DNA of 48,940 nucleotides from Lautropia sp. SCN 69-89 (GTDB taxonomy: Bacteria > Pseudomonadota > Gammaproteobacteria > Burkholderiales > Burkholderiaceae_E): assembly GCA_001724855.1 (NCBI GenBank), contig MEED01000024.1:1-48940 (forward strand), read 5' to 3'. Below are positions 1-48,940 of this stretch, piece after piece. The notes under the pieces were generated by a model. The model saw nothing but the letters and a program-made list of their open reading frames with translations. It was not told where the DNA came from and did no database searches. Both the position numbers and the translations under genes were made by a program. Each line of letters begins with the position of its first letter. Position 1 is the first letter of the stretch.

Positions 1-99
1 GGAATCGGTCACGATCAACCGGATTCCCCGGTCACGATCCGCCGGATTGCCCGGTCACGTTCGACCGGATTGCCCGGTCACGTTGCGCCGGAATACGCA
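1..99. mobile_element. End of an IS21-type insertion sequence (partial)
   Basis: The first 99 bases are unrelated to the hsdR reading frame, which becomes recognisable from about position 100. Read on the minus strand, the outer tip would be TGCGTATTCCGG (complement of about 88-99), followed inward by repeated GTGACCGG blocks. A TG-started end carrying several internal copies of a transposase-site-like repeat is typical of IS21-family elements. The transposase genes would lie to the left of the window, so family assignment is an inference from the end structure only. The element interrupts hsdR. Confidence 0.5.
19..87. repeat. Three 23-bp tandem repeats inside the IS end
   Basis: Units at 19-41, 42-64 and 65-87 are each 23 bp and share the pattern CCGGATT, then S, then CCCGGTCACGWT plus three or four variable bases. 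A partial unit occupies 1-18 and a diverged start of another follows at 88. Such arrays at element ends usually bind the transposase. Period and positions are read directly from the sequence; the function is inferred. Confidence 0.75.
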
Positions 100-410
100 T
101 CGATGGTGCCGCGCTTGCTCACCTCACCCTGCAGCCGCGCCAGGAACTTGCGCCGCGTCGGCCCGTCCTGACCGAGATCGAGCGCCTCGCACACTTCCGG
201 CTGCGTCTCACGCAGGAAGGCCGCAAGTTGCGCGAGGTCCACGCAGTACTCGCGGTCGTACTCCTCCGCTGCACCGCAGATCCAGCCGGCGGCGTAGGTC
301 GCCGGGCGCTGCTGCACCATGTTGGCCGGCACGCCCGGGTCGCACGGCGCGCCGGTCAGCGCCGTGCAGATCAGGCGTTCGAGGCCACGCTCGGAGGTGT
401 CGCTGGTCAT
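100..410 (-). pseudogene. hsdR: Type I restriction endonuclease R subunit, N-terminal fragment
   Basis: From ATG at 410 the frame reads MTSDTSERGLERLICTALTG and continues to a TRRKFLARLQ...KRGTID segment. I recognise this as the N-terminal region of HsdR, the ATP-dependent translocase and nuclease subunit of type I restriction systems. A normal HsdR is roughly 1,000 residues; about 103 native residues remain here. After GTID the frame enters the IS end and stops at 78. The nuclease and helicase motifs are missing, so the product cannot cut DNA. The gene lies downstream of hsdM in the same direction, but no hsdS lies between them. Confidence 0.8.
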
Positions 411-432
411 GGCACCCGCCCCCGGAGCGGGT

Positions 433-468
433 CTTTGCTCGATCCTTTGCTAAAACCTTTGCTGGACG
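433..468. repeat. 12-bp tandem repeat, three copies
   Basis: CTTTGCT recurs at 433, 445 and 457 with five-base spacers, giving a period of exactly 12 bp. On the minus strand this is AGCAAAG, about 23-55 bases upstream of the hsdR start at 410. A small ACCCGC/GCGGGT inverted repeat lies between the array and the start. The array may have arisen when the locus was deleted. Function unknown. Confidence 0.55.
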
Positions 469-600
469 AAGGAATCGAGCCAACTCCTAGCAAAGCCGTA
501 ACGGCCTTCGACGAGACCCGAAGACTTCAGCCGTCGGTGCTCGTCACGATCGATTCGCTGCCCCTTCTGCACCCGATCGAGCAGCATCACCTGCCCAAGG
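450..600 (-). pseudogene. C-terminal remnant of an ATP-binding/DNA-binding protein of restriction loci
   Basis: In a frame different from hsdM, the minus strand reads LGQVMLLDRVQKGQRIDRDE followed by HRRLKSSGLVEGRY, then diverges and stops at 450. This resembles part of the C-terminal region of AlbA_2/RecG-like ATP-binding proteins often encoded inside type I restriction operons. Only about 40 residues remain. The fragment overlaps the end of the hsdM frame (stop and ATG share a base at 587). This suggests that a deletion joined hsdM to the tail of this gene, removing the 3' end of hsdM and probably hsdS. The family match is from memory and is moderate. Confidence 0.45.
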
Positions 601-1750
601 TCGAGGTCGGTTCGGCGATGCGGCTGCCGAGCTTCGTGCCGTGCTTCATCTTGCTGAGCATGTTGGCCAGGAACAGCATCTGGCCGTCGCTCGAGCGGGT
701 GATGAGCGAGTACTCGGGGTCGCCAGCGTGGTCGATGACGAAGCGCGGGTCCTTGATGCCGTCCTTGCCGCCCATGCGCTCGAGGTCGCTCTTCCAGCTC
801 TTGCCATAGGGCGGGTTGGAGAGCATGAAGTCGAATTCGCGCGACGGGAAGGCGTCGTTGGCGAGCGTGGAGTGCTCCGGGCCGCCGACGATGTTGTCCG
901 CGGCGTCGCCTTCGCCCTTGAGCAGCAGGTCGGCCTTGCAGATGGCGTAGGTCTCGGCGTTGATCTCCTGGCCGTAGAGGTGCGTGGCGACTTGCTTGCC
1001 GTGCTGCCTTGCCAGCTCCTGAAGCGTTTCCTCGGCGACCGTCAGCATGCCGCCGGTGCCGAGCGCTCCGTCGTAGAGCAGGTAGGTGCCGGACTCGATC
1101 TCGTCCGCGATCGGCAGAAAGAGAAGCTTTGCCATGAGCTTCACGGCGTCGCGCGGCGTCCAGTGTTCGCCGGCCTCCTCGTTGTTCTCTTCGTTGAAGC
1201 GCCGGACCAGCTCCTCGAACACCGTGCCCATGCCGTGGTTGTCGAGGCCGGCGTGCTTGACCGAGCGGTCGCCGTTCAACACCGGGTTGGGGCTGAGGTT
1301 GATGTCCGGCGAGAGGAACTTCTCGATCAGCGTGCCCAGCGCATCGGCCTTCGACAGCCGCGGGATCTGGTTGCGGAATTCGAAGTTCTCGAGGACGTCC
1401 TGCACGTTTGGCGAGAAGCCATCGAGGTAGGCCTCGAAGTCCGCCTTGAGCTGCTGTTGGCTGGCGCGGGCCTTGAGGTCGCGCAGCGTGAACCGGGACG
1501 TGTTGTCGAAGGCCTGGCCGGCGGCCTGGCGAAGGGCCTGATCCTGGTTGGTGATTCCGGCTTTGTCGAGCGAGGCCTTCATGTCGAGCACGGCCTGCTT
1601 GGTGGGCTCGAGCACGGCATCAAGGCGACGGAGCACCGTCATCGGCAGGATGACGTCGCGGTACTTGCCGCGGACGTAGAGATCCCGCAGGACATCGTCG
1701 GCGATGCCCCAGATGAAGTTGGCGATCCAGTTGAGTTGGGTCGGTTCCAT
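587..1750 (-). pseudogene. hsdM: Type I restriction-modification DNA methyltransferase M subunit, 3'-truncated
   Basis: 387 residues starting MEPTQLNWIANFIWGIADDV. HsdM uses SAM to methylate adenine in the target site chosen by HsdS. The HsdM N-terminal helical domain (about 1-150) is followed by a SAM-binding motif I at 227-234 (DGALGTGG; the usual Cys is Leu here) and the catalytic NPPY at 312-315. The match to the family ends near residue 380 (GTKLGSRIAE); the last few residues read into unrelated sequence. Family members run to about 500 residues, so the C-terminal end of the catalytic domain and the HsdS-contacting tail are missing. The ATG at 1750 lies 3 bases after the fic stop, so the two are co-transcribed. 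Activity is doubtful without the C terminus and hsdS. Confidence 0.8.
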
Positions 1751-1753
1751 GGT

Positions 1754-2920
1754 TCATAGTCCGCCATCGCTGAACAGTGCAATGTACGGTGCATAGCGAA
1801 AGCGCCGGTTCCGCGCATAGCCGGTCATCTCGCTCAGCACACCCAGCTTCACCAGCCGGGACACCAGGCTGTTTGCCGCTGCGTAGGTGGTGCCGGTCAT
1901 CTTCTGCACGTCATTCACGGCGACGATCGGGCGGTCGAACAGCGATTCGAGGACCTTGTGGCCGTTACCCGCCGCGCGGCCGAGTTGCGCCGTGATCGCG
2001 GCGCGGTGCTGCTCGCGCAGTTGCAGGATTCGCCGCGCGGTCTCCGCGGCCTCGCCGGCCACCTCGATCACGCCGCGCAGGAAGAACGCGAGCCACGCTT
2101 CCCAGGCCCCCTGGTCGCGGACCGCCTGCAAGTGCTCGTAGTAAGTCCGCCGGTGCTGCTTGAAGTAGTGCGACAGATACAGCACCGGCTTGTGCAGGAC
2201 GCCGCGCTCGGTGAGCAGGAACGTGATCAGCAGCCGCCCGACGCGCCCGTTGCCGTCGAGGAACGGGTGAATCGTCTCGAACTGCACGTGCGCGAGCGCG
2301 ATCTTCACCAGCGGCGGCAGGTCGTCGGAGGCGTGCAGGAAGTTCTCCAGATCTCCTAGCGCCGCGGGCACCGCGTGGTGCGGCGGCGGCACGAAGGTCG
2401 CGGTGTTCAGCGTGCAGCCAGCCGGGCCGATCCAGTTCTGGCTGGTGCGCAGCTCACCCGGCTGGAGCCTGCCGCCGCGCACGCCGCGTATCAGCTCGGC
2501 GTGGATCTCGCGGATCAGCCGCACCGAAACCGGCAGCTCGGCGAGTCGCGCCAGGCCGTGGTTCATGGCGCGCACATAGTTGATCACTTCGTCCACGTCG
2601 CGCGGCAGGTTCTGCTCGAAGAGTTGCGCCTCGGCGGCGAGCAGGTCCTGCAGCGAGCTTTGCGTGCCCTCGATCTGGCTGGAGAGCACCGCCTCCTTGC
2701 GCACGTACATGAAGACGAAGAGGTCCGGGTTCGGCAGGGTGAGCACCGAGCCGTCGAGCCGGCCCAGCGCCCGGTCGGCGGCGGAAAGCAGGCCCTGAAG
2801 CTCGCCGCCCAATGCGAGTGTGGGCTGTGGCGGCAGGGGTGCCGGCATGAACGCGCGATAGCCCGTGGGCTGGGTGATGTAGCGTCCCGCTCGGGTCGGG
2901 GCTTCGCCGACGGTCGCCAT
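1754..2920 (-). CDS. Fic family protein (probable AMP-transferase) with C-terminal winged helix
   Basis: 388 residues. The Fic core motif HPFLDGNGRVGR is at 218-229, with the catalytic His218 and the nucleotide-anchoring GNGR. An inhibitory-helix motif of S-x-x-x-E-G type (SSQIEGT, 80-86) precedes the core, so the enzyme should be a self-inhibited class II Fic. The C-terminal 80 residues look like a winged helix-turn-helix. Family proteins transfer AMP to hydroxyl side chains of partner proteins; the target is not predictable. It is the first gene of the fic-hsdM unit, and Fic proteins are common in type I restriction islands. It appears intact although its neighbours are decayed. ATG at 2920 was chosen because it precedes the conserved N-terminal region. 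Confidence 0.9.
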   Translation of the reverse strand: MATVGEAPTRAGRYITQPTGYRAFMPAPLPPQPTLALGGELQGLLSAADRALGRLDGSVLTLPNPDLFVFMYVRKEAVLSSQIEGTQSSLQDLLAAEAQLFEQNLPRDVDEVINYVRAMNHGLARLAELPVSVRLIREIHAELIRGVRGGRLQPGELRTSQNWIGPAGCTLNTATFVPPPHHAVPAALGDLENFLHASDDLPPLVKIALAHVQFETIHPFLDGNGRVGRLLITFLLTERGVLHKPVLYLSHYFKQHRRTYYEHLQAVRDQGAWEAWLAFFLRGVIEVAGEAAETARRILQLREQHRAAITAQLGRAAGNGHKVLESLFDRPIVAVNDVQKMTGTTYAAANSLVSRLVKLGVLSEMTGYARNRRFRYAPYIALFSDGGL

Positions 2921-3069
2921 CCAGATGGCTGCCTTTCGTATGGGGCCGGAATTGCTCCATATGATAGGTAGTCTTTAACAAGAGAGGAAGGTGGCGGCCT
3001 TGTTTTAGTTTCCGGAGGGTTCGAGATCGGGACAGGCCGCCGCCCGCTCGACTTTCCTCGGGCGCCGCG

Positions 3070-3476
3070 TCACGACACCGTCCACCACGGTACGGCCAGC
3101 ACGTCGGGGGTCAGCCACTCGATCGTGCGACCGGTGTGCAGCAGGAGTCCGGCGCGCGCCTTGCGCCCGTACTCCTGCCGGAAGGTGCGCAGGTGCGCGC
3201 GGTCGGCGAGGCGCGGCTTCGAGGTGCAGCGCAACGCCAGTGTCGCCCCGGAAGATCCTGGGTGACTTGATGAGCCGCTTCGTACGCTTCTCCGCGCAGG
3301 CCGGCAGGCGCACGAGCAGGTACGAGGTCTCCAGCAGAGTGAGCCAGCGGTGTACCGTCGGCTGCGGCAGGCCGACGTCGCTGCCCAGCTCGGTCTGGTT
3401 GAGGAGCTGCCACACGCGCAGGCAGGCGGCGCGCATCAGGCGGCGGAAGTCGGGTAGCGCGCTGATCGTGAGCGGA
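3070..3476 (-). pseudogene. Remnant of a DUF4143-type AAA ATPase
   Basis: The minus strand reads ISALPDFRRLM, then NQTELGSDVGLPQPTVHRWL and LLETSYLLVRLPA...SPRIFRGDTGVALHL. These match the C-terminal region of DUF4143 AAA ATPases. The match then jumps frame and continues as SKPRLADRAHLRTFRQEYGR...HTGRTIEWLTPDVLAVPWWT, ending at a stop at 3070-3072. The N-terminal ATPase domain is absent, and part of the nuclease-like middle region was deleted near 3235 with a frameshift. Longer open frames across this stretch are artefacts of GC-rich sequence. No function is expected. Confidence 0.65.
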
Positions 3477-3482
3477 TGGGCG

Positions 3483-4565
3483 CTACAGCAACCCGTCGTC
3501 CTCGAGGTCTCGTAGCGCGTCGGGGCGGATCATCACCTTGTATTTCCTGCGCAGCGGCACGACTCCGGGATCGAAGTTCCTCAGCAGGTCCTCGTGCTGC
3601 GCGGCAACGAACTCGCGCATGCGCTCGGCTTCGCGCGCTTCCAGCGCACGCAGTCCGGCCAACGGACGTCCCATGCGCCGGCAGTCGTTCAGGAACGTCG
3701 CGAACCGGACCGCCGCGAGCGCCTCCGGATCACTGAAGACGACGAGCAGGTTGCGCTCGTCCGGGCGCTGATCCTCCCACGGGTGGTCGTCGAGGAAGCA
3801 CACGTGCCGGCGCTGCTCGCAGAAAATCCGACCCAGTTCGCTGCGGCGACGGGACTGCTCCTCCCAGACCCTGTGCTTCAACTCCCCGAGCAGCGCTTCC
3901 TGTCCACCGGCGTCCACCCGCATGTCCCACCGGACGGAACCGCTCTCGTCGCGCTTGCCGTCTTCCGGTCCACGGACATGACGATGCGGAATGCGGACTT
4001 CGATCTCGGCGTTCGCGGCTTCCTCCATGGAGCCGTACAGATGCCAGGACGCCATCGTCAACGTCAGGTAGCACAGTCGCCCGTCCACGAGCACGCGCGC
4101 CCATGTGCCGTGCAGCGAACCGGTGTAGGGCTCCGCCACGTAGCCCTCGAACTCGCGCTGGTTGGCGTCCTGCTGGAAGGCGTGGTCGTTGCGATCGTAG
4201 TCGAGCAGTGTCGCGAAATCGAGGATGCTGCTGCCTTCGGCAAAGTGCTCGTTGAGCGAGAAGGTGTCTTCACCGATTCCCTGGAGTGGCTGCAACCACT
4301 CGTTGACGCGGTTCTGCAAATCGAGCGGGACGCGGCCGCGAGACTCGAGCCTGGCCCGCGCTACGCGACGACGCTCGCCGTGCTCGCGCAGCAGCGCCGA
4401 GAGGATGGCCTCGCGGTCGTCGTTGGGCAGATTCACTCGATACCGGAGCTGTTCCTCGGCCGACCACGTGAAGAACTCGGGGCGGGCGACCATCACCGCA
4501 CGGCGCAGTTCGGGCGTCCAGCGGTCGAAGCCGGTGACGCATGCGGGGTCGGAGGCGGGAGTCAC
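3483..4565 (-). CDS. Hypothetical protein, 360 residues
   Basis: I do not recognise this protein. It starts at GTG 4565, preceded by GGAGG 12 bases upstream, and opens MTPASDPACVTGFDRWTPEL. It is soluble, rich in Glu, Asp and Arg, and has no signal peptide or membrane segment. The C-terminal third has charged helices (REAERMREF and similar). The gene ends 6-7 bases before the DUF4143 remnant begins, so it may have replaced the 5' part of that gene. It lies in a cluster with restriction, Fic and toxin-antitoxin genes, which suggests a defence or mobile-element role, but nothing in the sequence shows an activity. A later ATG at 4493 is possible. Confidence 0.65.
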   Translation of the reverse strand: MTPASDPACVTGFDRWTPELRRAVMVARPEFFTWSAEEQLRYRVNLPNDDREAILSALLREHGERRRVARARLESRGRVPLDLQNRVNEWLQPLQGIGEDTFSLNEHFAEGSSILDFATLLDYDRNDHAFQQDANQREFEGYVAEPYTGSLHGTWARVLVDGRLCYLTLTMASWHLYGSMEEAANAEIEVRIPHRHVRGPEDGKRDESGSVRWDMRVDAGGQEALLGELKHRVWEEQSRRRSELGRIFCEQRRHVCFLDDHPWEDQRPDERNLLVVFSDPEALAAVRFATFLNDCRRMGRPLAGLRALEAREAERMREFVAAQHEDLLRNFDPGVVPLRRKYKVMIRPDALRDLEDDGLL

Positions 4566-4644
4566 GAGCGTAATTTTCCTCCGAGACGGCGCGGATGGGG
4601 CGGTCCGCCAGCCGGACGATCGGCACGCTGCACTCGCTACCGAG

Positions 4645-4712
4645 CGCTACCGATTGATGCGTTTGCATTCGCGGAATCGATTTCACGAGCGGAAACGCAT
4701 CAATCGGTAGCG
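4645..4712. repeat. Perfect 20-bp inverted repeat with 28-base loop
   Basis: CGCTACCGATTGATGCGTTT at 4645-4664 is exactly complementary to 4693-4712. The loop (4665-4692) contains the palindrome AATCGATT. It lies in the 220-base gap between the vapC stop and the start of the hypothetical gene, both on the minus strand. There is no T-run, so a standard intrinsic terminator is unlikely. Size and symmetry fit a small mobile palindrome (REP or MITE-like) or a protein-binding site. Confidence 0.8.
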
Positions 4713-4785
4713 ACGCCTCCGCAAGCGGCGTTCGTTTCGGCCGACGGCGAATATTGCGTGGCGGCGAGCCGTACAGGCGGGACCA

Positions 4786-5190
4786 TCACGGCGCCATCAG
4801 CGCTTCGGCGAGCGACCGGGTCAGCGAAGGCGCCGCCGCGCGCAGGCGTGCGTCTTCCGTGACCAGCGGCGAGCGCAGTTTCTCGGCAACCGCGAGGAAC
4901 CGGGCGTCATAGGCCGAGACGCCGAAGCGGCGGGCGTGCTCGAGAGCCACGCGATGCGGCAGCGCGATCAGGCCCCGCAGCCGCGATTCCGCGGTGGCGA
5001 GCAAGGCTTCGGCCTGGCTGCGGGCGAGGTCTCCGCTGCGCTCGTAGGTGGCGAGGATGTTGGAGAACTCGATCAGCAGGAAGGCTTCGCTCCTCCACTC
5101 CGGGTCGAGGGCGTAGAGGGCCTGGGCGTCCCGGGTCCGGTCGCCCTCGATCAGCAGGTAGGCGACGATGTTCGTGTCGACGACCAGCAC
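4786..5190 (-). CDS. vapC: PIN-domain toxin, VapC-like ribonuclease
   Basis: 134 residues from GTG at 5190 (VLVVDTNIVAYLLIEG). The fold and the acidic residues fit a PIN-domain nuclease: Asp5 in the DTN motif, Glu41, Asp95 in YDARFLA and Asp113 in TED. VapC toxins cut specific RNAs using Mg2+ and are neutralised by the antitoxin encoded just upstream. A longer frame begins at TTG 5223 inside the antitoxin, but the GTG matches the usual family start right before the first beta strand and leaves a 13-base gap after the antitoxin stop. The pair forms a typical two-gene operon. Confidence 0.88.
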   Translation of the reverse strand: MLVVDTNIVAYLLIEGDRTRDAQALYALDPEWRSEAFLLIEFSNILATYERSGDLARSQAEALLATAESRLRGLIALPHRVALEHARRFGVSAYDARFLAVAEKLRSPLVTEDARLRAAAPSLTRSLAEALMAP

Positions 5191-5203
5191 GATCCGGCGC
5201 CGT

Positions 5204-5434
5204 TCAGTCGCGCCCGGCGGCAATCGCCGCCTCGATCTCGTCGATGTTCAAGGGCCTGCGTCGCTCGAGCTTCACGGGTTTCGGCGGGCGCGTCGGCGGC
5301 TCGGCGCTGGGCGCATGCGCCAGGCCGATCTCGAGCAGTTGCGCGATCGCGTCCTTCAGTTTCTGGTCGCGTGCCGCCGCGCGCATGCGAATGCGCCGGG
5401 CGAGGTCGTCAGGCAGTTCGAGGGTGGTCTTCAC
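5204..5434 (-). CDS. vapB: VapB-like antitoxin
   Basis: 76 residues from GTG at 5434: VKTTLELPDDLARRIRMRAA, then an alpha-helical stretch and a Pro-rich, basic tail (PPTRPPKPVKLERRR). The N terminus reads as a ribbon-helix-helix DNA-binding domain; the tail should wrap around the toxin. Such antitoxins bind the toxin and repress their own operon. The frame is open upstream to 5587, but conserved sequence starts at the GTG, and a candidate promoter (GATAAT) sits just before it. A 13-base gap separates it from vapC. Confidence 0.82.
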   Translation of the reverse strand: MKTTLELPDDLARRIRMRAAARDQKLKDAIAQLLEIGLAHAPSAEPPTRPPKPVKLERRRPLNIDEIEAAIAAGRD

Positions 5435-5439
5435 CCGGC

Positions 5440-5475
5440 AATTATCCCAGAAATATGGCATTCGGGGAATATGGG
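5440..5475 (-). promoter_or_regulatory. Candidate vapBC promoter and operator
   Basis: On the minus strand a GATAAT box, -10-like, lies within the 15 bases before the vapB GTG. On the plus strand AATATGG occurs twice, at 5452-5458 and 5468-5474, spaced 16 bases start to start, with GCATTCGGGG between. Direct heptamers this close to the start would suit binding by ribbon-helix-helix dimers. No good -35 was found, so the promoter is tentative. Confidence 0.4.
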
Positions 5476-5571
5476 CAGTCCCTCGTCGCTCGGGGCCAGC
5501 GTGTACGATTCCGGGGCGCGGGCCGCTACCGGCCTGCGACTGGCGCAATCCATCTCCGAGACCACCCCACG

Positions 5572-6600
5572 ATGACGGACCCCTCATCGCTCGACGCCGA
5601 TCGGCTGCTCGGGCTCTACCACACGATGTGCCGCATCCGCGCGTTCGAGGACGCGGCCGAGGAGGCCAGCCGCGGCGGCGTGGCCGCGTTCGGCCAGGCG
5701 GGAAGCGGGCGTGCGCAGGTGCGCGGGCCGCTGCACCTTTCCACCGGGCAGGAGGCAGTGGCCACCGGCGTGTGCGCGCATCTGCGCGCCGACGACTGGC
5801 TGACCTCGACGCACCGTGGGCACGGCCACACGATCGCCAAGGGCGCGAACCTCGAGCGGATGATGCATGAGCTGTTCGGCCGCGCGAGCGGCTTTTGCGG
5901 CGGCAAGGGCGGGTCGATGCACATCGCCGACTTCTCGGTGGGCATGCTCGGCGCCAACGGCGTGGTCGCCGCCGGGATCCCGATCGCGGTCGGTGCGGCG
6001 CAATCGATGCGGGTGCAGGGCCGCGACGCGATCGCGACGACCTTTTTCGGCGATGGCGCGCTCAATCGCGGGCCGTTCGCCGAGAGCCTGAACTGGGCGG
6101 CCGCGTTCGAGCTGCCGGTGCTGTTCGTCTGCGAGGACAACCGCTGGTCGGCCACGACGCGCACCGAGGCCATGTCGGCCGGCGAAGGCGCGGCGGCGCG
6201 CGCCCGCGGTTTCGGCGTGCCGGCGATCGAAGTCGACGGCATGGACGTCGAGGCGGTCTGGACGGCAGCGCGCGAACTGGTGGCGCAGGTGCGCGCGGGC
6301 GAGGGTCCTCGACTGCTGCACGCGAAGACCTACCGGTTCAAGGGCCACGTCTCGGTCGATCCGGCCGCGTATCGCGACCCGCGCGAGCTCGCGGCGGCGA
6401 TGAACGACGATCCGCTGCTGCTCGCGCAGCGCAGGCTGGTCGAGCGCGGCGTCGCGAACGAGGCGATCGAGGCGCGGATGCGCGCGGCGCGCGACGAGGT
6501 CGCCGCGGCGCTGGCCTCGGCCGACGCCGCAGCGTGGCCGCAGCTGCAGGCGGCGTTCGAGGACGTACAGGACACCGGGAGCGGCCGATGGTTCAGCTGA
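5572..6600 (+). CDS. Thiamine pyrophosphate-dependent dehydrogenase E1 component, alpha subunit
   Basis: 342 residues. The TPP-binding signature runs from GDGALN (160-165) to the closing Asn190 of VCEDN. HLSTGQEAV (55-63) and THRGHGHTIAKG (80-91) are standard for E1 alpha of pyruvate, acetoin or branched-chain 2-oxo acid dehydrogenases. The protein would decarboxylate a 2-oxo acid or acetoin and pass the acyl unit to a lipoyl-E2. An insertion of about 12 residues (near 38-50) precedes the HLSTGQ motif. The beta subunit follows with a 13-base overlap. No E2 or E3 is nearby, so the substrate is open; acetoin/pyruvate-type is my best guess. ATG 5572 is where homology begins. Confidence 0.88.
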   Translation: MTDPSSLDADRLLGLYHTMCRIRAFEDAAEEASRGGVAAFGQAGSGRAQVRGPLHLSTGQEAVATGVCAHLRADDWLTSTHRGHGHTIAKGANLERMMHELFGRASGFCGGKGGSMHIADFSVGMLGANGVVAAGIPIAVGAAQSMRVQGRDAIATTFFGDGALNRGPFAESLNWAAAFELPVLFVCEDNRWSATTRTEAMSAGEGAAARARGFGVPAIEVDGMDVEAVWTAARELVAQVRAGEGPRLLHAKTYRFKGHVSVDPAAYRDPRELAAAMNDDPLLLAQRRLVERGVANEAIEARMRAARDEVAAALASADAAAWPQLQAAFEDVQDTGSGRWFS

Positions 6601-7634
6601 TGCAAGCCGGCGCTGCCGGGCGCGGTGCGGGCGAAGACTCGTGGAACGAAGGCGCGCGGAACGAAGGCGTGCGGACCATGAGCTATGCCGCGGCCGCAGC
6701 CGCCGCGCTCGGCGACCTGATGCGCGCCGACGAGGCGGTCGTCGCGCTCGGCGAGGACCTGGGTCGCGGCGGCATCTTCGGCCAGTACCGCGGCCTGCTC
6801 GAGGAGTTCGGCGCGACGCGCGTGATCGACACGCCGATCTCCGAAGCGACGATCGCCGGCTCGGCCGTCGGCATGGCGCTCACCGGCCTGAAGCCGGTGG
6901 TGGAGATGCGGGTCGTCGACTTCGCCCTGTGCGCGATGGACGAGATCGTCAACCAGGCGGCGAAGAACCGGTTCATGTTCGGCGGGCAGGGTCGCGTACC
7001 GATGGTGATCCGCATGCCGATCGGCATCTGGAGCGCGTCGGCCGCGCAGCATTCGCAATCGCTGGAGGCGTGGTTCGCGCACGTGCCCGGGCTCGCGGTG
7101 GTGTGCCCGGCCACGCCGCAGGACAACTACTCGCTGCTGAAGGCGGCGGTGGCCAGCGGCGACCCGGTGGCGTACTTCGAGCACAAGGAGCTCTGGGGCA
7201 TCGAGGGCGAAGTCGATGCGTCGCAGTCCGTCGAGATCGGCCGCGCACGCATCGCGCGGCCCGGGCGCGATCTGACGATCGTCGCGTGGAGCCGCGCGGT
7301 GCACGACGCGCTCGACGCGGCGCGCACGCTGGCCGCCGAGGGCGTCGACGCCGAGGTGATCGACCTGCGCACGATCTGGCCCTGGGACCGCGAGACGGTC
7401 GAGGCCTCGGCGCGGCGCACCGGGCGCGTGCTGGTGGTGCACGAGGCGGTGCAGGTGGCGGGCTTCGGCGCCGAGATCGTCGCGACGCTGGCCGAGCGTT
7501 GCGACGCGAAGCTGGCCCGGCTGGGCGCGCCGCGCGCGCCGGTGGGCTATTCGCCGCCGCTCGAGGCGCAGGCGCGGATCACGGCGGCGAAGATCGCCGA
7601 AGCGGCGACGAAGCTGGTCGGGCGGGTGCGCTGA
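6588..7634 (+). CDS. Thiamine pyrophosphate-dependent dehydrogenase E1 component, beta subunit
   Basis: 348 residues from ATG 6588, or 318 from ATG 6678. The conserved core starts MSYAAAAAAALGDLMRADEA; GEDLGRGG, VIDTPISEATIAGSAVGMAL and the C-terminal transketolase domain (VIDLRTIWPWD, VVHEAV) are characteristic of E1 beta. It pairs with the alpha subunit to complete the TPP site. The longer start overlaps the alpha stop and has GGGAG upstream, which favours coupling; the first 30 residues are low complexity and look unlike the family, which favours the shorter one. Stop is 54 bases from the convergent asparaginase gene. Confidence 0.88.
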   Translation: MVQLMQAGAAGRGAGEDSWNEGARNEGVRTMSYAAAAAAALGDLMRADEAVVALGEDLGRGGIFGQYRGLLEEFGATRVIDTPISEATIAGSAVGMALTGLKPVVEMRVVDFALCAMDEIVNQAAKNRFMFGGQGRVPMVIRMPIGIWSASAAQHSQSLEAWFAHVPGLAVVCPATPQDNYSLLKAAVASGDPVAYFEHKELWGIEGEVDASQSVEIGRARIARPGRDLTIVAWSRAVHDALDAARTLAAEGVDAEVIDLRTIWPWDRETVEASARRTGRVLVVHEAVQVAGFGAEIVATLAERCDAKLARLGAPRAPVGYSPPLEAQARITAAKIAEAATKLVGRVR

Positions 7635-7688
7635 GGGGCCTGGGGGCCACGCGCCTTGCGTCCCGGCCGGAGCCGGCCTGCGGCGCGG

Positions 7689-8180
7689 TCACTCGTCGAT
7701 CGGCTCGAACACGCCCCGTTCGCGGTTCTTGCGCACGTTCGACCACGGCCGGGCGACGCCGTTCATGGCGACCCAGACGCCCGCCGGCAGGCTGCGCGCG
7801 AAGCCGATCGCGGCGCCCAGGTTGAAGCTCGCATCGGAGTCGGCCAGCGCGAAGGGCACCATCGCGCCGGTGAGGACGATCGTCTTCGGCAGGGCCGCCC
7901 CGCCGAGCACCGCGGCGGTCTCGACCATCGTGTCGGTGCCGTGGACGACCACGAGCGCCGACTCGGGTGCCGCGCGGCACGCGGCGAGCACCCGCTGGCG
8001 ATGCTCGTCGACCATCTCGAGGCTGTCGATCATCATCAGCACCTCGATCTCCAGCGGACCGGCCACGCGCGCACGGGCGGCGATCTCGTGCAGGTGGGTC
8101 TCGCCGAAGCCCAGGGCGCCGGTGATCGGGTCGTAGCGCTTGTCGAAGGTGCCGCCGGTGGCGAGGATGCGCAGGTTCAT
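7689..8180 (-). CDS. Short asparaginase-family protein
   Basis: 163 residues from ATG 8180 (MNLRILATGGTFDKRYDP). Two catalytic threonine motifs of L-asparaginase are present: TGGTFDK at 8-14 and HGTDTM in the middle. Full-length type I/II asparaginases are about 330 residues with a C-terminal domain; this protein has only the N-terminal catalytic domain, a stand-alone form known in proteobacteria. Whether it hydrolyses asparagine or another amide is not evident. It is transcribed divergently from the patatin gene across a 100-base gap. The frame extends upstream to 8357 but conserved sequence starts at this ATG. Confidence 0.82.
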   Translation of the reverse strand: MNLRILATGGTFDKRYDPITGALGFGETHLHEIAARARVAGPLEIEVLMMIDSLEMVDEHRQRVLAACRAAPESALVVVHGTDTMVETAAVLGGAALPKTIVLTGAMVPFALADSDASFNLGAAIGFARSLPAGVWVAMNGVARPWSNVRKNRERGVFEPIDE

Positions 8181-8281
8181 GGCAAGGTATCTCTGGAAGA
8201 GGGCGCTGCGATCGCCGGGGGCGGGCCGATGGCCTGCACCGTCGTGCAGTGTAACGTCGGCCTTCGGGTGATGCATTGGCG

Positions 8282-9169
8282 ATGTTCGAACAGGTGGTCT
8301 TTGCCGGCGGCGGGCATCGCTGCTGGTGGCAGGCGGGATTCTGGGAGGTGGTCGCACCGGCGATCGACCTGCGCCCGCGCGTGATCGCCGGCGTGTCGGC
8401 CGGCGCCGCCACGGCCTGCCTGCTGTTCGCGAACGACTCGCGTACCGCGCTCGCGTACTACCGCGAGGCGCTGAAGAGCAATCCGCGCAACGCCTACCCG
8501 ATGAACCTGCTGCGGCGCGGCCGGCGCGTGTTCCCGCACAACGAGATCTACCGCAACGCGCTGCGGGCGCTGCTCGGCGGCGAGCGCTTCGCGCAGCTGA
8601 TGCGCCGTGCGCCCGAGATCCGCGTGCAGTTCGCGCGCATACCGCGCTGGCTGGGGCCGCGCAGCGCGGTCGCGCTGGGCATCGTCGGCTACAACATCGA
8701 GAAATACGTGCGGCGCTCGCTGCATCCGTCCTTCGGCCGGGCGGTGGGGTTTCGCAGCGAGATCGCGCGCGTGCAGGACTGCCGCAGCGACGACGAACTG
8801 GTGTCGCTGATCATCGCGTCGAGCTGCACGCCGCCGTTCACGCCGATCGAGTACCGCGACGGCCGGCCGACGATGGACGGCGGACTGGTCGACAACGTGC
8901 CGGTGGATGCGGTCGATCCGGACGGCGGGCCGACGCTGGTGCTCACCACTCGCCGCTATCCGCAGCACGCGCCGGTGTTCATCCGCGAAGGGCGCATCTA
9001 TGTGCAGCCGTCGCGCAAGGTCGCGGCTTCGAGCTGGGACTACACCACGCCGGATGCGTACGAGCAGACCTGGCGGCAGGGACGCGAAGACGGCGAGGCG
9101 TTCCTGCGCGGCTTCCCGTCGCTGCGCGCGGGCCTCGGGCGTCCCGGGCCGGCAGCCGGACTCGCCTGA
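8282..9169 (+). CDS. Patatin-like phospholipase family protein
   Basis: 295 residues. The oxyanion glycine string GGGHR (9-13), the nucleophile elbow GVSAG with Ser39 (37-41), and the DGG motif with Asp199 give the complete Ser-Asp dyad of patatin-type acyl hydrolases. No signal peptide is visible, so it should act in the cytoplasm or at the inner membrane on phospholipids or related esters. A TTG two codons upstream (8276) is an alternative start. It stands alone, followed by convergent DUF3300 genes. Confidence 0.87.
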   Translation: MFEQVVFAGGGHRCWWQAGFWEVVAPAIDLRPRVIAGVSAGAATACLLFANDSRTALAYYREALKSNPRNAYPMNLLRRGRRVFPHNEIYRNALRALLGGERFAQLMRRAPEIRVQFARIPRWLGPRSAVALGIVGYNIEKYVRRSLHPSFGRAVGFRSEIARVQDCRSDDELVSLIIASSCTPPFTPIEYRDGRPTMDGGLVDNVPVDAVDPDGGPTLVLTTRRYPQHAPVFIREGRIYVQPSRKVAASSWDYTTPDAYEQTWRQGREDGEAFLRGFPSLRAGLGRPGPAAGLA

Positions 9170-9216
9170 TCCGGCGCGCGCCACCCGTCGGCGCAGCGGC
9201 GGGCGACTCGGCTCGC

Positions 9217-10461
9217 CTATTGCGGGCCGCGCTGCTGCGGTTCGCCCGATTGCCGCGGCTCGCGCTGCGGAGCCGGCATGGCCTGTTGGCGCTGCGGCGC
9301 CGGCGTGACTTGTTCGCGCCGTGGGGCTGGCATGACCTGCTCACGCTGCGGCGCTGGTCTCACTTGCTCGCGCTCGCGCTGCGATGGCGGCGCCACGCGT
9401 TCACGTTCACGCTGCGGCGGTGTCGCGCCTTCACGCTCGCGCTGCGGTGTTGGCGTGACCCGCGGCGCCGGCGCGACGCGCGGGGAGGGTGTTGGTGCGA
9501 CCTGCGGGGAGGTCGCAGGTGGCGCGATCCGCGGGGCCGGCGGGGGTGCGACATGCTGGCCGGGCGCAGGGGGCCGCGCCTGGTAGCGCTCGCGCACGAC
9601 CGGCGTGCGGTACTCGACGCGGCGCCGGTGCGGGGTGTCGTGATGCCATACCTGCGGTCGCGGCGCCGAGGCGTTGGTGACGATCACGTTGAACACGGGC
9701 GCGTTGTCGACGACGATCGGGCGGCTGCGCCAGACCGGTCGCGGGTCGTGCCACAACGATCCCAGCACGACGGTCAGCGGCCCCCAGACGATGCCCACCG
9801 AATAGACCTCCGGGAAGTATGGCGGGCGGTAGACGACCGGCGGCACCCACAGGAACGGCGGGTACGCCGGCCACCACCAGCTGCCGTACACGATCAGCGG
9901 GTTGTAGTACGGCACCCACAGCAGCCCCGGCTGCCACGGCTCGATCACGATGACCCGGTCCTGCACGATCACGTGCTGTTGCTCGGTGGAGCGCAACGAG
10001 CCGGCTGCGTAGGCCTTCGCGCGCAGCGACTGCACCGTGTCCATCACCTGCTCGCGCTGTGCGAGGAAGGCTTCGCCGAGGCGCTGGGTCCAGTCGAGCT
10101 CCTCGCTCATCATCGCCAGCACCGACGGGAACTGGGTCAGCGCCGCGACGCTCGGGTCCCAGCCCATCGGAGCGACCGCGCGTTCGAGCGCTTCGCCGCC
10201 CAGGCCGGGATTGCGCTGCACGAAGCGCGCAGCCTGCACGACCTCGAGCGGATAGGTCGCGGCCATCAGCACCTGTGCGATCAGCGCGTCCGGATACAGC
10301 GCGATCGGCGCCAGCATCTGGTCGAGTTCCTGCTGCGTGTACGGCGCCTGCGTGCGCCAGGCGGCCGATGCCTGCGCATGCGCGGGCGTGGCCGGAGCGG
10401 CGGCGAAGACCGCCGCGGCAGCGGCGCAGGCCAGCCAGGCGATCGGGCGTGCGTACTTCAT
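9217..10461 (-). CDS. DUF3300 domain protein, secreted (copy 1)
   Basis: 414 residues from ATG 10461, with AGGA about 10 bases upstream. An Ala-rich signal peptide (cleavage near AHAQA, about 28-30) is followed by the DUF3300 domain (about 38-280): QELDQMLAPIALYPDALIAQ, then a helical region (EREQVMDTVQSLRAKA type), then Trp/Pro-rich repeats such as LWVPYYNP and WWWPAYPPFLWVPP. The last 130 residues are a Pro/Gln/Arg-rich repeat with REREQV-like units, probably disordered. Function of DUF3300 is unknown; it is likely an envelope protein. It lies 88 bases downstream of a paralogue in the same direction. Confidence 0.85.
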   Translation of the reverse strand: MKYARPIAWLACAAAAAVFAAAPATPAHAQASAAWRTQAPYTQQELDQMLAPIALYPDALIAQVLMAATYPLEVVQAARFVQRNPGLGGEALERAVAPMGWDPSVAALTQFPSVLAMMSEELDWTQRLGEAFLAQREQVMDTVQSLRAKAYAAGSLRSTEQQHVIVQDRVIVIEPWQPGLLWVPYYNPLIVYGSWWWPAYPPFLWVPPVVYRPPYFPEVYSVGIVWGPLTVVLGSLWHDPRPVWRSRPIVVDNAPVFNVIVTNASAPRPQVWHHDTPHRRRVEYRTPVVRERYQARPPAPGQHVAPPPAPRIAPPATSPQVAPTPSPRVAPAPRVTPTPQREREGATPPQRERERVAPPSQREREQVRPAPQREQVMPAPRREQVTPAPQRQQAMPAPQREPRQSGEPQQRGPQ

Positions 10462-10549
10462 CGGAGTTTTCCTGCGGGTTCGGTCGATAGAGTGAAGCGC
10501 AGCGGCGCGCGGTCGGTCCATGCCTGCAAGCCCATACGGTTGACGGCGG

Positions 10550-12094
10550 TCAACGTTCGCGACGCTCGCCTTGTTGCCAGCCGCGGGCCTCCGCCGGGCG
10601 CGGGCCGCGAGCTTCACCCGGGTGCGGGCCGCGGGTTTCGCCCGGGTGCGGACCGCGCGCTTCGGGCTGGCTGGGCGCCGGGCGGGCCGGCGGCTCGGGT
10701 TGCATACGGGGCGGCGTCGCCATCGGCGGCCGTTGCATGGGCGCGGCGACCGACGGGTGCTGTGGCGCCTCGCTTCGCTGGCCCCGCGGGCCAGTCCAGG
10801 ATTGGGGCGGCGGAGCTGCCGGCGACCGTGGCTCGGCGCGCGGCGACGGCGTCTGCATGCGAGGCGGCTCGCGGTTCGCCCAGGGTTGCTGCGGCCGATC
10901 GATCCGCGCTTCTTGCGGTTCGCCGCGCGGGACCGGCATCGGCTTCTGCACCCGTTGCGGAAACGATTCGGCTCGGCGCTGCTGGGGCGGGTTGCGCAGC
11001 GTCGAATCGTCGCCGCGCTGGCCGAAATCGCGGCCGCCGGCACCGCGGCCGTTGCGGAAGTCGCGCGGCGCTTCGGGCGCCACGCCTTGCCATCGGCTGG
11101 CCGGGGGCGGGGGGCGATTCCAGCGCGGGTCGGGTCCGGCCCGGTCGCGAGGGCCCGGGCCGGGGAGTTGCTGCCATGGGCGGTCGCGACCCTGCCAGTC
11201 GCCGCCGCGACTTTGCCAGTCGCCGCCACGGCCCGGCCACTCGCCGCCGGGCCGGCGCCCGGAGTCGTGCCGCCAGATGACCGGGCCCGACGTGCCGGGG
11301 CGGGTGACGATCACGTTGTTGACGCGGTGGTTGTCGACGACCACGTACCGGTTGCGCCAGACCGGGCGCGGGTCGTGCCAGAGCCGTGGGCGCAACGCGA
11401 CGTACGGGCTCCATGCGAAGCCCGAGCCGTAGACGACGGAGAAGTGCGGCGGCCGGTAGGCGGGCGGCGGCACCCAGAAGAAGGGCGCCCGGTCGGGCCA
11501 CCACCAGGTGCCGAACACGACGACCGGGTTGTAGTACGGCACCCACAGGTAGCCCGGGCGCACGGGCTCGATCACGATGACCTGGCCCTGCACGATCACC
11601 TGCTGCTGGTCGGTCGAGTAGAGGTTGCCGGCAGCCCAGGCGCGCGCGCGCAGCGACTGGACGGTGTCCATCACCTGCTCGCGCTGCGCGAGGAAGGCGT
11701 CGCCGAGCTGCTCGGTCCATTCGAGACGCTCGCTCATCATCGCCAGCACGGACGGAAACTGCGCCAGTGCGCGCACGCTCGGATCCCATGGCATGGCTTC
11801 CACGGCGTCGGCCAGCGCGTCGCCGGTCAGGCCGGGGTTCTGGCGCACGAACCGGTCGGCCTCGACCACGTCGAGCGGCCAGGTCGACGCCATCAGCACC
11901 TGCGCGAGCAGCGCGTCCGGGTACAGCGCGATCGGGGCGAGCATCTGGTCGAGCTCTTCCTGCCCGTACGGGGCCTGTGCCGGCACGGACGCGTACACCT
12001 GTTCCTGCGCCTGCGACGGTGCCGTCGGCGCCAGCATCATCGTCGTCGTTGCGGCCGCGCAGGCCAGCCACGCGATCGCGCCGCGTCGTTTCAT
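10550..12094 (-). CDS. DUF3300 domain protein, secreted (copy 2)
   Basis: 514 residues from ATG 12094 (MKRRGAIAWLACAAATTTMM); GGGGTGG lies just upstream. A signal peptide is followed by a DUF3300 domain closely similar to that of the downstream copy (EELDQMLAPIALYPDALLAQ, FPSVLAMMSERLEWTEQLG, WVPYYNPVVVFGTWWWP). The C-terminal half differs: a Gly/Arg/Trp stretch with DWQSRGG repeats, then Pro-rich sequence ending in decapeptide-like repeats RGPHPGETRG/RGPHPGEARG/RGPRPAEARG. The pair looks like a tandem duplication in which the domains stayed similar and the tails diverged. An in-frame ATG at 12124 is possible. Confidence 0.85.
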   Translation of the reverse strand: MKRRGAIAWLACAAATTTMMLAPTAPSQAQEQVYASVPAQAPYGQEELDQMLAPIALYPDALLAQVLMASTWPLDVVEADRFVRQNPGLTGDALADAVEAMPWDPSVRALAQFPSVLAMMSERLEWTEQLGDAFLAQREQVMDTVQSLRARAWAAGNLYSTDQQQVIVQGQVIVIEPVRPGYLWVPYYNPVVVFGTWWWPDRAPFFWVPPPAYRPPHFSVVYGSGFAWSPYVALRPRLWHDPRPVWRNRYVVVDNHRVNNVIVTRPGTSGPVIWRHDSGRRPGGEWPGRGGDWQSRGGDWQGRDRPWQQLPGPGPRDRAGPDPRWNRPPPPASRWQGVAPEAPRDFRNGRGAGGRDFGQRGDDSTLRNPPQQRRAESFPQRVQKPMPVPRGEPQEARIDRPQQPWANREPPRMQTPSPRAEPRSPAAPPPQSWTGPRGQRSEAPQHPSVAAPMQRPPMATPPRMQPEPPARPAPSQPEARGPHPGETRGPHPGEARGPRPAEARGWQQGERRER

Positions 12095-12136
12095 CGTCCA
12101 CCCCGCATTCGATGCGTATGTCATGACCGTGAGAAC

Positions 12137-12156
12137 GCCCGGCCGCGCGGCCGGGC
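12137..12156. repeat. Perfect 20-bp GC palindrome
   Basis: GCCCGGCCGC at 12137-12146 is followed at once by its complement GCGGCCGGGC. It lies upstream of the second DUF3300 gene and downstream of the molybdenum hydroxylase gene. It could form a cruciform or an RNA hairpin in the leader, but there is no loop or T-run to identify it as a terminator. Confidence 0.6.
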
Positions 12157-12213
12157 CGACAGAACCGGGCCGTCGAGCGGGTAAGCAGATGTAAAGCCGC
12201 CGACCGGGCGTAA

Positions 12214-12229
12214 CCGGGCTCCTGCCCGG
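12214..12229 (-). terminator. Possible terminator hairpin after the molybdenum hydroxylase gene
   Basis: CCGGGC, loop TCCT, GCCCGG forms a 6-bp stem one base beyond the stop codon at 12231-12233 on the minus strand. There is no U-tract, so intrinsic termination is uncertain; it may only stabilise the 3' end. Confidence 0.35.
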
Positions 12230-12230
12230 G

Positions 12231-14558
12231 TCAGTCGCGCAGAACGCTCCAGATGCGCTCGGGGGTCAACGGCATCTGCACCGACAGGGCGCGCTCGCCC
12301 TTGCCGGCGCGCCACAGCGCGTCGACGACCGCATTGACCACGCAGGGCGTCGCACCGATCGTGCCCAGTTCGCCGACACCCTTGACGCCGAGCGGATTGG
12401 TGAGGCACGGGATCGACGGGTCCATCTCGGTGCGGAAGAAGTGCCCGGCGAGGTCGGCGCGCGGCATCGCATAGTCGAGGAAGCTGGCCGACAGCAGTTG
12501 ACCGCTCGAGCGGTCGTGGATCACCTGCTCGCAAAGCGCCTGCCCGATGCCCTGCACCGCGCCGCCGTCGAGCTGGCCGCGCACGATGTCGGGATTCACC
12601 ACGCGGCCCACGTCGTTGACCGACGCATAGGCGAGGACTTCGATCGCCCCGGTGTCGGGGTCGATCTCGACTTCGCAGACGTGGCAGCCATTGGGCCAGC
12701 TCGGCCCCTCGACCGAGCTGGTCGAGTCCATCCAGATCCTGCGTTCGGGCTGGCGGGCGGCCAGTTCGAACAGCCCGATCGAGCGATCGGTGCCGACGAT
12801 GCGGAAGGCGCCGTCGACGTACTCGATGTCCGCCGACGGGGCTTCGAGCGCGTCGGCGGCGAGGTCCTGCGCCTTGCGTACGGTGCGCTCGGAGGCCACG
12901 CGCACCGCCGAGCCGCCGGTGAACAGCGAGCGCGACCCGGCGCTTCCGAAACCGCTGCCGCGGTCGGTGTCGCCCTGCACGATGCGGATCCGTTCGATGG
13001 GCACCTGGAACACGTCGACCGCCAGCTGCGCATAGCTGGTGGCGATGCCCTGGCCCATGGCCTGCGTGGCCGACCAGATCTCGATGAAGCCGTCGGCGGC
13101 GACGTCGACGGTGACGCGTTCCTCGAACTCGTTGCCGCCGGTCCATTCGAGGAAAGTGGCGATGCCGCGCCCGCGCAGCCGCCCGCGCCCCTTCGACCCG
13201 GCCAGCCGCGCCTCGAAGCCGTCCCGGTCGGACAGCGCGAGCGCCTGGTCCATGATCGACTCGAAGCGTCCGCTGTCGTAGGTCTGGCCCATCGCGTTGC
13301 GATAGGGCATCTGCTCGGGCCGGATCATGTTGCGCCGGCGCAGCTCGGCCTGCCCGATGCCGAGCTTGCGCGCGGCCGCGTCCATCAGCCGCTCGGTGAT
13401 GTAGATCGCCTCGGGGCGGCCGGCGCCGCGATACGCGCCGGTGGTCGTGGTGTGCGTGAGGATCGCGCGGAACTCGAAGTCGATCACCGGGATGTCGTAG
13501 ACGCTGGTCTGCACCCACGGCCCGATCAGCAACTGGATCGCCACGCCGGTGGGCGTGGCGTAGGCGCCGACGTTGGCCAGCGCGCGGATGCGCATCGCGA
13601 GGATGCGCCCGCCCGCGTCGAGCGCGAGCTCGGCGCGGCTTCGCACGTCGCGGCCGTGCGTCGCGCCGAGGAATTCGTCGCTGCGCTCGGCGCACCACTT
13701 GACGGGCCGCTGCAGGTGCCGCGCGGCGAACGCGACTGCGGCATCCTCGGGATACAGGCCGGTCTTCATGCCGAAGCCGCCGCCGACATCGCCCACGACG
13801 ACGCGCACGCTCTCCTTGGGGATCTTCAGCAGGTCTTGCGCGAGCGTGTCGCGCGCCCCTGACGGCATCTGCGTGCTCATCCGCAGCGTCAGGCGCGCAG
13901 CGGCCGGGTCCCAGGTCGCCAGCACCGCGCGCGGCTCCATCGCCGACGGCGCGAGCCGCTGGTTGACGAGGTCGAGCGACACGACGTGCGCAGCCGCGCG
14001 AAACGCGGCCTCGGCGGCCGCCGCGTCGCCGTGGCGCATCGCGGCAGCGAGGTTGCCGGGCGCCTCGTCGCAGACCAGCGGCGCGCCCGGGGCGATCGCG
14101 TCGTCGACATCGACGACGGCGGGCAGGTCTTCGTAGTCGACCAGGATCGCGTCGCGCGCATCGAGCGCGGCCCGCTGCGTCTCGGCGACGATGGCGGCGA
14201 CCGCTTCGCCGACGGAGCGCACGCGCTCGTGCGCAAGCGGCCGCCGCGGCGGCGCCACGCCATGCGAGCCGTCGGGCCGCCTGAAGCCCGCCGGGCCGGG
14301 AAAGACACCGACGCCGGCGCGCACCAGGTCTTCGCCGGTCAGGATGGCGACCACGCCAGGCAGGGCGAGCGCGGCCGACGCGTCGATCGAGACGATGCGT
14401 GCGTGCGCATGCGGCGAGCGCAGGAAGCACAGGTGCGCCTGGCCGTCGGCGTCGAAGTCGTCGACGAACGCCCCGCGGCCGGCGACCAGCGTGGCGTCCT
14501 CGATGCGCCGGACGGCCTGGCCACTGCCGAAGCGTCCGTAGCGGGTGGAATCGGGCAA
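12231..14558 (-). CDS. Xanthine dehydrogenase family molybdopterin-binding subunit (CoxL form II-like)
   Basis: 775 residues. The large subunit of molybdenum hydroxylases binds the Mo-cytosine dinucleotide cofactor and hydroxylates aldehydes, purines or aromatic acids. Seen here: N-terminal aldehyde-oxidase hammerhead domain (about 20-135), GGGFGMKTGLYPEDAAVAFA (about 259-278), AYRGAGR at 375-381, and the C-terminal GVGELG with the catalytic Glu. AYRGAGR is the motif of form II CoxL-like enzymes, not of true CO dehydrogenase (AYxCSFR). TTG at 14558 has GGAG eight bases upstream and matches the usual N terminus; ATG 14609 is an alternative. The FAD and 2Fe-2S subunits, normally adjacent, are not in the window. 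Confidence 0.88.
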   Translation of the reverse strand: MPDSTRYGRFGSGQAVRRIEDATLVAGRGAFVDDFDADGQAHLCFLRSPHAHARIVSIDASAALALPGVVAILTGEDLVRAGVGVFPGPAGFRRPDGSHGVAPPRRPLAHERVRSVGEAVAAIVAETQRAALDARDAILVDYEDLPAVVDVDDAIAPGAPLVCDEAPGNLAAAMRHGDAAAAEAAFRAAAHVVSLDLVNQRLAPSAMEPRAVLATWDPAAARLTLRMSTQMPSGARDTLAQDLLKIPKESVRVVVGDVGGGFGMKTGLYPEDAAVAFAARHLQRPVKWCAERSDEFLGATHGRDVRSRAELALDAGGRILAMRIRALANVGAYATPTGVAIQLLIGPWVQTSVYDIPVIDFEFRAILTHTTTTGAYRGAGRPEAIYITERLMDAAARKLGIGQAELRRRNMIRPEQMPYRNAMGQTYDSGRFESIMDQALALSDRDGFEARLAGSKGRGRLRGRGIATFLEWTGGNEFEERVTVDVAADGFIEIWSATQAMGQGIATSYAQLAVDVFQVPIERIRIVQGDTDRGSGFGSAGSRSLFTGGSAVRVASERTVRKAQDLAADALEAPSADIEYVDGAFRIVGTDRSIGLFELAARQPERRIWMDSTSSVEGPSWPNGCHVCEVEIDPDTGAIEVLAYASVNDVGRVVNPDIVRGQLDGGAVQGIGQALCEQVIHDRSSGQLLSASFLDYAMPRADLAGHFFRTEMDPSIPCLTNPLGVKGVGELGTIGATPCVVNAVVDALWRAGKGERALSVQMPLTPERIWSVLRD

Positions 14559-14693
14559 GTTCTGTTCTCCGGGGCAGTGCGGCGCGACCGGGGCCCGCCG
14601 CCAGGCCATCCTACTGCAATCGTGTGAAGCGGATCTTGCGAACCGGGGCGGTTCGGCCCAGCATGGCGGATCCGTGTCCACCGGGGAACGACC

Positions 14694-15254
14694 ATGAGCG
14701 TCCTGTCCAGGACCGCTGTCGCCGGCGCGCTCGCGCTGGCCTGCGGCAGCGCGTTCGCGTTCCAGTTGAGCAGCCCCGACATCGGCTCGCGCGCGATGAT
14801 CGGCAACAAGTTCGTCTTCAAGGGCTTCGGCTGCGAAGGCGAGAACGTCTCGCCGGCGCTCGCGTGGAAGGCGCCGCCCGCGGGCACGAAGAGCTTCGCG
14901 CTGCTGGTGCACGATCCCGACGCGCCCACCGGCGGTGCGGGCTGGTGGCACTGGGTCGTCTACAACCTGCCAGCGGGCACCGCTTCGCTGCCGCAAGGCG
15001 CCGGCTCGGCCGACGGCAGCAAGCTCCCTGCGGGCGCCGCCCAGCAGAAGACCGACTTCGGCGCCCCGGGCTGGGGCGGTCCGTGCCCGCCGGCGGGCGA
15101 CAAGGCGCATCGCTACGTGTTCACGATCTACGCGCTGAAGGTCGACAAGCTCGAGATTCCGGACGGAGCGAGCGCGTCGCTGGTCGGGTTCATGGTCAAC
15201 GCGAACGCGATCGGCAAGGCGACGCTGGTCGGCAAGTACGGGCGGAAGAAATAG
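14694..15254 (+). CDS. YbhB/YbcL family Raf kinase inhibitor-like protein (PEBP), exported
   Basis: 186 residues with a signal peptide ending near SAFAF (about 18-23). The PEBP ligand-pocket motif reads DPDAPTGGAGWWHWVVYNLP (about 74-93), and GWGGPCPPAGDKAHRYVF is the second conserved block. Bacterial members are periplasmic or cytoplasmic proteins of uncertain function; they are often annotated by analogy with eukaryotic Raf inhibitors. The stop overlaps the region where the next gene must start, so the two are probably translated together. Confidence 0.9.
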   Translation: MSVLSRTAVAGALALACGSAFAFQLSSPDIGSRAMIGNKFVFKGFGCEGENVSPALAWKAPPAGTKSFALLVHDPDAPTGGAGWWHWVVYNLPAGTASLPQGAGSADGSKLPAGAAQQKTDFGAPGWGGPCPPAGDKAHRYVFTIYALKVDKLEIPDGASASLVGFMVNANAIGKATLVGKYGRKK

Positions 15255-15259
15255 TCGCG

Positions 15260-16141
15260 CTGGTCCTGCTGAATCCGCGCGCCGCCGGAGGACGGGCGCG
15301 GCGCCTGGCCGATCCGGTGCGGCAGTGGCTGGCGGCGCACGCGCCCGCGGCGGTGTTCGCGCTGGCCGACGACATCGGCCGCGCGCGCGCGCTGCTGCAG
15401 GGCCGTCCCGAAGGCTCGCGCGTGGTGCTGGTCGGCGGCGACGGCACCGTGCACCGGTTGCTTCCGGAGCTGCTTGCGCGAAGCCTGGTGCTGGGCCTCG
15501 TGCCGGTGGGCAGCGGCAACGACCTCGCCGGTGCGCTCGGGCTGCGCGGACTGGCCTGGGACGACGCGCTCGCCCGCGCGCTGCACGGGTCGGCCTCGTG
15601 CTGCGACCTCGGCGAGTTGTCGAGTGCCGGCGGCGCGCTGCCGTTCGCATCGAGCCTGGCCGCCGGTTTCGATGCGGCGATCGCGCGGCGCGCGAGCGAG
15701 GGTCCGCAATGGCTGCGCGGCTTGCCGCGCTACCTGTGGGCCACGCTGGGCGAGCTGGCCGCGCTGCGCCGCAGGCGACTGCGCGTGTTCGTCGATGGCG
15801 CGCTCGCGCACGATGGCGAGGCCCTGTTTGCGTCGTGCCTGAACACGCCGAGCTACGGCGCGGGGATGCCGGCGGTGCCCGGCGCGCGCATCGACGACGG
15901 GCGGCTCGACCTGCTGGTGGCGGGCCGCTTCGGGCGTGCCGGTGCGCTCCTGATGCTGCCGCAGCTGCTCGCGGGCCGGCACCTCGGGCATCCCGAGGTG
16001 CGCACCGCGCGTTTCGCGCAATTGCGCGTCGAGTGCGACGTCGACCTGCCGCTGGCGGCCGACGGCGAACCGCTCGCGGCCACGCGCGAGTTCTCCGTCC
16101 GGGTGCTGCCGGGGGTGCTGAGGGTCGTGCGCGCTGCCTGA
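15260..16141 (+). CDS. Diacylglycerol kinase family lipid kinase
   Basis: About 293 residues. Near the N terminus LLNPRAAGGRARRL, then VLVGGDGTVHRLLPEL with the GGDGT nucleotide motif and VPVGSGNDLAGALGLRG, are hallmarks of DAGK-catalytic-domain proteins (DgkB/YegS/sphingosine kinase type). The enzyme would phosphorylate a lipid hydroxyl with ATP. The C-terminal half contains the usual beta-sandwich (ADGEPL near the end). No ATG, GTG or TTG lies in frame close before the first conserved residues; the nearest possible starts are CTG at 15260 or ATA at 15251, next to the stop of the upstream gene. The first in-frame GTG would delete the conserved LLNPRA. Start is therefore uncertain. Confidence 0.8.
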   Translation: MVLLNPRAAGGRARRLADPVRQWLAAHAPAAVFALADDIGRARALLQGRPEGSRVVLVGGDGTVHRLLPELLARSLVLGLVPVGSGNDLAGALGLRGLAWDDALARALHGSASCCDLGELSSAGGALPFASSLAAGFDAAIARRASEGPQWLRGLPRYLWATLGELAALRRRRLRVFVDGALAHDGEALFASCLNTPSYGAGMPAVPGARIDDGRLDLLVAGRFGRAGALLMLPQLLAGRHLGHPEVRTARFAQLRVECDVDLPLAADGEPLAATREFSVRVLPGVLRVVRAA

Positions 16142-16223
16142 GGGGGCTTAAGAGCCGCCTAAGGCAGCGGGTCGACAGTCTCGTGCATCGACCCCGCAGG
16201 GTACCTGCACAGGAGAGAAGAAC

Positions 16224-17708
16224 ATGAGCACGCGTTCGATGACGCCGTCCCGCCTCGTCGTTGCACTGGTCGCCGCCGGAGTGATCGGCGGCGCGGGCGC
16301 CACCTTCGTTTCAGGATCGCTCGCCCGCGCGGCGGCTCCGGCCGCTGCGGCAGGCGCGCCCATCACCGCTGCGACCACTCCCGCAGTCGCGCCCGTGATC
16401 GCGCCGACCGATTTCACGCAGATCGTGCAGCGCTATGGGCCGGCGGTCGTGAACATCAGCGTGAGCGGCATGAAGAAGGTGGCAGGGCCGGGCATGCCCC
16501 CGGGGCTGGATCCCGATGACCCGTTCTACCAGTTCTTCAAGCGCTTCGCGGTTCCCGGCGGCCAGGGTGAGCGCGAGATGCCGGTGCGTGGCGAGGGCTC
16601 GGGCTTCATCGTCGACCCGAACGGCATCATCCTGACCAACGCGCACGTGGTGGCCGAAGCGAAGGACGTCACCGTGAAGCTCACCGACCGGCGCGAGTTC
16701 CAGGCGAAGGTGCTCGGCTCGGATCCGAAAACCGACGTCGCGGTACTGAAGATCGACGCGAAGAACCTGCCGGTGGTGCCGCTGGGCAGTGCGCGCGACC
16801 TGAAGGTCGGCGAATGGGTGCTGGCGATCGGCTCGCCGTTCGGCTTCGAGAACTCGGTGACCGCCGGCGTGGTGAGCGCCAAGGGGCGCTCGCTGCCCGA
16901 CGACAGCTACGTGCCGTTCATCCAGACCGACGTGGCGGTGAACCCGGGCAACTCCGGCGGACCGCTGTTCGACTCGCGCGGCGAGGTGGTGGGCATCAAC
17001 TCGCAGATCTTCAGCCGTACCGGCGGCTACCAGGGGCTGTCGTTCGCGATCCCGATCGACGTGGCCACGCGCGTGCGCGACCAGATCGTCGCGCACGGCT
17101 CGGTGCGCCACGCGAAACTCGGCGTCACCGTCCAGGAAGTGAACCAGACGCTGGCCGATTCGTTCAGGCTCGACAAGCCCGAGGGCGCGCTCGTCGCGAG
17201 CGTCGAGAAAGGCGGACCGGCGGACCGCGCCGGCCTGAAGTCCGGCGACGTGATCCTGAAAGCCGACGGCAAGCCGATCGTGGCCTCCGGTGACCTGCCC
17301 GCGCTGATCGGCGAAGCATCGCCGGGCGACAAGGTCGCGCTCGAAGTCTGGCGCCAGGGCAAGCGCGAGGAGATCACCGCTCAACTGGGCGACGCGAGCG
17401 CGAAGGTCGCCAGCGCGGCCACGGGCGGCGACAAGGCAGCCAACGGTCGCATCGGGCTGGCGCTGCGCCCGCTCGATCCGCAGGAGCGGCGCGAGGCCGG
17501 GGTCGACGGCGGCCTGCTGATCGAGGGGTCCGGCGGCCCGGCGGCGATGGCCGGCGTGCAGCCGGGCGACGTGCTGATCTCGGTGGACGGCACGCCGGTG
17601 AAGACCGTCGAGCAGGTGCGCGCGGCGCTGGCGAAGTCCGGCAAGTCGGTGGCGCTGCTGATCATGCGTGACGGCAACCGGATCTTCGTGCCGGTGCGGA
17701 TCGGCTGA
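16224..17708 (+). CDS. DegP/HtrA family serine endoprotease
   Basis: 494 residues with an N-terminal signal/anchor (about 10-36). The trypsin-like domain has the triad His141 (LTNAHVV), Asp171 (KTDVAVLK) and Ser244 (NPGNSGGPLF). Two PDZ domains follow: about 300-385 (KLGVTVQEV... ADRAGLKSGDVI) and about 410-490 (MAGVQPGDVLISVDG). It acts in the periplasm on misfolded proteins as protease and chaperone. AGGAGAG nine bases before the ATG fixes the start. The order protease-petA is common in betaproteobacteria. Confidence 0.93.
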   Translation: MSTRSMTPSRLVVALVAAGVIGGAGATFVSGSLARAAAPAAAAGAPITAATTPAVAPVIAPTDFTQIVQRYGPAVVNISVSGMKKVAGPGMPPGLDPDDPFYQFFKRFAVPGGQGEREMPVRGEGSGFIVDPNGIILTNAHVVAEAKDVTVKLTDRREFQAKVLGSDPKTDVAVLKIDAKNLPVVPLGSARDLKVGEWVLAIGSPFGFENSVTAGVVSAKGRSLPDDSYVPFIQTDVAVNPGNSGGPLFDSRGEVVGINSQIFSRTGGYQGLSFAIPIDVATRVRDQIVAHGSVRHAKLGVTVQEVNQTLADSFRLDKPEGALVASVEKGGPADRAGLKSGDVILKADGKPIVASGDLPALIGEASPGDKVALEVWRQGKREEITAQLGDASAKVASAATGGDKAANGRIGLALRPLDPQERREAGVDGGLLIEGSGGPAAMAGVQPGDVLISVDGTPVKTVEQVRAALAKSGKSVALLIMRDGNRIFVPVRIG

Positions 17709-17740
17709 CGCGGCGCCGAGCCGCGACGCGAGGTGTCGTC

Positions 17741-18349
17741 ATGAGCACGTTCGAGGGCGTCGTCGGCCCACAAGCGGCCGACGGCGGACCGGGAGGCACG
17801 CGCCGGCAGTGGCTGGTCGCCGCCACCGGCGTAGTCGGCGGCGTGGGGCTGCTCGCTACCGCCTGGCCGCTGGTCGACAGCATGGAGCCGTCGGCCCGGG
17901 CGCTGGCGGTCGGCGGGCCGGTGACGGTCGACGTATCCGATCTCGCACCGGGGCATCTGCGCACGGTGTCCTGGCGCGGCAAGCCGGTCTGGCTGATGCG
18001 CCGCACCGACGCAATGGTGCGCGCGCTCGAGCAGCCGAACCCGGTGCTCGCCGATCCGGGATCGAAGCGCTCGGAGCAGCCGGCGTCGTGCGCGAACGCC
18101 ACGCGCTCGCTGCACCCCGACCTGTTCGTCGTGATCGGCGTCTGCACCCACCTGGGCTGCTCGCCGGTGCTGCGACTCGACGATGCGGCGCTGAACGCGG
18201 AGTTGCACGCGCCCGGCGGCTTCTTCTGCCCGTGCCACGGATCGCGCTTCGACCTGGCGGGCCGCGTGGTGAAGAACGTGCCGGCGCCGACGAACCTGGA
18301 AGTGCCGGAATACCGGTTCCTGTCGGACACGTCGCTGCAGATCGGCTGA
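17741..18349 (+). CDS. petA: Rieske iron-sulfur subunit of ubiquinol-cytochrome c reductase
   Basis: 202 residues. An N-terminal Tat-like segment (RRQW at 21-24 followed by a hydrophobic anchor, 25-48) precedes the Rieske fold. The 2Fe-2S ligands are Cys135 and His137 in CTHLGC and Cys163 and His166 in CPCHGS, with Cys140 and Cys165 forming the usual disulfide. The protein carries electrons from ubiquinol to cytochrome c1 in complex III. It begins 32 bases after the htrA-like gene. The expected petB (cytochrome b) and petC (cytochrome c1) do not follow; the next gene runs in the opposite direction. Confidence 0.92.
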   Translation: MSTFEGVVGPQAADGGPGGTRRQWLVAATGVVGGVGLLATAWPLVDSMEPSARALAVGGPVTVDVSDLAPGHLRTVSWRGKPVWLMRRTDAMVRALEQPNPVLADPGSKRSEQPASCANATRSLHPDLFVVIGVCTHLGCSPVLRLDDAALNAELHAPGGFFCPCHGSRFDLAGRVVKNVPAPTNLEVPEYRFLSDTSLQIG

Positions 18350-18416
18350 GTGGCAGGTGCGCGAGCCGCAGCCGCGCACGGCCGAGGCGCGGCGGCGCGC
18401 ATCGCGGGGGCGCGGC

Positions 18417-19658
18417 TCAGCTCGTGGCGAACATCGCCGCCACCGTGGCGGCCATCGCCGCGGTGGCGATCCAGCCGAGCCAGCGCAGTCGCGGCCCGAT
18501 CGCGTTGGCGCCCATCGTGTCGCGGCGACTGGCGAGCAGCATCATCACCGCCATGATCGGCACTGCGGTCACGCCATTGAGCACCGCCGCCCAGAACAGC
18601 GCCTTTACCGGATCGAGCGGCGCGAAGCACAGTGCAACGCCGCCCACCGTCGCGACCGCGATCACGCCGTAGAAGCCGCGGCCCTCGCCGTGCTCGAGCC
18701 GCAGGCCGAGGCTGCCGCGCCATCCGGCCGAGCCGGCCACCGCATACGCGGCCGACCCTGCGAGCACCGGCACCGCGAGCATGCCGGTGCCGATGATGCC
18801 GAGACTGAACAGCAGGAAGGTGAACTCGCCGGCCAGCGGGCGCAGCGCCTCGGCCGCCTGCGCCGAGGTCTGGATGTCGCGCACGCCGGCCGCGTGCAGT
18901 GTCGCTGCGGTGCTCAGGATGATGAAGAAGGCGATCAGGTTCGAGAAGCCCATCCCGACGATCGTGTCGATCTTGATGCGGCGAAGGTGCCGGCGCACCT
19001 GCGCAGGCGTGTGCGGCGGGCCGCCGCGAACGTCGGCGTCCTCCACTTCCTGGCTGGCCTGCCAGAAGAACAGGTAGGGGCTGATCGTCGTGCCGAATAC
19101 CGCGACGACCATCAGCAGCACGTCGTGCGTGTGCGTGAGCTTCGGCCATGCGGTCTCGCGCGCGACCTGCAGCCAGTCGATCCGGATCGAGAAGGCGACT
19201 GCCACGTAGGCGAGCAGCGCCAGCGTCAGCCACTTCAGCACGCGCACGTAGCGCCGGTACGGCAGGAACACCTGCAGCACCAGGCACAGCAGTCCGAAAG
19301 TGACTGCGTAGACGTGCGTCGAGCCCCCGAGCATCAGCCACAGGGCCTCGGCCATCGCGGCGAGGTCGGCGGCGATGTTCAGCGTGTTGGCCATGAGCAG
19401 CATGCCGACCGTCGCGTACAGCACCGGCCGCGGGAACCGCTCGCGGATGTTGGCGGACAGGCCGTGTCCGGTGACGTAACCGATGCGCGCGCTGATCACC
19501 TGGATCGCGGCCATCAGCGGCAGCGTGAACACGACGGTCCACAGCATCGAGTAGCCGAACTGCGCGCCGGCCTGCGAGTAGGTGGCGATGCCACTGGGGT
19601 CGTCGTCGGCCGCGCCGGTGATCAGCCCGGGACCGAGCTGGCGCAGGCCGCGGCGCAT
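18417..19658 (-). CDS. Nramp-family-like divalent metal transporter
   Basis: 413 residues with about 11 hydrophobic segments. The first segment carries GAADDDPSGIATYSQAG (about 15-31), at the place of the DPGN metal motif of Nramp transporters. In the sixth segment, where canonical Nramp has a Met-Pro-His metal site, this protein reads FGTTISPYLFFWQ, without Met or His. It therefore belongs to the divergent Nramp-related branch, and Mn/Fe transport cannot be assumed; Mg or another ion is possible. It follows the SnoaL-like gene by 82 bases in the same direction and converges on petA. Confidence 0.82.
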   Translation of the reverse strand: MRRGLRQLGPGLITGAADDDPSGIATYSQAGAQFGYSMLWTVVFTLPLMAAIQVISARIGYVTGHGLSANIRERFPRPVLYATVGMLLMANTLNIAADLAAMAEALWLMLGGSTHVYAVTFGLLCLVLQVFLPYRRYVRVLKWLTLALLAYVAVAFSIRIDWLQVARETAWPKLTHTHDVLLMVVAVFGTTISPYLFFWQASQEVEDADVRGGPPHTPAQVRRHLRRIKIDTIVGMGFSNLIAFFIILSTAATLHAAGVRDIQTSAQAAEALRPLAGEFTFLLFSLGIIGTGMLAVPVLAGSAAYAVAGSAGWRGSLGLRLEHGEGRGFYGVIAVATVGGVALCFAPLDPVKALFWAAVLNGVTAVPIMAVMMLLASRRDTMGANAIGPRLRWLGWIATAAMAATVAAMFATS

Positions 19659-19740
19659 GTTGCGCTGGACGTCGCGCTGGAAGCGGAGCCGGGTGAGGTT
19701 GCGGATGGTGGGCTCCGGGGGCCGTCCCTGACCTGGCGCC

Positions 19741-20166
19741 TCAGCCCGGCTGCGGCAGCGAGTGCCACCAGATCCGGCAGGTGCGGCACGCGCCGCCGGC
19801 GAACTCGGCCTGCAACACGCCGTCGAGGATCATCCGCGGCAACGGATCGCCGGGCTTGCGTTCGACGAGATTCGTGCCGGTGGACTTCGCCCAGATGCGG
19901 AACAGCTCCTCGGAGGCCACGCGGTAGCTGACGTGCCAGTGCGCGATGCCGCCTGCCGCGCTGCGTGCCAGAACCTCGTAGTCGACGCGCACGTCTTCCT
20001 GCAGCTTCACGCGACGCCAGTATTCGGCGAGTTGCGCGTGGCCGCGCTGCACCGCGAACGGCGTGTTGTGGTATTCGCCATCGGGTGCGAAGAGCGTGCA
20101 GAACTGCGATTCGTCCCGCTGCTCCCAGGCTTGCCGGTATCCCTGCATGAAGCGGTCGATGTCCAC
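19741..20166 (-). CDS. SnoaL-like / NTF2-fold protein
   Basis: 141 residues from GTG 20166, with CGGAGAG upstream. The pattern FMQGYRQAWEQRDESQFCTL FAPDGEYHN at the N terminus and a C-terminal strand-rich half fit the small cone-shaped NTF2/SnoaL fold. Such proteins bind small hydrophobic ligands or act as isomerases or hydrolases; no catalytic residues can be assigned. Cys residues in GGACRTCRIWW near the C terminus are unusual for the fold. It is the gene immediately upstream of the Nramp-like transporter. Confidence 0.7.
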   Translation of the reverse strand: MDIDRFMQGYRQAWEQRDESQFCTLFAPDGEYHNTPFAVQRGHAQLAEYWRRVKLQEDVRVDYEVLARSAAGGIAHWHVSYRVASEELFRIWAKSTGTNLVERKPGDPLPRMILDGVLQAEFAGGACRTCRIWWHSLPQPG

Positions 20167-20243
20167 TGCGGCTCTCCGTGAGTGGGGCTGTTCGCCGACG
20201 CTGCGGCGATCATACCCGGGCGCCGGCGCGCCGCCCGGCCCGC

Positions 20244-21473
20244 TCAGCCCGCTTCGATCGGCACCGCGCTGGCGATCAGCGATTCCCAGCCCGCCGCGTC
20301 GGCCGGCCAGTCGCGGTCGCCGCGCTCGCCGAGCCGGCGAAGGATCTGCGCCAGCTGCCAGGTGGGCGGCTGGCCGAGTGCGGCAGGCCTGTCGCGCCAG
20401 AGCCGACGCACGACGTTGTCGCCCACCGCGAAGCGCTGTGCGATCGCCTCGATGACGGCGCGGTCCTGGCCCGCGTCGATCGCGCGCTCGAGCACGCCGG
20501 CCCATCGCAGGCTGTGAGCGCTGTCCTGGCGCGCGGCGAGCGGGCGCAGGTCGAAGGTGGGCGGCTGGCGTCGCTGCGCGCGGCGACGCGCGGCGTCGGC
20601 CGGCGTGTCGGGCACCTCCGCATCGCCGTCCTCGTCGGTCTGCGGTGCGCCCCAGGCGTCGAGCGGCACCAGTGTTTCGGCGAAGAAGGTGGCGAAGGCC
20701 GGCAGCCGCGCCAGCAGGTGCGCGCGCGGCATCGCATGGCGCGGATCGAGGCGCAGCCAGTTGTAGCACCCCAGGTGCTTGCCGGCGCCGCTGCGCGCGA
20801 GCTTGGCGAGCGTGACCGGGTCGAGGCTCGCTTCGACGATGGCGGCGATGCGCGCGTCGATCGCCCCTTCGCGCAGGTCGATCGAGCGCAGTGCGCGCCC
20901 ATAGAACTCGACGTCGACGATGTCGTCGCGCAGCGCGCCGCGCAATTGCGCAAGGAAGTCCGGGCAGCGGGCGGCGCGGTCGAACAGCGACGCCGGTGCG
21001 CCGGGCTCGAGCCGGTGCTCGCGGTCGAGATGGCGGTGCCAGTCGCCGCGACGGCGATCGAGCACGGTGAGCATCTCTTCGGCGAGCGAATCGAAGAGCA
21101 GGTCGAGCGCGGCGTCGGCCCCGTCGCTGCGCGCGAGCAGGTCGACCAGCAGCTTCAGCGTGCGGTCGGAAAGCAGTGCGCGGAAGTCGTAGACGAGCTG
21201 GTCGCGGTCCACGCCGAGGAAGCGCACGTTCAGGCCCCAGGCGCGCGTGAGCTGCGCGAAGATCGGGTTGGCCATCAGCGACAGCCGCGACGCCAGCGGC
21301 AGCTGCACGACGAACAGCCGCCAGTCGGACGACGGATTGCGGAAGACCAGCGCGCGCGGGCTGGAGCGATAGCAGCGCGCCAGGTACGCGAGTTCGGGCC
21401 CTACCGTGCCTGCGTCCTGGAGCTCTTCGTCGATCGGGACGCCGTCGACCGCGAGGAACTCGACCTCTTTCAA
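20244..21473 (-). CDS. Hypothetical protein, 409 residues
   Basis: I do not recognise this protein. It starts at TTG 21473, whose bases overlap the stop of the upstream 58-residue gene as TTGA, an arrangement that indicates coupled translation. It is soluble, mostly alpha-helical, with a Pro/Arg-rich linker around 285-310 and no signal peptide or membrane segment. Codon use is like its neighbours. The neighbours (MOSC protein, DUF2817 peptidase-like protein, small membrane protein) give no clear functional hint. Confidence 0.65.
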   Translation of the reverse strand: MKEVEFLAVDGVPIDEELQDAGTVGPELAYLARCYRSSPRALVFRNPSSDWRLFVVQLPLASRLSLMANPIFAQLTRAWGLNVRFLGVDRDQLVYDFRALLSDRTLKLLVDLLARSDGADAALDLLFDSLAEEMLTVLDRRRGDWHRHLDREHRLEPGAPASLFDRAARCPDFLAQLRGALRDDIVDVEFYGRALRSIDLREGAIDARIAAIVEASLDPVTLAKLARSGAGKHLGCYNWLRLDPRHAMPRAHLLARLPAFATFFAETLVPLDAWGAPQTDEDGDAEVPDTPADAARRRAQRRQPPTFDLRPLAARQDSAHSLRWAGVLERAIDAGQDRAVIEAIAQRFAVGDNVVRRLWRDRPAALGQPPTWQLAQILRRLGERGDRDWPADAAGWESLIASAVPIEAG

Positions 21474-21646
21474 TCGGCCCGCTTGGCGAGGAAGAGCAGT
21501 CCGCCGCCGAATACCATCAGTGCGGCCGCCATCAGCGTGCGCGTGACCGACCCGCGCCAGAGCGCCTCGAGGGCAAACAGGATCCCCGCCGTCAGCACGA
21601 TGCGCGCGGTGCCGGCGGTGCGCTGGGCTGGGCTGAGCTGGGACAT
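21470..21646 (-). CDS. Small membrane protein, 58 residues
   Basis: From ATG 21646 the frame reads MSQLSPAQRTAGTARIVLTA, followed by two hydrophobic helices (about 15-30 and 37-53) and ends LFLAKRAD. The two predicted transmembrane segments are separated by a short basic loop (LWRGSVTR). It sits 9 bases after the MOSC gene and its TGA overlaps the TTG start of the next gene, so it is part of the operon. Family unknown. Confidence 0.6.
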   Translation of the reverse strand: MSQLSPAQRTAGTARIVLTAGILFALEALWRGSVTRTLMAAALMVFGGGLLFLAKRAD

Positions 21647-21655
21647 GGCACTAAT

Positions 21656-22255
21656 CTACCCCAGAAACCATCGCGATGCTGCCCCTCGGGTCTTCAGTCG
21701 GTGCGCCTGCTCGATGCTGACCGTGCGCTCGCCGGCGACGAGGTCGATCTGCTCGCCCGCGGCGAGCCTGCCGGGACGCACCACCGCGCAGTAGAAGCCG
21801 GTGTAGCCCGACTGCACCATCATCCTCGACGCCCAGCGAAAGCCGAAGTGGGCGTCGAACTTGTAGCAGGGCGTGCGCGGCTGCGTGACCACGAGTTCGA
21901 CCTCGCCGATGCGCAGCCGGTCGCCCACCCAGACCTGCGGTTCGAGCAGCCCCGAGACGGTCAGGTTCTCGCCGAGCGAGCCGTACGGCAGCGCGCCGGC
22001 CACTCCGGCCTGGCCGCGCACCGTCTCCCAGAACGGATAGTGTTCCGCCGGGTAGAGGTAGACCGCCTTGTCGATGCCGCCGTGCGACGAGAGGTCGACC
22101 TGCTCGTCGCCATCGAGCCCGAGCGCGCCGAGTGCGACCGCGCCGCTCACCGGCGACTTGCGGATGGCGCTGGCCACGCGGCGCAGGCCGCCGTCGCCGG
22201 CGCGCGCATCGAGCGGCGCGGCGCACCCGACGCTGACCGCGAGCAGCTTCGCCAT
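21656..22255 (-). CDS. MOSC domain-containing protein
   Basis: 199 residues. HGGIDKAVYLYPAEHYPFW (about 59-77), GENLTVSGL and the conserved cysteine in TQPRTPCYKF mark a MOSC domain, the sulfur-carrier domain found in molybdenum cofactor sulfurases and in YiiM/YuaD proteins that reduce N-hydroxylated compounds. The stand-alone form here resembles YiiM. It may serve the molybdenum hydroxylase encoded at 12.2-14.6 kb, but that is speculation. It starts 6 bases after the DUF2817 gene. Confidence 0.87.
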   Translation of the reverse strand: MAKLLAVSVGCAAPLDARAGDGGLRRVASAIRKSPVSGAVALGALGLDGDEQVDLSSHGGIDKAVYLYPAEHYPFWETVRGQAGVAGALPYGSLGENLTVSGLLEPQVWVGDRLRIGEVELVVTQPRTPCYKFDAHFGFRWASRMMVQSGYTGFYCAVVRPGRLAAGEQIDLVAGERTVSIEQAHRLKTRGAASRWFLG

Positions 22256-22261
22256 GGCCGG

Positions 22262-23389
22262 TCAGCGCTTCGCGCCGGGCAGGCGCGCCAGCGCCTGCGC
22301 AACGAGCGCGGCGCCCGATGCGACGACGCGACGTTCCCAGTCGCGACTGTCGGGACGAAACGCCTCGAGCATGTCGGTCTCGATCGCGCGTCCGGTGGCA
22401 TCGCCGCGGTCGCCGTGATGCGCGAGCCAGTTGTCGGCGCGCATCGCGCGGATCACCCGCATCGGTTCCCAGGTGCCGTACTCCGGATAGGCGAACGCGA
22501 AGCGCGCGCCGGCGGGCAGCGCGGCCGCCAGGCCCCGGTCGAGCAGCCCATTGAGCGGCGTCGACACCGATTCGCCGCCGGCCGCCGACTTCACGCCGTC
22601 GGACCAGACCTGCTGCGAGAACGCATAGCCGGCGTCCGCGATCGGCGCGCCGGTGATCAGTTCGCAGGCGCCGAAGTCGCCCAGCCCGGTGTGGAAGTCG
22701 AGCCAGATCACGGTCTGCGCATCGCGCAGGTGTTCGCGCACCAGCGCCAGCAGGTGGCGCGTGCCCGCCGCCTGCGCGTGGCCGCCGAACTGCATGCCCG
22801 CGGGGTAGCGGTACTGGCCTTCCACGGCCGCCTGCTGGAAGCGGCGCAGTCCGTGTTCGGCAATGAAGGCATCGATGCGGGCCCAGCGCCCGGTCTCGCG
22901 CGCCGCATCGAGGTCGGTGGGGTTCAGGCAGTCGTACAGTGCCTCGTAGTCGGCCGGACACTGGGTCGGATCGAAGCGCTCGCGGAAGTTGCGGTTGAAA
23001 TCGACGTTGTCCTCGTTGACCCGCCGGTGCCAGGCGAAGCCGTACGGGTTGTTCGCGTGCTGGATCACCAGCGCGGTGTCGGGCGCAAGCGCCAGCCGCG
23101 GCAGGACATTCGCGAGCACGTGGTGCTGGATCGCGCTGCCGGTGTAGCCCTCGACGCCGTGCGTGCCGCTGGAGAGCACCAGCGCATGGCGCGGCCGTCG
23201 CGCGCCGAAGCAGGCCCAGTCGAGCGCCAGCGTTTCGCCCTCGGGCCCGCGCGGCGCGATCGAACGCGAATCGACCAGCACCGGGTGACGTGCCGACAGT
23301 GCGTGTGCGGCTTCGAGCAGGCGTTCGCGCGAGACGCGGTACGACGGCTGGAAGCAGGCGGCCGGGTCGCCGGAATCAGGCGGGGTCAT
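22262..23389 (-). CDS. DUF2817 (M14-like zinc carboxypeptidase fold) protein
   Basis: 375 residues. SSGTHGVEGYTGSAIQ (about 73-88) contains the His and Glu of an M14-type zinc site, NFNR-type sequence (DFNRNFRERF) the Arg/Asn substrate-binding region, and WLDFHTGLG the third ligand His. These match DUF2817, a family related to succinylglutamate desuccinylase and carboxypeptidases. No signal peptide. The substrate is unknown. It is the first gene of a close-packed minus-strand operon with the MOSC, small membrane and 409-residue proteins. ATG 23404 is an alternative start. Confidence 0.85.
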   Translation of the reverse strand: MTPPDSGDPAACFQPSYRVSRERLLEAAHALSARHPVLVDSRSIAPRGPEGETLALDWACFGARRPRHALVLSSGTHGVEGYTGSAIQHHVLANVLPRLALAPDTALVIQHANNPYGFAWHRRVNEDNVDFNRNFRERFDPTQCPADYEALYDCLNPTDLDAARETGRWARIDAFIAEHGLRRFQQAAVEGQYRYPAGMQFGGHAQAAGTRHLLALVREHLRDAQTVIWLDFHTGLGDFGACELITGAPIADAGYAFSQQVWSDGVKSAAGGESVSTPLNGLLDRGLAAALPAGARFAFAYPEYGTWEPMRVIRAMRADNWLAHHGDRGDATGRAIETDMLEAFRPDSRDWERRVVASGAALVAQALARLPGAKR

Positions 23390-23449
23390 GGGCGGGATCC
23401 GCATCGGAGCAGGGGCGCGGCTTCGTGGGGGCGCTCCCGATGGAAAAGC

Positions 23450-23515
23450 GGTGGACAACCGCGGGACAGCCGCTGGACAACCGGAGGGCAAGCGGTGCAC
23501 CGGAACGGGACAGCG
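23450..23515. repeat. Three imperfect 22-bp tandem repeats
   Basis: Units at 23450-23471, 23472-23493 and 23494-23515 share the frame GSTGGACAACCG...GGGACAGC, with the third unit more diverged. They lie in the 180-base gap between the hydratase and DUF2817 genes. On the minus strand they precede the DUF2817 gene by about 60 bases and could affect its expression. Confidence 0.55.
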
Positions 23516-23569
23516 ACGGGATATCGGGTGCGCATGATGGGGAAAGTGCCCGGAACAGCGGCGGGACGA

Positions 23570-24373
23570 TCAGCGGATATCGAGCGCGAGGCCCGGCAGG
23601 TCGACACCGTGCAGGCGGGTTTCCCAGCGCTGGCCGGGGACGATCGGCCGGGCGTCGGTCAGCGTGCCGGTACTGATCAGCGAGCCGGGCTCGATCGAGC
23701 GGCCGCGCCGGCGCAATTCGCGCGACAGGTGCGCGATCGCGTGCATCGGGCCGTCGAGCACGTTGGCGCCGCGCCCGCGCTCGACCACGCGGCCATCGCA
23801 GAGCAGTTCGACTTCGATCCCGGCAAGCCGCGCAAGCGTCTGCCCGGCCGGCAGCCCGAGGCTGGCCACTGGCAACTGCGGGCCGAGCACCAGTGCGCCG
23901 TGCAGGCCTTGGGCGGCGAAGGCTTCGGCGGCGGTGAAGCGCCATCCGGGAAACGGGCTGTGCACGATCTCCAGTCCGTGCGCAATCCAGTCGGCCGCGT
24001 CGAGCACGGCCTGCGGGGTGTCGGCGGCCGGGGCCGCGCGCAGGCCGACCACGATCTCGGGCTCGATGCGCGGCTCGGCGAATCGGGCGGCGTCGAGCGC
24101 GACGGGTGCCGCGCCGGCGCGAATCAGCGTGGTATCCCAGACCGGCGCCCAGATCGGGTGGAACACTCCGTACAGGGGCCAGATCGACCGATTCGTGAAG
24201 CCGATCTTGTAGCCTACCTGTCGCTCGCCGCGGGCGAGCCGCGCGATCGAGATGCTCGTCTGGAGTGCCTCGGCGTCGGCCAGGTTTTCGAGCGGCTCGA
24301 AGCGCGCCCGATCGAGGCTGCGACCGTGGTCGCAGGCGTCGAGCATCGTCGCGGCGGAAAGCGGCTCGGGCAT
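23570..24373 (-). CDS. 2-keto-4-pentenoate hydratase / oxalocrotonate decarboxylase family protein
   Basis: 267 residues. GYKIGFTN (about 54-61), [11 protein letters not shown] (metal-binding Glu pair), [17 protein letters not shown] and the C-terminal [11 protein letters not shown] are typical of the hydratase branch of the fumarylacetoacetate hydrolase superfamily. Members hydrate 2-hydroxypenta-2,4-dienoate or decarboxylate 4-oxalocrotonate in meta-cleavage of aromatics, using Mg or Mn. No other meta-pathway gene is present, so it may serve another 2-keto acid. It is transcribed divergently from pckG. Confidence 0.82.
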
Positions 24374-24681
24374 GGCGGCGATTATGGCGCAGCGGGGAGG
24401 AGGTGCGGGTGCGCAGCGAAGCGCGAACCGGGTCCCCGATCACGGCCAGCCCTCGCGGGCAGGGTGTACACTCGGACCCCCCGCCTTGGCAGCGAGCGGC
24501 GTCCCCGACCCAAGTGGCCGGCGAGCGGCCCGCGTCGCGAGCACCGATCCGGGGCCGGCGGGCCCGAGATGTCGAAGCAGTCGCACCAATTCGAACAGCA
24601 GGCCCGTTGCTGCGCGCAGCGGGCAAGGGCGCGGCGGATTCCGCGCCGATGCAGCCGGTTTCCAATCACGGAGGTTCTCCC
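24374..24681 (+). promoter_or_regulatory. pckG upstream region
   Basis: This 308-base gap between divergent genes holds the pckG and hydratase promoters. A TGTACACT (24467-24474 region) could serve as a -10 for pckG, but no convincing -35 precedes it. The remaining 200 bases are GC-rich without a clear hairpin or small gene. GGAGG at 24670-24674 is the pckG ribosome site. Confidence 0.3.
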
Positions 24682-26592
24682 ATGTCCCACGCTCGTGCCG
24701 AGGCGGCCATGACCGCAACCGGTGGCGCTGCTACGAACATCTCCGCGGCGGTTCCGCTCCAGGCACCCGACTGGGTGCAGCATCCGCGACTGGTCGAGTG
24801 GGTCGGCTCGATCGCCGCACTGACCCGGCCCGATCGCGTCTACTGGTGCGACGGCTCGCAGCAGGAATACGACCGGCTGTGCGAGCAGATGGTTGCCGCG
24901 GGCACGCTGCGCAAGCTCAATCCGGCCAGGCGGCCCGGTTCGTTCCTCGCGCTGTCGGACCCGACCGACGTGGCCCGCGTCGAGGACCGCACCTTCATCT
25001 GCTCGCAGCAGCGCGATGACGCCGGCCCGACCAACAACTGGGTCGATCCGGAAGAAATGCGCGCGACGATGCAGCAACTGTTCGACGGCTGCATGCGCGG
25101 ACGTACGATGTACGTCGTGCCGTTCTCGATGGGGCCGATCGGCAGCCACATCGCGCATATCGGCATCGAGATCACCGACAGCCCGTACGTGGCGGCGAGC
25201 ATGCGCATCATGACGCGCATGGGCCGCGCGGTGTTCGATGTCCTGGGCGAAGACGGCGGCTTCGTGCCCTGCGTGCATTCGGTGGGCAAGCCGCTGGCAC
25301 CCGGCGAAGCCGACGTGCCCTGGCCGTGCAACCCGACCAAGTACATCGTCCACTATCCCGAGACGCGCGAGATCTGGTCGTATGGCTCGGGCTACGGCGG
25401 CAACGCGCTGCTCGGCAAGAAGTGCTTCGCGCTGCGCATCGCGTCGAACATGGGGCGCCAGGGCGTGCAGGCCGGCGGCATCGGCTGGCTGGCCGAGCAC
25501 ATGCTGATCCTCGGCGTGACCTCGCCGGAAGGGAAGAAGTATCACGTCGCGGCGGCCTTCCCGTCGGCCTGCGGCAAGACCAACTTCGCGATGCTCGTGC
25601 CGCCGAAGGGCTTCGAGGGCTGGAAGGTCACCACCATCGGCGACGACATCGCGTGGATCAAGCCGCATTCCGACGGCCGCCTCTATGCGATCAACCCCGA
25701 GGCCGGCTTCTTCGGCGTGGCGCCCGGCACCAGCGAGAAGACCAACCCGAACTGCCTCGCGACCCTGCGCGAGAACACGATCTTCACCAACGTGGCGCTC
25801 ACCGACGACGGCGACGTCTGGTGGGAGGGCCTGTCCGAACCGCCGGCGCACCTGATCGACTGGCAGGGCCGCGACTGGACGCCGGCCGACGGCAAGGCCG
25901 GGCGCAAGGCGGCGCATCCGAACTCGCGCTTCACCGTCTCGATCGCCCAGTGCCCGTCGATCGATCCGCACTGGGACAGTGTCGACGGCGTGCCGATCGA
26001 CGCGTTCATCTTCGGCGGCCGACGCTCGACGACCGTGCCGCTGGTGACCGAGGCTCGCGACTGGGTCGAAGGCGTCTACATGGCGGCGACGATGGGTTCG
26101 GAGACCACCGCCGCGGCCGCAGGCCAGCAGGGTGTGGTGCGCCGCGACCCGTTCGCGATGCTGCCGTTCTGCGGCTACAACATGGCCGACTACTTCGCGC
26201 ACTGGCTCGACCTCGGGCATCGGCTGAAGGCCGGCGGCGCGACGCTGCCGAAGATCTTCTGCGTCAACTGGTTCCGCACCGACGAGCACGGCCGCTTCGT
26301 CTGGCCGGGCTTCGGCGAGAACATGCGGGTGCTCGAGTGGATGCTCGGCCGCATCGAAGGCCGCGCCGGTGGCGTCGAGCACGTGTTCGGCACGTCGCCG
26401 CGCCACGAAGACCTGAACTGGAACGGCCTGTCGTTCAGCGCCGCCGATTACGCGAAGATCACTTCGATCGACCGGGCGGCCTGGCAGAACGAGTTCGAGC
26501 TGCACGCCGAACTGTTCGAGAAGCTGGCGGCGCGCCTGCCTCGGGCGCTGAGCCTCGCGAAGGCGGAGCTGGAGAAAAGGCTGGCCGCCTGA
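24682..26592 (+). CDS. pckG: Phosphoenolpyruvate carboxykinase (GTP)
   Basis: 636 residues, with GGAGG upstream of ATG 24682. The enzyme converts oxaloacetate and GTP to phosphoenolpyruvate, the entry step of gluconeogenesis. The kinase-1a P-loop FPSACGKTN with the reactive Cys297 is at 293-301, kinase-2 motif GDDIAW follows, and [14 protein letters not shown] is characteristic of the GTP-dependent family. Length matches the family (about 600-640). It converges on the minus-strand membrane protein gene 8 bases away. Its place next to catabolic genes for acids suits growth on organic acids. Confidence 0.96.
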
Positions 26593-26600
26593 CGGGGCGC

Positions 26601-27281
26601 TCAGCGGCGCCGCAGGTAGTAGCGCTCGTCGAACAGGCGGACGCTGCCCGGGGCGAAGACCACCAGCAGCGTGGTGAGCATCCCCTCCAGCCACGCTTCG
26701 CCGCTGGCCAGCAGCAGCGCGTACGGCAGCATCATCGACCAATAGTCAGCGAGCGCTTGCATACGAAGCGGGGGGCCCGAGGCCCCCGCCAGCGCCCAGG
26801 CGCCCAACCCGGCGGCGGCCAGCAGCGGCAGCGCGTAGGCGACGAACAGGCCGAGAAAGCCCGCGCCCAGCAGGAACACGAAGATGTTCGGCGGAAGCCA
26901 GAGCCGGCAGCCGCGCGTGATCAGCCAGATCAGCCAGGCCGGCGCCACGCCGAGCACCAGCAGCGGCAGGGCGTGGTCGGCGAGCGGCAGGTCGAACTGC
27001 GCAGCGTGTGCGACCTGGATCAGCACCATCGACAGCACCGCCCGCGGGTAGCCGAGCAACAGGGCGAGCCAGGCCGCACCGAGGTACTGCAGCGACATGC
27101 CGCCGGGCATGGTCACCGTCATCTGCCGGGCCAGGAAGACCCCGGCAGTAGCGAGCGCCCACACAGCGTGCTCACGGACCGGAGCGCCCCAGTCCGCGCG
27201 CCGCGCGGCATCGAGGGTCAGCAGCGCTGCGAGCAGGATCGCGAGCCAACCGACTGGGGCCGGCAGGCCCTCTACAGGCAT
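26601..27281 (-). CDS. Integral membrane protein, COG3235/energy-coupling factor permease-like
   Basis: 226 residues with about six or seven hydrophobic segments. The C-terminal block GEAWLEGMLTTLLVVFAPGS followed by FDERYYL is typical of COG3235 proteins, annotated as CbiM-like energy-coupling factor permeases. Transported substrate unknown. It begins 16 bases after the pdxA stop, so it is the last gene of an iclR-pdxA operon. Confidence 0.7.
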   Translation of the reverse strand: MPVEGLPAPVGWLAILLAALLTLDAARRADWGAPVREHAVWALATAGVFLARQMTVTMPGGMSLQYLGAAWLALLLGYPRAVLSMVLIQVAHAAQFDLPLADHALPLLVLGVAPAWLIWLITRGCRLWLPPNIFVFLLGAGFLGLFVAYALPLLAAAGLGAWALAGASGPPLRMQALADYWSMMLPYALLLASGEAWLEGMLTTLLVVFAPGSVRLFDERYYLRRR

Positions 27282-27297
27282 GTGAGCACCCGCTGCG

Positions 27298-28311
27298 TCA
27301 ATCGGGGCGCCAGGCGGTCGCGCTGAGGGCGTCGGCCTGGCGAATGGCGGCGACGAGGCTGCGCGCGCTCGCCAGGCCGCGCCCGTCGGGCCCGACGCGG
27401 CCCGCGAGATCGAAGGCGGTACCGTGGTCCGGACTGGTGCGCACGAAGGGCAGGCCGAGCGTGACGTTGACGCCGTCGTCGATGCCCAGGTACTTCACCG
27501 GGATCAGGCCCTGATCGTGATACATCGCGATCACGACGTCGAAGTCCTGCAGGCCCCGGGCCCGCATGAATACGGTGTCCGGCGGGAAGGGACCGCTCGC
27601 TTCGATTTCCCGCTCGCGCGCCGCGGCGATCGCCGGTGCGATCACTTCGATCTCCTCGCGCCCGAACATTCCGCCTTCGCCGGCGTGCGGATTGACCCCG
27701 GCCACTGCGATCCGCGGGCGATCGATGCCGGCCCGCTGCAAGGCGGTATGAGTGATGACGATCGTCTGAAGCACGTTGTCGCGCGTGACCTGGTCGAGCG
27801 CTTCGCGCAGCGACAGGTGGATCGAGACGAGTACGGTGCGCAGTTCGGGGCTGGCCAGCATCATCCGCACCTCGACGCCGCCGGCGAGTTCGGCCAGCAG
27901 CTCGGTGTGCCCCGGAAAGCGGTGTCCGGCGGCGTGCATGGCTTCCTTCGCGATCGGTGCCGTGACGATCGCGCGCACCTCGCCGCGCAGGGCCAGCTCC
28001 GCAGCATGAACGATGAAGCGCCAGGCGGCATCGCCCGCGCGGGGATCGACGCGGCCGACCCGGAGGTCGGCGGGCAACTCGACGATCGAATCGACCTGCG
28101 CCGGCATCGGCAGGCCCAGGCGCGCGGCCTCGCGCGCGAGCAGCGCCGCGTCGCCGACCACGCGCAGCGGCATCGACAGCGAGCGGTCCGTGCAGGCGGC
28201 GAGCACGATTTCGGGGCCGATGCCGCAGGCGTCACCGATGGTGATCGCGATCGGCCGCGGATCGCGGCGCGGGGCGCCGCCGGTGTTGCCGTAAGCGGGT
28301 CTGTCTTGCAT
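27298..28311 (-). CDS. pdxA: 4-hydroxythreonine-4-phosphate dehydrogenase family protein (PdxA)
   Basis: 337 residues. TIGDACGIGPEI (about 24-35), HTELLAEL, GVNPHAGEGGMFG, AMYHDQGLIPVKYLG and TSPDHGTAFDLAG cover the metal and substrate sites of PdxA. The canonical enzyme oxidises 4-phosphohydroxy-L-threonine in pyridoxal phosphate synthesis. Here the gene lies directly after an IclR regulator and not beside ksgA/surA, where the biosynthetic gene usually sits. This favours a catabolic PdxA2-type role, such as oxidation of a phosphorylated four-carbon acid, but the DUF1537 kinase that usually accompanies PdxA2 is absent. Role undecided. Confidence 0.88.
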   Translation of the reverse strand: MQDRPAYGNTGGAPRRDPRPIAITIGDACGIGPEIVLAACTDRSLSMPLRVVGDAALLAREAARLGLPMPAQVDSIVELPADLRVGRVDPRAGDAAWRFIVHAAELALRGEVRAIVTAPIAKEAMHAAGHRFPGHTELLAELAGGVEVRMMLASPELRTVLVSIHLSLREALDQVTRDNVLQTIVITHTALQRAGIDRPRIAVAGVNPHAGEGGMFGREEIEVIAPAIAAAREREIEASGPFPPDTVFMRARGLQDFDVVIAMYHDQGLIPVKYLGIDDGVNVTLGLPFVRTSPDHGTAFDLAGRVGPDGRGLASARSLVAAIRQADALSATAWRPD

Positions 28312-28324
28312 CCGGACCTCGTCG

Positions 28325-29140
28325 TCAGGCGCCGAGTCGCTGCGACCCGCGGGCGGCCAGCTCGCGGATCGCGGCCACGACTTCGTCGCGCCGGCGCGCG
28401 CTGGTCGAGGCCTTGATCAGGCTGACCGCGACCGCGGCGACCGCCTCGCTGCGGCCGGCAGCGAAAACCGGCGCGCCGAAGCAGTGCATGCCCTCGGCGG
28501 TTTCCTCGTCGTCGACCGCGTAGCCCTGCGCGCGGAACTCCGCGAGCTGGCGCAGCAGCGCCGTGACGCTGCCGACGCTGTGGCGCGTGAGCCGCGGAAG
28601 GGCGGCGCCGCCGAACAGCTCGCGCACGCGCCCGGCCGGCAGTGTTGCCAGCATCGCCTTGCCCGACGAGGTGCAGCTGGCCGGGAAACGGCCGCCGACG
28701 CGAAAGTTCACGGCCAGCGCCCGGGTGCCCGGCCGGCACGCAAGATAGAGTACCTCGGCGCCGTCGAGCACCGCGAGCATGATCGCCTCCTCGCGCAGCG
28801 CGGGAAGCGCGGCAGCGGCAGCGTCGAAGGCCGCCACCACCCCCGATTGCTGGCCGAAGGCGCCGGCCCATTGCACCGGCTTCGCGCCGAGCGCGTATTC
28901 GCCGCGCTCGTTGCGAGTAGCCAGCCCGAGCGCGACCAGCGTGTTCAGCAGCCCGTGCAGGCTGCTCTTGGGCAGCTTCAGTGCCTTCGACAGCTCGGCC
29001 AGCGGCTGCGGCCTGCGCAGCTCGGCGAGGTGATCGACCAGTCGCACCGCACGCTCGACCGCGGGCACCAGCGCGGGCGCGCGATCGGGCGCCGGCCCCG
29101 GCCAGAAAGGTTTCATTGCGCGTGGCGATCGGGTTGACAT
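28325..29140 (-). CDS. IclR family transcriptional regulator
   Basis: 271 residues from ATG 29140. The N-terminal winged helix-turn-helix (about 35-95: AVERAVRLVDHLAEL, LAELSKALKLPKSSLHGLLN) is followed by the ligand-binding domain with RVGGRFPASCTSSGKAML. IclR proteins sense small acids and control nearby catabolic genes. It heads the iclR-pdxA-membrane protein operon and is divergent from mmsA, with a promoter and palindrome between them, so it probably controls both directions. Confidence 0.9.
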   Translation of the reverse strand: MSTRSPRAMKPFWPGPAPDRAPALVPAVERAVRLVDHLAELRRPQPLAELSKALKLPKSSLHGLLNTLVALGLATRNERGEYALGAKPVQWAGAFGQQSGVVAAFDAAAAALPALREEAIMLAVLDGAEVLYLACRPGTRALAVNFRVGGRFPASCTSSGKAMLATLPAGRVRELFGGAALPRLTRHSVGSVTALLRQLAEFRAQGYAVDDEETAEGMHCFGAPVFAAGRSEAVAAVAVSLIKASTSARRRDEVVAAIRELAARGSQRLGA

Positions 29141-29161
29141 CGTGGCGTCGTGAGCTACACT
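29134..29161 (+). promoter_or_regulatory. Sigma-70 promoter for mmsA
   Basis: TTGACA at 29134-29139 matches the -35 consensus perfectly; TACACT at 29156-29161 is a good -10, with a 16-base spacer. Transcription would start near 29168. The -35 overlaps the iclR start codon on the other strand. Confidence 0.7.
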
Positions 29162-29167
29162 CGTGTT

Positions 29168-29194
29168 CCTGCTGATGAACAAGCGTTCAGCAGG
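29168..29194. promoter_or_regulatory. Candidate IclR-family operator
   Basis: CCTGCTGA at 29168-29175 and its exact complement TCAGCAGG at 29187-29194 flank an 11-base spacer. An inner TGAAC-AAGC-GTTCA inverted repeat is nested inside. The site covers the predicted mmsA transcription start, where a bound repressor would block transcription. Confidence 0.5.
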
Positions 29195-29235
29195 TTGAAC
29201 GAACTCATTGTCCATCAGGAATGCAGGAGGCGCAA

Positions 29236-30792
<1,557 letters not shown>

Positions 30793-30802
30793 GCTCCGCG
30801 AA

Positions 30803-31316
30803 GGCAGGCACGGCGTGTGGGCCAGGGCGCGGGGCCGGGGCGCGAAGCGCGGGCAAGCCGAGCCCGGGGGGCAGGGCGGGCCCGAAGGGCGCAACGGCAG
30901 CGGCGGGCGCCGTGCCGGGCCATGGGCGGCCGCCGGCGCCTCTGCCCCCGACTCGCCGCATGCGCGCCCAGCCGGCGCGGCGCGCGAAGGCGCTGTCCTG
31001 CGGAAACGCTTGGTCGCGCGGACGCGAAGCCCGGACCGTCGGCCCCAACTCGGTCCCCCTTCGGGGGCCCTCAGACAGGGGCCGACTCGCGCTTCGCGCG
31101 TCCGGTCTTCGCTGCGCTCCCGCGCCAGCGCCTACGCGCGCCGCGCCGGCTGGGCGCGCATGCGGCGAGTCGGGGCCAGGCGCCGGCGGCCGCCCATGGC
31201 CCCGCACGGCACCCGCCGCTGCCGTTGCGCCCTTCGGGCCCGCCCTGCCCCCCGGGCTCGGCATGCCCGCGCTTCGCGCCCCGGCCTCGCGCCCTGGCCC
31301 ACACACCGTGCCTGCC
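30803..31316. repeat. Giant nested palindrome, about 514 bp
   Basis: This 645-base gap (30793-31437) is filled largely by one inverted repeat. Left arm 30803-30995 (193 bp) and right arm 31126-31316 (191 bp) pair with about seven substitutions and one 2-base indel, about 96% identity. The 130-base centre is itself symmetric: TCGGCCCC (31039-31046) pairs with GGGGCCGA (31078-31085), and CCCCC-TTC-GGGGG forms the tip near 31061, close to the centre of the whole. Open frames on both strands encode the same Arg/Gly/Pro-rich peptide, which is a consequence of the symmetry and not evidence of a gene. No transposase is present. Probable origin: inverted duplication or a mobile palindromic element. 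Confidence 0.9.
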
Positions 31317-31437
31317 GTCGCTCCGCTGAAATGAACCAGCACCAGCGGCCTGCTTCGAGTGGCGCGAGAATCCGATGGCTGGACGATGGCGTGGATGTTG
31401 CGCGGTGGGTCCGGTCGGTCGACGGGGGGAGCGGGCG

Positions 31438-31779
31438 ATGAGCTTGTCGGTGGGTCAGGCCTGGGCGGTGCTGTTGGTGGCGGGGCTGTTCGAGATCGTC
31501 TGGGCGCTGGGGTTGAAGTACAGCGACGGGTTCTCGAAGCTGTGGCCGTCGGTGGTGGTGGTCGTGGGGGCGGCGGTGAGCTTCTGGCTGCTGGCGCTGG
31601 CGATGCGTTCGCTGCCGGCGGGAACTGCGTATGCGGTGTGGACGGGCATCGGCGCCGCGGGCACCGCGCTGTTGGGAATCATGCTGCTCGGCGAATCGGC
31701 GAGCGTGGTGCGGCTGGGCTGCATCGCGCTGATCGTGCTGGGCGTGTTGGGGTTGAAGTTCGCCGGCGACGCATCGTGA
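31438..31779 (+). CDS. sugE: Small multidrug resistance family transporter, SugE/Gdx type
   Basis: 113 residues, four transmembrane helices. Glu19 in the first helix (LFEIVWALGLKYS) is the proton/substrate-coupling residue. GTAYAVWTGIGAAGTALLGI in helix 3 is the SugE/Gdx signature; characterised members export guanidinium. A GGGGGGAG sequence precedes ATG 31438. I looked for a guanidine riboswitch upstream and did not find one. It is 34 bases ahead of gabD and may be co-transcribed. Confidence 0.9.
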   Translation: MSLSVGQAWAVLLVAGLFEIVWALGLKYSDGFSKLWPSVVVVVGAAVSFWLLALAMRSLPAGTAYAVWTGIGAAGTALLGIMLLGESASVVRLGCIALIVLGVLGLKFAGDAS

Positions 31780-31813
31780 TGCCGGCGTGTCGGGTTCGAA
31801 TCGGGAGAAGGTG

Positions 31814-33280
31814 ATGGCGCTGCAACTGAAGGACATGCGATTGCTGGCCCACAGGGGCTACATCGACGGAAAGTGGGTCGACGCCGACGCGGGCGGCCGC
31901 TTCGCCGTGACGAACCCGGCCAGCGGCGAGACGATCGCCGAGGTGGCCGACATGGGCGCGGCCGAGACGCGGCGCGCGATCGAGGCGGCACAGCGCGCGC
32001 TGCCGGGGTGGCGCGCAAAGCCGGCGAAGGAGCGTGCCGCCGTGCTGCGCAAGTGGTACGACCTGATCCTCGCGCACGCCGAAGACCTGGCGCTGCTGAT
32101 GACCACCGAGCAGGGCAAGCCGCTGGCCGAGGCGCGCGGCGAGGTCGCCTACGGTGCGTCGTTCGTCGAGTGGTTCGCCGAAGAAGGGCGGCGCGCCTAC
32201 GGCGACGTGATTCCGACGATCGCCGCCGATCGCCGGCTGCTCGCGATCAAGCAGGGCATCGGCGTGTGCGCGGCGATCACCCCGTGGAACTTCCCGATCG
32301 CGATGATCACGCGCAAGGTCGCGCCCGCGTTCGCGGCCGGATGCACGGTGGTCGCCAAGCCCGCCGAGGCCACGCCGCTGTCGGCGCTGGCGCTGATGGT
32401 GCTCGCCGAGCAGGCGGGATTCCCGCCGGGCGTGTTCAACGTCATCGTCGGCAACGGCGACAAGTCGCCGGAGATCGGGCTGGAGATGTGCACGAACCCG
32501 GTGGTGCGCAAGGTGTCGTTCACCGGGTCCACCGAGGTCGGGCGCATCCTGCTGCGCCAGTGTGCGGACACGGTGAAGAAGCTGTCGCTCGAGCTGGGCG
32601 GCAACGCGCCGTTCATCGTGTTCGACGACGCCGACCTCGATGCGGCGGTCGAGGGTGCGCTCGCGTCGAAGTACCGCAACGCGGGCCAGACCTGCGTCTG
32701 CGCGAACCGGCTCTACGTGCAGGACGGCGTCTACGACGCGTTCGCGAAGAAGCTCGCCGCGCGCGTCGGGCAGTTCCGCGTGGGCGCGGGCACCGAGGAG
32801 GGCGTGACGATCGGCCCGCTGATCGAGCCGGCGGCGATCGCCAAGGTCGAAGAGCACGTGGCCGATGCGCTGGCCAAGGGCGCGAAGCTGCTGCTCGGCG
32901 GCAAGCGGCACGCGCGCGGGGGCCTGTTCTTCGAGCCCACGATCCTCACCGATGTCACTTCGCAGATGCGCGTCGCGCGCGAAGAGACCTTCGGGCCGGT
33001 GGCGCCGCTGTTTCGCTTCCGCACCGACGAGGAGGCAATCGCGATGGCCAACGACACCGAGTTCGGCCTGGCGGCGTACTTCTACTCGCGCGACATCGGG
33101 CGAATCTTCCGTGCCGCCGAGGGCCTCGAATCGGGCATGATCGGGGTGAACACCGGGCTGATCTCCACGGCCGAGGCGCCGTTCGGCGGCGTCAAGCAGT
33201 CGGGCCTCGGGCGTGAGGGTTCGAAGTACGGCATCGACGAATACCTGGAAGTGAAGTACGTCTGCCTCGCGGGGCTCTGA
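31814..33280 (+). CDS. gabD: NAD(P)-dependent succinate-semialdehyde dehydrogenase
   Basis: 488 residues with GGGAGAAGG before ATG 31814. Aldehyde dehydrogenase fold: ITPWNFP (155-161), GSTEVGR, catalytic Glu260 in LELGGNAPF and Cys294 in GQTCVCANR. The overall sequence resembles GabD, which oxidises succinate semialdehyde to succinate; glutarate semialdehyde is a common second substrate. It is followed by an alcohol dehydrogenase, GMC oxidoreductase and LhgO-like protein, all in the same direction and closely spaced, so it could oxidise an aldehyde made by those enzymes. Confidence 0.9.
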   Translation: MALQLKDMRLLAHRGYIDGKWVDADAGGRFAVTNPASGETIAEVADMGAAETRRAIEAAQRALPGWRAKPAKERAAVLRKWYDLILAHAEDLALLMTTEQGKPLAEARGEVAYGASFVEWFAEEGRRAYGDVIPTIAADRRLLAIKQGIGVCAAITPWNFPIAMITRKVAPAFAAGCTVVAKPAEATPLSALALMVLAEQAGFPPGVFNVIVGNGDKSPEIGLEMCTNPVVRKVSFTGSTEVGRILLRQCADTVKKLSLELGGNAPFIVFDDADLDAAVEGALASKYRNAGQTCVCANRLYVQDGVYDAFAKKLAARVGQFRVGAGTEEGVTIGPLIEPAAIAKVEEHVADALAKGAKLLLGGKRHARGGLFFEPTILTDVTSQMRVAREETFGPVAPLFRFRTDEEAIAMANDTEFGLAAYFYSRDIGRIFRAAEGLESGMIGVNTGLISTAEAPFGGVKQSGLGREGSKYGIDEYLEVKYVCLAGL

Positions 33281-33308
33281 CCCGCGCGAAGGCTGCAGGG
33301 GAGGGGCG

Positions 33309-34469
33309 ATGACGAGAACGATGCGCGCCGCCGTGCTGCGCGCGATCGGCCTGCCGGCGCCGTATGCGCAGAGCCGGCCGCTGTCGATCGAGGAGGTCGC
33401 GCTCGAATCGCCGGGGCGCGGCGAGATCATGGTCCGGATCCGCGCGGCGGGCCTGTGTCATTCCGATCTCTCGGCCATCAACGGCGATCGGCCGTGGCCG
33501 ATGCCGATCGTCGTCGGCCATGAGGCGGCCGCCGAAGTGGTCGAGCTCGGCGAGGGCGTCGACGATCTCGCGATCGGCGATCACGTCGCGCTGATCTTCC
33601 GCCCGAACTGCGGCACCTGCCCGAACTGCGCCACGGGTCGGCCTGCGCTGTGCGAGCCGGGCGGCGTGTCGAACGCCAGCGGCTCGCTGCTCGGCGGCTA
33701 CAAGCGATTGCGCTCGGTGGCCGGCCCCGGCATCGACGGCAAGCCGGGTTCGCCGTTGCATCATCACCTGGGCTGCGCCGCGTTCGCCGAGTACGCGACG
33801 GTCTCGCGGCGTTCGGCGGTGAAGATCGATCCCGCGTTGCCCTGGGACGAAGCAGCGCTGTTCGGCTGCGCGGTGATCACCGGCGCGGGCGCGGTGCTCA
33901 ACACCGCAAAGGCCGAGGCGGGTTCGAAGGTCGCGGTGGTGGGTCTCGGCGGCGTCGGCTTTTCGTCGCTGCTGGCAGCACGCGCGATCGGTGCGCGCGA
34001 GATCGTCGCGATCGACATGCTCGAGTCGAAGCTCGCGAAGGCGCGCGCGCTCGGCGCCACCCAATGCTTCGATGCCGCCGACCCGGAGGTGATCGCGAAG
34101 GTGAAGGAGGCCACCGGCGGCGGTGTCGATTACGCGTTCGAGATGGCCGGCAGCGTGAGCGCGCTCGAGCTCGCGTACCGCGTCACCGCACGCGGCGGCA
34201 CGACGGTCACCGCAGGACTGCCGAATCCGCAGGCGCTGTGGCCGCTGCAGGCGGTGTCGCTGATCGCCGAGGAGCGCACGATCAAGGGCAGCTACGTCGG
34301 TTCGTGCGTGCCTTCGCGCGACATCCCGCGCTTCATCGCGATGTATCGCCGCGGTTCGCTGCCGGTGAACGAACTGCTGTCGGAGCGGATCGGGCTCGAC
34401 GAGATCAATCCGGCGCTCGACCGGCTCGCCCGCGGCGAGTCGATCCGGCAGGTCGTCATGATGGCTTGA
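33309..34469 (+). CDS. Zinc-dependent alcohol dehydrogenase
   Basis: 386 residues. Catalytic zinc ligands occur in GLCHSDLS and GHEAAAEVVELG; structural zinc cysteines are in CGTCPNCATGRPALC (about 99-113). The nucleotide-binding site is VVGLGGVGFSSLLAARA. Class III-like medium-chain dehydrogenase that interconverts an alcohol and an aldehyde with NAD(P). It starts 28 bases after gabD and probably supplies its aldehyde. Exact substrate unknown; 4-hydroxybutyrate or another omega-hydroxy acid is plausible. Confidence 0.9.
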   Translation: MTRTMRAAVLRAIGLPAPYAQSRPLSIEEVALESPGRGEIMVRIRAAGLCHSDLSAINGDRPWPMPIVVGHEAAAEVVELGEGVDDLAIGDHVALIFRPNCGTCPNCATGRPALCEPGGVSNASGSLLGGYKRLRSVAGPGIDGKPGSPLHHHLGCAAFAEYATVSRRSAVKIDPALPWDEAALFGCAVITGAGAVLNTAKAEAGSKVAVVGLGGVGFSSLLAARAIGAREIVAIDMLESKLAKARALGATQCFDAADPEVIAKVKEATGGGVDYAFEMAGSVSALELAYRVTARGGTTVTAGLPNPQALWPLQAVSLIAEERTIKGSYVGSCVPSRDIPRFIAMYRRGSLPVNELLSERIGLDEINPALDRLARGESIRQVVMMA

Positions 34470-34540
34470 ACGGGCGCGGTGCGGGGCTGCCTGCGATCGC
34501 GCTGTCCCGGCACGGTCGCGCATCGGCCACGGGGGGATGG

Positions 34541-36184
34541 ATGGGCGAGGAACGCTTCGACTACATCGTCGTCGGTGCGGGCACGGCCGGCTGCCTGCTC
34601 GCCAATCGGCTGTCGGCCGACCCTTCGAATCGCGTGTTGCTGCTCGAGGCCGGCGGCGAGGATCGCTATCTGTGGATCCACATCCCGGTCGGCTACCTGT
34701 ACTGCATCGGCAATCCGCGCACCGACTGGCTGTTCCGCACGGTCGAGGAGGCCGGCCTGGGAGGGCGGTCGATCGGGTATCCGCGTGGCAAGGTGCTCGG
34801 CGGCTCGTCGTCGATCAACGGGATGATCTACATGCGCGGGCAGCGCGGCGACTACGACGGCTGGGCGGCCGCCGGCAATCCGGGCTGGGGCTGGGACGAA
34901 GTGCTGCCGTACTTCCTGAAGCACGAAGACCATCACACGCTGGACTCGGGCGCCAGCGACCCGATGCACGGCCATGGCGGTGAATGGCGCGTCGAGCGCG
35001 CGCGCGTCACCTGGGAGATTCTCGACGCGTTCCGTGACGCCGCTGCGCAGACCGGCATTCCGCCGAGCGACGACTTCAACCGCGGCGACAACTTCGGCTG
35101 CGGCTATTTCGAGGTCAACCAGAAGCGCGGGGTGCGCTGGAATGCGTCGAAGGCGTTCCTGCGGCCGGTGCGGCAGCGTTCCAACCTGAAGGTGGTGAGC
35201 AGTGCCCAGGTCACCGGGCTGATCCGGCGCACCGACGGCTCGGGGCGGGTGGAGGGCGTCGAATATCGGCTGGGCGGTGCTCGTGGCGAAAGCAAGCGCA
35301 CACTATGCAATGGTGAGGTGATCCTCGCGGCCGGAGCGATCGGCTCGCCGCAGATCCTTCAATGCGCAGGCATCGGCCCCGGCGCGCAGCTCAGCGAAGC
35401 GGGCGTGACGCCAATGACCGAGTTGCCGGGCGTCGGTGCGAACCTGCAGGATCACCTGCAGCTGCGGATGATCTACGAAGTCCGCAACGTCCGGACGCTG
35501 AACCAGCAGGCAAACAGCCTGTTCGGCAAGGCGGGCATCGGACTGGAATACCTGCTGTTTCGCAGCGGGCCGATGTCGATGTCGCCGAGCCAGCTCGGCG
35601 CGTTCGCGCGCTCGGGGGACGACGAACCGAGTCCCGACCTCGAATACCACGTCCAGCCGCTGTCGCTCGATCGTTTCGGCGAGCCGTTGCACCGGTTCCC
35701 CGCCTTCACTGCTTCGGTCTGCCACCTGCGACCCTCGTCTCGCGGCGAGGTGCGCATCGCCTCGCCCGACCCGTTCGCGGCGCCACGCATCGCGCCGAAC
35801 TACCTGTCGACCGATCATGACCGGAAGGTGGCCGCGCGCGCGCTCGAGCTGACGCGCCGCATCGTGGGCGCAGAGGCGCTGCGCCGCTTCGAGCCGCGGG
35901 AGGTGAAGCCCGGCACTGCGTTTCAGAGCGCGGAGGAGCTGGCACGCGCCGCCGGCGAGATCGGTACGACGATCTTCCATCCGGTCGGCACCTGCAAGAT
36001 GGGGCCGGGGAGCGATCCGATGGCCGTCGTCGATGCCCGGCTGCGTTGCCATCGGGTGCCGGGCCTGAGAGTCGTCGATGCCTCGGTCATGCCGACGATC
36101 ACCTCGGGCAACACCAACTCGCCCACGCTGATGATCGCGGAGAAGGCTGCCGCGATGATCCTGGCGGATCGCCGGCAGGGGTAG
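34541..36184 (+). CDS. GMC family oxidoreductase (choline dehydrogenase-like)
   Basis: 547 residues. FAD-binding GAGTAGCLLANRLSAD begins at residue 12, with GGSSSINGMIYMRGQRGDYD (about 88-107) as the first GMC signature and GAIGSPQILQCAGIGP as the second. The C-terminal catalytic pair lies in FHPVGTCKMG (His) and SGNTNSPTLMIAEK (Asn in the usual His/Asn position). It oxidises a primary alcohol using FAD and passes electrons to a quinone or other acceptor. Related enzymes act on choline, alkanols or polyethylene glycol. It starts 71 bases after the zinc alcohol dehydrogenase. Confidence 0.9.
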   Translation: MGEERFDYIVVGAGTAGCLLANRLSADPSNRVLLLEAGGEDRYLWIHIPVGYLYCIGNPRTDWLFRTVEEAGLGGRSIGYPRGKVLGGSSSINGMIYMRGQRGDYDGWAAAGNPGWGWDEVLPYFLKHEDHHTLDSGASDPMHGHGGEWRVERARVTWEILDAFRDAAAQTGIPPSDDFNRGDNFGCGYFEVNQKRGVRWNASKAFLRPVRQRSNLKVVSSAQVTGLIRRTDGSGRVEGVEYRLGGARGESKRTLCNGEVILAAGAIGSPQILQCAGIGPGAQLSEAGVTPMTELPGVGANLQDHLQLRMIYEVRNVRTLNQQANSLFGKAGIGLEYLLFRSGPMSMSPSQLGAFARSGDDEPSPDLEYHVQPLSLDRFGEPLHRFPAFTASVCHLRPSSRGEVRIASPDPFAAPRIAPNYLSTDHDRKVAARALELTRRIVGAEALRRFEPREVKPGTAFQSAEELARAAGEIGTTIFHPVGTCKMGPGSDPMAVVDARLRCHRVPGLRVVDASVMPTITSGNTNSPTLMIAEKAAAMILADRRQG

Positions 36185-36262
36185 GCGCCAAAGCCGCCCG
36201 CGCTCTGCCGGGCACCCGTAGTGTCTAATTCACCCTCACATTCCGACAGCGGGATCCGCGCG

Positions 36263-37375
36263 ATGGAGACGGTTCAGACGGTGGTCATCGGAGCCGGCGT
36301 GGTCGGACTGGCGATCGCGCGCGAACTTGCGCTCGCCGGACGCGAGGTGGTGATCCTGGAGCGCGAGAATGCGTTCGGCACCATCACCAGCGCCCGTAAC
36401 AGCGAGGTGCTGCATGCGGGGATCTACTACGAGCCGGGTTCGCTGAAGGCGCAACTGTGCGTCGAGGGGCGACGGCAGCTGGTGGAGTTCTGCCGTGGCC
36501 ACGGGGTGGCGCATCGGCTCTGCGGCAAACTGATCGTGGCGGCGGGCGAGGCCGAGACGGCCGGCCTCGAGAGAATCGAGCGGCGGGCGCGCGCCGCCGG
36601 CGTGGAGAGCCTGCGCTGGCTGGGGCGCGACGAAGCGCGCTCGCTCGAGCCGGCGCTGCGCTGCCATCGGGCGCTGCTCTCGCCCGACACCGGGATCGTC
36701 GACAGCCACGGGCTGATGCTGGCGCTGCTCGGCGAGGCGGAGGATCGCGGCGCGATGCTCGCCCTGCTCGGCGAAGCGACCGCCGGCGCGGTGCGCGCGG
36801 ACGGTTTCGAGCTGGAGGTGAATGGCGCGGGCGGATCGATGCGGCTGGGCTGCCGCGAACTCGTCAACGCCGCCGGGCTGGGCGCGCAGCGCATCGCTTC
36901 CCGGATCGAGGGGCTGGAGCAGGTGCACGTCCCGCCGCTGCGTCTGGCCAAGGGAAACTATTTCTCGCTCGCGGCGCGATCGCCGTTTTCGCGGCTGATC
37001 TATCCGGTCCCGAACGAAGCCGGGCTGGGCGTGCATCTCACGCTGGATCTCGCCGGGCAGGCGCGCTTCGGGCCCGATGTCGAGTGGATCGACGAGATCG
37101 GCTACCAGGTCGATCCGCGCCGCGCGGACGGCTTCTATGCGGAGATTCGCAGTTACTGGCCGGACTTGCCCGACGCGGCGCTACTGCCGAGCTATTCGGG
37201 AATCCGCCCGAAGCTGGTCGGGCCCGGCGCGCCCGCGGCGGATTTCAGGATCGACGGCGCGTCGGTGCACGCGGTGCCCGGGCTGGTGAACCTGTTCGGG
37301 ATCGAGTCGCCCGGGCTGACGGCCTGCCTGGCGATCGCCTCCCGGGTCCGGCAGGAGCTCGACGCGGCGCGTTGA
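36263..37375 (+). CDS. lhgO: FAD-dependent oxidoreductase, L-2-hydroxyglutarate oxidase-like
   Basis: 370 residues from ATG 36263. FAD-binding [20 protein letters not shown] is at the N terminus, followed by [22 protein letters not shown], the signature of the LhgO/L2HGDH branch, and [10 protein letters not shown] and GIESPGLTA near the C terminus. LhgO oxidises L-2-hydroxyglutarate to 2-oxoglutarate with electrons to the quinone pool. Together with gabD this recalls the glutarate route (csiD-lhgO-gabDT), but csiD and gabT are absent. A GTG at 36221 would give a 14-residue longer product. Confidence 0.82.
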
Positions 37376-37410
37376 TCGACTGGGGTGGGCCGACACCGGC
37401 CTGCCGGGCC

Positions 37411-37436
37411 CGGAATGTTCCACGTGGAACATTCCG
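37411..37436. promoter_or_regulatory. parS-like centromere site 1
   Basis: The 16-base core TGTTCCACGTGGAACA at 37416-37431 matches the conserved bacterial parS sequence (TGTTTCACGTGAAACA) with one symmetric change per half. The palindrome extends perfectly to 26 bp. It is about 4.9 kb from parB, within the usual distance for a chromosomal ParB loading site. Confidence 0.85.
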
Positions 37437-37477
37437 CTCGTGAGCGCGCCCCCGGGCTTCGGCGCGCCGCGCAATCG

Positions 37478-37675
37478 TCAGGCGTTCTTCTTCATCGGGC
37501 AGGTATTCATGCCCAGCAGCGTGTACGCCGGGCAGGTCCGGAACAGTCCGGTCGCCAGCGGCAGCACACCCAGCCAGCCCCAGACGCCGATCGTCCCGGT
37601 GAGCGTCAGCCCGATCAATACCAGCCCGACGATGATCCGTATCGTGCGATCGAGTCCGCCGACATTCACTTTCAT
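37478..37675 (-). CDS. DUF2892 small membrane protein
   Basis: 65 residues from ATG 37675, with GGAG eight bases upstream. MKVNVGGLDRTIRIIVGLVL is the standard DUF2892 opening; two hydrophobic helices end at FRTCPAYTLLGMNTCP, where two conserved cysteines sit. The domain is also the C-terminal membrane part of YgaP rhodaneses, linking it to sulfur metabolism. It follows the Crp/Fnr gene by 91 bases, a common pairing. Confidence 0.88.
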   Translation of the reverse strand: MKVNVGGLDRTIRIIVGLVLIGLTLTGTIGVWGWLGVLPLATGLFRTCPAYTLLGMNTCPMKKNA

Positions 37676-37766
37676 TGCGATGCTCCGTTCGAAAATGGGC
37701 GAAGGCGCCCGGATGTCCCTGACCCACATTGAACCCCGAGCGGCCGCCCCGAGTCTGTGACCCCGG

Positions 37767-38426
37767 TTACCGACTTTCGGCCAGCTGCCGCAGCGCTGGC
37801 GAATCGAGAATCTCGATCCGCTCGCGCCCAAGCCGGACGGCCCCCTGGTCCTCGAAGCGGCCGAGCAGGCGCGAGACGATTTCGCGCGAGGTCCCCAGTT
37901 CGTCGGCGAGGCGCTGGTGGGTGGCCAGTACGGTGGGGCCCTGTGCCAGAAGGCTTCGCGCGAGACGCTGGTCGAGCTGCTGAAATGCGACCGCCTCGAC
38001 CAGCGCAGCCAGTTCGGCCATCCGCTCCGCCATCAGGCCCAGCAGGAACAGTCGCCAGGGGCGCGCGTCGGTCCATTCGAGCATGGTGTCCAGATCCACG
38101 AGCGCGAGCCGCGTCGGCACCAGCGCACGCCCGTGGGCCGTCATCGGGGATCTCTCGAACAGGCAGCCGGCGGACACCACGCAGACCTGCCCCGGGCCAA
38201 CCCGGTAGAGCTCCAGTTCCCGCCCATCCGGAGAACCGCGGGCCACGCGTACCTGTCCGGAGAGCACGCAAGGAAAGCCGTGGCAGCGCTCGCCTTCGGC
38301 GAACAGCGTGGCGCCGGCGTCGACGCTGATCAGCGGCAGACGCGCGACGGTCTCGGCGAAGCGCGGCGCAGGAACGCCGCTCAACGCGGGGTACGCGGCA
38401 AGCAGCAGGCTGGCAGTGTCGGTCAT
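37767..38426 (-). CDS. Crp/Fnr family transcriptional regulator
   Basis: 219 residues from ATG 38426. An N-terminal cyclic-nucleotide-binding-like beta-barrel (about 15-125: ATLFAEGERCHGFPCVLSGQ) precedes a C-terminal helix-turn-helix (THQRLADELGTSREIVSRLL, about 168-187). No N-terminal FNR Fe-S cysteine cluster is evident, though single Cys residues occur at HGFPCV and QVCVVSAGCLF. Probable regulator of the adjacent DUF2892 gene; an ATGT-N9-ACAT palindrome lies in the gap between them. Redox or thiol sensing is a guess. Confidence 0.88.
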   Translation of the reverse strand: MTDTASLLLAAYPALSGVPAPRFAETVARLPLISVDAGATLFAEGERCHGFPCVLSGQVRVARGSPDGRELELYRVGPGQVCVVSAGCLFERSPMTAHGRALVPTRLALVDLDTMLEWTDARPWRLFLLGLMAERMAELAALVEAVAFQQLDQRLARSLLAQGPTVLATHQRLADELGTSREIVSRLLGRFEDQGAVRLGRERIEILDSPALRQLAESR

Positions 38427-38508
38427 CGATCCGTCTCCATTCGGGCGCACCCCAAGGGTACGACGCCCCTCCGTCTCCGGGATGATGGTAGCGTGACCGA
38501 GTCGCGAA

Positions 38509-38556
38509 CCAGACACCATGGCCGCCCGCCAATGCGCGGGCGACCATGGTGTCTGG
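38509..38556. repeat. Long hairpin next to parS site 2
   Basis: This lies in the 328-base gap (38427-38754) between the Crp/Fnr gene and mnmG. CCAGACACCATGG (38509-38521) pairs perfectly with CCATGGTGTCTGG (38544-38556); after one mismatch a further CGCCCGC/GCGGGCG stem continues, leaving a 6-base loop. That gives 21 bp of stem with one mismatch. It ends 16 bases before parS 2. Candidate REP-like repeat or terminator of the divergent gene. Confidence 0.75.
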
Positions 38557-38572
38557 CGACGGCACCTCGCCA

Positions 38573-38588
38573 TGTTTCACGTGGAACA
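38573..38588. promoter_or_regulatory. parS-like centromere site 2
   Basis: TGTTTCACGTGGAACA differs from the consensus parS (TGTTTCACGTGAAACA) by one base. It lies about 42 bases upstream of the mnmG -10 box and 1.16 kb from parS site 1. ParB made by the downstream gene should bind it. Confidence 0.88.
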
Positions 38589-38606
38589 GCTCCCTCCCGG
38601 ATGCGC

Positions 38607-38635
38607 TTCAGTTCCGCCTTGGTTGAGCCTATAAT
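38607..38635 (+). promoter_or_regulatory. Promoter for the mnmG-rsmG-parAB operon
   Basis: A consensus -10 TATAAT is at 38630-38635; the best -35 with a 17-base spacer is TTCAGT at 38607-38612, which is weak. The transcript would have a leader of about 115 bases without an evident small gene. parS site 2 is just upstream, so ParB spreading could affect this promoter. Confidence 0.55.
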
Positions 38636-38754
38636 CCGCGCTCCCGCAGGGCGCTGTCCCGAGCCAGACTTCGCGGACTTCGCCGTGCGAACCAGGCGCG
38701 AATCGCGCCCGCGTCGAGGCCGGCCCGGCGCATTCCGACGGAATCACGCATACG

Positions 38755-40674
38755 ATGGCAAGCATGGACTTTCCGCAGCAGTTCGACGTCATCGTCGTCG
38801 GCGGCGGCCATGCCGGCACCGAGGCGGCGCTGGCGGCCGCGCGGATGGGCTGTCGCACGCTGCTGTTGACGCACAGCATCGAGACCCTCGGCCAGATGTC
38901 GTGCAACCCGTCGATCGGCGGCATCGGCAAGGGCCACCTCGTCAAGGAGATCGACGCGCTGGGCGGCGCGATGGCCGCCGCGACCGATGAAGCGGGCATC
39001 CAGTTCCGCATCCTCAATTCGAGCAAAGGGCCGGCGGTGCGTGCCACCCGCGCCCAGGCCGATCGCGTGCTCTACCGGCAAGCCATTCGCAGCCGACTCG
39101 AGAACCAGCCGAACCTGCTGATCTTCCAGCAGGCGGTCGACGACCTGATCCTCGACGGCGACCGCGTCGCGGGTGCGGTGACCCAACTCGGGATCCGCTT
39201 TCGCGGCCGCACGGTGGTACTGACCGCCGGCACCTTCCTGAACGGACTGATCCACGTCGGGCTGTCGCACTACCAGGCGGGCCGCGCCGGCGATCCGCCG
39301 TCGCTGTCGCTGGCGCAGCGCCTGCGCGAGATGAAGTTGCCGCAAGGACGCCTGAAGACCGGCACGCCGCCGCGCATCGACGGCCGCACGATCGACTTCT
39401 CGCGCTGCGAGGAGCAGCCGGGCGACCTCGATCCGGTGCCGGTGTTCTCGTTCCTCGGCCGCCCCGAACAGCATCCGCGACAGCTGCCGTGCTGGATCAC
39501 CCATACACAGGCTCGCACTCACGACATCATCCGTGCCGGCCTCGACCGAAGCCCCTTGTATTCAGGCGTTATCGAGGGAGTGGGCCCTCGCTACTGCCCG
39601 TCGATCGAGGACAAGATCCACCGGTTTGCCCACAAGGCCTCGCACCAGATCTTCCTCGAACCCGAAGGCCTCGGTACCCACGAGTTCTATCCGAACGGCG
39701 TGTCCACCAGCCTGCCGTTCGACGTGCAACTCGACCTGGTCCATTCGATTCCGGGGTTGGAGCGGGCACACATCCTGCGCCCGGGCTATGCGATCGAATA
39801 CGACTACTTCGACCCGCGCGCACTGAAGCGTTCGCTCGAGACCCGCGCCATTGCCGGTCTGTTCTTCGCGGGCCAGATCAATGGCACCACCGGCTACGAG
39901 GAGGCCGCCGCCCAGGGGCTGCTCGCCGGCATCAATGCCGCGCTGCAGATCCAGGGGCGCAATGCCTGGACGCCGCGACGCGACGAGGCCTACATCGGCG
40001 TACTGGTCGATGACCTGATCACGCGCGGCGTCTCGGAGCCGTACCGCATGTTCACCAGCCGCGCCGAGTACCGGCTGAGCTTGCGTGAAGACAACGCCGA
40101 CCTGCGGCTCACGTCGATCGGCCGCGAATTGGGCTGTGTCGATGATGCGCGCTGGGATGTCTTCTGCCGGAAAAGAGACGCGATCGAGCGCGAATTGCAG
40201 CGATTGCGCAGTCATTGGGTCAATCCGCGCAGCTTGCCGCCGGAGCGCGCCGAAGTGCTGATCGGGCAGGCGATCGAGCGCGAGCATTCGCTGGCCGACC
40301 TGCTGCGGCGCCCCGACGTCGATTACCCGGCGATCGTCGAGATCGGCGGGCCGGCTCCGGAAGATCCGCAGGTGCGCGAGCAGGTGGCGATCCAGCTGAA
40401 ATACGCCGGCTACATTGCGCGCCAGCGGGCCGAGATCGCGCGCCACGAACACAACGAGGCGCTGCCGATCCCCCCTGACTTCGACTACGCGCAGGTGCGT
40501 GGCCTGTCGATCGAGGTGCGCCAGCGGCTCTCCCAGTCCCGCCCCGAGACCGTCGGCCAGGCTGCGCGGGTGTCCGGCGTCACGCCCGCGGCGATCTCGC
40601 TACTGCTCGTCTACCTGAAGAAGAAGCGCGGCGCGGCAGCGTCCGGGGACGGCGATGGGCAGCGCGCCGCCTGA
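38755..40674 (+). CDS. mnmG: tRNA uridine 5-carboxymethylaminomethyl modification enzyme MnmG (GidA)
   Basis: 639 residues. FAD-binding [20 protein letters not shown] is near residue 13; [20 protein letters not shown] (about 50-70), [25 protein letters not shown] and [15 protein letters not shown] are MnmG hallmarks. With MnmE it adds the carboxymethylaminomethyl group to U34 of certain tRNAs. The sequence is complete and unbroken. An ATG three codons in (38764) is an alternative start. It is first in an operon with rsmG, parA and parB. Confidence 0.97.
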
Positions 40675-41410
40675 GCCGTCGATGACCCGACGATCCGTGC
40701 GCGCAGCCCTCGCAACGGACTTCGACCGCGACGCGCTGCGCGCGCGCCTGCTCGGCGGCCTGGCCGAACTCGGCCTCGATGCCGCGCCGGCCGAGCGCCT
40801 GCTCGACTACCTCGCGTTGCTCGTGAAGTGGGGCCGCGTCTACAACCTCACCGCGATCCGCGACCCGCTGGCGATGCTGCGCCAGCACCTGTTCGACAGC
40901 CTGTCGATCGTCGGCCCGCTGGCGGCCCGCCTGCCGGCCCGGGCCGGCGCGCACTGGCGGGTCGTCGACGTCGGCAGCGGCGCCGGGCTGCCCGGCATCG
41001 TCCTGGCGCTCGCCTGGCCGCAGGCCGAGGTGCTGCTGGTCGAACCGGTCGACAAGAAGGCCGCCTTCCTGCGCCAGTGTCAGGCGGAGCTGGCGCTTGC
41101 CAACGTGAGCGTCTCGGCCAGCCGCGTCGAAGCGCTGGCCGCGGCCGATGGCGAACCCCGGCCCGACCTGATCGTCTGCCGCGCGTTCGCGTCGCTGGCC
41201 GATTTCGCTGAAGCGATCCAGCGCATCGTCGGCCCGGACACGCTGGTCGCGGCGATGAAGGGCGCGCTTCCGCTCGACGAGCTGGCGGCGCTGCCGCCCG
41301 GCTGGTCGGTCGCCGAGACCTTCCCGCTGCGGGTGCCGGAGCTGGACGCGGCCCGCCATCTGGTTCTGATGCGCCGCCTCGCGAGCGCGCCCCGGCATGC
41401 TGTCGGCTAG
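40655..41410 (+). CDS. rsmG: 16S rRNA (guanine527-N7)-methyltransferase RsmG (GidB)
   Basis: 251 residues from ATG 40655, overlapping mnmG by 20 bases, with GGGGA upstream; ATG 40682 is the alternative. [32 protein letters not shown] and the SAM motif [16 protein letters not shown] are diagnostic. The enzyme methylates G527 of 16S rRNA using SAM. Follows mnmG as in most bacteria. Confidence 0.95.
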
Positions 41411-41457
41411 AGCGAGCAATCACTGACCCAAACCGGCGCTGCGCCCATCCCATTCCC

Positions 41458-42282
41458 ATGGCCAGGATCTTCGTAGTCGCGAACCAGAAAGGCGGGGTCG
41501 GCAAGACCACCACCACGGTGAACCTGGCGGCCGCGCTCGCGCGCCTGGGCCAGCGCACGCTGCTGGTGGATCTCGACCCGCAGGGCAACGCCACGATGGG
41601 CAGCGGCATCGACAAGCGCGGGCTGCAGCGCTCGATCTACCAGGTGCTGATCGGGCTCTCCGACGTGGTCGAGGCGACCCAGTGGTCCGAAGGCGGGCGC
41701 TACGCGGTGCTGCCGGCCAACCGCGAGCTCGCCGGCGCGGAGGTCGAACTGGTCGACTTCGAGGAGCGCGAGACCCGGCTGAAGGACGCGCTGAAGCTGG
41801 TCGATGCGCAGTACGACTTCATCCTGATCGACTGCCCGCCCTCGCTGTCGCTGCTCACGCTGAACGGCTTCTGCGCCGCACACGGCGTGATCATTCCGAT
41901 GCAGTGCGAGTACTTCGCGCTCGAGGGCCTGTCGGACCTGGTCAACACGATCAAGAAAGTGCATGCCAACTTCAACACCGACCTGCAGATCATCGGGCTG
42001 CTGCGCGTGATGTTCGATCCGCGCGTCACACTGGCCCAGCAGGTCTCGGCGCAACTGGAGCAGCACTTCGGCGACAAGGTGTTCCGCACCGTCATCCCGC
42101 GCAACGTGCGCCTGGCCGAAGCGCCCAGTTACGGCCTGCCCGGCCTCGTGTTCGACCCGCAGGCCAAGGGCGCCCGCGCCTACCTGGATTTCGGCGCCGA
42201 ACTGATCGAGCGCGTGCGCGCGATCGACGCGGCGCGCCGCGCGACCCACCGACCGCATTCCGAGGACGATCGACCGCAATGA
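41458..42282 (+). CDS. parA: Chromosome partitioning ATPase ParA
   Basis: 274 residues. Deviant Walker A KGGVGKTTT at 11-19, Walker A' LLVDLDPQGNAT (35-46) and Walker B ILIDCPPSLS. ParA binds DNA non-specifically when ATP-bound; ParB at parS triggers ATP hydrolysis, moving origins apart. ATGA overlap with parB shows coupled translation. Confidence 0.97.
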   Translation: MARIFVVANQKGGVGKTTTTVNLAAALARLGQRTLLVDLDPQGNATMGSGIDKRGLQRSIYQVLIGLSDVVEATQWSEGGRYAVLPANRELAGAEVELVDFEERETRLKDALKLVDAQYDFILIDCPPSLSLLTLNGFCAAHGVIIPMQCEYFALEGLSDLVNTIKKVHANFNTDLQIIGLLRVMFDPRVTLAQQVSAQLEQHFGDKVFRTVIPRNVRLAEAPSYGLPGLVFDPQAKGARAYLDFGAELIERVRAIDAARRATHRPHSEDDRPQ

Positions 42283-43160
42283 GCAAGCTACGCCCCAAAG
42301 GACTCGGCCGCGGCCTGGATGCGCTGCTCGGCGGCAGCGACGAGCAGCGCGCCGCGCGCGACCGCGAGGCGCTCGCCGCGCTGCCGCTGTCCGACCTGCA
42401 GCCCGGTCGCTACCAGCCGCGCACCCGGATGGACGAGTCGTCGCTGCGCGACCTCGCCGCCTCGATCCGCACTTACGGCGTGATGCAGCCGCTGGTGGTG
42501 CGCCCGGTCGCCCCGGGGCGCTGGGAGATCATCGCCGGCGAGCGGCGCTACCGCGCGGCGCAGCTCGCCGGGCTTGCCGAGGTGCCGGTCGTGGTGCGCG
42601 AGGTGCCCGACGAGCAGGCGCTCGCCCTCGCACTGATCGAGAACATCCAGCGCGAAGACCTCAACCCGCTGGAGCAGGCGCAGGCGATCCGGCGCCTGAT
42701 CGACGAGTTCGGCTATTCGCACGAGCGTGCCGCCGAAGCGATCGGCCGCTCGCGCAGCGCCACGACGAACCTGTTGCGGCTGCTCAACCTCGCCGAACCG
42801 GTGCAGACGATGCTGCTGGCCGGCGACCTCGACATGGGACACGCGCGGGCGCTGCTGCCGCTGGATCGCGCCGCGCAGATCATGCTGGCGCAGCGGGTCG
42901 TCGAGAAGCGGCTGACGGTGCGCGAAACCGAGCGGCTGGTGCAACGCAGCGCCGCCGAGGCCGCGATGCCACCGGTCGAGCGTCGTGCGGCGCAGCAACG
43001 CGACTTCGTGCGCCTGCAGGAACGGATCGCCGACGCACTGGCCACGCCGGTGGCGATCCGCGCCGACGCGAAGGGCCGCGGCAAGCTCACCATCTCGTTT
43101 TCGAGCCACGAGCAGTTCCAGGGCCTGCTCGACCGTCTCGGCGTGCCTCCCGAAGACTGA
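42279..43160 (+). CDS. parB: Chromosome partitioning CTPase ParB
   Basis: 293 residues. N-terminal KGLGRGLDALLGG, ParB domain with IRTYGVMQPLVVRP, CTP-binding box GERRYRAAQLAGL and ENIQREDLNPLEQA, then the KorB-like helix-turn-helix (YSHERAAEAIGRSRSATTNL). ParB loads at parS, forms a CTP-dependent clamp and spreads. The two parS-like sites at 37.4 and 38.6 kb are its likely targets. Confidence 0.97.
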   Translation: MSKLRPKGLGRGLDALLGGSDEQRAARDREALAALPLSDLQPGRYQPRTRMDESSLRDLAASIRTYGVMQPLVVRPVAPGRWEIIAGERRYRAAQLAGLAEVPVVVREVPDEQALALALIENIQREDLNPLEQAQAIRRLIDEFGYSHERAAEAIGRSRSATTNLLRLLNLAEPVQTMLLAGDLDMGHARALLPLDRAAQIMLAQRVVEKRLTVRETERLVQRSAAEAAMPPVERRAAQQRDFVRLQERIADALATPVAIRADAKGRGKLTISFSSHEQFQGLLDRLGVPPED

Positions 43161-43162
43161 GA

Positions 43163-43201
43163 AGCTGTGAACCCATCACCCATGCCGATGGACTCACAGC
43201 T
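43163..43201 (+). terminator. Hairpin between parB and atpI
   Basis: AGCTGTGA (43163-43170) pairs with TCACAGCT (43194-43201), and an inner CCATC/GATGG stem follows after a symmetric AC/AC bulge. It starts two bases after the parB stop. There is no U-run, so it may be a weak or Rho-assisted terminator or a transcript-end stabiliser. Confidence 0.5.
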
Positions 43202-43257
43202 ACTGAGCGCCGGCGCCGACGTTGCGCCGCCGTCGATGCTGCGCCGCAACAGGTCGT

Positions 43258-43286
43258 TTGACCCTCCCTTGACCGGACGCTAGAAT
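43258..43286 (+). promoter_or_regulatory. Sigma-70 promoter of the atp operon
   Basis: TTGACC at 43258-43263, a 17-base spacer, and TAGAAT at 43281-43286: five of six matches in each box. It lies 51 bases before atpI. Confidence 0.75.
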
Positions 43287-43337
43287 CTCGCGTCTTTGCC
43301 CATTGCGGGCTGACGGCACCGCCGATACGCTCGAAAC

Positions 43338-43709
43338 ATGTTGGCCGCCGTTGGACTGCAGATCGCCGCCGTCGCCGTCCTGGCACTCGTTGCCGGGTTG
43401 ACGACGGGCTGGGAGAGCGCCCGGTTCCTGTTGCTGGGCGGCGCCGTGGCGATCGTCCCGAATGCGTTGTTCGCGCTGCGCCTGGCGCTGCACAGGAAGC
43501 GAACGCCGGAGTCCTACCCGGTGGTTTTCTTCCTGGGCGAGTTCGCCAAGATCGGCCTCACGGTAGGGCTGCTGGCCTGGATCGTGAAGTCGGTGCCGGA
43601 CATCCGGTGGCTGCCGCTGCTGATCGGGCTGATCGTCGCGTTGAAGGTGCCGCTGTTCGCACTGGCGTTCGTGCGCTCCCTGCCATCGGTGAAGGGGCAA
43701 TCGCTCTGA
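43338..43709 (+). CDS. atpI: ATP synthase assembly protein AtpI
   Basis: 123 residues with four hydrophobic helices (about 5-22, 28-50, 60-82, 92-112). Small basic membrane protein of the AtpI family; aids c-ring assembly or stability. First gene of the ATP synthase operon, as in most proteobacteria, 51 bases after a strong promoter. Identified partly by position and partly by the helix pattern with GGAVAIVPNALFALRLAL. Confidence 0.87.
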   Translation: MLAAVGLQIAAVAVLALVAGLTTGWESARFLLLGGAVAIVPNALFALRLALHRKRTPESYPVVFFLGEFAKIGLTVGLLAWIVKSVPDIRWLPLLIGLIVALKVPLFALAFVRSLPSVKGQSL

Positions 43710-43755
43710 AGCTGACTGACACACCTACTGCAACAGCGACACGATCGGGATACCC

Positions 43756-44577
43756 ATGGCTGCCGGCTCCAGCGCACCGACCGCTTCCGAGTACATCGTC
43801 CACCACCTCACCCACCTGAATTCTTCCGGGGCGGCCCAGAAGAACATCATCGATTTCTCGATCGTCAACTGGGACACCGTCTTCTACTCGGTGATCACCG
43901 CGGCGCTCACCGCCTGGCTGATGCGCCGCGCCGCGCGCCTGGTCAGCGCCGGCGTGCCGAACCGCTTCGTCGGCGCGATCGAGTCGGTGGTCGAGTTCGT
44001 CCATGAGCAGGCGCGCTCGATCGTCAAGGGCGACCTGAGCTACGTCGCGCCGCTGGCGCTGGCTTCGTTCATCTGGATCTTCCTGATGAACGCGATCGAC
44101 CTCATTCCGGTCGACCTGTTCCCGCGCATCGGCGAGCTGTTCGGCATCCACTACATGCGCGCGGTGCCCACCGCCGACCTGAACGGCACGCTGTCGCTGT
44201 CGATCGTCGTGCTCGGCTCGTCGATCTACTACGGCATCAAGACCAAGGGCGGCGGCGGCTTCGCGCACGAGCTGTTCACCGCGCCGTTCGGCTCGCACTG
44301 GCTGCTGTGGCCGATCAACTTCCTGATGCAGGTCATCGAGTACCTGGCCAAGACCGTCTCGCTGGGCATGCGGTTGTTCGGCAACATGTACGCCGGCGAG
44401 CTCGTGTTCCTGCTGATCGCGCTGCTCGGCGCCACCGTCACCTGGTGGGGCAGCGGCCTGCACTTCCTCACCGGCCTGGCGTGGGCGATCTTCCACATCC
44501 TGATCATCACGCTGCAGGCCTTCATCTTCATGATGCTCGCGCTGGTCTACGTCGGCCAGGCCTTCGAGCATCACTGA
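43756..44577 (+). CDS. atpB: F0F1 ATP synthase subunit a
   Basis: 273 residues, about six transmembrane helices. The helix with the essential proton-path Arg reads AKTVSLGMRLFGNMYAGELV (about 196-215, Arg in GMRLFGN). FAHELFTAPFGSHWLLWPIN and AIFHILIITLQAFIFMMLAL are also conserved. Forms the half-channels that feed protons to the c-ring. Confidence 0.97.
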   Translation: MAAGSSAPTASEYIVHHLTHLNSSGAAQKNIIDFSIVNWDTVFYSVITAALTAWLMRRAARLVSAGVPNRFVGAIESVVEFVHEQARSIVKGDLSYVAPLALASFIWIFLMNAIDLIPVDLFPRIGELFGIHYMRAVPTADLNGTLSLSIVVLGSSIYYGIKTKGGGGFAHELFTAPFGSHWLLWPINFLMQVIEYLAKTVSLGMRLFGNMYAGELVFLLIALLGATVTWWGSGLHFLTGLAWAIFHILIITLQAFIFMMLALVYVGQAFEHH

Positions 44578-44886
<309 letters not shown>

Positions 44887-44971
44887 GCGAGGCCGATTTC
44901 GCGCGCGCGGCCGCACTGCGGCCGACAGACCTGCCCAGTTACGTGTTCACTCAGATAGAAGGGGGGACGTC

Positions 44972-45445
44972 GTGAATCTCAACGCGACGCTCATCGTCCA
45001 GATCATCGTCTTCCTGGCGCTGTGGTGGTTCACCGCCCGGTTCGTCTGGCCGCCGATCACCAGGGCGCTCGACGAGCGCTCGAAGCGAATCGCCGACGGG
45101 CTGGCCGCCGCCGACAAGGCCAAGGCCGACCTGGTCGCGGCCGAACGCCGCGTCGAGCAGGAACTGCAGCAGGCGCGCGCCGGCGCAGCCGAGGTGCGCT
45201 CTGGCGCCGAGAAGCAGGCTTCGGGCATCGTCGAGAAGGCCCGCGCCGAGGCTGCGGCGATCATCGCCGCGGCGCGCAAGTCGGCCGAAGACGAGGCCGT
45301 GCTCGCTGCGCAGAAGGCACGCGATCAGCTGCGCGACCAGGTCGCCCAGCTGGCCGTGGCCGGCGCCGAGCGCATCCTGCGCAAGGAAGTCGACGCGGCG
45401 AAGCATGCCGACCTGCTGGCCAACCTGAAGAACGAGCTGAAGTGA
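44972..45445 (+). CDS. atpF: F0F1 ATP synthase subunit b
   Basis: 157 residues from GTG 44972 with GGGGGG upstream. One N-terminal membrane helix (LNATLIVQIIVFLALWWFTA), then a long Ala/Glu/Lys-rich helix that dimerises to form the peripheral stalk. WPPITRALDERSKRIADGL is conserved in the family. Confidence 0.95.
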   Translation: MNLNATLIVQIIVFLALWWFTARFVWPPITRALDERSKRIADGLAAADKAKADLVAAERRVEQELQQARAGAAEVRSGAEKQASGIVEKARAEAAAIIAAARKSAEDEAVLAAQKARDQLRDQVAQLAVAGAERILRKEVDAAKHADLLANLKNELK

Positions 45446-45449
45446 CGCC

Positions 45450-45983
45450 ATGGCCGAGTCGCTGACGATCGCCCGGCCGTACGCCGAAGCCGCGTTCAAG
45501 CTCGCGCTCGAGGGCAACGCGCTGGCGTCGTGGGCCGGCGCACTGGCACGGCTGGCCGTCGTGGCCGGCACCGAGGTTGCGCGCGAGCTGATCGGCAATC
45601 CGCAACTGTCGAACGAGCAGGTCGCCGCGGTGGTCGCCGACGCTGCCGGCCAGCTCGCGCCCGAGCAGAAGAACTTCGTGCAGGTGCTGGCCGACAACGA
45701 GCGGCTCGCGGTGCTGCCCGAGATCTCCACGCTGTTCGACGCGTTGCGCAACGCGCAAGAGGGCGTGCTCGACGCGCAGATCGCCTCGGCCTATCCGCTC
45801 GACGAGCAGCAGGTCGCCGGCATCGTCGCGGCACTCGAACAGAAGTACGGCAAGCAGATCAAGGCCACGGTCCACGTCGATGCCGATCTCATCGGCGGCG
45901 TGTCGATCCGGATCGGCGACGAGGTGATCGACGCCTCGGTGCGCGGCAAGCTGGCCCAGATGGCCGGCGCGTTGAAGCTTTAA
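45450..45983 (+). CDS. atpH: F0F1 ATP synthase subunit delta
   Basis: 177 residues, 4 bases after atpF. N-terminal [13 protein letters not shown] and C-terminal [25 protein letters not shown] are hallmark sequences. Connects the peripheral stalk to the top of F1. Complete. Confidence 0.96.
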
Positions 45984-46000
45984 GGAACACGGGGAACCCC

Positions 46001-47519
<1,519 letters not shown>

Positions 47520-47555
47520 CCGTTCGCCGGCGGCTGGGCTCAAACGGGAAACGAC

Positions 47556-48368
47556 ATGGCGGGCAGCAAAGAGATCCGCACCAAGATCAAGAGCGTGCAG
47601 AACACGCGCAAGATCACCAAGGCGATGGAGATGGTCGCCGCATCCAAGATGCGCAAGGCGCAGGACCGGATGCGCCACGCCCGTCCGTATGCCGACAAGG
47701 TGCGCAACATCGCCGCGCACCTTGCCGACGCGAACCCCGAGTACCGGCATCCGTACCTGGTGGGGCGCGAGACGGTGAAGAATGCCGGCGTGATCGTGGT
47801 CACCACCGACAAGGGGCTGTGCGGTGGCCTGAACACCAACGTGCTGCGCGCGGTCACCAACAAGCTTCGCGAACTGGAGCGTGGCGGCGTCGGCGTGCGG
47901 GCCACCGCGATCGGCAACAAGGGCTTCGGCTTCCTGCAGCGGATCGGCGCGAAGATCGTCTCGCATGCGGTGCAGCTCGGCGACACGCCGCACCTCGAAA
48001 AGCTGATCGGCCCGGTCAAGATCCAGCTCGACGCCTATGCGTCGGGCGAGATCGACGCGGTCTACCTCGCCTACACCCGCTTCATCAACACGATGAAGCA
48101 GGAGCCGGTGCTCGAGCAGCTGCTGCCGCTGTCGTCCGAGCGGCTTCAGGAAGACTCGCGCGAGTACTCCTGGGACTACCTCTACGAACCCGATGCGCAG
48201 AGCGTGCTCGACGAGCTGCTGCTGCGCTACATCGAGTCGCTGGTGAAGGCCGCGTCCGACAACGCGAAGAAGGTCATCGACGAACTCCAGCTGTCGTACA
48301 ACAAGGCGCGCCAGGCCGCGATCACCAAGGAGCTGTCCGAGATCGTCGGCGGCGCCGCGGCCGTCTGA
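47556..48368 (+). CDS. atpG: F0F1 ATP synthase subunit gamma, with internal in-frame deletion
   Basis: 270 residues. N-terminal coiled coil [20 protein letters not shown] and C-terminal [20 protein letters not shown] form the rotor shaft. The central Rossmann-like part is normal ([13 protein letters not shown]). Betaproteobacterial gamma subunits have about 289 residues. After LLRYIESLV (residue 230, ending at 48245) the sequence jumps to KAASDNAKK; the usual segment of about 19 residues carrying the conserved ASEQ-ARMxAM signature is absent. This is a 57-base in-frame loss in one of the most conserved parts of the C-terminal helix. Confidence 0.9.
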
Positions 48369-48409
48369 GCAGCGAAGCGGAATACATCAGGCAAACAGGG
48401 ATACGAGCA

Positions 48410-48940
<531 letters not shown>

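Follow-up and report, generated by a model that had tools for sequence, protein, structure and literature searches.

The DNA between the mmsA- and sugE-called genes in a 48,940-nt stretch of Lautropia sp. SCN 69-89 (contig MEED01000024.1, hereafter the window) raises the question whether the very long palindrome read there is genuine and, if so, what keeps its two arms alike. A first-pass annotation, made from the letters of the sequence, had placed the palindrome at 30803-31316, with arms of 193 and 191 bp around a centre of 130 bases. By extending the arms outward from a conserved central segment, hereafter the head, we obtained a span of 524 bp (30798-31321), the ends of which agree with the earlier ones to within 5 bases; by this extended boundary, 5 nt separate the mmsA stop codon (gene end 30792) from the start of the palindrome (Table 1). 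The nested symmetry described for the centre, down to a CCCCC-TTC-GGGGG tip, is seen both in the sequence and in the fold. Aligned with each other, the window's arms match in 182 of 192 columns, with 8 mismatches and 2 gaps, and an inverted-repeat search recovered them as a 144-nt and a 54-nt piece with 96% complementarity in both, the inner pair being separated by 130 nt. RNA folding of the palindrome gave a predicted energy of -571.9 kcal/mol compared to -339.2 (sd 7.9) for 100 shuffles (z = -29.5), a predicted pairing far beyond chance.

Table 1. The palindrome and its neighbouring genes in the window (gene names are those of the first-pass annotation)
Feature	Position	Strand	Description
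"mmsA"	29221..30792	+	523-aa open frame, aldehyde dehydrogenase-like; head lies behind it in sense orientation
Left arm	30798..30989	+	192 bp; locus-specific; orthologous arms in G014 and G005
Head	30990..31131	+	142 nt; conserved, structured; member of a dispersed family; covariance model R1, 152.1 bits
Right arm	31132..31321	+	190 bp; mirrors the left arm as its reverse complement (95% identity in the alignment)
"sugE"	31438..31779	+	113 aa, small membrane protein; next gene downstream

G000 denotes the window's own genome and G001-G017 the other genomes of the genus, in which the orthologous gap was located via the downstream sugE-called gene. The palindrome is present with both arms in the orthologous mmsA gap of G014 and G005, in the latter on a 3.73-Mb contig, and in G009 two contigs terminate inside the equivalent stretch, carrying the mmsA palindrome's two arms. 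Since two further assemblies carry both arms in that gap, the palindrome of the window is real, and the assembly fold-back that had initially been considered is excluded. A recent origin, also considered, does not agree with the outer boundaries common to G000, G014 and G005; from such shared boundaries we conclude that the arms at mmsA, and likewise those at gspE, are older than the species split. That an artefact of assembly or polishing pasted one arm onto the other is accordingly very improbable: several draft copies do lie at contig ends (G009 C3, C22, C31 and C37), but independent assemblies, including the 3.73-Mb contig, show equal boundaries and both arms, the window copy retains 8 mismatches, and arms differing by 30% could not have been collapsed into each other. 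A few unmirrored mismatches may be hidden by short-read assembly. Draft contigs were seen to end in or near palindromes (G009 C3, C22, C31, C35 and C37; G000:C15:360-507), and draft copy numbers are therefore probably too low. Elsewhere in the genus, the mmsA gap holds, as judged by eye, arms without a head in G015 and one remaining arm in G006; the mmsA-sugE gap measures 5-95 bp in G004, G011, G012 and G013, and 169 bp in G002, where it contains a different inverted repeat.

The first-pass annotation had also suggested a mobile palindromic element, of which the dispersal of the head over different loci was borne out and the joint movement of the arms was not, as the arms are not carried along as a single family. 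A search of G000 with the window sequence yielded a second head on contig C15 and, besides the palindrome itself, only this head and one 31-bp stretch (both strands); arms dispersed as a family of the own genome were rejected on this basis. Across 61 genomes (own included), copies in the genus were matched mostly over the central ~150 bp only. BLAST on the fetched loci provided 49 heads, of which one cut by a contig end (L039) was dropped, and the alignment A1, on which the covariance model was built, comprises 43 distinct full heads, five rows identical to others being left out. The model gave 58 matches in 10 of the 18 genus genomes, some of them partial or weak (at contig ends of G009, two in G003 and one in G005). 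G008, G003 and G005, the least fragmented carriers (20, 3 and 4 contigs), had 16, 15 and 13 matches, respectively, and the remaining seven carriers 1-4 each. A search of the GTDB family (74 genomes) found just the 10 genus carriers and none of the 56 genomes outside the genus; in an order-level sample of 300 genomes the only match outside the genus was a weak one (G145, E 2.7e-4), probably due to chance. The exact head pattern, sought in 84,980 species represented by a single genome each, occurred in 27 stretches, from records named Zeimonas arvi and from MAGs labelled Burkholderiaceae, Lautropia or Limnobacter, which correspond to the genus genomes G001, G005, G006, G007, G008, G014 and G015. 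Phages and plasmids gave no match and viral contigs no exact-pattern match, and a plasmid, phage or viral origin was rejected on this ground. Taken together, these results define a genus-restricted family of long interrupted palindromes with a conserved, covarying head of 136-146 nt and, in most copies, locus-specific arms.

Of the family's 31 distinct positions, heuristic gene calling places 25 downstream of a gene in sense orientation. Five are placed otherwise: the copy in the S10/L3 gap is antisense, another is a divergent site, and the rest are second members of pairs that adjoin surE-like, argG-like and usp-like genes. One further position is without assignment. These contexts combine a heuristic ORF caller with our own reading, copies of G007 on C148, C62 and C168 being left out. 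Pfam matched 28 of 30 chosen ORFs (E <=0.001; the others are L032:1347-1559 and L054:1352-2371), and three calls were made by eye, namely the surE-like gene beside one copy, the peptidase of L062 and the cation-ATPase-like end in L032. At the S10/L3 site (L028, G005:C1:2608400-2610600), two adjacent palindromes (628-947 and 991-1203) lie between the two genes, with one head antisense. The position just behind mmsA fits the terminating hairpin that had initially been proposed, but the longest T run in the 40 nt 3' of the right arm is 2 in the 17 long-arm copies (group defined below), and the antisense copy between S10 and L3 likewise speaks against it. An intrinsic (Rho-independent) terminator was rejected, since no U-tract follows these 17 copies.

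The head is predicted to form 36 base pairs, of which 16 show double changes. In 99.0% of its cells the pairing is kept, compared to 86.0% in shuffled and 30-46% in slid alignments. Neither this percentage nor the covariation score was reached by any of 500 shuffles, and the number of further pair types was not in excess (260 of 500 shuffles); in such a test, related rows can beat shuffles even without a structure. The loop of hairpin IV reads TTC, TGC or TAC in all 43 rows, that is TNC, or GNA on the other strand, and in hairpins I and IV together the loops of the 43 heads are mostly TNC, equivalent to GNA on the minus strand. GNA loops are very stable in single-stranded DNA. A known Rfam RNA was rejected: with Rfam 15 the window had no match at the gathering score and, at a permissive threshold, one chance-level match (E 9.5).

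Between species, orthologous heads differ at 1 of 142 positions at mmsA (two comparisons), 1 of 136 at gspE, 1 of 136 at maoC and 6 of 139 at oppA. At the rate of 4-fold degenerate sites, about 17-18 changes would be expected in the gspE and mmsA heads of G000 and G005, where 1 is seen (P ~1e-6 or less). The mmsA head is 0.99-1.00 identical across three species and 0.89-0.90 identical to the gspE head, and, as it stays distinct in all three, it has not been overwritten by the gspE type. We read this conservation as purifying selection on the mmsA head, and the suggestion that the element is selected thus finds support for the head, most clearly at mmsA. Within G005, the gspE and maoC heads are 0.99 alike, and several heads at separate loci are at least 0.99 alike, so that recent spread or overwriting is possible there; for this reason the argument for selection leans mainly on mmsA. 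Heads of G003 and G008 are only 0.83-0.97 identical.

The arms, measured in 48 copies, behave differently from the head. In a long-arm group (G000, G005, G006, G014 and G015; 18 copies), arms are 98-205 bp long and 92-99% symmetric in 17 copies, the remaining one having an arm of 37 bp; G009, whose copies are cut by contig ends, probably belongs to this group as well. Copies in G003 and G008 usually have a near-perfect stem of ~30-40 bp, and some also pair more weakly outside it. Two of the 48 heads are practically armless (L044, G007:C198:4100-5436, and L048_995 in G003; 1 and 12 bp), and could show the element before arm growth or after arm loss. Between loci, arms are unrelated or only weakly alike, with the exception of two G005 paralogues (90%).

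Comparison of orthologous arms indicated that most changes in one arm are mirrored in the other. At gspE, G000 and G005 each have arms (98 and 99 bp) that match perfectly save for an A.A adjoining the head, and between the two genomes 29 columns are mirrored (28 substitutions in 97 columns and one gap column) and one is not, namely this A.A, which both species keep. The other comparisons, gap columns included, gave 73 mirrored and 25 unmirrored columns for mmsA in G000/G005, 115 and 10 in G000/G014, 124 and 17 in G014/G005, 95 and 19 for maoC in G005/G006, 58 and 16 for oppA in G006/G015, and 17 and 7 for the two G005 paralogues; these counts are sensitive to how arms of low similarity are aligned, and arm ends were placed by best symmetry, which favours symmetric columns. 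The co-variation of the arms, named early on as a check, is hence positive in seven comparisons. At mmsA of G014 the outer ends are unchanged and a block of ~90 bp is absent from both arms. In the 11 loci common to G003 and G008, the two species share an identity of 0.52-0.74 over the 30-bp stems, whose symmetry within a species is at least 0.83 in 19 of 22; the other three stems (prfC and ALDH in G003, pmtA in G008) have a symmetry of 0.62-0.74. The pattern is thus that of a quasipalindrome, with mirrored changes, multi-base blocks and no wobble signature, the exceptions being the armless copies L044 and L048_995 and these three weakly symmetric stems.

Compared with the yardsticks available for G000 and G005, that is 12-13% divergence at 4-fold sites and 25-32% in the spacer just outside the palindrome, the arms diverge at about the rate of nearby spacer with their mirror symmetry kept. 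The right arm at uvrD in G005 repeats, in inverted form, the final codons and the stop of that gene, and the other uvrD ends printed (12 of 12) are without this palindrome; at maoC (G006 and G005) the final codons of the upstream gene lie inside the mirrored stretch. Outward extension by copying of one flank into the other arm would fit both loci. The G005 mmsA copy (L026) carries a ~12-bp GGCCGC-type tandem expansion in its left arm only, which is unmirrored and presumably young.

To separate copying at the DNA level from selection at the RNA level, the kinds of mismatch are informative. Among 47 mismatches in 2237 arm pairs of the 18 long-arm-group copies, 9 are G.T and 18 A.C. RNase P of 17 genus genomes, used as control, had 121 GU and 6 AC cells (28 GU and 4 AC columns), and the head, scored in the same manner, 29 GU and 13 AC cells (6 GU and 9 AC columns), with 23 of the 29 GU cells in one column. 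The Fisher test against RNase P, which for the head is like for like, gave P = 0.0014 (columns); for the arms it gave 3e-12 on cells that are not independent, and here the two sides are not strictly comparable, since G.U but not A.C is allowed in a predicted RNA structure. Neither head nor arms show an excess of G.U over A.C, unlike RNase P of the genus, and, given its absence from the arm mismatches, DNA copying from arm to arm explains the symmetry better than RNA selection does.

These observations bear directly on an account in which all 524 nt of the hairpin serve as a functional mRNA 3' end, its arms kept alike by compensatory mutation under selection. The sense position behind genes at 25 of 31 positions, the extreme folding energy and the covariation of the head would all agree with it; we nonetheless consider it improbable, since G.T is not above A.C in arms or head as it is in RNase P (for the arms with the reservation just given), the ~90-bp block is gone from both arms of G014, and single steps are implausible for ~98 consecutive perfect pairs at nearly 30% base change. 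The missing wobble signature would rather favour an element acting as DNA, a cruciform or hairpin between genes that is bound by a nucleoid protein or a topoisomerase, as is the case for REP/BIME sequences in E. coli. The invariant TNC (GNA) loop of hairpin IV in 43 of 43 rows and the head pairs between convergent genes point in the same direction, but the prevalence of single sense copies between co-directional genes is not predicted by such a role; binding of the copies by nucleoid protein or topoisomerase is putative, and this account as a whole is doubtful, if still to be reckoned with.

Unlikely, too, is a selfish repeat of REP/BIME or MITE type, in which an enzyme moves a head devoid of host function and overwriting between copies mimics conservation. 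Several features resemble such repeats: the positions are dispersed and group-specific, heads are near-identical at several G005 loci, all 11 pairs of neighbouring heads, some of them orthologous, are arranged tail to tail, and each of the 18 long-arm-group copies has a minus-strand GTAG at the foot of the hairpin, a feature of many REPs. GTAG is, however, present in 0 of 22 printed arm ends of G003 and G008, the mmsA head remains unlike gspE-type heads over three species, and phages, plasmids and viral contigs (the latter by exact pattern) are without match. The Y1-type transposase PF01797, the sole mobilising enzyme sought, was detected in 3 of 18 genus genomes (G010, G012 and G017) and in none of the 10 carriers, and a RAYT/REP system was rejected on that basis.

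We therefore favour, with a probability of roughly 60%, a genus-restricted palindrome family with mutually templating arms, a selected head, and long arms that are tolerated where an SbcCD-like nuclease is lacking. When the locus becomes single-stranded during replication or repair, the arms would pair as a hairpin capped by the head, and one arm would template the other, by quasipalindrome template switching or hairpin-templated repair. A new mutation would in this way be removed or passed on to the opposite arm, and the palindrome could grow outward when a neighbouring gene end is copied into the far arm. With less certainty, the selected head may act at transcript 3' ends, where it could shape or protect the mRNA end or bind a protein, and this would account for its usual sense position behind genes. 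Long perfect arms would be largely a by-product of DNA copying, tolerated where an SbcCD-like hairpin nuclease is missing. The family itself, its structure, the mirrored divergence, the strong conservation of the mmsA head and the missing wobble signature are observed, and from them we infer the arm templating, the outward growth, the SbcCD-like control of length, the selection on heads in general and the role at transcript ends. That the family represents a new kind of element, in which a selected, structured head sits on mutually templating arms whose shape is kept as their sequence drifts and whose length an SbcCD-like nuclease sets, is a tentative proposal that we would put forward with reserve.

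With respect to the nuclease, the SbcD model (TIGR00619) had a match at cut-off in just one of the 74 family genomes. A partial match to it (~1e-14) is present in all four carriers outside the long-arm group (G003, G008, G007 and G001), and no SbcD-like match was found in the six carriers of that group (G000, G005, G006, G009, G014 and G015) or in the head-less genus genomes G002, G010, G012, G013, G016 and G017; G011 and G004 have weaker SbcD matches. In G003 the match falls on a 424-aa metallophosphoesterase that precedes an AAA_27 ATPase (L199, G003:C1:1058000-1065000, 1679-6477), and relatives of the matched protein occur in G003, G008, G007 and G001 only, with none in the long-arm genomes. 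The link between an SbcCD-like nuclease and arm length is a lead only, since it is a single correlated difference between two groups.

Quasipalindrome correction, or template-switch mutation, was reportedly treated by van Noort in 2003. The arms of human X/Y palindromes are much larger than the 100-200 bp arms found here around a 140-bp head. Those arms are reported to evolve in concert via gene conversion (PMC8981503, PMC3723533). Arm-to-arm copying perfects imperfect inverted repeats according to passages on quasipalindromes (PMC8794818, PMC7202029), and template switching can make multi-base compensatory changes in one step (PMC8794818, in part). The cases covered in that portion of PMC8794818 are stems of RNA genes and usually involve few bases, whereas here arms of ~100-200 bp remain near-perfect through ~30% divergence, with a conserved head between them, and do so at numerous loci within a single bacterial genus. 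In mitochondrial coding palindromes of Nematomorpha, long perfect inverted repeats are gained and lost between species, their arm identity is thought to be kept by a conversion mechanism, and a shared conserved centre is not mentioned in the sections concerned (PMC6649704); the present family is bacterial, lies between genes and has a conserved, structured head. The Rickettsia palindromic elements, likewise lineage-specific dispersed palindromic repeats, lie in coding genes and lose arm identity with time, as stated in a passage of the same report (PMC6649704), whereas the copies described here lie between genes and mostly keep it. REP/BIME sequences, according to the part of PMC2817692 dealing with them, are dispersed extragenic palindromes in inverted pairs, to which the GTAG foot of the long-arm group adds a further likeness; REPs are, however, roughly 20-40 nt long with usually >100 copies (PMC2817692), compared to a head of ~140 nt in up to 16 copies, long locus-specific arms and carriers lacking RAYT. 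The copying mechanism is thus already known, as far as these portions of PMC8794818 and PMC6649704 go; neither the family nor the scale of the effect was found described in the open-licence literature searched.

Compensatory changes in stems are widely taken as a sign of functional RNA. In this family, double changes over ~100-bp stems at natural bacterial loci are better explained by DNA copying, a case backed by a neutral yardstick and the RNase P control, and suggesting caution in covariation-based RNA discovery. The loci also offer a natural system in which copying between palindrome arms can be measured, the tolerance of 500-bp palindromes by some bacteria becomes testable through presence or absence of an SbcCD-like nuclease, and the conserved heads point to an element that follows many genes in environmental Burkholderiaceae.

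A second type of inverted repeat, ~120 bp long with ends like GAACG(T/C)GTGAAGGAA, was observed behind genes in the genus, for example in the mmsA-sugE gap of G002 (L138, 1879) and at the uvrD 3' end of G003 (L164, 1375). In the palindromes of the first family the outer arm ends vary between loci, and only two G005 copies share GAACGTGTGAACGAA ends. The outer ends (GAACGTGTGAACGAA) of the G005 palindromes L030_1482 and L032 resemble those of the second type.
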